Origin: Rhodospirillales bacterium
Lineage (GTDB): Bacteria > Pseudomonadota > Alphaproteobacteria > Rhodospirillales > Magnetospirillaceae
Assembly: GCA_014380005.1 (NCBI GenBank)
Contig: JACMKT010000054.1
Coordinates: 1 to 55,036 of the forward strand
Reading direction: 5' to 3'
DNA: 55,036 nucleotides
This document shows positions 1-55,036 of the stretch, piece by piece (the first letter of the stretch is position 1; every line of letters begins with the position of its first letter). The position numbers were made by a program, and so were the translations under genes. Below the pieces are notes generated by a model. It ran no database searches, was not told where the DNA came from, and saw only the letters and a list, made by a program, of their open reading frames with translations.

Positions 1-360
1 CGTCAGCAGCCACGCCACCAGACGGGGCAGCCGGCCAAGGCGAAGGGCCACATTCATGCGCGCCAATTCCGCCAAGCGCGTTTCCGCATTCCGCAAGCGC
101 AGGGCGGCGTCCTGCTTGTCGCGCCAGAACTGCTCGAACACAGCCTCGGTTTCGGGGGAGCGCGGACCAAGGGAAATCTGCCCGCCGCGCCGGTCATGAG
201 TGCGCACCAGATAGGTCCGGCCAACTTCACCACCATCAAGCACATGGCCCATAATCTGTTGCGACGAGCCCCCGGCAAAGATTCCCTGCGTCTCCGCCGA
301 AAGGTCGCCGCCTGGGATGACGATTTCCTCGCAAGCCTCATCGCCGCATAATCCCTTCAC
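1..360 (-). CDS. Unknown open frame downstream of xseA, runs off left edge
   Basis: An open frame starts with GTG at 360, 22 nt after the xseA stop on the same strand, behind a GGAGG/AGGGG purine stretch, and stays open to base 1 (120 codons). The distal part (bases 1 to about 195) looks coding: it is helix-rich, charged and has GC-rich third positions. The first 50 or so codons are antisense to a transposase remnant on the + strand. Either this is a resident gene whose 5' end was replaced by the IS remnant, or only the distal part is real. I recognise no family. Confidence 0.35.
   Translation of the reverse strand, partial: MKGLCGDEACEEIVIPGGDLSAETQGIFAGGSSQQIMGHVLDGGEVGRTYLVRTHDRRGGQISLGPRSPETEAVFEQFWRDKQDAALRLRNAETRLAELARMNVALRLGRLPRLVAWLLT
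196..351 (+). pseudogene. ISAs1-family transposase, C-terminal remnant
   Basis: The + frame ending at TAA 349-351 reads like the C-terminus of ISAs1/H-repeat transposases: an IKHMAHNLLRR helix, then LRLRRK, then DDDFLASLIAA at the end. The E. coli H-repeat protein ends with the same arrangement (RHIAIN, LRRK, YLAS, as I recall it). The conserved part begins near base 210; upstream no + frame gives the DDE core or the HW.IEN motif, so only about 45 residues remain. A dead insertion remnant between the xseA operon and whatever lies left. Confidence 0.6.
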
Positions 361-381
361 CCGTTTCCCCTGTAACCTCCG

Positions 382-1902
382 CTACAGCAACGACCCCTGC
401 CGCCCGTCTTCCCTCTTGGCCTTCTTCGGCGCGGGCGCAGGCGCCTGTGCCGCAACCACCGCGCCATGGCCGACCACCACTTCGGCGGTGCCGTCCTTGA
501 ACTCCACCGCCCAAGGAGCGCCCGGCTTGGCGTCAGCGGCGGTAACCACATGGCCGGCGGGGTCGCGCACCACCGCGTAGCCGCGCTCCAGCACCTTCTT
601 GTAGCTGAAGCTTTCCAGCAGCGCGCCCAACGAGGCCAATTGCCGGTCGCGGTCGCTTAGCGCGCGGTCCAGGGCCGGTTTCAGGCGCTGGCCGGTCTGT
701 TCGATCTGCAGCTCGCACCGCTCCAGCCGCGCCTTTTCCGCCGCCAGCGCGGTCTTCAGGGCGTGGTCCAGGCGGGTGGAGGTCTGGGCCAGTTGGTGGG
801 CCTTGTCGGTCAGCAACTCGCGCGGATGCTTCAAGCGTCCGGCCAGACGCTCCAATTCGGCTTCGCGCCGGTGCAGCAGATTGGGCAAAGCCAGCTTCAG
901 CCGTTCGGCGCGGTCGTCCAGGCGCAGGGTGCAATCCTCGATCACCCGGCGCGGGTTGGGCAGCGCGCGCGACAGATGCTCCAGGCGCGAGCGGCGGTCT
1001 TCCAGGCCGCGCGCCATGCAGCCCATCAACCGGGCACCGCAATCGGCCACGGTGGCGGCCAGTTCCGACCGCACCGGCACGGCCTTTTCGGCGGCGGCGG
1101 TAGGGGTGGGGGCGCGCAGGTCGGAGGCGTAGTCGATCAGGGTGGTGTCGGTCTCGTGCCCCACGGCGCTGATCAGCGGGATGGCGGAATTGGCCGCCGC
1201 GCGGATGACGATTTCCTCGTTGAACGCCCACAAATCCTCGATGGAGCCGCCGCCGCGCGCCACGATCAGCACGTCGGGACGCGGCACGTTACCCATGGGC
1301 AGGCGGTTGAAGCCGTCGATGGCGGCAGCGATTTGGGCGGCGGCAGTGTCGCCCTGGACCGCCACCGGCCACAGCAGCACCCGGCGCGGGAAGCGTTCGG
1401 CCAGACGGTGCAGGATGTCGCGGATGACCGCGCCGGTGGGCGAGGTGACCACGCCGATGATTTCCGGCAGGAATGGGATGGGGCGTTTGCGGGATTGCTC
1501 GAACAAGCCCTCGGCGGCCAGCTTGCGCTTGCGGTCTTCCAGCAGCTTGAGCAGGGCGCCTTGGCCGGCCAGCTCCATGCGCTCGACCACCATCTGGTAT
1601 TTGGAGCGGCCCGGATAGGTGGTCAGCCGTCCGGTGGCGACCACTTCCATGCCGTCTTCCGGCTGCAACCCCAACTTCACCGCAGCACCACGCCAGCACA
1701 CCGCATCCAGCACGGCGTCGGCATCCTTCAGGGCGAAATACAGATGGCCCGAGGAATGGCGCTTGAACCCCGAGATTTCGCCGCGCACCCTCACATGGGC
1801 GAAGGTTTCCTCCACCGTGCGCTTCAAGCTGCCGGACAGCTCGGAGACGGAGAATTCCGGGACGTTGGACGCGGGACGGGTGGGGCTAGGAAGATCGGTC
1901 AT
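382..1902 (-). CDS. xseA: Exodeoxyribonuclease VII large subunit
   Basis: Large catalytic subunit of ExoVII, which with several small XseB subunits degrades single-stranded DNA to oligonucleotides in repair. The 506-residue protein has the N-terminal OB-fold (residues about 15-110, with VRVRGEISGF and SGHLYFALKD), the catalytic domain with TSPTGAVIRDI, ARGGGSIEDLWAFN and SAVGHETD motifs, and a long charged coiled-coil C-terminus. The ATG at 1902 is chosen because the family begins just before the FSVSELSGSLK segment; the longer open frame upstream has no family similarity. Divergent from purD, with about 90 bp between starts. xseB is not next to it. Confidence 0.95.
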   Translation of the reverse strand: MTDLPSPTRPASNVPEFSVSELSGSLKRTVEETFAHVRVRGEISGFKRHSSGHLYFALKDADAVLDAVCWRGAAVKLGLQPEDGMEVVATGRLTTYPGRSKYQMVVERMELAGQGALLKLLEDRKRKLAAEGLFEQSRKRPIPFLPEIIGVVTSPTGAVIRDILHRLAERFPRRVLLWPVAVQGDTAAAQIAAAIDGFNRLPMGNVPRPDVLIVARGGGSIEDLWAFNEEIVIRAAANSAIPLISAVGHETDTTLIDYASDLRAPTPTAAAEKAVPVRSELAATVADCGARLMGCMARGLEDRRSRLEHLSRALPNPRRVIEDCTLRLDDRAERLKLALPNLLHRREAELERLAGRLKHPRELLTDKAHQLAQTSTRLDHALKTALAAEKARLERCELQIEQTGQRLKPALDRALSDRDRQLASLGALLESFSYKKVLERGYAVVRDPAGHVVTAADAKPGAPWAVEFKDGTAEVVVGHGAVVAAQAPAPAPKKAKREDGRQGSLL

Positions 1903-1993
1903 GGCCGGATGATGGCGCGGGCGGCCAAGGATTGCAAACCTCTGCCGCCGTGCTAAAACCCGGTACAAGATTTCTTGTTGCGGAGTGTGCTCG

Positions 1994-3274
1994 ATGAAGG
2001 TGCTGGTGGTGGGCGGCGGCGGCCGTGAGCATGCGTTGTGCTGGAAGCTGAAACAATCGCCGCTATTGTCCCGGCTGTATTGCGCCCCCGGCAATGCCGG
2101 CATCCGCGACATGGCCGAATGCGTCGCCATCGGGGCCGAGGACGTGCCCAATCTGGTGGCCTTCGCCCGCGACAATGCCGTGGATCTGGTGGTGGTCGGC
2201 CCCGAAGCGCCGCTGGTGCTGGGTCTGGCCGACCGCCTGAAGGAGGCCGGCATCAAGGTGTTCGGCCCCAGCGCCGCCGCCGCCGCGCTAGAGGGCTCCA
2301 AGGGCTTCATGAAGGACGTGGTGGCGCGGTCGGGCATTCCCACCGCGTGGTATGGCCGCTTCACCGACATGGCTGCCGCCAAGGCCTTCATCGTTGAGAA
2401 GGGCGCCCCCATCGTGGTCAAGACCGACGGTCTGGCCGCCGGCAAGGGCGTGGTCGTCGCCATGAGTCTGGACGAGGCCCTTCAGGCCGTGGACGACATG
2501 ATGGGCGCCAAGGTGTTCGGCGATGCCGGCAACGAACTGGTCATCGAAGAATTCCTGGACGGCGAGGAAGCCAGCTTCTTCGCCCTGTGCGACGGCACCA
2601 ACGCCCTGGCCTTGGTGGCCGCCCAGGACCACAAGCGGGTGGGCGACGGCGATACCGGCCCCAATACCGGCGGCATGGGCGCCTATTCCCCGGCTCCGGT
2701 GGTGACCCCCGAACTTCAGGCCGAGGTGATGGAGCGCTGCATTCTTCCCGCCGTGCGCACCATGGCCGCCGAGGGCAAGCCGTTCACCGGCGTGCTGTTC
2801 GCCGGGCTGATGATTACGAAAGCCGGCCCCAAGCTGCTGGAATACAATGTGCGCTTCGGCGATCCCGAATGTCAGGTGCTGATGGCGCGCATGAAATCCG
2901 ATCTGCTGCCCATCCTGCTGGCCGGGGCCGAAGGGCGCCTGGACCAAGTCCAGGTGGAATGGCGCGACGATTGCGCCCTGGTGGTGGTCATGGCCGCCGA
3001 GGGCTATCCGGCGTCGTACAAGAAGAACACCGTCATCGGCGGCCTGGATGCGGCCAATGACGTGGACGGCGTCATCGTGCTGCATGCTGGCACCGCCCTG
3101 AACGACAAGGGCGAGATCATCGCCACCGGTGGCCGGGTGCTGGGCGTCACCGCCATCGGCGCCACCGTGGCCCAGGCGCGCGAGCGGGCCTATGCCGCCG
3201 TGGACCGCTTGGCATGGCCCGAGGGCTTCTGCCGCCGTGATATCGCGTGGCGCGCCTTAGCGCGTGATGCGTAA
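1994..3274 (+). CDS. purD: Phosphoribosylamine--glycine ligase
   Basis: GAR synthetase: ATP-dependent joining of glycine to phosphoribosylamine, second step of purine synthesis, in the cytoplasm. The 426-residue ATP-grasp protein starts with the [14 protein letters not shown]-domain motif, then the ATP-grasp region with [11 protein letters not shown], and the signatures [11 protein letters not shown] and [11 protein letters not shown] 1994 is preferred over an in-frame GTG at 1985, as GGAG lies 8-10 nt upstream and the protein then begins directly with the first beta strand. The stop overlaps the start of the next gene. Confidence 0.96.
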
Positions 3275-4040
3275 GGGCGCCCGCTCCCGCGCTGATCTCG
3301 ACCCGACGGTGCTGGCGCAACTGAACGCCGGCACCGCCGAAACCCTGTCGCTGCCCGAATGTCTGGCGGTGGACATGGCCGCCCTCATGGCCACCGCCTT
3401 GCCCGAGCTGGATGCCGGCCCCATGGCGGCAGCGGCGGATTTGGGCATCACTCGGCGCATGGCCGCCGCCGCCCAACTGGCCCTGGACGGGCTGGGCGGC
3501 GAGGCTTTGGTGCGCTTGGCGGGGCACCGCTCCGACACCGTGCGCGGCTGGGCCGCCTATGCGGTGGGGCTGATGCCCCATCTGACCCTGGCGGAACGGC
3601 TGGTGATGATCCGCCCCCTGGCCGACGATTCCCATTTCGGCGTGCGCGAATGGGCGTGGCTGGGCATCCGTCCGCAAGTGGCGGCGGAACCGTTACTGGC
3701 TTTGGAGTTATTGGCGCCGTGGACCGCCGAGGCCTCGCCCTATTTGCGCCGCTTCGCCAGCGAAGCCACAAGACCGCGCGGCGTGTGGTGCGGCCAAATC
3801 GCCAGCCTGCGCGCCGACCCGTCGCCGGGATTGGCCGTGCTGGACCCGCTGCTGGCGGACAAAGAACGCTATGTGCAGAACTCCATCGCCAATTGGCTCA
3901 ACGACGCCGCCAAGGACCACCCCGACTGGGTGCGGGAAGTCTGCGCGCGTTGGACGGGGCAGGCGGTGCCGTATGTGCTGAAGCGGGCGTTGCGCAGTTT
4001 GAAAGAGATTCACCACCAAGACACCAAGGCACCAAGATAA
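3267..4040 (+). CDS. HEAT-repeat protein, DNA alkylation repair (AlkC/AlkD)-like
   Basis: A 257-residue all-helical protein built of HEAT-like repeats ([28 protein letters not shown]). The segment near residues 160-175 ([14 protein letters not shown]) and the [20 protein letters not shown] segment resemble AlkC/AlkD-type DNA alkylation repeat proteins, which remove alkylated bases by a DNA-bending glycosylase fold. Glycosylase activity is inferred from family only. The ATG overlaps the purD stop by 8 bases, implying coupling. The last residues (HHQDTKAPR) are encoded by the left arm of an intergenic hairpin repeat, so the native C-terminus may have been replaced. Confidence 0.8.
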
Positions 4041-4100
4041 CGAGCGGGCGGCGCCGCCATCGCCCGCACACTTCCTTGGTGCCTTGGTGTCTTGGTGGTG
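4011..4100. repeat. Long hairpin of CACCAAGR words between convergent genes
   Basis: Bases 4011-4036 and 4075-4100 are a perfect 26-bp inverted repeat built from 8-nt words (CACCAAGA, CACCAAGG). Inside it a second stem pairs 4044-4050 with 4061-4067. It covers the end of the HEAT gene, including its stop, and ends 10 bases before the end of the convergent phosphoesterase gene. It can act as a bidirectional terminator. Compare the elements at 36643 and 39511. Confidence 0.9.
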
Positions 4101-4109
4101 AAAACCTTC

Positions 4110-4922
4110 TTACGCTTCCAGCATCTGCAAAATATGCCCATCGGCGCTGAAACAGGCGCAGGTGATGGGGCCGCCGAAGCCGGCGCCGGAATCCAGGGTG
4201 GCGGAGAACGCACCTACTCGCACACCGCCGCGGCGGCGGTCGGAGCCGCGCACCACCAGCCGATAGCCGCCATAGGGGCCTTCCAGCAGCTCGAAGCCGG
4301 CGGAGCCCCACCAGAACGCGTCCATCTGGGCCGATAAGGGCCGCGACGGGTCCAGGCCGGCATGGACGAACAGCAAGGTGTTGTCGTCGGTGAAGGCGGC
4401 GTGTTTCAGCACGCTCATCAACGCGGTGTGGCCGTCATAGCCGCGCATGTTCTGGCGCAGCGCGCTGGTCCAGCGGGTCAGCGCCAGGATGCCTTCGCGG
4501 GCCGAGCCGATGCCCTCGTCTATGCTGCCGCCATAGGCGGCGATGGTGGGGCCGATGCCGTGCTCGACCATCCACTTCAGCACGTCCACCGGATTGGGGG
4601 CGAATTGCAGCTGCAGCAGCTTTTGCCACATCTCTTCCTGGGTACCGCGCAGATAGACAAGGTCGTCCACCTCCACACCCGGCTTGGCCAGATGGGAGCG
4701 GCGGAACATCAGGATTTCGTCGATGGTCTCGCGCACCGCCGTGCCGTAGCCCAGGTAATCGCCCAGATAGACGATCTGGTCGCCGGCCTTGGCGTCTTGG
4801 GCCAGCCGGTCGTGCAAAGCGCGCAACCGTTCGATCTCGCCATGAATGGCGGCGATCGCCCAGATGCGGCCTGAACCCCGCAATGTGGCGAAGACGTTAT
4901 TATCCGACACGATGACGTCCAT
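4110..4922 (-). CDS. Metallophosphoesterase-fold protein with altered metal ligands
   Basis: The 270-residue protein has the layout of PPP-type/bis-tetraphosphatase-like phosphatases: a first strand with a motif I-like site, GDYLGYG at 54-60 and FVHAG around His187. The canonical GDxHG is AAIHG (residues 24-28), losing the metal-binding Asp, and GNHE is GTQE (93-96), losing the Asn and His. GD and FVHAG remain. Activity is therefore doubtful; it may be a pseudo-enzyme or use altered chemistry. Convergent with the HEAT gene; its upstream neighbour on the same strand is carD. Confidence 0.75.
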   Translation of the reverse strand: MDVIVSDNNVFATLRGSGRIWAIAAIHGEIERLRALHDRLAQDAKAGDQIVYLGDYLGYGTAVRETIDEILMFRRSHLAKPGVEVDDLVYLRGTQEEMWQKLLQLQFAPNPVDVLKWMVEHGIGPTIAAYGGSIDEGIGSAREGILALTRWTSALRQNMRGYDGHTALMSVLKHAAFTDDNTLLFVHAGLDPSRPLSAQMDAFWWGSAGFELLEGPYGGYRLVVRGSDRRRGGVRVGAFSATLDSGAGFGGPITCACFSADGHILQMLEA

Positions 4923-5067
4923 GCCCCCTGGAATGCGCCCCGGCGGCCTGAAACAAGGCCCGCCGGCTGCGCATGGTCGCAGGCGCGAAGGATTCCGTCA
5001 ACGCCGTGCTGCACCCGCACACTATTGGCGCGGCATGCGAAAAAGCTTGCGTGCGGGAGGCGCGCCG

Positions 5068-5562
5068 TTAGGCGGCGTCCAGCAACTGCTCCAGCTTGTG
5101 GGTGGCGGCGGTGGTGTCGATGCTTTCCACGGCAGCCAGTTCGGCGGCCAGACGCTCCAGCGCCGCTTCGTAGATCTGGCGTTCGCTGTAGGACTGGTCG
5201 GGCTGGTTGGCGTTGCGGTGCAGGTCGCGCACCACTTCGGCGATGGACACCGGATCGCCGGAATTGATCTTGGCTTCGTATTCCTGGGCGCGGCGCGACC
5301 ACATGGTGCGCTTGACCTTGGCGCGGCCCTTCAGGGTGGACAGCGCCGAATCCATGACGGTGCGCGAGGACAGCTTGCGCAGGCCGGACTTGGTCGCCTT
5401 GGCCACCGGAACGCGGAGCGTCATACGATCGCGGTCGAAGGTGATCACGAACAGTTGCAGCTTCATGCCGCCGATTTCCTGGTTCTCGATGGAGACGACC
5501 CGGCCAACGCCATGGGTCGGGTACACCACGTAATCACCTTCGGCGAAAGAAACGCTCGACAT
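5068..5562 (-). CDS. carD: CarD/CdnL-type RNA polymerase-binding regulator
   Basis: A 164-residue protein with an N-terminal Tudor-like RNA polymerase-interacting domain (FAEGDYVVYPTHGVGRV, residues about 7-23) and a helical C-terminal DNA-binding domain (RTMWSRRAQEYEAKI, then LHRNANQPDQSYSERQIY). Members bind the RNAP beta subunit and stabilise open complexes, often at rRNA and growth-linked promoters. Length and order fit the alphaproteobacterial CdnL/CarD group. The spacing suggests its own promoter, as an fdxA terminator lies upstream. Confidence 0.93.
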   Translation of the reverse strand: MSSVSFAEGDYVVYPTHGVGRVVSIENQEIGGMKLQLFVITFDRDRMTLRVPVAKATKSGLRKLSSRTVMDSALSTLKGRAKVKRTMWSRRAQEYEAKINSGDPVSIAEVVRDLHRNANQPDQSYSERQIYEAALERLAAELAAVESIDTTAATHKLEQLLDAA

Positions 5563-5798
5563 CTGCTCACTTCCCTGGAAAGCCGCTCGAACTGGGGACC
5601 AGCCGCACCCGAAAAACGAACGGGGCGCCGGCCTCGTCCAGGACGGGCGGGGATTCGGTCATTGCGGTCGTGTTCACTTGGAGGCGGCGTACCGCCCTGC
5701 TTTGCGAGCTAGACAACCCCTTCAGGTCGAATAGGCTGCCCGCCGACACAGTTCGACGGACTGGATCTTGTACCACGAACGCCCCGTTAAGGACAGCG

Positions 5799-5836
5799 AA
5801 AAAGCCCGGCTCCCGCTTTCGCGGCGACCGGGCTTT
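5799..5836 (-). terminator. Rho-independent terminator of fdxA
   Basis: A 9-bp stem pairs 5801-5809 with 5828-5836, with a small CGC/GCG extension in the loop, followed on the minus strand by a run of five Ts. It lies 25 bases after the fdxA stop. Confidence 0.8.
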
Positions 5837-5860
5837 CAGACCGTGCGGATCAAGCAGGAA

Positions 5861-6193
5861 TCAACGCTTGGCCGGATTGGGCGACAGCAGCGAGGCCTTG
5901 TCGGATTTGTTCTTCCACTCGTCGGCATCGGCCGGAGCGTCGCCCTTCTTGGTGATGTTGGGCCACTGGCCGGCATAGTCGCGGTTGACGTTCAGCCAGT
6001 TGGTTGTCTTGGGGTCGGAATCCGGGAAGATGGCTTCCGCCGGGCATTCCGGCTCGCACACACCGCAATCGATGCACTCATCGGGATTGATGACCAGGAA
6101 GTTCTCGCCTTCGTAGAAGCAATCCACCGGGCAGACTTCGACGCAATCCTGGTATTTGCACTTGATGCAGTTCTCGGTAACGACGTAAGCCAT
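5861..6193 (-). CDS. fdxA: 7Fe ferredoxin FdxA
   Basis: Small cytoplasmic electron carrier of 110 residues. Cysteines sit at 9, 12, 17, 21, 25, 40, 43, 46 and 50. The pattern C9, C17, C50 for a [3Fe-4S] cluster and C21, C40, C43, C46 for a [4Fe-4S] cluster matches the Azotobacter FdI/FdxA type. The C-terminal tail ([20 protein letters not shown]) is also typical. A GGAG ribosome site precedes the ATG. It follows a TerB-like gene by 38 bases on the same strand, a probable two-gene unit. Confidence 0.95.
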
Positions 6194-6231
6194 GATCGAC
6201 TCCAGATGACTTTTTGTTACTGACCGGTATC

Positions 6232-6690
6232 TCAGGCGATGCCGTCCTTGCGGCCCCTGCGCGCCACCACCCGCTTACGGGCGGCACCGGCATCTTGATC
6301 CGAGACATACACCAGACCGGCCATGCGGCGCAGCAAGTTCGCTTCGTAATCATGTATTTGGCCGTCGGCGTAGGCCACATCCCACAACATTTCCAGCAAT
6401 TCGACCCGTTGGCCGTAATCGAAGCTGTTCTTCACCAACTGGGTCATGCCCACCAGTTGGACCGACTGGTTGGCGGCCTCTTGCGCCTTCGCCAACAGGC
6501 ACAGGGCGCCGCCCTGATCCAGATCGAAGCGGGCCGACAGCAAAGCCAGCACGCAAGCCCGCTCGGATTCGTCGAAATGGCCGTCCAGCGTGGCGGCTTC
6601 CACCAGCAGGGTGGCGACGGCCAGCCGCAGCCGGTCGGCCTCCCCTTGGGCGATGGGCCGCCCCAACAGGGATCGGATCAGGTCAATCAT
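6232..6690 (-). CDS. TerB-family (tellurite resistance B-like) protein
   Basis: A 152-residue protein with the TerB helical domain: an acidic metal-binding-like helix pair, [16 protein letters not shown] (about 28-43) and [20 protein letters not shown] (about 102-122), each with a D-x-x-(I/F)-x3-E pattern. TerB domains are thought to bind divalent metal and to link membrane TerC proteins to cytosolic stress responses. It sits between terC and fdxA on one strand. Function here is inferred; resistance to tellurite should not be assumed. Confidence 0.85.
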
Positions 6691-6726
6691 CAGACATGCT
6701 CCCGCCCGACGGGGCTTAAAGATTCG

Positions 6727-6752
6727 CCCCGTCGATAGCCCCCGTCGATAGC
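6727..6752. repeat. Two tandem 13-bp copies upstream of the TerB-like gene
   Basis: CCCCGTCGATAGC occurs twice back to back (6727-6739 and 6740-6752), 37 bases upstream of the TerB-like start and downstream of terC. It could be a paired regulator site or a small duplication. Confidence 0.6.
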
Positions 6753-6766
6753 ATAGAGCCCGGCAA

Positions 6767-6790
6767 CCCTCAACCCCGCAGGGTTGAGGG
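6767..6790 (-). terminator. Stem-loop after terC
   Basis: A perfect 10-bp stem (6767-6776 with 6781-6790) with a 4-base loop, starting 3 bases after the terC stop. The following T run is only two bases, so it may be a weak terminator or an mRNA-stabilising 3' hairpin. Confidence 0.6.
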
Positions 6791-6793
6791 GTA

Positions 6794-7540
6794 TTACAGA
6801 CTATTGCGCAGGGTGACCGCCTTGCGGCGGCGGCGGGCGCCCAGATTGAGCGCTTCCACCAGCACCGAGAAGCCCATGGCGAAGTAGAGATAGCCCTTGG
6901 GGATGTGATAGCCCATGCCGTCCGCCACCAGGGTCATGCCCACCAGCAGCAGGAAGGACAGCGCCAGCATCTTGACGGTGGGGTGTTTGGCGACGAAGGC
7001 GGACAGCGGTCCGGCGGACACCAGCATCACCAGCACGGCGATGATGACGGCGGTCACCATGACCCACAATTGCTGGGCCATGCCCACGGCGGTGATGACC
7101 GAATCCAGCGAGAACACGATATCCAGGATACCGATCTGCACGATGGTGGAGACGAACCCGGCCTTGGCCGCCTTGGCGCCAGGGGTGCCGGGGGCGTCGT
7201 CCTCCTCGCCTTCCAGCGAGCCGTGGATTTCATGGGTGGCCTTGGCCAGCAGGAAGACGCCGCCGCCGATCAGGATGATGTCGCGCCACGACACCGCATG
7301 GCCGAATACCGCGAAAACGGGGTCGGTCAGCTTGATGATCCAGGCCAGCGAGCCCAACAGCATCAGCCGGGTGATCAGGGCGAAGCCCAAACCCAGCTTG
7401 CGGGCCAGAGGGCGCTGCGGCTCGGGCAGGCGGTCGGCCAGGATGGCGAGAAACACCAGATTGTCGATGCCGAGAACGATCTCGAGCGCGGACAAGGTGA
7501 GCAGGCTGATCCAGATTTGCGGATCCGAGAGCCACTCCAT
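6794..7540 (-). CDS. TerC-family integral membrane protein
   Basis: A 248-residue inner-membrane protein with about seven hydrophobic segments. The family signatures are visible: LSALEIVLGIDNLVFLAIL (residues about 16-34) and the second half-repeat QIGILDIVFSLDSVITAVG, each carrying a conserved acidic residue within a membrane helix. Family members include the manganese exporter MeeF/Alx; metal (Mn2+) efflux is the likely role but is inferred. A charged cytosolic loop (EGEEDDAPGTPGAKAAKA) separates the halves. It is followed by the TerB-like gene and fdxA on the same strand. Confidence 0.92.
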   Translation of the reverse strand: MEWLSDPQIWISLLTLSALEIVLGIDNLVFLAILADRLPEPQRPLARKLGLGFALITRLMLLGSLAWIIKLTDPVFAVFGHAVSWRDIILIGGGVFLLAKATHEIHGSLEGEEDDAPGTPGAKAAKAGFVSTIVQIGILDIVFSLDSVITAVGMAQQLWVMVTAVIIAVLVMLVSAGPLSAFVAKHPTVKMLALSFLLLVGMTLVADGMGYHIPKGYLYFAMGFSVLVEALNLGARRRRKAVTLRNSL

Positions 7541-7614
7541 GGGACGACATCCTTAAGGCTGAAACGTGAGAGGCGCAGGTGTAGGAAGCTTTTTCCCGTT
7601 TTCCAGGGCGCGCG

Positions 7615-8676
7615 TCAATCTTCCGGTAGAATTCCGCCCGCAGCCTTACGGGGAAAGGTCAGGATAAAGCGGGTGCCGTGACCGGCAACGCTGTCCACCG
7701 CAAGCGAACCCTCCAGCGGGCCGGTGGCCAGATTGTAGACGATATGCAGGCCCAGACCGGTGCCGCCTGCGCCCCGTTTGGTGGTGAAGAACGGGTCGAA
7801 GATGCGGTTCTTATGGGCGTCGGCGATGCCCTTTCCGTCATCGGCATAGACCAGCCTGATCTGACCCGGCACCGGTTCGTCCACGGTGATGGACAGCTCG
7901 CCCGACTGACCCTGATCATAACCGTGGACGATGGAATTCATGACGAAATTGGTCAGCACCTGACTGAGCGCGCCAGGATAGCCGTCCACCTCCAGCCCCG
8001 GCGGGCAGGTGATGGTGACCTTATGGCCGGCCTGGCGCACGCGCGGGCTGAGCGATGCCAGGGTCTCGCCCATATAGGCGGCCAGATCGAAGCGGCGGCG
8101 TTCGGCGCTGGTGCGGTCCACCGCCACCTGTTTGAAGCTGCGGATCAGTGCCGCCGCCCGTTCGCAATTGCCCAGGATCAGTTGGGTGGTGTCGGACGCG
8201 GTGTCCATGTAGCGCTCGAAATCCTCGACCCCGATATCGTCGGCTTCGAACAGCGTGCGCAAATGGGCGGTGGCGTCGGCCAAATGGGAAGCGCAGGACA
8301 AGGCGATGCCCACGGGGGTGTTGATCTCATGGGCGACGCCGCCCACCAAGGCCCCCAGCGAGGCCAGCTTTTCCGCTTGGACCAGGGTTTCCTGGGCCTC
8401 GCGCAAACGGGCCAGGGCTTCCTCGGCCTCGGCCTTGCGGCGCGCCAATTCCTGATTGACCGAGGCCAACTGGTTTTGCAAACGGTCGCTGACCTTGACC
8501 AGCCGGCGCTGTTCGCGCACGGAGCGGCGATAGGCCTCGGTCAGGGTGTCGACACCCTTGAGAATGGCTTCCGGCGCCGCATGGTCCAGGGAATCGCGCA
8601 GGGCATTGGCCTCGGCGAGGACCCGTTCCTCGGCATCGAACAGGTTGAAGCCGCCCTCGGACTTCCCCACCGGCAT
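7615..8676 (-). CDS. Soluble sensor histidine kinase coupled to SiaC
   Basis: A 353-residue kinase without membrane segments. Residues about 50-105 form a long coiled coil, followed by the H-box VAHEINTP (His116), an N-box near LTNFVMNSIVHGYD, DDGKGI and GGTGLGLH, typical of HPK4-like kinases. The ATG at 8674-8676 overlaps the siaC stop by one base (TAATG), so the shorter start is chosen over the longer open frame. Having no sensory domain of its own, it probably takes its signal from a partner; SiaC is the obvious candidate by coupling (inference). Confidence 0.88.
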   Translation of the reverse strand: MPVGKSEGGFNLFDAEERVLAEANALRDSLDHAAPEAILKGVDTLTEAYRRSVREQRRLVKVSDRLQNQLASVNQELARRKAEAEEALARLREAQETLVQAEKLASLGALVGGVAHEINTPVGIALSCASHLADATAHLRTLFEADDIGVEDFERYMDTASDTTQLILGNCERAAALIRSFKQVAVDRTSAERRRFDLAAYMGETLASLSPRVRQAGHKVTITCPPGLEVDGYPGALSQVLTNFVMNSIVHGYDQGQSGELSITVDEPVPGQIRLVYADDGKGIADAHKNRIFDPFFTTKRGAGGTGLGLHIVYNLATGPLEGSLAVDSVAGHGTRFILTFPRKAAGGILPED

Positions 8677-9065
8677 TAATCCTGGGTTATCGCCAGATTG
8701 AAGGTGACGTGCTCCAGATCTTCCGAGAAGTCCTCGCCGAACTCCTTCATGGTCTCGTCGTCGGCGGCGAAGAACCAATTGACCACGATGGTGACGCCGC
8801 GCGCCGCCGCCTTGTCCATGAGCTGGAACATGTTCATCAGCGCCTTGGCGCTGGAGCTGTTGAAATAGATCAGCTCGAAATCGAAGCGCAGGGTACGGCC
8901 CGCGACCTGATCGTGCAGGAAACCTTCCAGCGCGGCGAAAATGGGGCCGAACACCGTCGAAGCGTCCTCGGGGTACGATTCACCCTTCAGCGACAACACG
9001 CCGGCGGCAAAGTCGAAATCCACTGCGGGCGAGCGCTCGGTGGCGGCGATCACTAGATTGTCCAT
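8676..9065 (-). CDS. siaC: SiaC-family (DUF1987) regulatory phosphoprotein
   Basis: A 129-residue protein of the SiaC family, STAS-like switch proteins phosphorylated by SiaB. In Pseudomonas aeruginosa unphosphorylated SiaC binds and activates the diguanylate cyclase SiaD. The diagnostic segment LIYFNSSSAKALM (residues 66-78) carries three serines where SiaC has its phospho-site (Thr68 in P. aeruginosa). Eight bases after siaB and overlapping the downstream kinase start. No siaD or siaA lies nearby, which sets this copy apart. Confidence 0.88.
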   Translation of the reverse strand: MDNLVIAATERSPAVDFDFAAGVLSLKGESYPEDASTVFGPIFAALEGFLHDQVAGRTLRFDFELIYFNSSSAKALMNMFQLMDKAAARGVTIVVNWFFAADDETMKEFGEDFSEDLEHVTFNLAITQD

Positions 9066-9073
9066 GACCCCCC

Positions 9074-9667
9074 TCAGATGGAAACTTTAAGGCAGAAAAA
9101 GTGCTTTTCAGCGTCGATGCGGTCGAAACCGAATTCGATGGGTTCGCTGGCGCGGCGCGCGATCTCGATCAGGCCGATGGTTGCGCCCCGGCTCTTTTCA
9201 TCGGGTGCTTCCCGCAGCTGTTCCTTGTAGTAGGCCTTGATCTCATCCTTGTCCATCTTCTGCAACACCTCCAGGCGGTGCCGCAACCGGGGCACGTCCT
9301 CTTCCAGGATGGTGTTCGCGCAAACGATGAAAAAGCGCCCCTGCTCGGTGCCGATGGTGACCATGCCCGACGACAATTCCACCGATTTGCCCACGGTGCC
9401 CAGCACCTTTTCCGCCGAATAGCGGATGATGTTCTGAGCCTGCTCGATGAACACCGAGAACACCTTCTTGATGGTGGTCAGGTCGGTGTCGTCCAGGGTC
9501 ATCTTCTGGCGCAGGGTATCGCCCAGGGAATACAGGATGGCCTCGGACAGATAGCCCGAGAACGAGAACAGGATGCCGCGTTCGTCCAGCATGCCTTTGA
9601 AGGCGCGATAATGCTGCGCGAGCGCTGGCTGGTCACCCTCTGGGGGCTTGTTCGCCGGGATCGTCAA
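9074..9667 (-). CDS. siaB: SiaB-family protein kinase
   Basis: A 197-residue SiaB-like kinase with a GHKL-type fold, which phosphorylates SiaC. Visible family features are ILFSFSGYLSEAILYSLGDTL near the N-terminus (about 32-52), a helix with QNIIRYSAEK holding the N-box Asn, and the ATP-lid area SRGATIGLIEIARRAS near 159-174. It starts the siaB-siaC-kinase unit. A 73-base gap without an obvious terminator separates it from the binding-protein gene upstream. Confidence 0.87.
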   Translation of the reverse strand: MTIPANKPPEGDQPALAQHYRAFKGMLDERGILFSFSGYLSEAILYSLGDTLRQKMTLDDTDLTTIKKVFSVFIEQAQNIIRYSAEKVLGTVGKSVELSSGMVTIGTEQGRFFIVCANTILEEDVPRLRHRLEVLQKMDKDEIKAYYKEQLREAPDEKSRGATIGLIEIARRASEPIEFGFDRIDAEKHFFCLKVSI

Positions 9668-9740
9668 CTGGACCTTCCTCGCGTGCCGTGCTGATCAGAT
9701 ACTTACAGCCGAACCGTGTCCGCAAGCAAGCCGGGCCGGT

Positions 9741-10493
9741 TCAACCGCCACCGTCTTCTTTCAAGAAGCCGGAGTAGCGTTCGATGATCTTGCCATACAT
9801 GCCGCTGGCGCGCAGCTTTTTGAGGCCACGATTGAAACTGTCACGCAAAGCCTCGTCCCGGAAGGCCACGTAATAGTCCGTGGGCGGGAAAATGGGGTGG
9901 AAACGCACGGCTTGCGTAGTGTCCACCTTGGACTTGACCTCGTCCTCATTGGCGAACCAGCCGAAGATGCTGCGCTCGGACACCACCACATCCACCCGGT
10001 CCAGGAACAGCAGCGTCGGCTGCACCACCTGCTTGACCTCTTCACGGTAGCGCGGATTGCTCTCTACGGCTGCCTTAAAGGCCGGTCCAAGAATCACCGT
10101 TGCCTTTTGGAAGGCGATTACCGATTTTCCGGCCAAATCCTCGGGCCGCTTGATGGTGAAATTATGCTTCGCCAGGGTGATGGCGTAATTGCGATAGGTG
10201 ATGTGGCTGTCGGAATAGAACGCCTTGACCCCCGATGACGGCTGCATGGTCATGGCGGCATCCACCAGCCCGGTGTCCAATTCCTTCATCACCCGGGCAA
10301 TGGCCATGTAACGCGGCTTCAGGGTGTGGCCTTCCAGCGCCAGCGCCTCGCGCACCACGTCGTATTCCAGGCCGCGCCATTCATCGACGATGACGTAAGG
10401 CGGCAAGGACCGCCCCACGGCGATGGTGACCTCGGCGGCATTCGCGGCAAGGGGGGCCAGCAGAATTGCGATCAGGGCGATGAGGTGCTTCAT
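9741..10493 (-). CDS. Periplasmic solute-binding protein (SBP family 3)
   Basis: A 250-residue protein with a cleavable signal peptide (hydrophobic 3-17, ANA-AE site about 19) and a family 3 extracellular solute-binding fold: VTIAVGRSLPPYVIVDEWRGLEYDV early, and a C-terminal FNRGLKKLRASGMYGKIIERY helix. Usually such proteins feed ABC importers of amino acids, but no permease is nearby. Its ATG overlaps the stop of a histidine-kinase gene (4 bases), so it may serve as a ligand-sensing subunit instead. The ligand cannot be told. Confidence 0.85.
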   Translation of the reverse strand: MKHLIALIAILLAPLAANAAEVTIAVGRSLPPYVIVDEWRGLEYDVVREALALEGHTLKPRYMAIARVMKELDTGLVDAAMTMQPSSGVKAFYSDSHITYRNYAITLAKHNFTIKRPEDLAGKSVIAFQKATVILGPAFKAAVESNPRYREEVKQVVQPTLLFLDRVDVVVSERSIFGWFANEDEVKSKVDTTQAVRFHPIFPPTDYYVAFRDEALRDSFNRGLKKLRASGMYGKIIERYSGFLKEDGGG

Positions 10494-11800
10494 GCCTTTT
10501 CCTTGTCGCGTGGGGCGCGGCGCAGCCGCACGGTGACGGTGGTGCCACAGCCCAATCGGCTGTCCACGGCGATGGAACCGCCATGCAGATCGATGATCTG
10601 GCGGACCATGTGCAGGCCGATGCCCGAGCCGGCGATGTTGTTGGTGTTGGCGGCGCGGAAGAAACGCTCGAACACGCGGGGCACGTCGCCTTCAGGAATG
10701 CCGATGCCGTGATCGCGCACATCCACGGCAATGGCGCCGTGATCGGAACGGACCGTCAGTTCCACCGGGCCGGCCTCGGAATATTTCAGCGCGTTGCCCA
10801 CCAGATTGTTGAACACCAGGGCCAGCATGCCGGGGTCACCCCAGACCGGCGGCACCTTGCCCACATTCAGGTGCAAGTCGCGGCCCGGCGTGGCGGCGCG
10901 GTGATGAGCCGCCGCCGATTCCAGCAGCGGGCCGATCTTCAACGCCCGTTCCTGCAAGACGATGCGGCCCGATTCCAACTGCTCGTCCGCCAGACAGGTG
11001 GCGATCAGATCCACCAGCCGATGCACGGCGCCGCGGATGGTCTCCAGCCGAGGCAAGGCGGCGGTGTCGGTTTTTTCCACCCGCATCATCAGCATCTGCG
11101 CCGCCGAGTCGATGATCGCCAGCGGCGTGCGGAATTCGTGGCTGACCATGGAGAGGAATTGCCGCAATTCCTGCTTGGCCTCGGTCTCGCGGGTCAGCGC
11201 CAGTTCGGCGCGGTCGCGGGCGCGGGCCAGGGCGTCGCGGCTGTCTTCCAGCTCGGCGGTACGGCTTGCCACCTTTTCTTCCAGCGACGCGTTGAGGCCG
11301 GACAATTCCTGGTTCAGCCGGGCGATGGTGGAGATGCCGCGCCACGCACGGATAGCACCCACCAGAGCAGTGAACAGCTTCTGCGCCGTCAGCTCGGATT
11401 TGCTTTTGTAATCGTTGATGTCGTGGGCCAGTACCACGTCGCGCTCGGGCGCCTCGCCGGGCTGGCCGGTGCGCAGGATGATGCGGATTTGAGTGTTGCC
11501 CAAAGTCTCGCGGATGTGGCGCACCAATTGAAGCCCGGCATCGGGGCTTTCCATCACCACGTCCAGCAGCACCACCGGAATATGGGGATGGGCTTTGATC
11601 AAATCGGCGGCTTGGGCGGCGGAATGGGCCGACAGCATCTCGAAGCCGCGTCCGTCGAAGCTGAAATCCCGCAGCAGGATGCGGGTCATGGCATGGACCT
11701 GGTCGTCGTCATCCACCACCAGCACCCGCCACGGTTCCGCCGCCGGCGTGGCAATGGCGGCGGTGCGGGCCTTCAGCGAGAGTTTGACGTCCTTAGCCAT
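10490..11800 (-). CDS. REC-histidine kinase (receiver at N-terminus)
   Basis: A 436-residue soluble protein with an N-terminal receiver (about 25-150, VLVVDDDDQVHAM, Asp80 in VVLLDVVME), a coiled coil (about 160-215), then a HisKA/HATPase kinase with FLSMVSHEFRTPL (His221), an N-box NNLVGNALKY, DHGIGI and GSGIGLHMV. A kinase carrying its own receiver ahead of the transmitter suggests a phosphorelay. It follows an OmpR-type regulator by 12 bases and overlaps the binding-protein gene by 4. No membrane helix is present, so any periplasmic signal needs a further link. Confidence 0.9.
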   Translation of the reverse strand: MAKDVKLSLKARTAAIATPAAEPWRVLVVDDDDQVHAMTRILLRDFSFDGRGFEMLSAHSAAQAADLIKAHPHIPVVLLDVVMESPDAGLQLVRHIRETLGNTQIRIILRTGQPGEAPERDVVLAHDINDYKSKSELTAQKLFTALVGAIRAWRGISTIARLNQELSGLNASLEEKVASRTAELEDSRDALARARDRAELALTRETEAKQELRQFLSMVSHEFRTPLAIIDSAAQMLMMRVEKTDTAALPRLETIRGAVHRLVDLIATCLADEQLESGRIVLQERALKIGPLLESAAAHHRAATPGRDLHLNVGKVPPVWGDPGMLALVFNNLVGNALKYSEAGPVELTVRSDHGAIAVDVRDHGIGIPEGDVPRVFERFFRAANTNNIAGSGIGLHMVRQIIDLHGGSIAVDSRLGCGTTVTVRLRRAPRDKEKA

Positions 11801-11812
11801 GGGATATGCAGC

Positions 11813-12526
11813 CTACCGCACCGCGACCGGGGCGGCGAAGGCGTAGCCGGTGCCGTGCACCGCCTCGATGGGCAGATCGTGGCCCAGCACTTCCTCGCCC
11901 TTGGAGCGCAGGCGCCGCACCATGGAATCCACCGAACGGTCGCCCATGTCCCATTCCCGCTTGCCCAGGGCGCGGAAGATGTCGGCGCGCGACACCGGCT
12001 CGCCGGGGCGGTCCACCAGCAGATTGATGAAGACCCGTTCGTTGGCGGTCAGCTTAAGGGTGGCGCCGCCCGGCGCGACCAACGCCCACGCCACCTGATC
12101 ATAGGCCCAGGAGGTGGAGGCCGGCGCGAGCGGCTGCGTCATGGGGGCGGCAGTGACCGGCTGCGCCTTCAGCCGGCGCGCCAGGGTGCGCACCTGGGCT
12201 TCCAATTCGCGCAATTCGATGGGTTTGACTAAATAGACGTCGGCGCCGATTTCCAGCCCCACCACCCGGTCCACGTTCACCCCGCGCGCGGTCAGCATGA
12301 TGATGCCGACCTCGGAATGATCGCGCAAACGCTTGGCGATGGAAAAGCCATCCTCACCCGGCAGATTGACGTCCAGAATGATGATGTCGGCGGGCCGCGC
12401 GCTTTGGGCGCGGTCCAGCGCCGGGCCGTCTTCACAACCGATCACGTCATGACCGCAGGCCGACAGGTATTCCACCAGATCGGCCCGCAGCGAAGTCTCG
12501 TCTTCCACTACCGCAATATTTGCCAT
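11813..12526 (-). CDS. OmpR/PhoB-family response regulator
   Basis: A 237-residue DNA-binding regulator with a receiver (ED at 8-9, phospho-acceptor Asp52 in ILDVNLPGEDG, Lys in VKPIELRE) and a C-terminal winged helix (LTANERVFINLLVDRPGEP, then DRSVDSMVRRLRSKGEE and IEAVHGTGYAF). ATG 12526 starts directly with the first receiver strand; an upstream in-frame start would add 12 residues without similarity. First gene of the minus-strand signalling cluster and the likely partner of the adjacent REC-kinase. Confidence 0.92.
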   Translation of the reverse strand: MANIAVVEDETSLRADLVEYLSACGHDVIGCEDGPALDRAQSARPADIIILDVNLPGEDGFSIAKRLRDHSEVGIIMLTARGVNVDRVVGLEIGADVYLVKPIELRELEAQVRTLARRLKAQPVTAAPMTQPLAPASTSWAYDQVAWALVAPGGATLKLTANERVFINLLVDRPGEPVSRADIFRALGKREWDMGDRSVDSMVRRLRSKGEEVLGHDLPIEAVHGTGYAFAAPVAVR

Positions 12527-12665
12527 GCCACCGTCCGCCCCAAACCGGCTTGAGCTATGCACAGTGGAGCACTAGCCGGGTTGTCACGTCAAATTGCAAA
12601 CCGTGGCGGATTGTGACGACAAGTGACGAAGAGGGTGGAATTCGATCCTTCGACCACATCCTCTG

Positions 12666-12770
12666 TGTCATTTCGAACGAGCCGCAGGCGAGGAGAAATC
12701 TCGCTTCCGCGCTGACGGTTTTTCCGCTGAGGCGAGATTTCTCCTCAGCTTCGCTTCGTTCGAAATGACA
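12666..12770. repeat. 105-bp hairpin repeat of the GTCATTTCGAACGA type
   Basis: A perfect 15-bp outer stem (12666-12680 with 12756-12770) and a perfect 15-bp inner stem (12690-12704 with 12732-12746). The outer arm ends two bases before the stop of the DnaA-domain gene. This word family (TCATTTCGA...GAGAAATCTC) recurs in many bacterial genomes as intergenic repeats (from memory). It may end transcription of the DnaA-like gene. Confidence 0.9.
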
Positions 12771-12771
12771 G

Positions 12772-13140
12772 TTACCGTTCAGTCCGCGGAGTGACGATCT
12801 TTTCCACCAGCTTGACCAGCAGGCGGTCCATGCGGCCAGCCCAGGCTTCGTCGGTGTCGATCATCTCGCGGCAGCGGCGGAAGGCGCGCAGCACGGTGGT
12901 GTGGCTGCGGCCACCGAACACCCGGCCCAGTTCGGGCAGCGAGCACGAGGTCAGCAGACGGGCGTAGTACATGGCAGCCATACGGGGCTTCCACAGGCGA
13001 TGATCGCGGGAGTGGGTCATCATCTCGCGCTCGGACAGGCCGAATTCGGCGGCGATGGTGGAGATAACCTCGGCCACGAAGGGATCGCTGACCTTGTAGC
13101 GCATGGGCGGGGTCGTGCGGATCTCGGCAAGGGCGAGCAT
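12772..13140 (-). CDS. Free-standing DnaA domain IV (DNA-binding) protein
   Basis: A 122-residue protein consisting of a DnaA C-terminal domain only. Residues about 20-105 carry the DnaA DNA-binding helices, with KPRMAAMYYARLLTSCSLPELG and the signature FGGRSHTTVLRA (75-86), which in DnaA reads the DnaA-box. The AAA+ ATPase and domain I are absent. A strong AGGGGG site precedes the ATG. It may bind DnaA boxes and compete with DnaA, or be a dedicated transcription factor; both are inference. Confidence 0.88.
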   Translation of the reverse strand: MLALAEIRTTPPMRYKVSDPFVAEVISTIAAEFGLSEREMMTHSRDHRLWKPRMAAMYYARLLTSCSLPELGRVFGGRSHTTVLRAFRRCREMIDTDEAWAGRMDRLLVKLVEKIVTPRTER

Positions 13141-13340
13141 GGGTAACCCCCTTTAGATACAATCTGATGAGGGGGATTGTGCGCAAGTGTGCAGCGCGTT
13201 CCCACCCGCGAGTTGCAACGCCTTGTGTCGGGCTGTGACTCGGATTGTGAATGGGATGTAGCAGAGATCAGGGGTTCACCCTACCAGACTAACTCAATAG
13301 TAGCGCGCGCAAAAGGAGAAAACGCGGTGCGTGCGGAAAA

Positions 13341-14273
13341 TCAGCGCAGGACCGGCTTCAGGCTTTCCATGGCCCCGACCAAAGCGGTGCGGATGCCGGG
13401 TTCCATGGCCGAGTGGCCGGCATCGGGAACCATGTTCAGCTTTGCCCGCGGCCAGTTGCGCGCCAGATCATGGGCGCTGACCGGCGGGCACACCATGTCG
13501 TAGCGGCCCTGGACAATAACGGACGGCAGATGCTCGATACGCGGCAGATCGTGCAATAGCTGGCCGGGGCTGAGGAAGCCGTCATGCACCATGTAATGGC
13601 ACTCGATGCGGGCCATGGACAGGCACGCCACCGGGTCGGCCTCGGCGGGCTCGCGCGGTATCAGCCGGGCGCAGCCTTCTTCATAGGCGCACCAGATGCG
13701 GGCGGCGGGCAGATGCATTGCCGGGTCGGGATCGGTCAGCCGGCGGTAATAGGCCGCCAGCACATCGCCCTCGGCCTCGGGGATATGGGCTTTGAAGCGG
13801 CGGTGGGCTTCGGGGAAGAAGGTGCCCATGCCGGCCATGAACCATTCCACCTCTGCCGGGCGGAACAGGAACACGCCGCGCAGCACGAAGGCCAGCACCC
13901 GCTTGGGGTGGGCCTGACCATAGGCCAGCGCCAGCGTGCTGCCCCACGAGCCGCCGAACAGCACCCAGCGTTCCACCCCCAGGCTCAGGCGCAGTTTTTC
14001 CATGTCGGCGATCAGATGGCGCGTGGTGTTGGCCTGGACCGAGCCCGCCGGCGTGGATCGCCCGCAGCCGCGCTGGTCGAACAGGATGATGCGCCAGAAG
14101 GTGGGGTCGAAGAACCGGCGATAGGGCGGCGCGGTGCCGGAGCCGGGACCACCGTGGACGAACGCCACGGGCACGCCGTTGGGGTTGCCGGATTCTTCCC
14201 AATAGACGGTGTGGCCGTCGCCCACCTCTAGCATGCCCCAGGCATTGGGCTCGGTGGGCGGGAACAGATCCAT
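13341..14273 (-). CDS. pip: Proline iminopeptidase
   Basis: A 310-residue alpha/beta hydrolase of peptidase family S33 that releases N-terminal proline. HGGPGSG (40-46) forms the oxyanion hole, GGSWGS holds the nucleophile Ser109, and Asp259 (GRYDMVCPP) and His287 (DAGHS) complete the triad. [10 protein letters not shown] is also diagnostic. Start 14273 places [10 protein letters not shown] at the usual family N-terminus. Divergent from queA with 81 bases between starts. Confidence 0.94.
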
Positions 14274-14318
14274 GACGCGGGGTTCCTGGCACGGGGGACG
14301 GAATGCATCACAATAGCA

Positions 14319-14347
14319 TTGACGCTTGCGGCTTCGCACCCTACACC
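14319..14347 (+). promoter_or_regulatory. Predicted promoter of queA
   Basis: TTGACG (14319-14324), a 17-base spacer, then TACACC (14342-14347). The expected start of transcription falls at about the queA ATG (14355), which would give a leaderless or nearly leaderless mRNA; no ribosome site is visible before this ATG. Confidence 0.35.
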
Positions 14348-14354
14348 CCCGGCC

Positions 14355-15389
14355 ATGAACGTGGATCTTTTTGATTTCGAGCTGCCGCGCGAACTGATCG
14401 CCGAGCGCCCAATGTGTCCCCGCGACGGCGCCCGCCTGCTGCATGTGGGCGCCGGCGGGTTGGAAGATCGTATCGTGCGCGATCTGCCGGGCTTCCTGCG
14501 TCCCGGCGATGTGCTGGTCAGCAACGACACCCGTGTCATTCCGGCGCGGCTGTTCGGAAAACGCGGTGAGGCGGGCGTTGAGGTCACCCTGCATCAGCGT
14601 ATCGCCCTGGATTCATGGAAGGCCTTCGCCCGTCCGGCCAAGAAGCTGAAGCCGGGCGACACGGTTCGGTTCACCGACGAGTTCACCGCCACCGTGGCGG
14701 AAAAAGGCGAGGCCGGCGAGGTCACCCTGACCTTCGACCGTTCCGGCGACGCCCTGATGCTGGCGCTGGAAGAAACCGGCCGCATGCCGCTGCCACCCTA
14801 TATCCGCAAGGGCGAAGCGGACGAAGCCGACCGCGCCGATTACCAGACGGTGTTCGCCCGTGAAAAAGGCGCCGTGGCCGCCCCCACCGCCGGGCTGCAT
14901 TTCACTCCCGAATTGCTGGCCGCCCTGGACGCGCGCGGGGTCAAACGGCTGACGGTGACCCTGCATGTGGGCGCCGGCACTTTCCTGCCGGTCAAGGTGG
15001 ACGATACCAAGGACCACAAGATGCATGCCGAATGCGGCGTGGTGACCCAGGACATGGCCGATGCGGTCAACGCCGCCAAGGCGGCGGGCGGCCGCGTGGT
15101 GGCGGTGGGCACCACATCCCTGCGCCTGCTGGAAAGCGCCACCGGCGAAGACGGCGTGCTGCGCCCGTTCAACGGCGCCACCGACATCTTCATCACCCCC
15201 GGTTATCGGTTCCGGCTGGTGGATGTGCTGATGACCAATTTCCACCTGCCCCGCTCGACCCTGTTCATGCTGGTCTCGGCCTTCGCCGGGATGGAGCCCA
15301 TGAAACGGGCCTATGCCCACGCCATGGCGACGGGCTATCGTTTCTATTCCTATGGCGATGCCTGTTTGCTGCATCGGGAGGCACCATGA
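14355..15389 (+). CDS. queA: tRNA preQ1(34) S-adenosylmethionine ribosyltransferase-isomerase
   Basis: Transfers and isomerises the ribosyl part of SAM onto preQ1 in tRNA, giving epoxyqueuosine. The 344-residue protein has the start [14 protein letters not shown], the PTAGLHFT motif, [10 protein letters not shown] and the C-terminal [17 protein letters not shown] signature. ATG 14355 is the family start. Followed by tgt about 100 bases on, the usual queuosine pairing in order queA-tgt. Confidence 0.96.
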
Positions 15390-15491
15390 CCAATTCGGAG
15401 CGCAGCGACTGGGCCATTGAGGCCCCGCGAGCTTATGCGAGCGTGAGGCAAGCGAACGGAGTGAGCGCCCGCCGCCTGAGGGGCAAAAAAT

Positions 15492-16619
15492 ATGACGTCC
15501 TTTAAATTCGAGGTTTTCGCCAGCGACGGCGCCGCCCGGCTGGGCCGGCTGCATACCGCCCATGGTCCCATGGACACCCCGGCCTTCATGCCGGTGGGCA
15601 CCGCCGCCACGGTCAAGGCCATGACGCCGGAAAGCGTCGCCTCCACCGGCGCGCAGATGATCCTGGGCAACACCTATCATTTGATGCTGCGCCCCGGCGC
15701 CGAACGGGTGGGGCGACTGGGCGGTCTGCATGAGTTCATGAACTGGCACGGCCCCATCCTGACCGATTCCGGCGGCTTCCAGGTCATGAGTCTCGCCAAG
15801 CTGCGCAAGCTGACCGAGGAAGGCGTCGCCTTCCAATCCCATATCGACGGCTCGCGCCACATGCTGACGCCCGAGCGCAGCATGGAAATCCAGAATCTGC
15901 TGGATGCCGACGTCACCATGGCCTTCGACGAATGCACCCCGTTCCCGGCCACGCCGGAACAGGCGGCGGAAAGCATGCGCCTATCCATGCGCTGGGCCCG
16001 CCGCTCCAAGGACGCCTTTGTCCAGCGTCCCGGCTACGGCCTGTTCGGCATCGTCCAGGGCGGCGTCTATCACGATCTGCGCGCCGAATCCGCGAGCGCG
16101 CTGACGGCCATGGAATTCGACGGCTATGCGGTGGGCGGGCTGGCGGTGGGCGAGGGCCAGGACCTCATGTTCTCCACCCTGGACTTCACCACGCCCCTGC
16201 TGCCGACAGACAAGCCGCGCTATCTCATGGGCGTGGGCAAGCCCAGCGACATCATCGGCGCCGTGCTGCGCGGCATCGACATGTTCGACTGCGTCATGCC
16301 CACCCGCTCGGGCCGCACCGCCCAGGCCTTCACCCGCCGGGGCACGGTGAACATGCGCAACGCACGCCACCAGGACGACCCCCGCCCGCTGGACGAGGGC
16401 TGCGCCTGCCCGGCCTGCCGCAATTACTCGCGGGCCTATCTGCACCACCTGACCCGCTCGGAAGAAATCCTCGGGCCCATGCTGCTGACTTGGCACAACA
16501 TCCAGTTCTATCAGGACACCATGCGGGGATTGCGCGCCGCCATCGCCGAAGGCCGGGTGCAGGATTTTGCCGAGCAAGCGTTGGCGCTGGAAGCCACGGG
16601 GGATGTGGAGGCGCTTTAG
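15492..16619 (+). CDS. tgt: Queuine tRNA-ribosyltransferase (TGT)
   Basis: Exchanges guanine-34 of tRNAs Asp, Asn, His and Tyr for preQ1. The 375-residue TIM-barrel enzyme shows [14 protein letters not shown], the active-site [21 protein letters not shown], the nucleophile region [10 protein letters not shown] and the zinc site CACPAC with downstream LHHL His. Length is as usual. The 102-base gap after queA holds an out-of-frame short open frame overlapping both genes. No clear terminator follows. Confidence 0.97.
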
Positions 16620-16803
16620 CCCCCTTGTGTCTTGAAAAGACCCGGACGCCCCCAAGGCCAGAAGGCCGTGAAGTAGCAAAAGGGCGTCCAACCTTCCTTG
16701 ACGTCCGAACGGTTGGGCGGGAACGATCGCCTCGACGCCACCGTGATTGCCGAATTCACCGCCACGATGAGCGGCGATTTGCTCCCGGTCACGCCGGACC
16801 CGG
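16620..16803. other. Intergenic, no supported gene
   Basis: Downstream of tgt. Minus- and plus-strand frames are open because of GC content, but none shows a convincing start, family motif or clear coding pattern. It leads directly into the 16-bp tandem repeat. Confidence 0.5.
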
Positions 16804-16883
16804 CCCGGGTGACGCTTGACCCGGGTGACGCTTGACCCGGGTGACGCTTGACCCGGGTGACGCTTGACCCGGGTGACGCTTGA
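16804..16883. repeat. Tandem repeat, five perfect 16-bp copies
   Basis: CCCGGGTGACGCTTGA is repeated five times without a mismatch. Each unit contains CCCGGG and GTGACGC. It directly abuts the 3' end of a decayed minus-strand gene and shifts its frame, as 16 is not a multiple of three. Perfect identity suggests recent expansion. Confidence 0.97.
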
Positions 16884-16884
16884 A

Positions 16885-17568
16885 TAGTCTGCGCGGGAGC
16901 GGGCTTCATCGACGTAGTGATGGTAAAGTCGGGGGGCGTGGGCCGGGCAGTCCACCGCGCCGCGGTTTGCGGCAGCGCCAAACTCACTAATCGGCACACA
17001 TCATTGTGTCGCAAGCACGTTGGCACAGAGGGCTTGGCGTAGAGGGAGGGCACGTCACTGTCCACCCGGCTGCGGGTCAGGGCGCCCGCACTATCGGCAT
17101 TGAACGCCAGCGTCTGCTGGTCCAGTTCCTTGGCGTTGGCCGACACCTGCATGGTCAGCCGCGCCGGGCGGGTGTTCAGCAGGCCGGATTCTCCCAGATG
17201 CAAGCGGCCATGATGTTCATCCACCTCGTCGGGCGTCGGCGGCTTGAAACCCGAGAGCAGGCCGCCGGCGGCTTGCTTAAGGCTGGTGATGGTGGGGCCG
17301 CCGGGATTGAGCAGGCCGTCGATTTTGATCCCGTTTTGTTCATGCCAGGACTTAGCCGCTTCTCCTGCCGCTCACCCCAATAGCCCAGCGGGCCATCAGT
17401 GCGGGCCAGATCGTGGTGGCCAGTATTGCCGAGGATGGTTTCGACCTTAATGACATCCTCGCGCCGATTGGGCTGATCGGGGCCGACCGGGGCGCCGAGG
17501 GTGAAGAAGTCTTCGTCAAACGGCGATGATCCCCGCCTGCCAGGAAAACGATTGCCGACGTCGATCAT
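16885..17568 (-). pseudogene. Decayed gene with peptidoglycan-binding-like domain
   Basis: Reading from ATG 17568, residues 1 to about 70 are in one frame (MIDVGNRFPGRRG start); the domain continues in a second frame after a one-base loss near 17355-17365. Joined, VIKVETILGNTG, DGPLGYWGERQ and AAKSWHEQNGIKIDGLL match the PG_binding_1 pattern (two short helical halves with DG.(L/F)G and GI..DG). A further frame change near 17000-17040 leads to AVDCPAHAPRLYHHYVDEA, then the tandem repeat. At least two frameshifts make it a pseudogene unless sequencing errors are involved. Confidence 0.6.
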
Positions 17569-17719
17569 GCTTTGTTCTCTGCAATAGCCCGAGAGAGGGC
17601 GACCCTCAAAGAAGGCCGCCCGAACATGTCCAGCATGGCGCACAACTCGTGGCTGTTCGTCAAGGAAGTGGCTGCTCGTCAAGGAAGATTGTCCTACAGC
17701 CGGATTTCGCAAAAAGCCC

Positions 17720-18715
17720 CTAAACCCCCGCCGCCTCGCGCTTGGCCTTGATCTTGGCCCGGGCCTCCACCAGTTCGCGACCCATTTTGCGGATGTCGTG
17801 CAGCAGGGTTTCCACCACCAGGATGACCAGATCGGGGGTGCGGTTGAACTGGGCCTTCAGCGCCGCTTTGGGGATGACCAGACAGACGCTGTCCTCGGCG
17901 GCTTCGGCGGCGGCCATGCGGGGGTGGTCGTCGATCAGGGCCATTTCGCCGAACACGCCATTGGCGCCGATCTCGCCCAGGGGCACCTTGGCGCCGCCCA
18001 CTTCCTTGACGATGAGGATGCGGCCCTTCTCCACCACATAGGCCTCGTCGCCGCCATCGCCCTCGCTGAAGATGGCCTCGCCGGCCTTGAAGTGCTTGCG
18101 TGAGGTCTTGACGGCGCCCTCGGGCTTCGCCGGCGCGGGCTCCTCCTTCTTGAGGACGCGGCGCAAGGTGGGCTGAACGCTGCCCGGCGGCACGTCCACC
18201 AGCGGCGGCGGTTTGGGCAAGGGCGCATTGACCCGGCGTTCCATGCCCTCGGGCACCACGCGGTCCACGGTGCGGCGGCACGGCCCCACATAATCGGCGC
18301 TGCGCACGAACGGGCGCGGATTGACTAGGGCGTTGCGCACGCGGCGGAACAGGGAATCGGCAGAGACCGGCTTGACCAGGAATTCGTTGACCCCGGCGTT
18401 GCGCGCCTCGATCACCTTTTCCATCTCGGCCATGCCCGAGATCATGACGATGGGCACGTCCACGCAGGTGACTTCCTCACCGGCGCGGAGGATGCGGGTG
18501 AAGGCGACGCCGTCCATGGGTTCCATGTCGTGGTCCACCAGCACCAGATCCACCTTCTGGTCGCGCAGCAGCAGGACTCCGGCGGCGCCGTCCCCGGCCT
18601 CAGCCACGTTGCGCACGCCAAAGGAAAACAGGGCGGATTTGATGAAGGACCGCGCATAGCGGCTGTCGTCGATGATCAGCACAGTGACCGCGCTGAGGTC
18701 GATATCGACGATCAT
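17720..18715 (-). CDS. Receiver plus cyclic-nucleotide-binding protein
   Basis: A 331-residue protein: receiver domain (about 10-125, IIDDSRYARSFIKSA, Asp61 in LVLVDHDMEPMDG, Lys in LVKPVSAD), a proline-rich linker (about 160-200) and a cNMP-binding domain (about 205-320) with phosphate-cassette FGEMALIDDHPRMA (Arg266). No DNA-binding or enzymatic output follows; a short basic helix ends it. It may integrate phosphorylation and cAMP/cGMP by protein contact. ATG 18715 is best spaced from the GAGGGGGG site; ATG 18721 lies two codons earlier. Confidence 0.87.
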   Translation of the reverse strand: MIVDIDLSAVTVLIIDDSRYARSFIKSALFSFGVRNVAEAGDGAAGVLLLRDQKVDLVLVDHDMEPMDGVAFTRILRAGEEVTCVDVPIVMISGMAEMEKVIEARNAGVNEFLVKPVSADSLFRRVRNALVNPRPFVRSADYVGPCRRTVDRVVPEGMERRVNAPLPKPPPLVDVPPGSVQPTLRRVLKKEEPAPAKPEGAVKTSRKHFKAGEAIFSEGDGGDEAYVVEKGRILIVKEVGGAKVPLGEIGANGVFGEMALIDDHPRMAAAEAAEDSVCLVIPKAALKAQFNRTPDLVILVVETLLHDIRKMGRELVEARAKIKAKREAAGV

Positions 18716-18818
18716 GTCCATCCCCCCTCGCCGCTTGCGCACATGCACGCTCGTGTAGTTCTAAACCACCATGGCCCATGAACCAAGGCCCTAAGCTGTA
18801 TACGGAAGTTCCGTTCGC

Positions 18819-18832
18819 TTGACGGCGATCAA
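18819..18832 (+). promoter_or_regulatory. FNR/Anr-type box upstream of ubiTUV
   Basis: TTGAC-GGCG-ATCAA matches the FNR consensus (TTGAT-N4-ATCAA) at 9 of 10 positions. Its centre is about 41 bases before a start expected near 18867 with a GAGAAT -10 at 18855-18860, the usual class II activation distance. It lies 60 bases before ubiT. The same TTGACG could be a sigma-70 -35 with CTATGA at 18842. Confidence 0.6.
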
Positions 18833-18891
18833 GGTGGGGGGCTATGACCGTCAGGAGAATGCGCACCATCGTTTGAAGGACCAGTGCAGCC

Positions 18892-19569
18892 ATGATGGAA
18901 GGGCAGTTTCGGCCGGGTGCCAAACCCATGACGCCGCCGTTTTCGCCGGTGCTGCTGCTGGGCCTTGCGCTCAAGCCGCTGCGCCCGGCGCTGCTTCAGC
19001 CCATATTCGACGCCATGCTGCGGGTGGTGCGCAAACGCCACCCCGACATTTTGGAACGCATGGAGCCGTTCAAGGACAAGACCGTGTGCATCGACCCGGT
19101 CGATCTGCCCTTCGCCATCCTGCTGGAGCCCAATCCCGACGACCCGCGCCTGACCGTGCGCCGCTTCGTGGATGCGGATGAGGTGCACGCCACCATCCGT
19201 GGCCCGCTGGAGACCCTGATCGCTTTGTCCGAGGGCAAGGTGGACGGCGACGCCCTGTTCTTCTCGCGCCAATTGATCATCGAGGGCGACACCGAAGTGG
19301 TGGTGGCCCTGCGCAACGCCATCGACGGCGCCGGCATCGATCTGATGGAAGATTTGACCAGCGTGCTGGGACCGTTCGCCCGTCCGGCCAAACGCATGGC
19401 CGATGCCGCGCTGGAGGCTGCCGGCCATGTGCGCGCCAATGTGGAAGCCCTGCGCCAAGCCCTGATCGCGCCCGCCTTGCAGAACGCCGCGTCGCGCGAT
19501 GCCCGTCTGGCCGAGCTGGAGGCCGAAGTGAAGTCCCTGCGCAAGGCCAACCGCCGAGGACATGCCTGA
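18892..19569 (+). CDS. ubiT: UbiT, SCP2-domain lipid carrier for anaerobic ubiquinone synthesis
   Basis: A 225-residue protein with an SCP2-like lipid-binding domain: the early segment LRPALLQPIFDAMLRVV, the beta strands around ADEVHATIRGPLETLIALSEG and the DALFFSRQLIIEGDTEVVVALRNAID motif typical of UbiT. It is thought to present ubiquinone intermediates to UbiU-UbiV when oxygen is absent. The C-terminal 40 residues form a coiled coil. Start 18892 has GAAGGA upstream; Met at 18931 is an alternative. Its last base overlaps the ubiU start (ATGA-type overlap). Confidence 0.92.
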   Translation: MMEGQFRPGAKPMTPPFSPVLLLGLALKPLRPALLQPIFDAMLRVVRKRHPDILERMEPFKDKTVCIDPVDLPFAILLEPNPDDPRLTVRRFVDADEVHATIRGPLETLIALSEGKVDGDALFFSRQLIIEGDTEVVVALRNAIDGAGIDLMEDLTSVLGPFARPAKRMADAALEAAGHVRANVEALRQALIAPALQNAASRDARLAELEAEVKSLRKANRRGHA

Positions 19570-20573
19570 TGACCCGACCTGAACTGGCCCGACCTGAACT
19601 GGTCTGCCCCGCCGGCACTCCGGCGGCGCTGAAAAGCGCGGTGGATGCCGGCGCCGATTGCGTCTATGTGGGCTTTCGCGACGAGACCAACGCCCGCAAT
19701 TTCCCCGGTCTGAACTTCAGCCGCAAGGAATTGGCCGAGGGCATCGCCTATGCCCATGAGCGCGGCGCCCAGGTGCTGGTCGCCATCAATACCTTCCCCC
19801 GCGCCGGCCAGCCCGAGATTTGGCATGCGGCGGTGGACGACGCCGCCAAGCTGAAGGCCGATGCGGTGATCCTGGCCGATATCGGCCTGATCGCCTATGC
19901 CGCCGCCAAGCACCCCGAGCTGCGCCTGCATTTGTCCGTCCAGGCAGCAGCCTCCAACACCGAGGCCATTCGCTTCTACGCCGAACGCTTCGGCGTGCGC
20001 CGGGTGGTACTGCCGCGCGTCCTCACCGTGCAGGAAATCGCCGCGATCAACCCGCTGATCCGTCCGGTGGAAACCGAAGTGTTCGTCTTCGGCGGATTGT
20101 GTGTCATGGCCGAGGGCCGCTGCGCCCTGTCGTCCTATGCCACCGGCCAATCGCCCAACATGAACGGCGTGTGCTCGCCCGCCGCCCATGTGCGCTATGT
20201 GGACACCCCCACCGGCACCAAGTCGAAGCTGGCCGGGTTCACCATCAACGAATTCAGCAATGGCGAGCCGGCGGGCTATCCGACCCTGTGCAAGGGCCGC
20301 TTCAACGCCAACGGCAAGACCAGCTATCTGTTCGAGGAACCCACCTCGCTGAACACCATCGCCATGCTGCCCGATCTGGTCAAAGCCGGCGTCACCGCCT
20401 TCAAGATCGAAGGCCGCCAGCGCGGCCGCGCCTATGTGGCGGCGGTGGTCCAGGCCTTCCGCACCGGGCTGGACGCCGTGCTGGCGGGCCAGCCGGTTCC
20501 CGACATCGACCTTGACCGCATTACCGAGGGTGGCCGCCAAACCACCGGCGCCTATGAGAGGGCTTGGCGTTGA
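19569..20573 (+). CDS. ubiU: UbiU, O2-independent ubiquinone hydroxylase subunit (U32 family)
   Basis: A 334-residue peptidase-U32-fold protein. Cysteines at 178, 185, 202 and 241 (GGLCVMAEGRC, NGVCSP, TLCKGRF) have the same spacing as the [4Fe-4S] ligands of E. coli UbiU (169, 176, 193, 232). With UbiV it hydroxylates the quinone ring without oxygen, using prephenate as oxygen donor in later work on the system. Overlaps ubiT upstream and ubiV downstream, so the three are co-translated. Confidence 0.95.
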   Translation: MTRPELARPELVCPAGTPAALKSAVDAGADCVYVGFRDETNARNFPGLNFSRKELAEGIAYAHERGAQVLVAINTFPRAGQPEIWHAAVDDAAKLKADAVILADIGLIAYAAAKHPELRLHLSVQAAASNTEAIRFYAERFGVRRVVLPRVLTVQEIAAINPLIRPVETEVFVFGGLCVMAEGRCALSSYATGQSPNMNGVCSPAAHVRYVDTPTGTKSKLAGFTINEFSNGEPAGYPTLCKGRFNANGKTSYLFEEPTSLNTIAMLPDLVKAGVTAFKIEGRQRGRAYVAAVVQAFRTGLDAVLAGQPVPDIDLDRITEGGRQTTGAYERAWR

Positions 20574-21475
20574 GCAATATCTCCAGACTGACCCTGGGTC
20601 CCGTCCTGTTCAACTGGCGCCCGGAGACACTGCGCGATTTCTATTTCCGCATTGCCGACGAAGCCGATGTGGACACCGTCTGCGTGGGCGAAGTGGTGTG
20701 CTCCAAGCGCAGCCCGTTCTTCACCCCCCATCTGCCCGAAGTGATCGCCCGGCTGGCGAGCGCCGGCAAGGAAGTGGTGCTGTCGTCCCTGGCGCTGATC
20801 ATGACCCAGCGCGAAGTGAACGAGGCCCGCGATCTGGCCGGCACCGAAGGCTGGCTGGTGGAGGCCAACGACGTCTCGGTGGCCGCCATGATGGGCGCCA
20901 AGCCCTTCGCCATCGGCCCCATGGTCAATGTCTATAACGAAGGCACCCTGGCCTATCTGGAAAGCCTTGGCGCCATCCGTGCCTGCCTGCCCGCCGAACT
21001 GCCTGCCTCCATCATCGGCCAATTGGCCAAAACGGCTCAATGCGAGTTGGAGGTCCAGGCCTTTGGCCGGCTGCCCCTGGCCATCTCGGCACGGTGCTAC
21101 CATGCCCGCTCGCGCAACCTCGCCAAGGACGGCTGCCAATATGTCTGCGCCGACGATCCCGACGGCATGGCGGTGGACACCATTGATGACGAGGCCTTCC
21201 TGGCGGTCAACGGCACCCAGACCATGTCCTACCACTATTTGGATTTGCTGGGCGAGCTGACAAGCCTGCGGGATTTGGGCGTGCGCCGCTTCCGCCTGTG
21301 GCCGCAGAACGTGGACATGGTGGCGGTGGCCGCCCTGTTCCGCGGGGTGCTGAACGGGTCCATGGAGGTGGCCGAATCCGCGCGCCGATTGGCCGAGCTA
21401 TGCCCCAACGCCGAATTCGCCAACGGCTATATCCATGGCCGTGAGGGCCACGTTTTCGTGGAAGCCGACGAATAG
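20570..21475 (+). CDS. ubiV: UbiV, O2-independent ubiquinone hydroxylase subunit (U32 family)
   Basis: A 301-residue partner of UbiU. Cys38, Cys176, Cys189 and Cys193 correspond to the cluster ligands of E. coli UbiV (39, 180, 193, 197, same 13 and 4 spacing). The GPVLFNW start and RCYHARSRNLAKDGCQYVC motif are typical. The TTG at 20570, overlapping the ubiU TGA, sits seven or so bases after GAGAGG; an in-frame TTG two codons earlier is too close to it. Confidence 0.95.
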   Translation: MSNISRLTLGPVLFNWRPETLRDFYFRIADEADVDTVCVGEVVCSKRSPFFTPHLPEVIARLASAGKEVVLSSLALIMTQREVNEARDLAGTEGWLVEANDVSVAAMMGAKPFAIGPMVNVYNEGTLAYLESLGAIRACLPAELPASIIGQLAKTAQCELEVQAFGRLPLAISARCYHARSRNLAKDGCQYVCADDPDGMAVDTIDDEAFLAVNGTQTMSYHYLDLLGELTSLRDLGVRRFRLWPQNVDMVAVAALFRGVLNGSMEVAESARRLAELCPNAEFANGYIHGREGHVFVEADE

Positions 21476-21574
21476 CAGCCCCTTGTCCACAATCCAGCTC
21501 CCCGTCATAATGCACGTTGGGGAAGGACGCGGCATGGGGGACGCGTCCGCTCCGATGGGTCGAGGACTGGATTC

Positions 21575-22591
21575 ATGGCTGTTGCGGGAACCGACAAAAA
21601 AGGCGAAGCGGAAGACCACGTCGTCCGCTTCGAACATAAATTCTTCGCCTCGTTCGAAGATTTGTACTTCCGCCTGGACGAAACCGGCGTACCGGTGGCC
21701 GTCCTTAAACTCGCCAGTAACGAAGCCATCCTGAATTTCGACGGCATCCGCCGCGAATTCATGATGAACGACCAGACCACCGACGGCAAAATGCTGACGC
21801 GCGTGGCCGAGGGACTGCAATATGTGCGCGGCCTGCGCATTGGCGACACCCTGCCCAAGGAAATCATCACCCGCGAAGCGTCGTGGGAGCCCCAGGACCG
21901 CCATCTGCGCATCGCGCGGCAGCGCCTGACCATGCAATTGGTCACTTGGCTGACCGGCGCCGAGCATATTTTCAGCTCGGGCGAGGAATTACTGCAGATC
22001 GCCAACGACCCGCAGGTCAAGAAGAACGTCAGCCTCGCCTTCTCGGAAGCCGCCGAAGCCCTGGGCCTGGGCCGCGAGCAGCGCGAGGAGGTGGTGCGCT
22101 ACATCGAAATCCTCGCCAAGGAATTGGCCTATATCGAAGCCGAACGCGACATCTTCGCCGAGCTCAAGAAGATCGACGAAAAAATCGCCGGCCTGCGCCG
22201 CATCTACAGCTCTGACAAAGGCCTGATCGACACCACCGATCAGGTTGCCCGCCTGTCCCTGCGGGCGCTGAAAGTATTCCAGGATTTGTTCGATCAGGTG
22301 GATGCCCAGACCGGCGAAATCATCGCCATGCTGAAAAACATCGACAACCAGATCGACTATATCCGCAACGTGCGCGACGAATTGCACCGCCGCCTGCTGC
22401 CATGGGAAGACATCATTCCGGTGTGGAAGACGGTGTACGTGGTCAAGTCCGAGGAAAACGTCGTGCGCATCCGCGACATCTACCAATTCCTGGCACCGCG
22501 CTTCATGCAGGTGAACGAATGGGTGCTGGTGACCAAGCGCGGCTTCGAGGCGGGCAAGAAAAAGCCCATCGGCGGCGTGCTGCGCTGGTAG
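21575..22591 (+). CDS. Conserved unknown protein, helical/coiled coil
   Basis: I do not recognise this 338-residue protein. It is mixed at the N-terminus (VVRFEHKFFASFEDLYFRL) and mostly helical after residue 110, with a probable coiled coil (about 180-285: EEVVRYIEILAKELAYIEAE, KKIDEKIAGLRRI, MLKNIDNQIDYIRNVRDEL). No signal peptide or membrane helix. The C-terminus has a folded-looking tail (YQFLAPRFMQVNEWVLVTK). Codon use is like its neighbours, so it is a resident gene. GAGG precedes the ATG. It stands alone between ubiV and hisN. Confidence 0.8.
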   Translation: MAVAGTDKKGEAEDHVVRFEHKFFASFEDLYFRLDETGVPVAVLKLASNEAILNFDGIRREFMMNDQTTDGKMLTRVAEGLQYVRGLRIGDTLPKEIITREASWEPQDRHLRIARQRLTMQLVTWLTGAEHIFSSGEELLQIANDPQVKKNVSLAFSEAAEALGLGREQREEVVRYIEILAKELAYIEAERDIFAELKKIDEKIAGLRRIYSSDKGLIDTTDQVARLSLRALKVFQDLFDQVDAQTGEIIAMLKNIDNQIDYIRNVRDELHRRLLPWEDIIPVWKTVYVVKSEENVVRIRDIYQFLAPRFMQVNEWVLVTKRGFEAGKKKPIGGVLRW

Positions 22592-22667
22592 GGGCCTCCC
22601 TTTAGCCTCTGGTCATTACGGGCCGTTCGGGTCAAACTCCCACCGCTCCAACAGACCTAGGGATGCC

Positions 22668-23447
22668 ATGACGATTCCCTGCCCGCCCGAATTCGTCGCC
22701 CTGGCGGAAAAGCTGGCCGATGCCGCCCGCCCCATCATCCGCAAGTATTTCCGCACGCCGGTGACGGTGGACGACAAGCCCGATGCCTCGCCGGTGACCA
22801 TCGCCGACCGCGAGGTGGAAACCGCCATGCGGGCGCTGATCAACCAGACCTTCCCCGAGCACGGCATCCTGGGCGAGGAACACGGTTTCGAGAATGTGGA
22901 CGCCGAATATGTCTGGGTGCTGGACCCCATCGACGGCACCAAGGCGTTCATCACCGGCAAGCCCAGCTTCGGCACCCTGATCGCCCTGGCCCATCGCGGC
23001 ACCCCCATCCTGGGCGTCATCGATCAAGCCATCCTGTCCGAGCGCTGGCTGGGCGGCGTTGGTCACCCCACCACCTTGAACGGCAAGGCTGCCCATGTGC
23101 GCGCCTGCGATGCCCTGTCCAAGGCCTATGCCTACACCACCGGGCCGGAATTCTTCGACGAAGCCACCCTGCCGGCATGGAACCGCATCGCCGCACAGGT
23201 CAAGCAGCCGCGCTATGGCTGCGATTGCTATGCCTACGCCCTGCTGACCAGCGGCTTTGTGGATCTGGTGGTGGAGGCCGGCTTGAAGCCCTACGATTAT
23301 TCCGCCCTAGTGCCGGTCATCCAGAATGCCGGCGGTATCATCACCGATTGGGACGGCAAGGCGCTGACCATCGCCTCGGACGGCCGGGTCTGCGCCGCCG
23401 GCGACGCCCGCCTGCACGCCCAAGCATTAGAGGTACTGACCGGCTGA
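22668..23447 (+). CDS. hisN: Histidinol-phosphatase, inositol monophosphatase type
   Basis: A 259-residue Mg2+-dependent phosphatase of the inositol monophosphatase superfamily. Metal ligands are visible: Glu70/71 in ILGEEHG, Asp86 and Asp89 in VLDPIDGTKAF, and the later Asp in KPYDYSALVP. The details (GTKAFITGKPSFGTLIAL, CDCYAY) match the HisN branch, which removes phosphate from histidinol-phosphate in histidine synthesis. Close relatives act on inositol or nucleotide phosphates, so substrate is a family inference. Confidence 0.88.
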   Translation: MTIPCPPEFVALAEKLADAARPIIRKYFRTPVTVDDKPDASPVTIADREVETAMRALINQTFPEHGILGEEHGFENVDAEYVWVLDPIDGTKAFITGKPSFGTLIALAHRGTPILGVIDQAILSERWLGGVGHPTTLNGKAAHVRACDALSKAYAYTTGPEFFDEATLPAWNRIAAQVKQPRYGCDCYAYALLTSGFVDLVVEAGLKPYDYSALVPVIQNAGGIITDWDGKALTIASDGRVCAAGDARLHAQALEVLTG

Positions 23448-23508
23448 GGCTTGTGCCGCCCGGCACTTGCCGCCAAACTTCCCCCCGGTTTTGTCTCGAA
23501 AGTTGTCC

Positions 23509-25305
23509 ATGCGCCTCGCCGCGACCCTTGCCCTCGCCATCGTCGTGCTTGCAGGCCCCGCTTTGGGAGAGCCACGCCACGCCATCGCCATGCATGGCGA
23601 GCCCAAATACCGGTCCGGCTTCGCCCATTTCGACTACGTCAATGCCGACGCCCCCAAGGGCGGCGATTTGCGGCTGGCCGATCAGGGCACCTTCGACAAT
23701 CTCAACCCCTACATCGTCAAGGGCCAGACGCCCGAGCGCGTCGATGTGTTGGTGTTCGAGACCCTGCTGACATCCTCCGCCGACGAGCCGTTTTCCATGT
23801 ACGGCCTGATCGCCGAAAGCGTGGACACGCCGCCCGACCGCTCCTGGGCCACCTACACCATCCGCCCCCAGGCGCGCTGGCACGACGGCACGCCCATCAC
23901 CCCCGACGACGTCATCTTCAGCCTGGACATCCTGCGCGCCAAGGGCGCGCCCAATTACCGGTTCTATTATGCCGGGGTGGACAAGGTGGAGAAGGTGGGC
24001 GAGCGGGCGGTGAAGTTCACCTTCAAGCCGGGTGACAATCGCGAACTGCCGCTGATTGTGGGCGAGATGCCCATCCTGCCCAAGCATTACTGGCAGGGCC
24101 GGGTGTTCGAGAACACCACCCTGGAGCCGCCCTTGGGCAGCGGCCCCTATAAGATCGGCGCGTTCGAGCCGGGGCGCTTCATCGTCTATGACCGGGTCAA
24201 GGAGTATTGGGGCAAGGAACTAGCCGTGCGCCGGGGGCTCTATAATTTCGACCGGGTGCGCTACGATTTCTACCGCGATTCCACCGTGGCCCTAGAGGCA
24301 TTGAAGGCCGGCGAATACGATTTCCGCGAGGAGAACGAGGCGAAGAAATGGGCCACCGGCTATGAGGACTGGCCGGCACTGATTCAGGGCCGTGCCAAGA
24401 AGGAGCGGCTGGACAACCACAACCCCGCCGGCATGCAGTCCTACGCCTACAACACCCGCCGCCCGCTGTTCACTGACGCCAAGGTGCGCCAAGCCCTGGC
24501 CTATGCCTTCGATTTCGAATGGACCAACGCGAACCTGTTCTACGGCCAGTACCGCCGCACCGAGAGCTTCTTCGCCAATTCCGAACTGGCCGCCACCGGC
24601 CTGCCCGGCGCCGACGAATTGAAGGTGCTGGAGCCGCTGAAGGACAAGGTCCCGGCGGAGGTGTTCACCCAGACCTACCACGCCCCCAAAAGCGACGGTT
24701 CCGGCAACATCCGGCCCAATCTGCGCATGGCCATGACGCTGCTGGAAGACTCCGGCTGGCAAGTGGTCAACGGCATGCTGACCAAGGACGGCCAGCCCTT
24801 CCGTTTCGAAATCCTGCTGGCCCAGCCCACCTTCGAGCGGGTCACCCTGCCCTTCGTGCGCAATCTGCGCCGGCTGGGCATCGACGCCATTGTGCGCACG
24901 GTGGACACCACCCAATACGTCAACCGGGTGCGCAGCTTCGATTTCGACATGATCGTCATGAGCTGGGGCGAGTCGCTATCACCGGGCAATGAGCAAGCCA
25001 TGTTCTGGACCTCGGACGCCGCCGGCCAGCAGGGCAGCCGTAACATCCCCGGCATCAAAAATCCGGCAGTGGACCATTTGGTGGATCTGGTCATCAGCGC
25101 ACCCGACCGCGAATCCCTGGTGGCGCGCACCCGCGCCCTGGACCGGGTGCTGCTGTGGAACCATTACGTCATTCCGCAATGGCATCTGGGCTCGGACCGG
25201 CTGGCCTATTGGGACAAGTTCGGGCGCCCCGCCACCATCCCCATGAAGGGGTTCCAGCTGTTCTCGTGGTGGGCCAAGCCTGCCAAGACCGCACAGGGGG
25301 GCTGA
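23509..25305 (+). CDS. yejA: Oligopeptide ABC transporter substrate-binding protein
   Basis: A 598-residue periplasmic SBP family 5 protein with signal peptide (hydrophobic 4-18, cleavage near ALG-EP). It has [20 protein letters not shown] and TFDNLNPYI at the N-terminus and the family-5 [20 protein letters not shown] motif. Similar to YejA of E. coli (peptide and microcin C import). ATG 23509 is chosen because the signal peptide begins there; a longer TTG frame upstream adds nothing. First gene of the yejABEF operon. Confidence 0.93.
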
Positions 25306-25309
25306 AACT

Positions 25310-26413
25310 TTGCTCGCCTATGCCATCCGCCGTCTGGCCCTGATCCCGCTGACCCTGTTCGGCATCATCCTGATCAATTTCGTCGTCGTCCAACTGGCCC
25401 CCGGCGGCCCGGTGGAGCAGATGATCGCCCGCATCGAAGGCACCGCCGGGTCCGAATCCCAGCGCATCAGCGGCGGCGGCGGCGACATCCAGGCGACGCG
25501 GATGCAGCAAGGACGCGAGGGCACCACCGGCGCCTATCGCGGCGCCCAAGGCCTGGACCCGGCCTTCATCAAGGACATCGAAAAGCAGTTCGGCTTCGAC
25601 AAGCCGGCCCACGAGCGGTTCATCCAGATGGTGGGCAATTACGTGCGCTTCGATTTCGGCAAAAGCTTCTACCGCGACACCTCGGTGGTGGATTTGGTGC
25701 TGGAGAAGATGCCGGTGTCCATCTCCCTGGGCCTATGGACCACCTTCATCATCTATCTGGTCTCCATCCCCCTGGGCATCGCCAAGGCGCGGCGCGACGG
25801 TTCCACCTTCGACATCGCCAGTTCCTGGGCCATCATCATCGGCTATGCGGTGCCGGGCTTCCTGTTCGCCATCGCCCTGATCGTGCTGTTCGCCGGCGGG
25901 CGCTATTTCGCCTGGTTCCCGCTGCGCGGCCTGACCAGCCCCGATTGGGCGGAAATGACCGCTTGGGGCAAGGTGGTGGATTACTTCTGGCATCTGGCTT
26001 TGCCGGTCACCGCCTTGGTCATCGGCAGCTTCGCCGGCCTGACCATGCTGACCAAGAATTCCTTCCTGGAAGAGATCAACAAGCAATACGTGGTGACCGC
26101 AAGGGCCAAGGGCCTGACCGACAATCAGGTGCTATACGGCCATATCTTCCGCAACGCCATGCTGCTGGTAGTGGCGGGCTTCCCCGCCGCCCTGGTGGGC
26201 ATCCTGTTCACCGGCTCCATCCTGATCGAGATCATCTTCTCGCTGGATGGTCTGGGCCTGCTGGGCTATGAGGCGGTGGTCAACCGCGACTATCCGGTCA
26301 TGTTCGGCACGCTGTACATGTTCAGCATGCTGGGGCTGGTGCTGAATTTGATCAGCGATTTGACCTACCAATTCGTCGACCCGCGCATTGATTTTGGGAA
26401 GCGGGAGGTGTGA
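25310..26413 (+). CDS. yejB: Oligopeptide ABC transporter permease YejB
   Basis: A 367-residue inner-membrane permease of the DppB/OppB class: first helix right at the N-terminus ([25 protein letters not shown] region), a long periplasmic loop with [16 protein letters not shown], and the EAA loop [21 protein letters not shown]. The start is TTG 25310, four bases after the yejA stop, behind AGGGGGG. Between yejB and yejE lies a 238-base gap with an inserted repeat. Confidence 0.93.
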
Positions 26414-26487
26414 TGAAGGCGCTCATGCACATGCCCCCCTCCACCGTCATGGCCGGGTTTTCCGCATTGAAGTCCCATCCCCAAAAT

Positions 26488-26584
26488 CGTCATGGCCGGG
26501 CTTGTCCCGGCCATCCACGCGGTAAGAGCGGACATGGTGCCGGACGGAACCACGTGGATACGCGGGTCAAGCCCGCGCATGACG
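26488..26584. repeat. Inverted repeat with 32-nt arms (CGTCATGGCCGG family), copy A
   Basis: The arms at 26488-26519 and 26553-26584 are imperfect inverted copies; each begins or ends with CGTCAT and CGTGGAT and is itself a hairpin (CCGGGCTTGTCCCGG type). A further partial arm begins at 26445. It lies inside the yej operon between yejB and yejE. Related copies are at 34308 and 48005. Confidence 0.85.
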
Positions 26585-26651
26585 TTCTAGAGTGTGTCTG
26601 GCTTGGGTGCGTCACAACCGAATTTGTTAACCTAAGGACGGGGGCGCGCCC

Positions 26652-27679
26652 ATGAACCGCCGCTTCTCGCCCCTCACCCAGCGCCGCCTCGACGCGTTCA
26701 AGCGCAACCGCCGCGGCTTCTGGTCGCTGTGGCTGTTCCTGGCCGTCTTCATCATCACCCTGTTCGCCGAATTGGTGGCCAATGACCGGCCCATCCTGGT
26801 CAGCTATCAGGGCAGCCTGTACGCCCCCATCCTGCGCGACTATCCCGAGACCACCTTCGGCGGCGACTTCCTGACCTTCACCGATTACCGCGACCCTTAC
26901 ATGGCCGCCAAGATCGCCGAGAACGGCTGGGCGCTGTGGCCGCCCATCCACCATGACTACCGCTCCATCAATTACGACGTGCTGCGCCCCCATCCGGCCC
27001 CGCCCACCACCGACAATTGGCTGGGCACCGACGATCAGGGCCGCGACGTGCTGGCGCGGCTGATCTATGGCCTGCGCCTGTCCATCCTGTTCGGCCTGAC
27101 CCTGACCGTGGTCAGCACCATCATCGGCGTGGGTGCCGGCGCGGTGCAGGGCTATTTCGGCGGCAAGATCGATCTGGTCGGCCAGCGTTTCCTCGAAATC
27201 TGGGGCGGCCTGCCCCATCTGCTGATCCTGATCATCGTCGCCTCCATGATAGCGCCCGGCTTCTGGACCCTGCTGGGGGTGCTGGTGCTGTTCTCGTGGA
27301 CCTCGCTGGTCGGCGTGGTGCGCGCCGAATTCCTGCGCGCCCGCAATTTCGACTATGTGCGCGCCGCCAAGGCCCTGGGCATGAGCGACCGCCGGGTGAT
27401 GGTGCGCCATGTGCTGCCCAACGCCATGGTGGCGACGCTGACCTTTATGCCGTTCATCCTGTCATCCTCCATCGTCGCCCTGACCGCCCTGGACTTCCTG
27501 GGACTGGGCCTGCCGCCCGGTTCGCCGTCCCTGGGCGATTTGCTGTCCCAGGGCAAATCCAATTTGCAAGCCCCGTGGCTGGGCCTGACCGGCTTCATCG
27601 TGTTGGCGGCCCTGCTGTCGCTGCTGGTGTTCGTCGGCGAGGCGGTGCGCGATGCCTTCGATCCCCGAAAGACTAATCT

Positions 27680-27683
<4 letters not shown>
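26652..27683 (+). CDS. yejE: Oligopeptide ABC transporter permease YejE
   Basis: A 343-residue DppC/OppC-class permease. The N-terminal RRLDAFKRNRRGFWSLWLF segment leads into the first helix, followed by a periplasmic region with TDNWLGTDDQGRDVLARLIYG and the EAA loop AKALGMSDRRVMVRHVLPN. The C-terminus ends with GEAVRDAFDPR, typical of the family. The last four bases (ATGA) overlap yejF. A plausible purine-rich site (AAGGACGGGGG) precedes the ATG. Confidence 0.94.
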
Positions 27684-29311
<1,628 letters not shown>

Positions 29312-29326
29312 AGGTACACTGATTCC

Positions 29327-29641
29327 ATGGCAACCGTGCCCGAAACGCTGCTCCGCACAATCGTCGAGGTGTACTCACCCCGGCGCGTGGTGCTGTTCGG
29401 CAGTCAGGCGCGGGGCGATGCTGGCCCAGAAAGCGACATCGACCTTGTGGTGGTTCTCGACGACGATGTTCCGGCCGAGACACTATCTTGGCGAAACCGC
29501 AATGCGGCGCGCAAAGGGTTCACGGGCTCCGTCGATATTATCCCTTGCCGGGAGAGCGTTCTTACCGAACGCGCCCGTGCACCAGGGTCGTTCGCCGACA
29601 CCATTCTGCGCGAAGGTGTGGTGGTCTATGAGCGGCACTGA
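29327..29641 (+). CDS. mntA: MNT-domain nucleotidyltransferase (antitoxin, MntA-like)
   Basis: A 104-residue minimal nucleotidyltransferase. FGSQARG (24-30), the DID pair Asp37/Asp39 and the third acidic residue Asp70 (GSVDIIP) form the catalytic set. In type VII MntA-HepT systems such proteins AMPylate the HEPN toxin to silence it. The stop overlaps the HEPN gene start by 14 bases, a typical arrangement. It follows yejF by 15 bases but has a separate biological role. Confidence 0.87.
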   Translation: MATVPETLLRTIVEVYSPRRVVLFGSQARGDAGPESDIDLVVVLDDDVPAETLSWRNRNAARKGFTGSVDIIPCRESVLTERARAPGSFADTILREGVVVYERH

Positions 29642-30032
29642 GATCCAATGGGCAGAAGCGCGGAGATGGTTCGCCAAGGCGGCCGAGGATCAGCGCTCAG
29701 CGGTCCTTATTCTGGCGGCTGATCCGCCGTTGATCGACCCCGCTGCCTACCATTGCCAGCAAGCCAGTGAAAAGATGCTCAAGGGGTTATTGGCTGCTGC
29801 CGGCATCGCCATTCCCAAGACGCACGATCTGCGTCGGCTGGCCGGTCTGGTCACGCCGCTCTACCCCATGTTGGCAGCTCATATTGACGTGGTGGCGGAT
29901 TGGACCCCGTGGGGTACGGCAACCCGTTATCCCGATCTGGAACCTGACCTTGGTGTGATGCCCGAGGACATCCGGGATGCATTGGTTGAGCTTGACCGCC
30001 TTAACACCGCCATCGCAGCGCTGGCCCCGTAA
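29628..30032 (+). CDS. HEPN-domain protein (toxin, HepT-like)
   Basis: A 134-residue helical HEPN protein, with the family helix AAYHCQQASEKMLKGLLAA (39-57) and the following KTHDLRRLAGLV. ATG 29628 is used since family members begin shortly before the WFAKAAEDQRSA helix; the longer frame is antisense-like over the MNT gene. The RNase R-x4-6-H motif of classical HepT is not obvious, so toxicity is unproven. Pairs with the MNT gene as a two-gene module. Confidence 0.83.
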   Translation: MSGTEIQWAEARRWFAKAAEDQRSAVLILAADPPLIDPAAYHCQQASEKMLKGLLAAAGIAIPKTHDLRRLAGLVTPLYPMLAAHIDVVADWTPWGTATRYPDLEPDLGVMPEDIRDALVELDRLNTAIAALAP

Positions 30033-30036
30033 TCGT

Positions 30037-30663
30037 TCAGCCGGCCTCGCCATAACCGAATGCTGGCGCCGCCGTAACGAACGCCTCCATGTGAAACGAC
30101 GCATGGTCCGGCGCATAGGCGTAGTCGCGGCCCAGCGGGCAGGCGTGGCGGGCGTGGCAGCCCACCGAGCGGCACGAACCGCCGGCCTTCAGATGATCCA
30201 TGCAGCGGGGCACGTCATAGGGCACCGCCGCACCCACCGGGCAGGCGGTCACGCAGGGGCGGTCCACGCACGCATGGCAGGGATTGGGCAAATCTTGGCG
30301 CGGCGGCAATGGGATCGCGTCCGGGAAGACCAGGGCGCCGCGATAGGCGTGCCACAGGCCGTAGATTGGGTGGACCAGCACCCCCATGGGCGATTGATGG
30401 ACCGGCTCCGCCGCCATGGCCCAGCGCTGGAACGGGTGGAAGGGCGGGCCGTCGCACGGCATCAGCATCTGGGCGCCAAAACGGTCGGCCATGTCCGTCA
30501 GCACGCGGCGCGACCATGAATCCAGCGGGTTGAGTTCATGGCGCCGGGCGGCGGTGAAATGGGGCCAGAAGGCCGAGCCGGCAGTGCCCACCAGGACCAG
30601 CGAGTCCACGCCGCCCCGGATGATCAGGCCGTGTTCGGCCAGGGCGTCGGCGAGGGGCTTCAA
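30037..30663 (-). CDS. Fe-S protein related to epoxyqueuosine reductase-type ferredoxins
   Basis: A 208-residue protein with GGVDSLVLVGTAGSAFWPHF early and a ferredoxin-like cysteine-rich part late: CHACVDRPCVTACP (Cys129, 132, 137, 141) and CRSVGCHARHACP (Cys164, 169, 175), enough for one to two clusters. It lacks the cobalamin domain of QueG, though the C-terminal cluster region is similar. The TTG start overlaps the receiver-gene stop (TTGA), so translation is coupled. Redox role and partner are unknown. Confidence 0.75.
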   Translation of the reverse strand: MKPLADALAEHGLIIRGGVDSLVLVGTAGSAFWPHFTAARRHELNPLDSWSRRVLTDMADRFGAQMLMPCDGPPFHPFQRWAMAAEPVHQSPMGVLVHPIYGLWHAYRGALVFPDAIPLPPRQDLPNPCHACVDRPCVTACPVGAAVPYDVPRCMDHLKAGGSCRSVGCHARHACPLGRDYAYAPDHASFHMEAFVTAAPAFGYGEAG

Positions 30664-31025
30664 GCGCAGTAACGCGCCACTTCGTCCAACAGCTTGCGGA
30701 TGGACAGCGGCTTGGTGATGACCTGATCGAAGCCTTCCTTGAGGAAGCCCGACACCGAATCCGGGTCGGCAAAGGCGGTCACCGCCAGCACCGGCACCGC
30801 CTGGGTGCGGGGGTCGGCCTTGATCTGCTTCAGCAAATCGACGCCCGATTGCTTGGGCAGTTGGATATCCATGAGGATCAGCTTGGCGCCACTATCGGCG
30901 GTCAGGGCCACCAGATCGGCACCGTCCGACGATTTGACCGTCTCGTAGCCGGCGATGGTCAGCGCCTGCTCCAGCAGCTTCATATTCATCGCGTTGTCTT
31001 CGACGATGACCACGGTCCCGCTCAT
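30660..31025 (-). CDS. Single-domain response regulator, DivK-like
   Basis: A 121-residue receiver without output domain. [18 protein letters not shown], phospho-acceptor Asp53 ([13 protein letters not shown]), AVTAFA and the [12 protein letters not shown] lysine motif all fit the DivK/CheY-like group; the MDIQLP-SG context is typical of DivK. Overlaps the EAL-protein gene by four bases and the Fe-S gene by three. Whether it is the true DivK of cell-cycle control cannot be told from sequence alone. Confidence 0.88.
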
Positions 31026-34000
31026 GTCCCCACTCCCTGCTGCTGCGCGGCGGCTCGGCCGGCAGCGCCCCCATTGCGGGCGGCTGCATCATATGTTGCG
31101 GCGAAACGTACGAATTCGGCCACGGGCAGTGGCCGACCGATCATATAGCCTTGGATCTCGTCGCAACCATGCTTAGCCAGCATGGCGGCTTGGATTTCCG
31201 TCTCGACACCTTCAGCGATTGTCTTCATGGACAAGGAATGCGCCAGTGAAATTATCGCCTTGGCGATGGCGCGGCCGTCTTCGTCATGATCCAGATCGCG
31301 CACGAAGGCCCGGTCGATCTTCACCGTATTGACCGGGAAGCGCTTGAGATAGGCCAGCGACGAATAGCCGGTGCCGAAATCGTCGATGGACAGGGTCACC
31401 CCCAACTCGGCCAGGGCGCGCAGCAGCTTCAGCGTGCCCTCGCCATCGGCCATCAGCATGCTTTCGGTCAGTTCCAAATCCAGCAGGCGGGCGTCGATGC
31501 CGGTCTCATTGATGACGGCGGCCACCAACTCGGGCAGATTGTCGTCGCGGAACTGGCGGCCCGAGATGTTGACGCCGATGCGCAACTCGCCCAGGCCTTG
31601 ATCGGTCCAAATCCGCATCTGACGGCAGGCGGTTTCCAGCACCCAGCGCCCGATGGGAACGATCAGGCCGGTTTCCTCGGCCACCGGGATGAACTTATCC
31701 GGGGCGATGATGCCCAATTCGGGATGGCGCCAGCGGATCAGCGCTTCGGCGCCCACCAAACGGTAATCGTCCAGCGCCACTTGGGGCTGGTAGAACAGCT
31801 CGAACTGGCCTTCCTTCAGCGCGTCCTTGAGCGAGCGTTCCAGGGTCAGCCGCTCGGACACGGCGAACGACATGGCCGAATCGAAGAAGCCCAAATCCTC
31901 GTCCGGCTGCTTCTTGACCTGATGCAGCGCCATCTCGGCATTGCGCAGCAAATCCTGCGGTTCGTCGCCGTCGCGCGGGAACACCGAGACACCGAAATCG
32001 GCGGGCAGGTTCAGTTCGTTGCCCTGGGTGTGGAAGGGGGCCGCCAAACCGGCGCGCACCATCTCCACCGCGCGGCTGACCGCGTTCAGATCCTTGAGCT
32101 GGGGCACCACCAGGGCGAATTCGTCACCGGCCAGACGGGCGGCGGTGCCGCCGAAGCCGGCCATGACCTGGGACAGCCGCCGCGCGGTTTCGCGCAGCAG
32201 CGCATTGCCCACTTCGTGACCCAAGGAATCGTTGACCATGGTGAAGCCCACCAGATCGATGGTCAGCACCGCCACATGCAAGCCGCTGCCGCGGGCCACC
32301 GCCAGGGCTTGGCCCAGCCGGTCGGTGAACAGGGAACGGTTGGGCAAATCGGTCAGGGAATCGTGATTGGCCAGATAGGCCACGCGCTGGGCCAATTGCT
32401 TGTTTTCGGTCAGGTCGCGGATGGTGCCGGTGAACAGCCGACGCTTGTCCAGCCGCAGTTCCGACGCGGACAGATGCACCGGGAACACGGTGCCGTCCTT
32501 GCGCTTGGCCATGACCTCGCGGCCCATGCCGATGACGCCGCCGCCATTGCCCGACAGGTATTTCTGCACATAATGCCCATGACGGCTGGCATCGGGTTCG
32601 GGCATCAGCAGGCTGACCGGGGCGCCGATCAATTCCGACAGGGAATAGCCGAAGATACGCTCCACCGACAGATTGGCCGAGACGATGACGCCGTCCTCGT
32701 CGATGGTGACGATGCCGTCCAGCACGGTGTCCATGATGGCGCGGATGCGATGTTCGCGCGCCGCCACCGCCCGCATGGCCGCCGTCACCTCGGTGGTGTC
32801 ACGGCCCACCAGCAAGGTGGCGGTGTGGCCGTCGCGGCGCAGGGGCACCGCGTTCAGCTCCACGTCGCGGGTGCGGCCGGCGAAGGTGACCACCTTGACC
32901 GGGACCGGATGATCCTCGCCGTACAAGGCCTCCAGCCCGGCATCGAACAGGGCCAGATAATCGCCATGGACGAAGTCCAGGAACGACTTGCCCTCGCATT
33001 CCGAGGCCGCCGGCGCCCGCAGCATGCCCAGACCGGCGGCGTTGATACGCTCGATGATGCCGTCCACACAGACGCAGATCAGATCGGGCGACAGCTCCAC
33101 CAGATCGCGGTAGGACGCCTGATCCCGCAGCAGCGCCGATTCCAGCATGGAGACGTCGGTGATGCGGTCGATCAGCTTAAGGATTTGCGAGCCGGAATTC
33201 AGGATGCTGTCGGCATATTCCCCATAGCCCGTGGGCTGCAACGGCCCCAGCATCTGGGCCGAAATCAGCTCGGCGAAACCGATGACGTCGTTGAGCGGCG
33301 TGCGGATGTCGCGGCTCATGCGCGCCATGAATTCGGTCTTGGAGCGGTTCGCCAGTTCGGCGGATTCCTTGGCCTCGGCCAGGGTCCCGGCAGCGGCGCG
33401 CTCGGCGGTGATGTCGCGGGAATACATGGCGCAGCGGCGGTTGCCGGCCTCGCCCACCGCCAGGATGCGATTGGTGTACCAGCGCAGGCCGTCGGAATCC
33501 TCGAACTCCACCGTGCGTCCGCTATCCAGCGCCTGCTCGAAATAGGACCGGCGATGCGACAGCGCATCCACGGTCAGGGCGAAGAAATCTTGGCCGGTCA
33601 ATTCATCGGTGCGCTTGCCGAATTGCTCTGCCGCCTGGGCATTCACCGTGATGATACGGCCTTCGGCGTCCAGCAGCATGGCCTGATCATGGCTGGCATC
33701 CAGCAGGGCCTGATTGGTGTGGTGCAGCAGCTCCAGCGCCACCTGCGCCTGCTGGCGTTCGATGGCGTGGCGGATGACGCGCGGCAGCAGCTCCAGCCCG
33801 GCCAGGGATTTGACCACGTAATCCTGGGCACCGGCGCGGATGGCGTCCTGAGCCACGCGCTCGTCATCCAGGCTGGTCAGCACCACCAAGGCGATGGACG
33901 GCGCCCGCGCCTTCATCTTGACCACGGATTCGATGCCCGAGGCGTCGGGCAACCCCAGATCCACCAGAATGCATTCGTAATCGGGAGACGGCACCAGCGC

Positions 34001-34138
34001 CAAGCCGTCGGCGAGCGTGCCACGGCAATCAGCCTTCCACGACACCATGGACTCAGCGAGTTTGATCTCGATAAGCCGTCGGTCGCCGGGATTGTCCTCG
34101 ATGACAAGCAGTCGTTTGGGCGCGGAGCCGATAATCAT
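31022..34138 (-). CDS. REC-PAS-GGDEF-EAL c-di-GMP phosphodiesterase
   Basis: A 1038-residue soluble protein: receiver (Asp60), PAS (about 140-245), a HisKA-like helix pair (about 265-335) whose phospho-His is Arg276 ([10 protein letters not shown]), PAS (about 340-450), PAS (about 460-580), GGDEF (about 590-755) and EAL (about 775-1020). The GGDEF site is AGDEF (670-674), and DxD, FK and GD positions are V, T and N, so cyclase activity is unlikely. The EAL domain keeps EALIRW, NIS, ELTES, DDFGTG, KID and AEGVET, so it should cleave c-di-GMP. First gene of a three-gene operon. Confidence 0.9.
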
Positions 34139-34307
34139 AATAAGTGAAGATGCAGGATTGTTGCCGTCTTGTAAACGACACTACGCACATCAAGGAACGT
34201 TGATACCTGCTTTTTATTACGCCGGCATGACGAGAGGCGGCAGCGACCTTCGCATGAATGCACTTGGAGCACAGACGCGGTCATCGTTTCAGACGCCATC
34301 CCCACTT

Positions 34308-34417
34308 CGTCATGGCCGGACTTGTTCCGGCCATCCACGCGGGTCCGCCGCGAAGTCATTGGAAACACTGAGGTTTGTTCCGCCGCGTGGATGCCCGTGA
34401 CAAGCACGGGCATGACG
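34308..34417. repeat. Inverted repeat with 32-nt arms, copy B
   Basis: Arms 34308-34339 and 34386-34417 are imperfect inverted copies, separated by 46 bases. The 322-base gap 34139-34460 that contains it shows nothing else clear. It lies 3' of the unknown gene at 34461 and 5' of the EAL gene. Its left arm is identical to the reverse complement of copy C (48005-48036). Confidence 0.9.
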
Positions 34418-34460
34418 GCGGAGGGGGACCGCCCGGCGCGCCCTTATATGGGCGCCAATC

Positions 34461-35564
34461 CTACCGCTGCTTGGACAGCCACTCGTTCACGGTGGGGACC
34501 ATGGCCTTGCAGGTCAGGGCGAAGGACGCCATCAGCTTGTCCTTCTCCTGGGTCATGTGCAGCATGTTGTCCACAACCTTGCGCAGGATGTCCTTGGAGA
34601 AGTTGGGATGGCCCAACACCTGGGGCAGCCGGTTGCCGAAGGCTGCGCGCAGGCTGGTGACCAGCACCTCGGTCTTGTCGATGTTCAGGCGCTGGACTTC
34701 GGCCAGATTTTCGGCGGCGATGAAGCTGAGCACGTCGCCATAGGCGCGCGCCACCGGCTTGTCCAACGCGGCGACCACGTTGAAGAACGCCTTGTCGCGG
34801 GCGAAGAAGTCCCAGGCGGCATCGCCCAGCATCTTGCGGTAGAATTCGTACATCTCGCGGTTCCACACCGCCACGCCGGCGATGGCCTGGGGCTGGTGCA
34901 CCAGAATCTCGACGAAGTCGGGACCGGCGGCAAGCTTGACCTTGCGCAGGGTGGCCGGATCGAATTGGCCCACGGCGGCGATGGCCTCAGGCGTGCGCAG
35001 GGCCACCACGTCGGCGCCGATTTCCATGATCTGCTGATAGGACAGATGCTGGCGATAGGCCGGCAGCAGCGGCAATTGCCAGCCGAAGGCGATGTAGCGC
35101 GACAGCTCGCGCACCTTGCGCTCTTCCACCGGATCGTTGCCGATGCGGGTGACTTCCTTCTGCTCGGTCTTCTTGATCAGGCCGAACAGGGATTTCTTGG
35201 TCACCGTCTCGGTCACCGTGTGCTCGGTCTTTTCCGACTCGAACACCTTCTTGGCGCAGGTGCGCACCAGCAATTGCTGAATCTGGTTCAGCGACACCTT
35301 GCAGATCAAATCCTGATTATCGTCCCGCACCGGCTTGCCGCCCTTGGCCTGGACGATGTCGTCGCACTCGGCGCGGTTGGCGATGAAGGTGGCGATGAAT
35401 TGGTCCAGCACATCGGGGTGCGAGATCAAATCCTGATAGCTCAGGGCGCCATCGACCAACCGCTTTTGCTGGAAGCGGGCGAGAACCTTCTTCAGGCCAT
35501 CGATGATGGCCTTTTTGGTGTCGTTGTCGATGTCCACCGGCGGCGGAAGCGTAGCTACGGACAT
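34461..35564 (-). CDS. Conserved unknown protein, helical
   Basis: A 367-residue protein I do not recognise. It is largely helical, with a lysine- and threonine-rich stretch (about 110-140: EKTEHTVTETVTKKS, LFGLIKKTEQKEV), several aromatic-rich helices (WNREMYEFYRKMLGDAAW, DFFARDKAFFNVV) and no signal peptide or membrane helix. Codon use matches the chromosome. Downstream of an RlmM-like gene on the same strand (77 bases). Role unknown. Confidence 0.78.
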   Translation of the reverse strand: MSVATLPPPVDIDNDTKKAIIDGLKKVLARFQQKRLVDGALSYQDLISHPDVLDQFIATFIANRAECDDIVQAKGGKPVRDDNQDLICKVSLNQIQQLLVRTCAKKVFESEKTEHTVTETVTKKSLFGLIKKTEQKEVTRIGNDPVEERKVRELSRYIAFGWQLPLLPAYRQHLSYQQIMEIGADVVALRTPEAIAAVGQFDPATLRKVKLAAGPDFVEILVHQPQAIAGVAVWNREMYEFYRKMLGDAAWDFFARDKAFFNVVAALDKPVARAYGDVLSFIAAENLAEVQRLNIDKTEVLVTSLRAAFGNRLPQVLGHPNFSKDILRKVVDNMLHMTQEKDKLMASFALTCKAMVPTVNEWLSKQR

Positions 35565-35641
35565 GACCCCAGGGACCTACAAGTATTCGCGGAGCCCTAT
35601 GGTTTACCCGTTCGCACCGTCTCAGGCAACCTTTGTAGATT

Positions 35642-36583
35642 CTAGACGCCCAACGGCTGGTCCAGCAGCACCCAGGTCAGCTCATGCTTGTTGTGAAACA
35701 AGTGAAACACCTGCGAGCCGGGGATGGCGGCAAAGGCGGCCTGGGCAGCCAGATCGGTCTCGCCTTGCAGCTTGATGGTGCAGACGAAGTTGCGCACCAA
35801 CCCGGTGGCCCGCCAGCGTTCCACCAGATTCAGCAATCGCTCGGGATAGCAGATGATGTCCGAGAAGAACCAATCCACAGGTCCCACGCTCAACGGGTCC
35901 AGGCCGAAGGCGCTTTCCTGACGCATGGTCACGCCGGGCATGGCGGCAATGCGCGGTTCCAACGGCGCCTTGTCCACGCTGATGACCGTGGCCCCCAGCG
36001 AGGCGATGACCCAGCTCCAGCCGCCGGGGCAGGCGCCCATGTCCAGGCACAGATCACCCTTGCCCGGCGCCACGCCCAGGCGGGTGAACACGTCCCACAG
36101 CTTGAGGTAAGCCCGGTTGGGCGGGGTGACCTTGTCCTCGACAAAGTGGCACTCGCCATTGGCGAACGGGCTGTCGCAGCGCGCCGCCGCCAGCAAGGTG
36201 TATTCGTCCAGCAAGGTGAACGAGCCCAGCGGCGCGGTCGGCGCGGGCTGGCCGAACACCTGCGGCTTGGCCGACACCTTGGGCAGCTTTTCCACCATCA
36301 GCGAGGTGCGGCGGTGCAGCCCCGGCGCATAGGGCCACCAATTGCGCTGAATGGCCCGCAACGCCTTGGCGCCCTCGCCGATGGAGGCGATGGGGATACG
36401 CACCACGTCGTGCCACACATTCTGCGCCCAGGCCATGGGCCGCGCCGGGCCGGGGGCCAGCATCAGGCGGCCATGCTCCTGAGTGACATCCCCCAACTCG
36501 GCACGCAAATCGGCCTCGAAACCTTCGGCGGCGAGGTAGCCGGTGAGGCCGGTGGGTTCGGGAGTCGGAAGGGCGTCGGTCAT
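35642..36583 (-). CDS. RlmM-like (FtsJ-fold) RNA 2'-O-methyltransferase
   Basis: A 313-residue SAM-dependent methyltransferase with an N-terminal THUMP-like part and a C-terminal FtsJ-type Rossmann fold: LCLDMGACPGGWSWV (SAM site), VISVDKAPL, the FFSDIICYP aspartate, FVCTIKLQG lysine and a C-terminal NKHELTWVL glutamate, giving the K-D-K-E tetrad. E. coli RlmM methylates C2498 of 23S rRNA; the same target is likely but not shown. Confidence 0.85.
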   Translation of the reverse strand: MTDALPTPEPTGLTGYLAAEGFEADLRAELGDVTQEHGRLMLAPGPARPMAWAQNVWHDVVRIPIASIGEGAKALRAIQRNWWPYAPGLHRRTSLMVEKLPKVSAKPQVFGQPAPTAPLGSFTLLDEYTLLAAARCDSPFANGECHFVEDKVTPPNRAYLKLWDVFTRLGVAPGKGDLCLDMGACPGGWSWVIASLGATVISVDKAPLEPRIAAMPGVTMRQESAFGLDPLSVGPVDWFFSDIICYPERLLNLVERWRATGLVRNFVCTIKLQGETDLAAQAAFAAIPGSQVFHLFHNKHELTWVLLDQPLGV

Positions 36584-36642
36584 GGCGGGGGATATATCAG
36601 CATGCGGGCGGTTTCACCACTGCGGCGCCAAGAAAGAATTAA

Positions 36643-36722
36643 TGACACGGATGGACACGGATTCCCGCTACGCGGGACACGGATAAAAATCCATCCGTGT
36701 TTATCCGTGTCCATCCGTGTCA
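36643..36722. repeat. Long hairpin of CACGGAT words
   Basis: A perfect 20-bp inverted repeat, 36643-36662 with 36703-36722, made of 10-nt words around CACGGAT, with a CCCGC-tac-GCGGG stem at 36664-36676 inside. It lies 30 bases after the fliJ stop, upstream of the RlmM-like gene. Same build as the elements at 4011 and 39511 but a different word. Confidence 0.9.
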
Positions 36723-36752
36723 CCCACATAAAAGGGCCTCGCAAATGGCGAT

Positions 36753-37199
36753 CTACTCCGCCTCGGCGTCCTTTTCCTTCCGCCGGTGGATGTTCGAGCC
36801 CACCTCGTCCAGGAAAATCTGTTCCTTGCGGTCGGCCTCTTCGCGCTCGGCCTTTTCGCGGTTGGCCTGGGTGACTTCATAGGTTTTTTGCTGGCGGAAG
36901 GCCTCGGCCAATTCGTCGCGGGCGACTTCGATCTCGGCCCGCACCGCCGTCAGGGCCTGATGCATCTGATCGCGGCGCTGCATCCAGGCTTTGTGATAGG
37001 CGCCGTACAGATAGCCGATACCCGCGGCATCCTCGGCGGCGAGGCGTTGTTCCTCTTTCAGGCGCAATTCGCCCTGGCGGATTTCCTCGATGATCTGGTC
37101 TTCGCGGTTCTGCAATGCCGTCAGGACGCGGCGCCGCTCATCCACATTGAACTTGGACAAACGAATCAGCGTCTTTAACCCTTTGGCCGGCTTGGCCAT
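36753..37199 (-). CDS. fliJ: Flagellar export chaperone-like protein FliJ
   Basis: A 148-residue, almost entirely helical, coiled-coil protein rich in Arg, Glu and Lys (KTLIRLSKFNVDERRRVL at the N-terminus). Size, composition and position 3 bases after fliI identify it as FliJ, the central stalk that promotes FliI hexamer ATPase activity in the flagellar type III export apparatus. FliJ sequences are poorly conserved, so the call rests mainly on context. Confidence 0.88.
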   Translation of the reverse strand: MAKPAKGLKTLIRLSKFNVDERRRVLTALQNREDQIIEEIRQGELRLKEEQRLAAEDAAGIGYLYGAYHKAWMQRRDQMHQALTAVRAEIEVARDELAEAFRQQKTYEVTQANREKAEREEADRKEQIFLDEVGSNIHRRKEKDAEAE

Positions 37200-37202
37200 G
37201 GA

Positions 37203-38555
37203 TTAGTTCCGCCCCATGCCATCACCCTCGAACGGCATGCCGAGGATTTCCGCCAGACCGGCATAGCAATCGCGCAAGGACGTGGCGTCGGTTTTGCGCT
37301 GGGTCAGGAAGGCCTCGATCATGGGGTAATAATGGATGGCTTCATCCACCGCCGGGTCGGTGCCGCGGCGATAGGCGCCCAGGCGGATCAGTTCGGCCAT
37401 GTCTTCATAGGTGGCCAGCAGCTTGCGCGCCCGGCGCACCAGGGAGTTTTCCTCTTCATTGTTGCAGGCCGGCATGGTTCGCGACACCGAGCGCAGGATG
37501 TTCACCGCCGGATAGCGGCCCCGGTCGGCGATGGCGCGGTCCAGCACGATATGGCCGTCCAAGATACCGCGCACGGCGTCGGAGATGGGCTCGTTATGGT
37601 CGTCGCCATCCACCAGCACGGTGAACAGCCCGGTGATGGAGCCTTTGCCGGTGCCGGGACCGGCGCGCTCCAGCAGGCGCGGCAATTCGGCGAAGACGGT
37701 AGGGGTGTAGCCCTTGGAGGCCGGCGGTTCGCCTGCCGACAGGGAAATCTCGCGCTGGGCCATGGCGAAACGGGTGACCGAATCCATCATGCACAGCACG
37801 TCCTTGCCCTGGTCGCGGAAGTACTCCGCCACCGACAGGGTCAGATACGCGGCTTGGCGGCGCATCAACGGGCTTTCATCCGAGGTCGAGCAGATGATGA
37901 CCGAGCGCTTCATGCCCTCGACGCCCAGATCGTCCTCAATGAACTCGCGCGCTTCACGGCCACGTTCGCCGATCAGCCCGATCACCGACACATCGCACGA
38001 CGTGTTCTTCGCCATCATGGACAGGATGGAGGATTTGCCCACGCCCGAACCGGCGAAGATGCCCATGCGCTGGCCCCGGCACATGGTGAGGAAGCCGTTC
38101 ACCGAGCGCACGCCCAAATCCACCTTGCCGGCCACGCGCTGGCGCGAATGGGCCGATGGCGGCCGCGCACGGATGGGATAGGCCACGTCACCCATGGACA
38201 GCGCGCCCAAGCCATCCACCGGCTGGCCGAAGGCGTTGATGACGCGGCCCAGCCAATTGTCGTCGGGATAGACCACCGGCTCGGTGTCCTGCACCTCGGT
38301 GCGGCAGCCCAGGCCGACGCCGTTCACGTCCACGAACGGCATCAGCAAAGCGCGGCCATTGCGGAAGCCCACCGCCTCGCACGGCACACGGCGGCCATCG
38401 CGGGCGATCACATGGCAGCGGTCGCCCACGGAAATCTGGCGCTGCACGCCGCCGGCCTCGATCAGCATGCCCTGGACGGCGGCGACCCGGCCATAAACCT
38501 GGATGCCGTTCAGGCGGTCGATGTCGTTGACCAGATTTCGGACCAGGAATTTCAA
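37203..38555 (-). CDS. fliI: Flagellum-specific ATPase FliI
   Basis: A 450-residue F1-beta-like ATPase of the flagellar export machine. Walker A GSGVGKSS (169-176), ERGREAREFIEDDLG, the Walker B area VLCMMDSVTRFAMAQRE and the GSITGLFTVLVDGDDHNEPI segment are diagnostic. The TTG at 38555 is used: GGAGGG sits six bases before it and the protein then starts at the family N-terminus; a GTG at 38576 would precede the ribosome site. Divergent from ctrA. Confidence 0.95.
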   Translation of the reverse strand: MKFLVRNLVNDIDRLNGIQVYGRVAAVQGMLIEAGGVQRQISVGDRCHVIARDGRRVPCEAVGFRNGRALLMPFVDVNGVGLGCRTEVQDTEPVVYPDDNWLGRVINAFGQPVDGLGALSMGDVAYPIRARPPSAHSRQRVAGKVDLGVRSVNGFLTMCRGQRMGIFAGSGVGKSSILSMMAKNTSCDVSVIGLIGERGREAREFIEDDLGVEGMKRSVIICSTSDESPLMRRQAAYLTLSVAEYFRDQGKDVLCMMDSVTRFAMAQREISLSAGEPPASKGYTPTVFAELPRLLERAGPGTGKGSITGLFTVLVDGDDHNEPISDAVRGILDGHIVLDRAIADRGRYPAVNILRSVSRTMPACNNEEENSLVRRARKLLATYEDMAELIRLGAYRRGTDPAVDEAIHYYPMIEAFLTQRKTDATSLRDCYAGLAEILGMPFEGDGMGRN

Positions 38556-38602
38556 CCCAAACCCTCCAGAAAACACGCGACCGGTGCTAAGTTCCGATCA
38601 TT

Positions 38603-38620
38603 AGGATGAAAAATCATCCT
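38603..38620. promoter_or_regulatory. Palindrome in the fliI-ctrA intergenic region
   Basis: AGGATGA-aaaa-TCATCCT, a perfect 7-bp inverted repeat, sits midway between the divergent fliI and ctrA genes, about 48 bases before fliI and 31 bases before the predicted ctrA -35. A regulator-binding site is plausible; no clear TTAA-N7-TTAA CtrA site was found. Confidence 0.45.
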
Positions 38621-38650
38621 TATTCGTGAGACACTTACATGCCGGGCGCC

Positions 38651-38679
38651 TTGAAGTCGCCACGATACCCCATTATGGT
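38651..38679 (+). promoter_or_regulatory. Predicted sigma-70 promoter of ctrA
   Basis: TTGAAG (38651-38656), 17-base spacer, TATGGT (38674-38679). The expected start, near 38686, leaves a 33-base leader before the ctrA ATG. Confidence 0.45.
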
Positions 38680-38718
38680 TACCACATCCTCACTACTCGG
38701 AAAAACGGGCATACTCAT

Positions 38719-39447
38719 ATGCGAGTTCTGGTGGTCGAAGACGACCGTATGATGGCACAGGTCATCGAGACGATGCTGAAAGCCGAAGGTATGGTCGTCG
38801 ACACGACAGCCCTTGGCGAAGATGGTCTCGAGATCGGCAAATTGTACGACTACGATATCATCCTGTTGGACCTGATGCTGCCCGATATGGACGGCTATGA
38901 GGTTCTTCGGCGCCTGCGGGCTGCCCGGGTCGAAACCCCCGTGCTGATCCTGTCCGGCTTGACCGAGTCCGAGAAGAAGATCAAGGGCTTGGGCTTTGGC
39001 GCCGATGACTATCTGACTAAACCATTCGATCGCGGCGAATTGGTGGCGCGCATCCAAGCCATCGTCCGCCGTTCCAAGGGCCATGCCCAATCCATCATCA
39101 AGACCGGCAAGCTTGCGGTCAATCTGGATGCCCGCACGGTGGAGGTGGAGGGCGACCCCCTGCACCTGACCGGCAAGGAATACGGCATCCTGGAGCTGCT
39201 GTCCCTGCGCAAGGGGCAGACACTGACCAAAGAGCAATTCCTCAACCATCTTTATGGTGGCATCGACGAGCCTGAGCTGAAGATCATCGACGTCTTCATC
39301 TGCAAGCTGCGCAAAAAGCTGTCCACTGCCACCGGCGGCGAAAGCTATATCGAAACCGTGTGGGGCCGTGGCTACGTGCTGCGCGATCCCGACGGCACCC
39401 CCAGCCGCAACGCCGTCGGTACGGCGGAGCACCATTCGGCGGTGTAA
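38719..39447 (+). CDS. ctrA: Cell-cycle response regulator CtrA
   Basis: A 242-residue OmpR-type regulator: MRVLVVEDD start, phospho-acceptor Asp51 ([14 protein letters not shown]) at the same position as Caulobacter CtrA, the long receiver segment [16 protein letters not shown], and a winged helix with [26 protein letters not shown], the CtrA recognition helix. CtrA governs motility, cell division or differentiation genes in alphaproteobacteria; in Rhodospirillales often motility rather than viability. The C-terminus is longer and less conserved. It sits opposite fliI-fliJ. Confidence 0.96.
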
Positions 39448-39510
39448 AAGTGATTGCGGCCAGGGCAGTGTCCCTGGCCGCAGCTTCTATGGCGCGGACA
39501 GGGTGATTTC

Positions 39511-39599
39511 ACCACAGAGGCACAGAGACACAGAGACGGCACAGAGAAAAAGGCCTCTCCCTTCTCTGTGAATCCTCTGTGTCTCTGTGCCTCTGTGGT
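39511..39599. repeat. Long hairpin of CACAGAGR words
   Basis: A perfect 25-bp inverted repeat (39511-39535 with 39575-39599) of CACAGAGG/CACAGAGA words, plus an inner 9-bp stem (39540-39548 with 39562-39570). It lies 63 bases after the ctrA stop and can end its transcript. The rest of the gap 39448-39782 holds only a possible gshA promoter. Confidence 0.92.
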
Positions 39600-39712
39600 T
39601 AGTCAGCCGCCGTCACATGTTCGCTCACCGGCGTTCCCCGTCCAGGGCCGGAACCACAAGGCCTCGCTTTGTGCCCTGCGCTGACGCGCGCCAGCCTTCC
39701 CCAAAACGAAGC

Positions 39713-39742
39713 TTGACGCTGGCCCGTTCCCAGCGTTTGCTA
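39713..39742 (+). promoter_or_regulatory. Possible promoter of gshA
   Basis: TTGACG (39713-39718), 18-base spacer, TTGCTA (39737-39742); about 40 bases before the gshA ATG. The -10 is weak. Confidence 0.3.
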
Positions 39743-39782
39743 CCCTGGCATTTTGAACCCCTCAAACCGCCAGGGTCTTGTC

Positions 39783-41150
39783 ATGTCCGCACCCGCCAAG
39801 CCCAGCGGCGAGCCGATCACTTCCAAACGCCAGCTTGTGGAATACATCGCCTCCGGCTGCAAACCGGCCGAAGACTGGCGCATCGGCACCGAGCACGAAA
39901 AATTCGCCTATACGCTGGACGATCTGCGCGCGCTTCCCTATGAGGGCGAGCGCGGCATCAAAGCCATGCTGCTTGGGCTGGAAAAGCTGGGCTGGCATCC
40001 GGTCAGCGAGGACGGCAAGGTCATCGCCCTGCTGGACGACACCGGCGCCTCGGTGACGCTGGAGCCGGGCGGGCAGCTAGAGCTGTCGGGCGCGCCGCTG
40101 GATTCCATCCACCAGACCTGCCGCGAGACCTATGCTCACCTGAAACAGGTCAAGCAGATCGCCGCACCCCTGGATATCGGCTTCCTGGGCATGGGCTTCC
40201 AGCCCAAATGGAAGCGCGAGGACATCCCATGGATGCCCAAGGGCCGCTACAAGATCATGGGCGAGTACATGCCCAAGCGCGGCACCAAGGGCCTGGACAT
40301 GATGCTGCGCACCTGCACGGTGCAGGTCAATCTGGACTTCGCCTCGGAAGCGGACATGGTGGAAAAGTTCCGGGTGTCGCTGGCCCTGCAACCCCTGGCC
40401 ACCGCTTTGTTCGCCTGCTCGCCCTTCGTGGAAGGCAAGCCGTCGGGGCTGCTGTCCACCCGTTCGGACGTGTGGACCGACACCGATAACGACCGCTGCG
40501 GCATGCTGCCCTTCGTGTTCGAAGACGGCATGGGGTTCGAGCGCTACGTGGATTGGATGCTGGACGTCCCCATGTATTTCGTCTACCGCGACGGCAAGTA
40601 CATGGACGCCTCGGGCCAGTCGTTCCGCGACTTCATGGCGGGCAAGCTGCCGGCATATCCCGGCCAATTGCCCACCTTGGGCGATTGGGCCGATCACCTG
40701 ACCACCGCCTTCCCGGAAGTGCGGCTGAAGAAATATCTGGAAATGCGCGGCGCCGATGGCGGCCCGTGGCGCCGCCTATGCGCCCTGCCTGCCTTCTGGG
40801 TCGGATTGCTGTATGATCAGGGCGCGCTGGATGCGGCGTGGGATCTGGTCAAGGACTGGACCATCGAGGAGCGCGAGCAATTGCGCGCCGACGTGCCCCG
40901 GCTGGGGCTGAAGGCCCAGGTGCGCGGGACCACCGTGCGCGATCTGTCGCTGGAGGCCTTGCGCCTGTCGGCCCAGGGACTGAAGAACCGCCGCCGCTTC
41001 AACGATTCGGGCCGCGACGAATCCATCTTCCTGGACACCTTGCAGGCCATCGCCGAATCGGGCCGCACCCCGGCAGAGGAAATGCTGGAGGCCTATCATG
41101 GCCGCTGGCACGACAGCGTCGATCCGCTGTTCAAGGAATATGCGTATTAG
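39783..41150 (+). CDS. gshA: Glutamate--cysteine ligase (plant/alphaproteobacterial type)
   Basis: First enzyme of glutathione synthesis, making gamma-glutamylcysteine with ATP. The 455-residue protein belongs to the GCS2/plant-like class: GTEHEKFAY (glutamate site), [37 protein letters not shown] and [14 protein letters not shown] are all recognisable. ATG 39783 gives the standard N-terminus. Next to a chorismate mutase gene six bases on. Confidence 0.95.
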
Positions 41151-41156
41151 GAGGCC

Positions 41157-41456
41157 ATGATGCCGGACTGCAAAGACCTCGCCGAAGTGCGCGAGCACAT
41201 CGACCGCCTGGACCGCCAATTGGTGCCCCTGCTGGCCGAGCGCGCCACCTACGTGGAACAGGCCGCCCGCTTCAAGGCGAATAAGGCGGCGGTGGTGGAC
41301 ATTCCGCGCATCGACGCCATCATCCTGAAGGTCCGCCATCTGGCCAATGAAGAGGGCATGGACCCCGATCTGGTGGAGCACATCTACCGCTCCATGATCG
41401 ATGCCTTCATCATCCACGAAGCCAAGGTTTACAAGAAGCTGCACCCCGAGGGCTAA
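41157..41456 (+). CDS. Chorismate mutase (AroQ class)
   Basis: A 99-residue all-helical AroQ chorismate mutase, making prephenate for Phe/Tyr synthesis. The typical layout is seen: LAEVREHIDRLDRQLVPLLAERATYVEQAARFK in the first helix (Arg and Lys active residues), then VRHLANEEGMDPDLVEHIYRSMIDAFI. GGAGG lies just before the ATG. Short single-domain, no regulatory part. Probably co-transcribed with gshA. Confidence 0.92.
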   Translation: MMPDCKDLAEVREHIDRLDRQLVPLLAERATYVEQAARFKANKAAVVDIPRIDAIILKVRHLANEEGMDPDLVEHIYRSMIDAFIIHEAKVYKKLHPEG

Positions 41457-41562
41457 CCCAAAGGACTATGGCGGATAGTTCGCCAGATCAACTTGCGGTT
41501 ATTCATTATTGGCAGCACCATATCCCATTGCGCGCGCATGAGCGCATTTGGGAGAATTGGGC

Positions 41563-43506
41563 ATGCTGCATAATTTAACCATCGGCAAACGGCTGGCGGC
41601 AGCCTTCGGCGTGATGGTGATCTTGATGGGCCTGCTCTCGGCCTTTTCGGTTCACACCTTCGGCTCGCTCGCCGAAAGCTCCACCGTCATCACCAGTGAA
41701 GCCGATGTGGTTGCGGCGGCCATCGAGGCCGACCGGGGCACCCTGGCCTTGCGCTGGGCGGTACGCGACTACAACCGCGACACCACCGAGCCCAATCGCC
41801 TTGCCTATGGCGCCGCCATGGACAAGCTGGGCCACCATTTGGATTCCGTCCGCCCGACCCAGCCCGACCAGCAAATCCTGGCCGAATCCTTGCGCGCCGA
41901 GTTCCTGCGCTACAAGACCCAGGCCGAGGCCATTGACGCCATTCTGATCCGCCGCAAGGCCGCCCATCTGGACATCCGCAAATATGGCGACGTGGCTGCC
42001 CCCGGCATCGAAAAGGAAGCCGACCGCGGCGGCGATGCCTCGCTGATCAAGGCCCATGCCGCCATGCTGGAAGCACGGCTGTTCGTGCGCCGCACCCTGG
42101 AAGCCTCGGGCGGCACCGAAGTGGACCGCGCCCGCATGCTGATCGCCCGTGCAGGAGAATTGACCCGCGCCGCCGGCCTGTCCGATCTGACCGGGCAGGT
42201 GGCCCTGTACGGCCAATCCTATGAAAACCTGATCGCCCGCAATGTGGAGCTCGCCACGCAATGGACTGAAGCGGTCGCCGTGGGCGAGCGGCTGTCCAGC
42301 CAAGCCAATGATCTGCACCAACTGGCCGAAGCCCGCCAGGGCCAGGTGCGCGCCGACGCCCAGGCCCAAAAGCAAAGCGCCCGCGCCCTGGCATTGACCC
42401 TGGCCCTGGTCTCGGTCCTGGCCGGCGTGGCCTTGGCCATCCTGATCGGGCGCGGCATCAGCGTTCCGGTCAAACGCCTGACCGCAACCATGGCCCGGCT
42501 GGCCGAGGGCGATCTGACGGTCGCCGTGGACGGGGCCGACCGCCGCGATGAAATCGGCGCCATGGCCCGCGCCCTGGCGGTATTCAAGGACAACGCCCAG
42601 GCGGTGGCCAATCTGCGCGACGACCAGGAGCACGCCGCGCGCCAAGCCGCCGAGGACCGCCGGGCCGCCATGGCCCGATTGGCCGACCAATTCGAGGCCA
42701 GCGTGTCCTCGGTGGTGACCAGCGTGTCCCAGGCGGCGGAACAGGTGCATGGCTCTGCCGCCCAAATGCGCGGCATCGCCGACAACGCCGCCTCCACCAG
42801 CGACCACGTGGCCGATGCCGCCCAGCAGGCCAGCAGCAACGTGCAATCCGTGGCCGCCGCCGCCGAGAAACTGGCGGCCTCCATCGCCGAGATCGGACAT
42901 GAGGCCGGTCAGGCCAACACCATCTCCGCCGATGCCGTGCAGGAAACCCATTCCGCCACGGAATTGGTGGGCGGCTTGGCCGATGCGGTGGGCCGCATCA
43001 ACGACGTGGTGCTGATGATCAGCACCATCGCCAACCAAACCAACATGCTGGCCCTGAACGCCACCATCGAAGCCGCCCGCGCCGGTGACGCCGGCAAGGG
43101 CTTCGCCGTGGTCGCCAACGAGGTCAAAGGACTGGCCAACCAGACCGCCAAGGCCACCGAAGAGATTTCCAACCAGATCGAGCGGGTGCAGCAGGCGTCC
43201 AACCAAGCGGTCGCCGCCATCGGCGGGGTGGCCGCCACCATCGCCCGCATCAACCAGATCAGCGGCGTCATTGCCCAAGCGGTGGAACAACAAATGACCG
43301 CCACCCAGGACATCGCCCGCAACGTGGACCGCGCCGCCAATGGCGCCGGCATGGTCACCCAATCCATGGGCGCACTGGGCACCGACGTGCGCCAAACCGG
43401 CACCAATGCGGATTCGGTGCTGCACTCAGCCGTGCATCTGAGCGGTCAGGCGCGGGTGCTGCAGGACGCGGTGAGCGGGTTCCTTGCCAGCGTGCGGCAG
43501 GGGTAG
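41563..43506 (+). CDS. Methyl-accepting chemotaxis protein
   Basis: A 647-residue chemoreceptor. TM1 at about 10-34, a periplasmic helical sensor domain (about 35-275; 4HB/CHASE3-like, no motif recognised), TM2 (about 280-303), HAMP ([21 protein letters not shown]) and a cytoplasmic signalling domain with [24 protein letters not shown] at the hairpin tip. No C-terminal CheR/CheB pentapeptide. ATG 41563 follows GGGAGA; the TTG 15 bases earlier does not. Ligand unknown. Confidence 0.94.
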
Positions 43507-43919
43507 TAAAGCGCTTTCCACGGCCGGCGTAGCGGGAATTGGCGCACGGACCATTGTGCGCTTTCCGGTGGATACGCTGGCAAGAATCGCGGTACACTGC
43601 ATTCCACGTCCGCTTGTCGGCGGACGAACAGGACGGAAGGGTGTCGAAAGCACCCTCCCGCCCCTAACCACCAATGTGGAGTAACACAGTGATGGCTAAC
43701 GCCGACTATACCTCATCGTCCGGATTTCCCACAGTCCCGCTGTGCCCGCACAGCGCCGCTGATGTGAGTCTGGCCGGGGGCTGAAGGGCGGGCGCATTGG
43801 TGACGCCGATATCTTCCTGATATCAGCACCACCGACGGCGGGTCGGGCTATCCGACCTGTTCGCTGTGGCCCGGCCCGTTCGTCCGCGCCGCCCTTCGGC
43901 CCCTGGCCGGTTTCCGGTC
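43507..43919. other. Intergenic, two hairpins and a possible 30-codon peptide
   Basis: No supported gene. Stem 1 is 43607-43613 with 43620-43626 (7 bp); stem 2 is 43638-43643 with 43651-43656. After them, GTG 43689/ATG 43692 opens a 30-residue frame ending at 43784, with GGAG at 43678-43681. The hairpins may end the chemoreceptor transcript or be part of a leader RNA for the nuclease gene. Confidence 0.35.
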
Positions 43920-44420
43920 ATGGGATTCCACCGCATTACATTCGCTGTGCTTGCCACAGTGTGTTCGCCCGCGCATGCGGCGGAAACGCTGCTTGGTCCG
44001 TACAATGCGCAAGTTATGCGCGTCATCGACGGCGATACCGTGGAAGCGCGGGTGCATGTCTGGTTGGGTCTGGACCTGATCACCCATGTGCGCGTGCGCG
44101 GTATCGACACCCCCGAATTGCATGGCCCCTGCCCCGAAGCGGCACAGGCCGCCCGCGACGCCCTTGCCAATCTGCTGGGCAACGGCCCGGTCATCCTGAC
44201 CCGCATTGCCAACGATAAATACGGCGGCCGCATTGATGCGGCGGTAGCGCTGCCATCGGGGGCGGATGCGTCCACCGCCATGCTCGCCACCGGCCATGCC
44301 CGCCCCTGGCCCAAAGCCAAAGGAGATATCAATTGCCCGTCCGCCGCGCCCCCCGCAAGCGCCGTCTTGCCACGATCAAAAAGCCGAACCCGTGCGACGC
44401 CCATGTCGGCGCCCGAATGA
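43920..44420 (+). CDS. Secreted thermonuclease-like (SNase) protein
   Basis: A 166-residue staphylococcal-nuclease-fold protein with a signal peptide (MGFHRITFAVLATVC, cleavage AHA-AE about 21). VIDGDTVEARV, VRVRGIDTPEL (catalytic Arg and Glu) and DKYGGRIDAAV (second Arg) are the active-site parts. A periplasmic or secreted nonspecific nuclease role is likely. ATG 43920 has a weak ribosome site. The last 88 bases overlap an XRE gene in another frame, and the C-terminal 30 residues have low complexity. Confidence 0.8.
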   Translation: MGFHRITFAVLATVCSPAHAAETLLGPYNAQVMRVIDGDTVEARVHVWLGLDLITHVRVRGIDTPELHGPCPEAAQAARDALANLLGNGPVILTRIANDKYGGRIDAAVALPSGADASTAMLATGHARPWPKAKGDINCPSAAPPASAVLPRSKSRTRATPMSAPE

Positions 44421-44617
44421 AGCTGCGCCGCCTATCGGTCGGCCTGACACGGTCTCAATTGGGCGCGGTCATGGGCCTGACCGTTTGGCAGGTGCAAAGA
44501 TACGAGAGCGGCCGCCATCGCTTTTCAGGCCCGGTCTTGTGTTGCCTCGCCCAAGTGCTGAACGTGTCCGTAAACTTCTTCTTCGACGGCATGAACAAGA
44601 TGCTCAATCCGTGCTGA
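44333..44617 (+). CDS. XRE-family helix-turn-helix protein
   Basis: A 94-residue DNA-binding protein with a Cro/CI helix-turn-helix: MKLRRLSVGLTRSQLGAVMGL then VWQVQRYESGRHRFS (turn and recognition helix), followed by a LCCLAQVLNVSVNFFF helix. TTG 44333 is supported by AAAGGAGA eight bases upstream; the Met at position 29 is an alternative that would remove the overlap with the nuclease gene. A basic N-terminal extension precedes the domain. Confidence 0.8.
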   Translation: MPVRRAPRKRRLATIKKPNPCDAHVGARMKLRRLSVGLTRSQLGAVMGLTVWQVQRYESGRHRFSGPVLCCLAQVLNVSVNFFFDGMNKMLNPC

Positions 44618-44663
44618 CGGCAAAGCCGTCATCCGCGTCCATCCGGTTGCGCCTTAAAACGCC

Positions 44664-47126
44664 CTAAGCCCCAGCCCCCGCCGGCAGCCTGACCCGTACC
44701 ACGGTGCCCACGCCCGGCGTGGATTTCAGTTCCACTTGGCCGCCGTGCAGTTCCACGAAGCGGCGCACCAGGGATAGCCCCAGACCGGCGCCGGCTTGGG
44801 GGGCGGTGCGGACGAAGCTGTCGAAGACGCGGGCCTGATCCTCGGGGGTGATGCCGGGACCGGAATCGGCCACGGTCAGCACCAATTCGCCGTCCTGGCG
44901 TTCGGCCCCCACGGTGATGGCGCCGCCTTGGGGGGTGAATTTCACCGCATTGCCGATCAGGTTGAACATGACCTGCTTGAGCCGGCGCTGATCGGCCACG
45001 ATCCAGCCCATGTCCAGCGGGCAGGTGAATTCCATCTGCAGCTTCTTTTCACGCACCCGCTCGCGCACCAGCGACAGCACCGAGGACAGCATGGGGTGGA
45101 TGTCGAAGGCGTCCAGTTCCAGAGTCATCTGGCCGGCCTCGATGGCGGCAAGGTCCAGAATGTCCGACACGAGGCTTTCCAGGGCGTGGCCGGCCTCGCT
45201 GATACCCTTGACGTATTCGTGCTGGCGCTTGGTCAGCTTGCCGAAATATTCCGCCGACAGCATCTCGGCAAAGCCGATGACCGTGGTCAGCGGCTTGGAC
45301 ACTTCCGCCGACACATTGGCGATGAACTCGCTTTTCAGCAAATCGGCGGCGGCCAGGGCTTCGTTGCGCTCGATCAACGCGCGCTCCACGCGGGCGGTGT
45401 CGGTGACGTCCAGCCAGGTGAGCAAGGTGGCGCCGTCGGGCAGCGGCACCGACGTGCAGTCCAGGATGGTGCCGTCCTGACGCTCCAATTGACCTTCCAT
45501 GGCGCGGCGTTCGTTGACCAGGGACATCAATTGCTCGCGCGCCGCCGGCCAGCTTGAGGCCCGGTCGGGCCGCCCTTCGAAGAACGGCTTCAGGCGCTCC
45601 ACCACTTCATGCAGATGGGGTTCGCCGGCCAAATCCTCGGATTCCAGATTCCAGATGCGGCCAAAGGCGGGATTGACCAGCTTCAGCCGCCCGTCGCCGC
45701 CGAACACGGCGATGCCTTCATGCAGATGGTCCAGGGTTTCCCGCTGCACCGCCATGGCGGTGTTGAACGACCGCTCCATGGCCAGGGTGTCGGTGACGTC
45801 TTCATAGGTATAGATCAGCCCGCCATAGGGATGGGCGGAGACCACCCGGCGCAGGGTGCGGCCGTCGGGCAGATGCAGCAGCGTCTCCACCGGGTCGATC
45901 AGCGTTATGAAACGCTTGAGCTCTTCTTCCTTGGTGGCGCGGTAATCGGCGGCCTCGGGCAGCAGGCGGCGTTCGCGCAGGGCATCCAGCACGCCGCCAT
46001 AGGTGGGCTGGGCCATCAACCAGTCGCGGTCCAGCCGCCACAATTTGCTGAACGCGGTGTTGAAGAAGGCCAGCCTTGTGTCGGTGGAATAGATGGCGAT
46101 GGCGGTGCTCAGACGCTCCAGCACTTCGCCATGGGCGGCCACGTGGTGGTCCAGATCCGATTGCAGTTCCTCGACCCGGGTCTGGTCCATGGCGAAGCCG
46201 GCGGTCAGCAGAGTCTCGCCCACCGACAGGGGCACCTCGGTCAGCCGGGCCAAGCGGCGTTCGCCGCTGAGCACCAGATGGAAGCTTTCCATGCGTGGCT
46301 CACCGGCGGCACGGGCGCGGGCGGCCAAGGCGCGGGCCTCGCGCACCAGATTGTCCGAGGCCAATTCCACCTGATTGACCACCACCGCCTCGACCGAAGC
46401 GGCATCCACCGCCGCCGCATAGGCGCGGTTGACGGTCAGCAGGGACAAATCTTCGTCGCGCAGCCACACCGGCATGGGCAAAGCGTCGATCAGCGCCTTC
46501 AGATAGGCGCTATCGGCGGCCAGGGCCTGCAACGAGCGGGCAAGGTCCTCGACCACGCCGGCGCCCTCGCTGACATCTTGCAGCCACAGCATATCGGCCA
46601 AGCGCTCGCCCTCGTGCGAGCTGACGCGCACGCCCATGGCGCGCACCCGGCGCCCGCCCTCCAGGGTCAGTTCAGCCTCGAAGCCCTCGCCCTCGGTGTG
46701 CAGATGGCGCACGGCCATGTCCAGGGTGAGGGAATCATCGGGCTGGAACGCGGCCAGCACATCGTCATAGGACGCATCGGTGCCACGCGCCAAGCCCAGC
46801 AGCACGGCCAGCCGGCGCGAACAGGTCTCGTCGTCCTCACCCGCCATCCAGCAATAGAAGCCGTCGGGGCTGGCGGCGAGGCATTCCCGCAGAGTGAATG
46901 CCTCGGTCTCCTTGGCGCGGACACGCCGGACCAGCTTGGTCAGGCGCCAATGCTGCCACGCCACCAGGGGCACGGCCATCGGCAGCAGCAACGCAGCACC
47001 CAAGACCAGGGAGGTGAGATCAAGCCACGGCAGCACATGGGATGCAGCGCTTTGGGCAAGGGCGGGCGACGCCAGGGCCACGCCCGTGGCCGCCGTCGCC
47101 ATCAGCCTTCCCCATCGCCCACGCAT
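44664..47126 (-). CDS. divL: DivL-like pseudo-histidine kinase with PAS domains
   Basis: An 820-residue protein: N-terminal signal-like and membrane segment (about 35-58), PAS-type domains (about 75-190, 205-315, 335-450, 460-580, the last two PAS_7-like), then a kinase core. The H-box reads NVSAEVSKPLTTVIGFAEML, with Ala607 in place of the phospho-His; Caulobacter DivL has Tyr at that place. N-box NLIGNAVKF, DSGPGI and GAGLGL remain. DivL gates the CckA kinase and thereby CtrA; that role is inferred. ATG 47126 follows AGGGGAA. Confidence 0.85.
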   Translation of the reverse strand: MRGRWGRLMATAATGVALASPALAQSAASHVLPWLDLTSLVLGAALLLPMAVPLVAWQHWRLTKLVRRVRAKETEAFTLRECLAASPDGFYCWMAGEDDETCSRRLAVLLGLARGTDASYDDVLAAFQPDDSLTLDMAVRHLHTEGEGFEAELTLEGGRRVRAMGVRVSSHEGERLADMLWLQDVSEGAGVVEDLARSLQALAADSAYLKALIDALPMPVWLRDEDLSLLTVNRAYAAAVDAASVEAVVVNQVELASDNLVREARALAARARAAGEPRMESFHLVLSGERRLARLTEVPLSVGETLLTAGFAMDQTRVEELQSDLDHHVAAHGEVLERLSTAIAIYSTDTRLAFFNTAFSKLWRLDRDWLMAQPTYGGVLDALRERRLLPEAADYRATKEEELKRFITLIDPVETLLHLPDGRTLRRVVSAHPYGGLIYTYEDVTDTLAMERSFNTAMAVQRETLDHLHEGIAVFGGDGRLKLVNPAFGRIWNLESEDLAGEPHLHEVVERLKPFFEGRPDRASSWPAAREQLMSLVNERRAMEGQLERQDGTILDCTSVPLPDGATLLTWLDVTDTARVERALIERNEALAAADLLKSEFIANVSAEVSKPLTTVIGFAEMLSAEYFGKLTKRQHEYVKGISEAGHALESLVSDILDLAAIEAGQMTLELDAFDIHPMLSSVLSLVRERVREKKLQMEFTCPLDMGWIVADQRRLKQVMFNLIGNAVKFTPQGGAITVGAERQDGELVLTVADSGPGITPEDQARVFDSFVRTAPQAGAGLGLSLVRRFVELHGGQVELKSTPGVGTVVRVRLPAGAGA

Positions 47127-47225
47127 ACTGTTCCCCTGCCAAATTCTGGGGCGAGAGTGCCCCCCACTTGCCCGAAAGGCAAGGGCCTGGGCTAACATCT
47201 TGTGGATAGCCCTACCCATTGCGAG

Positions 47226-47254
47226 TTGTCCACGGATTCGCAGACTGCTAAACC
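47226..47254 (+). promoter_or_regulatory. Predicted promoter of the DedA gene
   Basis: TTGTCC (47226-47231), 17-base spacer, TAAACC (47249-47254); about 30 bases before the ATG at 47285. Confidence 0.35.
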
Positions 47255-47284
47255 CTCGGGGACGCAAGGCCGGGGAGCAGTTTC

Positions 47285-47863
47285 ATGTTGCAGAAGACCT
47301 ATGACTGGATGATGGACAAGGCGTCCCATCGTCACGCCGTGTGGTGGCTGGCGGCCATCTCGTTCATCGAAAGCTCGGTCTTCCCCATCCCCCCCGACAT
47401 CATGCTGATCCCGCTGGTGCTGGCCGCACCGTCGCGCTGGTGGCGGCTGGCGCTGATCTGCACGGTATCGTCGGTCATCGGCGGCTATCTGGGCTATGCC
47501 ATCGGCTATTTCTTCATGGACAGCGTGGGCGCCGCCATCCTGGCCGCCTTCCACCTAGCCGACAAATTCGCCGCGTTCAAGCCCTTGGTGGACCAGTACG
47601 GCGTGTGGGTGATCATCGTCAAAGGCGCCACCCCCATCCCCTACAAGCTGATCACCATCGCCGCAGGAGCGTTCCACTTCGATCTGGCCCACTTCACCTT
47701 CGCCAGCATCATCGCCCGCGGCATGCGCTTCTTCCTAGTGGCGGCCCTGCTGTGGAAGTTCGGCGCGCCGGTGCGGGAATTCGTGGAACGCCGGCTGAAA
47801 CTGGTCACCACGGCGGCGGTGCTGCTGCTGGTGGGTGGGTTTGCGGTGCTTAAGCTGCTGTAG
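47285..47863 (+). CDS. DedA/YqaA-family membrane protein
   Basis: A 192-residue inner-membrane protein of the DedA (VTT/SNARE-associated) group: FIESSVFPIPPDIMLIPLVLA (family E and P-P), GGYLGYAIGYFF and KGATPIPYKLITIAAGAF with conserved R(RGMRF) after. Members are implicated in lipid flipping (undecaprenyl phosphate or phosphatidylethanolamine) and envelope homeostasis. The function of this short YqaA-like subgroup is not known. Confidence 0.9.
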   Translation: MLQKTYDWMMDKASHRHAVWWLAAISFIESSVFPIPPDIMLIPLVLAAPSRWWRLALICTVSSVIGGYLGYAIGYFFMDSVGAAILAAFHLADKFAAFKPLVDQYGVWVIIVKGATPIPYKLITIAAGAFHFDLAHFTFASIIARGMRFFLVAALLWKFGAPVREFVERRLKLVTTAAVLLLVGGFAVLKLL

Positions 47864-48004
47864 AAACGGTTCGATGCTCAACCCACCTTCCGCCACACTT
47901 CCGGTAGTGGGAGGGAACCATGAAGAAGTATTTTTCGGGTTGGTATCGACCATCCACCCGGTGCCGTTTACCGCGTTGTTTCCAATGGCTTTCCGGCGGA
48001 CGAG

Positions 48005-48036
48005 CGTGGATGGCCGGAACAAGTCCGGCCATGACG
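48005..48036. repeat. Inverted-repeat family, copy C (single 32-nt arm)
   Basis: One 32-nt arm, identical to the reverse complement of copy B's left arm; homology continues left through 47978, while the second arm is degenerate. It lies between the convergent ends of the DedA and zapE genes. Confidence 0.85.
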
Positions 48037-48078
48037 GCGGTGGGGGCTGTGTGAATCTTCTGTCGGCATCAATGCGCC

Positions 48079-49236
48079 TCAGGTCAGATGCTGGCGCGTC
48101 ACATAATCCTCGGCCTGCATCTCCATTAGGCGCGACACCGTGCGTTGGAACTCGAACGCGCCGATGCCGGTGGGGTACAGGGTTTCCGGCGGGGCGGCGG
48201 CAGAGCAGATCAGGGTGACCTTGTGCTCGTACAGGGCGTCCACCAGGGTGACGAAGCGCCGGGCCTCGTCCTTGTTCTCGGGTGACAGCAGCGGGATGCC
48301 CGACAGGATCAGGGTGTGGTACAGGGTCGCCAGCTCGATATAGTCGCTGGCGCCCAAGGCGGTTCCGCACAATTGTTTGAACTGGAAGCGGGCGACGCCC
48401 ACGGCGGAGACCGGAACGGTCAGCTTGCGGCCATGCACGGTCAGCACGTCCGGGCGGGGCACCGCGCCCTCGGTCAAGCGGGCGAAGGCGGCGTTCAATT
48501 GAGCCTCGGCCTCGGCCCCCAGGGGTGCGTGATAGACCTGCAGGCCGCGCTTGCGGCCCAGGCGGTAGTCGCGCTCGCTATCCAATTGCAGCAAATCCAG
48601 GCGGCTTTCCATCAGCCCGATGAAGGGCAGGAAGCGCTCGCGCTGAAGGCCGTCCTTGTACAGATCCTTGGGGGCGCGGTTGGAGGTGATGACCACCACC
48701 ACCCCCGCCTCCATCAGGCCATGAAACAGACGGCCGACGATCATGGCGTCGGCGATGTCGGTGATCTGCAATTCGTCCAGGCACAGCAGCCAAGCATTGG
48801 CGGCCAGATCGCGCACCAAAGTGGGGATGGGATCGTCGCCCTTGGCCCCGGCCTGACGCCACGCATGGATGGCGCCGTGGATGTCGCGCATGAATTCGTG
48901 AAAGTGGACGCGGCGCTTGCCGGCCACGGCGGTGTTCTCGAAGAACAAATCCATCAGCATGGATTTGCCGCGTCCGACCTCGCCGAAAATGTACAGGCCC
49001 TGCTTGGGGGTGGCACCGATGGCGTCGCCGGGCGTCCATTTCAGCCCTGGCTGGGTAGGTTTGGCGCCAATACCGAAACGCGCCAGCCAGCCGCTCTCGC
49101 CGGAATTGGGGCGGTAGCCGCGCACCGCCTTGGTCAGGCTTTGCAGCTTCTCCACCGCCAGTTCCTGGGCGGGATCGGGGCGGATTTCGCCGCTCTTGAG
49201 GCGCTCGCGATAGGTGTACAAGGGACCTTCACTCAT
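48079..49236 (-). CDS. zapE: AFG1/ZapE-family ATPase
   Basis: A 385-residue P-loop ATPase: IFGEVGRGKS (Walker A, 84-92 area), CLDELQITDIADAMI (Walker B), FHGLMEAGVVVVITSNRAPKDLYKDGLQRERFLPFI (family signature). E. coli ZapE acts at the divisome in low oxygen or heat and the mitochondrial AFG1 in respiratory-protein turnover. Start MSEGPLYTYRERL is the usual N-terminus. Upstream is the LivK-type gene, separated by a terminator. In alphaproteobacteria it often adjoins TCA-cycle genes; sdh lies 3.5 kb off here. Confidence 0.92.
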   Translation of the reverse strand: MSEGPLYTYRERLKSGEIRPDPAQELAVEKLQSLTKAVRGYRPNSGESGWLARFGIGAKPTQPGLKWTPGDAIGATPKQGLYIFGEVGRGKSMLMDLFFENTAVAGKRRVHFHEFMRDIHGAIHAWRQAGAKGDDPIPTLVRDLAANAWLLCLDELQITDIADAMIVGRLFHGLMEAGVVVVITSNRAPKDLYKDGLQRERFLPFIGLMESRLDLLQLDSERDYRLGRKRGLQVYHAPLGAEAEAQLNAAFARLTEGAVPRPDVLTVHGRKLTVPVSAVGVARFQFKQLCGTALGASDYIELATLYHTLILSGIPLLSPENKDEARRFVTLVDALYEHKVTLICSAAAPPETLYPTGIGAFEFQRTVSRLMEMQAEDYVTRQHLT

Positions 49237-49267
49237 GATGGGGCACCTTACCCCAGGCGCGCCCATG

Positions 49268-49293
49268 AAAAAACCCCCCGCCGAAGCGGGGGG
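49268..49293 (-). terminator. Rho-independent terminator of the LivK-type gene
   Basis: Perfect 8-bp GC stem (49274-49281 with 49286-49293), CGAA loop, followed on the minus strand by six Ts (49268-49273). It lies 32 bases after the stop. Confidence 0.93.
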
Positions 49294-49324
49294 CTGATGA
49301 TGCGCTATTACTTCTTAACAGCCC

Positions 49325-50557
49325 TTATTTCTTGACGGCTGGGCACTCGCTTTCCGCCAGCGGACGGAAGGCCTTGTCGCCCGGCACGGTGCGGACCAGC
49401 TTGAGGTAATCCCACGGCGCCTTGGATTCCGACGGCTTCTTGACCTCCAGCACATAGAGGTCGTGGACCATGCGGCCATCCTCGCGCACCTTGCCGTTCT
49501 TGGCGAAGAAGTCGTTGACCGGCAGTTCCTTCATCTTCTTGGACACCGCCTGGGCCTCGTCGGTGCCGACGGCGGCGATGGCCTTCAGGTAATGGGTCAC
49601 CGCCGAATAGGTGCCGGCCTGGCCCATGGTCGGCATGGCCTTATGGCGCTCGAAGAAGCGCTTGGACCATGCGCGGGTCTCGTCGTTGAGATCCCAATAG
49701 AACGCCTGGGTCATGATCAACCCTTGCGCGGTTTCCAGGCCGATGGCGTGGATGTCGGTGATGTGCAGATACAGGCCGGCCAGCTTGACGCCCTGCTCGG
49801 TCAGGCCGAACTCGCGGGCCTGCTTGATGGAATTGACCGAATCGGCGCCGGCATTGGCCAGACCGATCATCTTGGCGCCCGAGCTTTGCGCCTGCAGCAA
49901 GAAGGACGAGAAATCGCCGGTGCCCTGGGGATGGCGGACAGTGCCCAGCACCTTGCCGCCGGCCTTGGTCACGGCGGCGGCGGTGTCGCGCTCCAGCGCG
50001 TGACCGAAGGCGTAATCGGCGGTCAGGAAGTACCACGGCCCCTGATCGGCCAAAGGCAGGCCGGTGCCCACGGCCAAGCCGTAGGTGTCATAGGTCCAGT
50101 GGATGCCCACGGGCGAGCAGAACTTGCCGGTGAAATCGGACGAGCCGCCGGTCGACGCGATGACCAGACGGTTCTTCTGGCGGCCGATTTCCTGCACCGC
50201 CAGCAGCACCGACGAGGTCGGGATGTCGACGATGGTGTCCACCTTGTCCTGGTCGATCCAGCGGTTGACCAGGGCGGCCCCCACATCGGGCTTGTTCTGG
50301 TGGTCGCCGGCGACGATTTCCACCGGCTTGCCCAGCACCTTGCCGCCGAAATCTTCCACCGCCATCTTGGCGGCGATGACCGAACCGGGGCCGGCCATGT
50401 CCACATAGATGCCAGATTGGTCGTTCAGCACGCCGATCTTGACCACACCATCGGAAATGGCATCCGCCGCACCGGCGGGGACCGCCGTGCCAATGACCAC
50501 GGGCGCCGCCAGAGTGGCCGAGACAAGGCCCGCCGCCAGGAACCGCTTCACGCTCAT
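49325..50557 (-). CDS. Branched-chain amino-acid-type (LivK) periplasmic binding protein
   Basis: A 410-residue periplasmic binding protein (Peripla_BP_6 type) with an N-terminal signal (hydrophobic 8-24, cleavage near AGA-AD at about 31). VKIGVLNDQSGIYVDMAGPGSVIAAKMAVEDFGG is the typical first segment. Such proteins bind Leu/Ile/Val, amides, urea or aromatic compounds. No LivHMGF permease genes follow, so it is an orphan that must share a transporter elsewhere or act as a sensor. Confidence 0.9.
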   Translation of the reverse strand: MSVKRFLAAGLVSATLAAPVVIGTAVPAGAADAISDGVVKIGVLNDQSGIYVDMAGPGSVIAAKMAVEDFGGKVLGKPVEIVAGDHQNKPDVGAALVNRWIDQDKVDTIVDIPTSSVLLAVQEIGRQKNRLVIASTGGSSDFTGKFCSPVGIHWTYDTYGLAVGTGLPLADQGPWYFLTADYAFGHALERDTAAAVTKAGGKVLGTVRHPQGTGDFSSFLLQAQSSGAKMIGLANAGADSVNSIKQAREFGLTEQGVKLAGLYLHITDIHAIGLETAQGLIMTQAFYWDLNDETRAWSKRFFERHKAMPTMGQAGTYSAVTHYLKAIAAVGTDEAQAVSKKMKELPVNDFFAKNGKVREDGRMVHDLYVLEVKKPSESKAPWDYLKLVRTVPGDKAFRPLAESECPAVKK

Positions 50558-50672
50558 AATTTCGACACTCCTCGGCACCACGAAAGTTGTTGGTGCAAGG
50601 GATGCCATTTCACACAGATCGCCGTCAATACAAAAAGTATATAACCATATTCTTGTGTGTTATGCGCGCCGC

Positions 50673-50696
50673 AAAAGGGGCGCCCATTGGCGCCCC
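50673..50696 (-). terminator. Terminator of the DHH gene
   Basis: Perfect 8-bp stem (50677-50684 with 50689-50696), CATT loop and four Ts on the minus strand, just after the DHH stop. Confidence 0.85.
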
Positions 50697-50705
50697 TGCG
50701 TGACC

Positions 50706-51638
50706 TCAGCCGTCGGCGTTGATCTTGGCGATGATCTTGCCCAGCACCTCATCGGCGATTTCGTTATCCACCTGACAGGTCCCGGCCTTTTCGTGACCGC
50801 CGCCGCCATAACCCAGGCACAGCTCACCCACATTGGTCTGGGAGCCGCGATCGACGATGGAGCGGCCGATGGCGTACACCGTCTTCAGTTTCTTCAGGCC
50901 CCACATCTGATGGATGGAGATGTTGCACTCGGGGTGCATGGCGTAAATCATGAAGCGGTTGCCGGCGTAGATGGTCTCTTCGTCACGCAAATCCAGCACC
51001 ACCAGATTTTTGTACACGGTCGAGCGGCGCTTGACCTGATCCTTGAACAGCTCTTCATGGGCGAAGTAAAGGTCGGTCCGTTCCTTCACATCTTCCAGGG
51101 CCAGGATTTCCTCGATGGAGTGGTTCCGGCAATAATCGATGAGGTTCATCATCAACTGGTAATTGGAAATGCGGAACTCGCGGAAGCGGCCCAGACCGGT
51201 GCGGGCGTCCATGATGTAGTTCAGCAGGGTCCAGCCGGTGGGCGACAGGATGTCGTCCAGGGAGTACTGGGCGGAATCGGCCTTATCGACCTCCTCCATC
51301 ATCTTGTCCCATGCCGCCGGGAAGCGCACGGCGCCGCCGTAATAGTCATAGACCACACGGGCCGCCGACGGCGCTTCGGGGTGGATGATATGGTTGTCGC
51401 GCTTACCGACGCGGATGGTTTCCGACAGATGATGGTCGAACGCGATGTTCACACCTTCCACATAGGGCAGGTTGGTGGTGATGTCGTTCGGACCGATCTC
51501 CACCACACCGTCCTGCATGTCCTTGGGATGCACGAACTTGATCTCGTCGATGATGTCGAGCTGCTTAAGCAGCACCGCACACACCAGACCATCGAAATCG
51601 CTGCGCGTCACCAAACGGAATTTATTACCCTCGGACAT
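50706..51638 (-). CDS. DHH-family phosphoesterase
   Basis: A 310-residue protein with the DHH superfamily metal site: TRSDFDGLV (Asp13-Asp15 area), the DHH triplet Asp68-His69-His70, and a C-terminal DHHA1-type substrate motif GYGGGGHEKAG. Family members include exopolyphosphatases, nanoRNases (NrnA) and c-di-AMP hydrolases; the sequence looks closest to exopolyphosphatase-related proteins, but the substrate cannot be fixed. A GAGAG purine stretch precedes the ATG. Confidence 0.85.
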   Translation of the reverse strand: MSEGNKFRLVTRSDFDGLVCAVLLKQLDIIDEIKFVHPKDMQDGVVEIGPNDITTNLPYVEGVNIAFDHHLSETIRVGKRDNHIIHPEAPSAARVVYDYYGGAVRFPAAWDKMMEEVDKADSAQYSLDDILSPTGWTLLNYIMDARTGLGRFREFRISNYQLMMNLIDYCRNHSIEEILALEDVKERTDLYFAHEELFKDQVKRRSTVYKNLVVLDLRDEETIYAGNRFMIYAMHPECNISIHQMWGLKKLKTVYAIGRSIVDRGSQTNVGELCLGYGGGGHEKAGTCQVDNEIADEVLGKIIAKINADG

Positions 51639-51769
51639 CGAAACTCTCCTACCGCCCCAACCAACTGGCAAATGAGAGCTTAGCCCACCCATAAGGCGGG
51701 GACAACGCCTGCCAGGGGCCCTCGGTTGTTTCCCTAACCCTCAGGGTACGATAAACAGGAGGTCACAGA

Positions 51770-52447
51770 TTGCCGGTGAGTCCGATCATGCGCGTAGCCC
51801 CTCCGTTGTTTCTAGTACTGGCCGGCCTGGTTTCCAGTTGCGCCGCAGAGCCTTTCGTCGATACGGGCATGGCCGTGACCGTGCAAAAGGCCCCGAACAC
51901 GCTGCTCGAAAGCGGCGATATCTATATTTGCCACAGCGACTCCACGCCATGGGACCAAGTGCTCGGCTTGGCAGAGGAGCAATGCGCCGCCCATGGGCTC
52001 AAGGCCGTATCGAGCAAGACACAACGCTGGCAATGCCGTGCCACCAGCCCGCATCGGTCCCACTTCACCTGCGTCGATCCCGACATGCGCAATACGGACG
52101 GCAGCTACGTCAACCCCTTCAACAGCCTTGAGGTTGGAAATTGGCAGAAGCGCACCGGCAAGACCGCGCCCGCCTACCGCGCCGCCAGAGGGACGGCGGT
52201 GTCACCGCCCGCGCCCGCAACGGCTACGCCCGATATTGTGCCCAACCCTCCCGGCCCCGCCGCCCCGCCGCGCGCGCCCATCTCAGCGGTGCCGCCAGCC
52301 TTGACCCCGGCTGACATCGCCGGCAAACCGGCCATGCCAGCCCAGCCCCCGCGCATGGATTCTCCCCCGCCGCCGCCCCCGCCTGCACCGGTGGATGGCG
52401 GGTTCAAATTGCCGGTGGGCAGTTGGGGGGATAGCTTCCAGGAATAG
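51770..52447 (+). CDS. Proline-rich lipoprotein of unknown function
   Basis: A 225-residue protein with a lipoprotein signal: basic start, hydrophobic APPLFLVLAGLVSSC, lipobox cysteine at 24. The mature N-terminal half has four further cysteines (YICHSDS, EEQCAAH, WQCRAT, FTCVDP), likely disulfides in the periplasm; the C-terminal half is Pro/Ala-rich and disordered. The TTG at 51770 is chosen because AGGAGG stands seven bases before it; the ATG at 51788 has no ribosome site. I do not recognise the family. Confidence 0.75.
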   Translation: MPVSPIMRVAPPLFLVLAGLVSSCAAEPFVDTGMAVTVQKAPNTLLESGDIYICHSDSTPWDQVLGLAEEQCAAHGLKAVSSKTQRWQCRATSPHRSHFTCVDPDMRNTDGSYVNPFNSLEVGNWQKRTGKTAPAYRAARGTAVSPPAPATATPDIVPNPPGPAAPPRAPISAVPPALTPADIAGKPAMPAQPPRMDSPPPPPPPAPVDGGFKLPVGSWGDSFQE

Positions 52448-52660
52448 GACGTTCCTGGAATCAACGAGGGTTCATCGCGGACTGGTTCTCGAAGCTGCTT
52501 CACGGGAAGGGGCCGCTATGACCTGGGTTGGTGCCGTATCCGTCAACCTTACTAAGAAGTCAGGATTTCTGCGCCACTCGCCTGTGGGTGTAACGCCAAG
52601 CCAACCCCTTCGGGTAGGCCGGTGTTGGCGGAACCTGCCAGAAAGTGTGGCTTGGGGCGG
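52448..52660. other. Intergenic, upstream region of sdh
   Basis: No gene or conserved RNA recognised. Short GC-rich inverted segments occur but none forms a clear terminator or riboswitch. The sdh promoter lies at its right end. Confidence 0.4.
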
Positions 52661-52689
52661 TTGACTCCGGCGCCCTCAAGGGCTAAACA
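52661..52689 (+). promoter_or_regulatory. Predicted sigma-70 promoter of sdhCDA
   Basis: TTGACT (52661-52666), exact 17-base spacer, TAAACA (52684-52689). The start near 52696 gives a 60-base leader to sdhC. The best-matching promoter in the window. Confidence 0.55.
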
Positions 52690-52755
52690 CTCGTCCCATT
52701 GCCGCAAGTAGGGCCTTTTGGGCCTGCCATCGACCGTTTTCGGGGGCTTATTGCC

Positions 52756-53136
52756 ATGACCACGCGCAACCGGCCGCTTTCCCCACACCTGCAGATTTAT
52801 CGGCTGCCTTTGTTGGCGCTGGTATCCATCACCCATCGCATTACCGGCGTGGGTTTGGTGGTGGGGCTTGTCGTCCTCGCTTATTGGCTGGGTTCGGCCG
52901 CTTCGGGGCCTGAGGCCTTCGCTACCGCCCAGTCTCTTTTCGGCTCGCCCATCGGCTACCTTCTGCTGTTCGCGTGGACGGTGGCCCTGTTCTTCCACCT
53001 CTGCCACGGCATTCGCCACATCCTGTGGGATACCGGCTGGGGCTACGAGCTTCCGCAGGCTTATGCCTCGGCCAAGGTGGCGCTGATCGCCGCCGCTGTG
53101 CTGACGGTCATCGCCTGGGTTGCCGGTCTCGCTTGA
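52756..53136 (+). CDS. sdhC: Succinate dehydrogenase cytochrome b556 subunit
   Basis: A 126-residue membrane anchor of complex II with three hydrophobic helices. RPLSPHLQIYRL, SITHRITGVGL (quinone-site Ser and Arg) and the heme-ligand region FHLCHGIRHILWD are the SdhC signature. ATG 52756 is used; the TTG frame upstream adds 19 unrelated residues. First gene of the sdh operon, 11 bases before sdhD. Confidence 0.95.
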   Translation: MTTRNRPLSPHLQIYRLPLLALVSITHRITGVGLVVGLVVLAYWLGSAASGPEAFATAQSLFGSPIGYLLLFAWTVALFFHLCHGIRHILWDTGWGYELPQAYASAKVALIAAAVLTVIAWVAGLA

Positions 53137-53147
53137 GGGAGGATGAA

Positions 53148-53528
53148 ATGACGCTCCGTAATCCGCTTGGCCGCGCGCGCGGCCTGGGCTCGGCGAAAGA
53201 AGGCGTGAACCATCATTGGGCCACTGTCCTGACCGCCATCGGCCTGATCCCGCTTAGCCTGTGGTTCGTCATCTCGGTGATCGGACTGGCCGGTGCCGAC
53301 TACGCCACCTTCAAGGGCTGGCTGTCGCGCCCCTTCAATGCCTCCATGTTCGTGCTGACCGTGCTCATGGTCATCTACCACGCCCAGCTGGGCCTGCAGA
53401 TGGTGACCGAGGACTACGTCCACGGCGAAGGCAGGAAGTTCGGCACGCTGGTCGCCGTCAAGCTGGCCGCCGCCTTCCTCGCCGTCTTCATGACGGTGTC
53501 GATCCTCAAAGTCGCTGTCGGAGTCTGA
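53148..53528 (+). CDS. sdhD: Succinate dehydrogenase membrane anchor subunit
   Basis: A 126-residue membrane anchor with three helices, N-terminal [21 protein letters not shown] and [18 protein letters not shown] containing the heme His and quinone-site Tyr region. It pairs with SdhC to carry heme b and the quinone site. GGGAGGA precedes the ATG with proper spacing. sdhA follows after four bases. Confidence 0.95.
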
Positions 53529-53532
53529 CGAC

Positions 53533-55036
53533 ATGGCTGCCTATAAGATCGTTGATCACACCTATGACGTGGTGGTCGTCGGAGCCGGCGGCGCCGGCCT
53601 GCGTGCCACCATGGGCATGGGTGCAGCCGGCCTGAAGACCGCCTGCATCACCAAGGTGTTTCCCACCCGCTCCCACACCGTGGCCGCCCAGGGCGGTATC
53701 GGTGCGTCGCTCGGCAACATGGCCGAGGACAATTGGAAGTGGCACATGTACGACACCGTCAAGGGGTCGGACTGGCTGGGCGACCAAGACGCCATCGAAT
53801 ACATGTGCCGCGAGGCCGTGCCGGCGGTGTACGAGCTTGAACATTTCGGCGTGCCGTTCTCGCGCACCCCGGAAGGCAAGATCTACCAGCGCCCGTTCGG
53901 CGGCCACATGCGCAATTTCGGTGAGGCCCCGGTGCAGCGCGCTTGCGCCGCCGCCGACCGCACCGGCCATGCCATCCTGCACACGCTGTATCAGCAGTCG
54001 CTGAAGCACCAATGCGAGTTCTTCGTCGAGTACTTCGCTCTCGACCTGATCATGGAAGACGGCGTCTGCCGTGGCGTCATGGCCTGGAACCTGGATGACG
54101 GCTCGCTGCACCGCTTCCGCGCCCACAAAGTGGTGCTGGCGTCGGGCGGTTATGGCCGCGCCTACTTCTCGTGCACCTCGGCCCATACCTGCACCGGCGA
54201 CGGTCATGGCATGGTGTCCCGTGCCGGCCTGCCCCTGCAGGACATGGAATTCGTTCAGTTCCACCCGACCGGCATCTACGGTTCGGGCTGCCTGATCACC
54301 GAAGGCGCCCGTGGCGAGGGTGGCTATGTCACCAACTCGGCCGGCGAGCGTTTCATGGAGCGTTATGCCCCCACCGCCAAGGACCTTGCGTCCCGCGACG
54401 TGGTCAGCCGCGCCATGACCATGGAAATCCGCGAGGGCCGTGGCACCGGTAAGGAAAACGATCACATCTACCTGCATCTGGAGCATCTGGGTGCCGAGAC
54501 CCTGGAGCTGCGCCTGCCGGGCATTTCCGAGACGGCGAAGATCTTCGCCGGCGTGGATGTGACCAAGGAGCCGATCCCGGTGCTGCCGACCGTGCATTAC
54601 AACATGGGTGGCATCCCCACCAATGTTCACGGCGAAGTGCTGCGTCCGACCGCCGAGAACCCCGACGCCACCGTGGAAGGCCTGATGGCCATCGGCGAGG
54701 CGGCGTGCGTGTCGGTGCATGGCGCCAACCGCCTGGGCACCAACTCGCTGCTGGACATCGTGGTGTTCGGCCGCGCCGCCGCCCTGCGCGCCGGTGCGAC
54801 CCTGAAGCCCGGCACGGCCCACAAGCCGCTGCCCAAGGATGCCGGCGACGCCTCGGTGGCCCGCTTCGACCGCCTGCGCAATGCCAACGGCTCGCTGCAC
54901 ACCAGCGAAATCCGCCTGGGCATGCAGAAGACCATGCAGATGGATGCGGCGGTGTTCCGCACCTCCAAGACGCTGGCCGAAGGCTGCGAGAAGCTGGGGC
55001 AGGTCGCTTCGACCTTGTCGCAGATCAAGATCAACG
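53533..55036 (+). CDS. sdhA: Succinate dehydrogenase flavoprotein subunit (5' part)
   Basis: Oxidises succinate to fumarate with covalent FAD; TCA cycle and respiratory chain, cytoplasmic face. The first 501 residues lie in the window: [13 protein letters not shown] (FAD binding), [18 protein letters not shown] (covalent FAD His), [23 protein letters not shown] and the active-site Arg region, and [13 protein letters not shown]. The gene runs off the right edge, losing the last 90 or so residues. sdhB is expected next. Confidence 0.97.

What the first reader, a model, noticed from the sequence alone, without database searches (positions are those of the whole stretch)
7615..12526. Six-gene signalling cluster joining a periplasmic binding protein, two kinases and a SiaB/SiaC switch
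Seen: on one strand lie OmpR-type regulator, REC-histidine kinase (12-base gap), solute-binding protein (4-base overlap), SiaB (73-base gap), SiaC (8-base gap) and soluble histidine kinase (1-base overlap). Known: SiaB phosphorylates SiaC, which in Pseudomonas controls a diguanylate cyclase. Here there is neither siaA nor siaD; a histidine kinase takes that place. Inference: a ligand bound in the periplasm sets a phosphorelay whose switch protein controls a second kinase. This combination is the best candidate in the window for an undescribed system.
Basis: partly seen in the sequence, partly recalled or inferred. Interest (0 to 1): 0.75.

Follow-up and report, generated by a model that had tools for sequence, protein, structure and literature searches.

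The report
Phospho-switch controlling a histidine kinase
A protein switch known from Pseudomonas, where it turns on a biofilm-signal enzyme, seems in these Magnetospirillum-like bacteria to grip the stem of a histidine kinase instead, and the same grip site sits on several unrelated enzymes, which suggests a plug-in control module.

Summary
The six genes are there as described. The conserved unit is five genes (RR, REC-HK, SiaB, SiaC, HK2); the binding-protein gene is in 5 of 52 such loci, so a periplasmic ligand as trigger is not supported. HK2 carries KVSDRLQ, the motif that SiaC grips on the cyclase SiaD in structure 7E6G, in a helix that also holds its phospho-acceptor His116. A stalk profile built without kinases finds HK2 at E 8e-13. 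The stalk occurs in 52 of 67 SiaC-bearing but 1 of 331 SiaC-less genomes, and once in this genome, on HK2. In 170 SiaC loci the next gene is a kinase, GGDEF, HD-GYP or class III cyclase in 142, 128 of them with the motif. A SiaA-like phosphatase lies on another contig beside a REC-PAS-GGDEF whose receiver is 70% identical to that of REC-HK. Best reading: SiaA and SiaB set SiaC phosphorylation; free SiaC clamps HK2; HK2 feeds receivers driving an OmpR regulator and c-di-GMP. Nothing biochemical was tested. New variant of a known kind.

The parts
11813..12526 (-). OmpR-type response regulator, receiver Asp52
   Evidence: PF00072 1.5e-20, PF00486 1.1e-12; D52
10490..11800 (-). REC-HK: receiver (Asp80), HisKA (His221), HATPase; no hydrophobic segment
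9741..10493 (-). Family-3 solute-binding protein with signal peptide; occasional insert, 5 of 52 loci
   Evidence: PF00497 1.4e-10; GlnPQ-like in the PDB, 4.9e-11
9074..9667 (-). SiaB-family kinase; Glu75 aligns near the catalytic Glu of SiaB
   Evidence: NF038262 209.1 bits; 2.1e-18 to solved SiaB
8676..9065 (-). SiaC; Ser70 at the place of Thr68
   Evidence: PF09345 1.2e-40; 3e-20 to solved SiaC
7615..8676 (-). HK2: stalk plus histidine kinase (His116), SiaC target proposed
   Evidence: PF02518 5.9e-22; invariant residues; model
8467..8508 (-). Proposed SiaC-binding motif RRLVKVSDRLQNQL, HK2 residues 57-70
   Evidence: profile match 8431-8586

Best explanation
It is a Sia-type partner switch whose output enzyme is a histidine kinase. 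SiaB phosphorylates SiaC (on Ser70, as expected from Thr68 of Pseudomonas) and an unlinked membrane-bound SiaA-like PP2C removes the phosphate, so envelope conditions sensed by SiaA set how much free SiaC there is. Free SiaC grips the KVSDRLQ motif on the dimeric N-terminal coiled coil of HK2, as it grips the stalk of SiaD, and fixes the helix register that runs straight into the phospho-acceptor helix; this switches HK2, most likely on. HK2 then phosphorylates the closely related receivers of REC-HK, which passes the signal to the OmpR-type regulator, and of an unlinked REC-PAS-GGDEF, so that transcription and c-di-GMP respond together. Shown by sequence: gene order, domains, stalk motif, its co-occurrence with SiaC, the SiaA-like candidate, the receiver pair, intact catalytic residues. 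Inferred: binding, its sign, the order of phosphotransfer and the input.
For: SiaC Thr68 hydrogen-bonds SiaD Ser82 and Gln86 (passages of PMC8457831); the 7E6G SiaD chain reads EKVARISDRYQQMMRDLN, HK2 reads RRLVKVSDRLQNQL. A stalk HMM from 80 non-HK stalks recovers 53 of 55 SiaC-adjacent kinases, HK2 at 48.2 bits, E 8.1e-13. Strict motif in 128 of 142 SiaC-adjacent outputs against 8 of 92 other output-domain ORFs of the same loci. Stalk in 37 of 41 SiaC-bearing and 0 of 20 SiaC-less relatives, and in 52 of 67 against 1 of 331 in the phylum sample. One SiaC and one stalk in this genome. S63, D64, R65 and H116 invariant in 32 aligned HK2 sequences. Model with one helix 35-144. REC-HK in 48 and RR in 46 of 52 window-type loci, a related REC in 3 and the RR in 1 of 87 loci of other types. 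SiaA-like PP2C domain of 195 bits or more in 40 of 40 relatives with a full SiaC and 0 of 20 without (counted by eye). Of 117 PP2C-like ORFs in the SiaC loci 115 match C251 best among the 7 own PP2Cs. Receiver 70% identical on C251, beside the SiaA-like gene.
Against: No binding, phosphorylation or phosphotransfer was measured. HK2 has one motif copy, SiaD two. Similarity to SiaD itself is short: profile A2 did not find SiaD in the PDB at E 1 and missed the SiaD-type loci. The SiaA-like protein scores 236 bits against an equivalog cut-off of 700. The bin shows 6.25% contamination, so contig C251 could be foreign, though G003, G006 and G007 have the same pair. REC-GGDEF is beside the SiaA-like gene in 4 of 9 such loci looked at and in the HK2 locus in 11 of 52; one window-type locus (L066) shows no related receiver at all. 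Whether SiaC activates or inhibits HK2 is open.
Confidence: 0.68

Rival explanations
1. SiaC binds HK2 but the flow is reversed or inhibitory: HK2 sequesters SiaC, or free SiaC keeps HK2 off or in phosphatase mode, and phosphorylation of SiaC releases it.
For: The stalk evidence speaks for contact only, not for its sign.
Against: In the studied case unphosphorylated SiaC activates its partner (passages of PMC8457831); output enzymes with unrelated catalytic parts all sit directly after siaC.
Confidence: 0.17
2. One reading: a ligand caught by the periplasmic binding protein starts the relay, and SiaC is a later step.
For: The gene overlaps REC-HK by 4 bases and has a signal peptide-like start.
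Against: Present in 5 of 52 loci; no membrane-spanning protein in the cluster; no permease gene in the cluster.
Confidence: 0.05
3. The genes share an operon without contact: RR and REC-HK are one two-component pair, SiaB/SiaC act on an unknown target, and HK2 is an orphan kinase with a coiled coil that merely looks alike.
For: The motif is short, and coiled coils resemble each other; HK2 is only one of many kinases of the genome.
Against: Profile made without kinases finds HK2 at 8.1e-13; stalk all but absent from genomes without SiaC; no second stalk in this genome for SiaC to act on.
Confidence: 0.1

Closest known systems
SiaABCD of Pseudomonas aeruginosa
   Same: SiaB kinase next to SiaC; a phosphorylatable residue at the place of Thr68; output gene follows siaC; output carries the SiaC-binding motif; a SiaA-like PP2C is in the genome
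   Different: Output is a histidine kinase, not the GGDEF cyclase SiaD; one motif instead of two; SiaA-like gene unlinked; an RR and a REC-HK are added
SiaC loci with class III cyclase or GAF/HD-GYP outputs (seen here; no paper found in the searches listed)
   Same: SiaB-SiaC followed by a stalk-bearing enzyme
   Different: Unrelated catalytic part; stalk mostly SDRxE rather than SDRxQ
HptB-HsbR-HsbA-HsbD and Bgr partner switches (named in PMC8457831, passage)
   Same: A STAS-domain partner controls an enzyme by partner switching
   Different: STAS proper, not the SiaC family; the controlled enzyme is a diguanylate cyclase
slr1658/slr1659-type partner switch
   Same: Another kinase/STAS/PP2C trio, present in this genome on contig C114
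   Different: Different kinase and STAS subfamilies; no target enzyme was looked for

Membership tests
SiaC family (PF09345) | Pfam match over the curated cut-off | tested here: met
   138.4 bits against 24.5; 3e-20 to solved SiaC
SiaC equivalog (NF038265) | score over 150 bits | tested here: not met
   98.2 bits: a family member, not the biofilm SiaC itself
SiaB-family kinase (NF038262) | score over 85 bits | tested here: met
   209.1 bits; the SiaB equivalog NF038264 is not met, 112 against 225
SiaABCD system | siaA in the operon | tested here: not met
   absent from the cluster; SiaA-like PP2C on contig C251, 236 bits against the equivalog cut-off 700
SiaABCD system | output enzyme is a GGDEF cyclase | tested here: not met
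   HK2 is a HATPase_c kinase
SiaABCD system | output carries the SiaC-binding stalk motif | tested here: met
   HK2 found by a stalk profile made without kinases, E 8.1e-13
SiaABCD system | SiaB phosphorylates SiaC and this blocks binding | not testable with these tools
   contact and acceptor residues kept; no assay possible
Two-component signalling | phospho-acceptor His, ATP-binding residues, receiver Asp | tested here: met
   HK2 H116, N243, N247, D279, G307, G309 invariant in 32; receiver Asp80 and Asp52 located in the sequences
Binding-protein-dependent transmembrane sensor kinase | kinase with a membrane-spanning sensor | tested here: not met
   no hydrophobic segment in HK2 or REC-HK

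The most novel reading that the evidence does not exclude
SiaC is a general plug and the SDRx(Q/E) coiled-coil stalk its portable socket: the same socket has been put on histidine kinases (HK2 and, with variant motifs, at least two unlike kinases, L167 and L214), diguanylate cyclases, class III nucleotide cyclases and HD-GYP proteins, so that one Ser/Thr partner switch can drive His-Asp relays, c-di-GMP or cyclic nucleotides. In the window it gates a histidine kinase without a sensor domain of its own.
Probability: 0.75. Interest if true: 0.72.

Novelty: new variant of a known kind. Interest (0 to 1): 0.62.

Why it matters
It predicts a direct, testable link between Ser/Thr partner switching and two-component signalling: a histidine kinase whose input is a phospho-switch protein rather than a sensor domain. 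It also gives SiaC (DUF1987) proteins, whose general role was only suggested (PMC8457831, passage), a recognisable target motif, so the target of a SiaC gene can often be predicted from sequence, and it shows a natural modular part by which unrelated enzymes come under one switch.

Tried and rejected
PDB search with the first 102 residues of HK2 found nothing useful, and profile A2 did not find SiaD; the link to SiaD rests on the SDRxQ core, the published contacts and the profile made without kinases.

The binding protein as sensor was dropped on its patchy presence. The C114 PP2C (beside an slr1658/slr1659 pair) as the SiaA partner was rejected: 63 bits against 237 for C251 with the SiaA model. 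Of three own PP2Cs scanned C251 is far ahead; the whole-genome search agrees (235 bits, next own match 65).

Rows, biases and limits. The 170 loci exclude only those with an identical last 100 SiaC residues, so close relatives remain. They mix three samples: relatives, 80 named loci that are the best 80 of 376 confirmed, and a phylum sample. By sample: in the phylum part, 77 loci, the next gene is GGDEF in 23, HD-GYP in 22, cyclase in 7, PP2C in 5, kinase in 3 and unrecognised in 17; so the 55 kinases come mostly from the window's wider kin, and the 3 in the phylum part are not of the HK2 type. 23 loci in all had no recognised next gene (short contigs, lone SiaC genes, other gene orders). Of the 55, L212 has a kinase without stalk (a stalk-bearing HD-GYP lies nearby) and L047 (G021) has its HK2 split over two frames; these two are the ones without a stalk segment. 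L167, L212 and L214 were left out of the 52 window-type loci, L212 out of the tree. The 92 control ORFs come from the same SiaC loci; of the 8 with the motif, and of the 18 non-adjacent hits, some (L142, L147, L149) are the next gene of loci dropped as duplicates, two (L047, L101) are the front piece of the split HK2, L040 and L130 are one gene twice, and others may be further SiaC targets. Non-adjacent HK, HD-GYP and cyclase carriers are listed under noticed. Of the 15 SiaC-bearing genomes without a stalk hit, 7 are SiaD-type, the rest partial genes, loci with PP2C or no recognised next gene, and one HD-GYP. The one stalk hit without SiaC is G137, 22 bits, E 5.3e-4. Fisher tests ignore shared ancestry, and some rows of A2 come from the genomes tested. 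The tree is a quick one with long branches flagged; its root is unknown. A first comparison, 114 of 114 PP2Cs best matched by C251, had found its PP2Cs with seeds from C251 and C114 only; repeated with all seven own PP2Cs as seeds it gives 115 of 117, or 98 of 100 in the non-redundant loci, exceptions L072 and L125.

Literature: searches listed no paper on a SiaC-controlled histidine kinase; the library lacks most subscription papers and preprints, and the EMBO J 2020 SiaABCD paper was not held (its DOI was recalled).
Full report
What is there. Pfam and NCBIfam give REC plus Trans_reg_C; REC-HisKA-HATPase; a family-3 solute-binding protein; a DUF6272/SiaB-family kinase; SiaC; and a HATPase kinase whose HisKA match is below threshold. 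Apart from the start of the binding protein no product has a hydrophobic segment. Simple scans show nothing that divides the cluster. The genome has one SiaC.

What is conserved. SiaC occurs in 41 of 61 related genomes, one of them a partial match below the cut-off. RR, REC-HK, SiaB, SiaC, HK2 stand together in 13 of 13 genomes of the window's genus and in 10 of the 18 other SiaC-bearing family members; of the other 8, five keep SiaB-SiaC-HK2 with RR or REC-HK missing, moved or turned round, two (G031, G035) have a canonical SiaC-SiaD pair, one has only the partial SiaC. The binding protein is inserted in 5 of 52 window-type loci: the window, three same-genus genomes and one other genus. Azospirillum-type loci (15, one labelled Roseomonas) keep HK2 with RR and REC-HK close by, 14 of them with a PP2C too. 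Named hosts of the HK2 type include Magnetospirillum, Paramagnetospirillum, Phaeospirillum, Terasakiella and Azospirillum.

The receptor stalk. In the SiaC-SiaD structure SiaC Thr68 reaches between two stalk helices to Ser82 and Gln86, with Arg80, Ile81, Asp83, Arg84 and others in contact, and phosphorylation of Thr68 abolishes binding (PMC8457831, passages). That SiaD chain, 7e6g_A, reads EKVARISDRYQQMMRDLN. HK2 reads RRLVKVSDRLQNQL at residues 57-70. The window's SiaC keeps Tyr67, Asn69 and Ser71, invariant in 14 diverse SiaCs, and has Ser70 where Pseudomonas has Thr68. Ser63, Asp64 and Arg65 are invariant in 32 aligned HK2 sequences, as is His116. An AlphaFold2 monomer model (mean pLDDT 84.4, pTM 0.55) puts motif and His116 in one helix, 35-144, after a short helix 12-28; SiaD likewise has short N-terminal helices packed against its long stalk.

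Is the stalk more than a coiled coil? Four tests say yes. (1) A profile from 80 stalks of GGDEF, cyclase and HD-GYP proteins, no kinases, recovers 53 of 55 SiaC-adjacent kinases, the window's at E 8.1e-13, with 18 further hits among 20504 ORFs. (2) The strict motif is in 128 of 142 SiaC-adjacent outputs and in 8 of 92 other output-domain ORFs of the same loci. (3) Profile A2 hits 37 of 41 SiaC-bearing and 0 of 20 SiaC-less relatives, and 52 of 67 against 1 of 331 in a phylum-wide sample. (4) In this genome it hits HK2 alone. Against: A2 does not reach SiaD itself in the PDB.

One plug, several enzymes. In 170 SiaC loci the next gene is a kinase in 55, GGDEF in 40, GAF/HD-GYP in 27, class III cyclase in 20, PP2C in 5 and unrecognised in 23 (Pfam check of single examples). 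In the phylum part alone, 77 loci, the kinase number is 3 and none is of the HK2 type: the HK2 type belongs to the window's wider kin. On a SiaB+SiaC tree of 119 loci the output type changes 13 times, least possible 3, the kinase type 4 times with at least 3 forced by starred branches. L167 and L214 are kinases whose core, by reading, differs from HK2 and whose stalk motif is a variant, GDLQQ and SDLLQ. The output end has been exchanged repeatedly on a constant stalk.

Upstream. The own genome has seven SpoIIE/PP2C genes. One, on contig C251, matches the SiaA model at 236 bits, next own match 65. In the relatives a PP2C domain with 195 bits or more in that model is present in 40 of 40 genomes with a full SiaC and 0 of 20 without (counted by eye; G017, without SiaC, has a strong match to the sensor half only). 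Of 117 PP2C-like ORFs within the SiaC loci, 115 match C251 best among the seven. It has two hydrophobic regions and a PP2C domain, fit for a membrane sensor; Pseudomonas SiaA is reported to sense membrane perturbation (PMC12834913, passages).

Downstream. Divergent to the C251 phosphatase lies a REC-PAS-GGDEF whose receiver is 70% identical to that of REC-HK; a hybrid kinase on C125 has 58%, the other hits are at 38% or less. The pair recurs in G003, G006 and G007 (4 of 9 SiaA-like loci looked at), and in 11 of 52 window-type loci a REC-GGDEF sits in the HK2 cluster itself. Window-type loci carry REC-HK in 48, RR in 46 and some related receiver in 51 of 52; the 87 loci of other types carry a related receiver in 3 and the RR in 1. 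The simplest wiring is SiaA/SiaB, SiaC, HK2, then the shared receivers.

Limits. Everything rests on sequence, co-occurrence and one monomer model. The direction of the SiaC effect, the phosphotransfer order and the input are inferred. Membership in SiaABCD proper is not claimed: siaA in the operon and a GGDEF output are not met. That it works like SiaABCD is the claim.

Print status. The eLife authors suggest that DUF1987 proteins commonly modulate adjacent proteins (passage), and an mBio survey proposes merged PP2C/STAS and c-di-GMP pathways in Campylobacterota (section 10 read). Eight full-text searches listed no SiaC-controlled histidine kinase.

Noticed in passing
G000:C114 (L073:1032-3740): A second partner-switch set in a row: slr1658-like HATPase (227.8 bits, cut-off 200), slr1659-like STAS and a membrane PP2C.
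   Followed up: partly
G000:C125 (L292, L301): A 989-aa hybrid kinase frame whose receiver is 58% identical to that of the window's REC-HK, a possible third HK2 substrate.
   Followed up: no
window 12666-12770: 46-base imperfect inverted repeat (85% complementary, 13 bases between arms) upstream of the RR gene, like an interspersed palindromic element; an 18-base probe with 3 mismatches finds no further copy in the window.
   Followed up: partly
window 4014-4097: Face-to-face short repeats of the type CACCAAGGCACCAAG, four matches here; 5 in the window against 0.24 expected.
   Followed up: no
L040/L130, L041, L046, L063, L133, L212, L227, L243: Stalk-bearing kinases, cyclases and an HD-GYP near but not next to siaC, some on the other strand: candidate further SiaC targets.
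   Followed up: partly
window 17720-18748: Response regulator with a receiver and, by reading only, a cyclic-nucleotide-binding part, minus strand.
   Followed up: no
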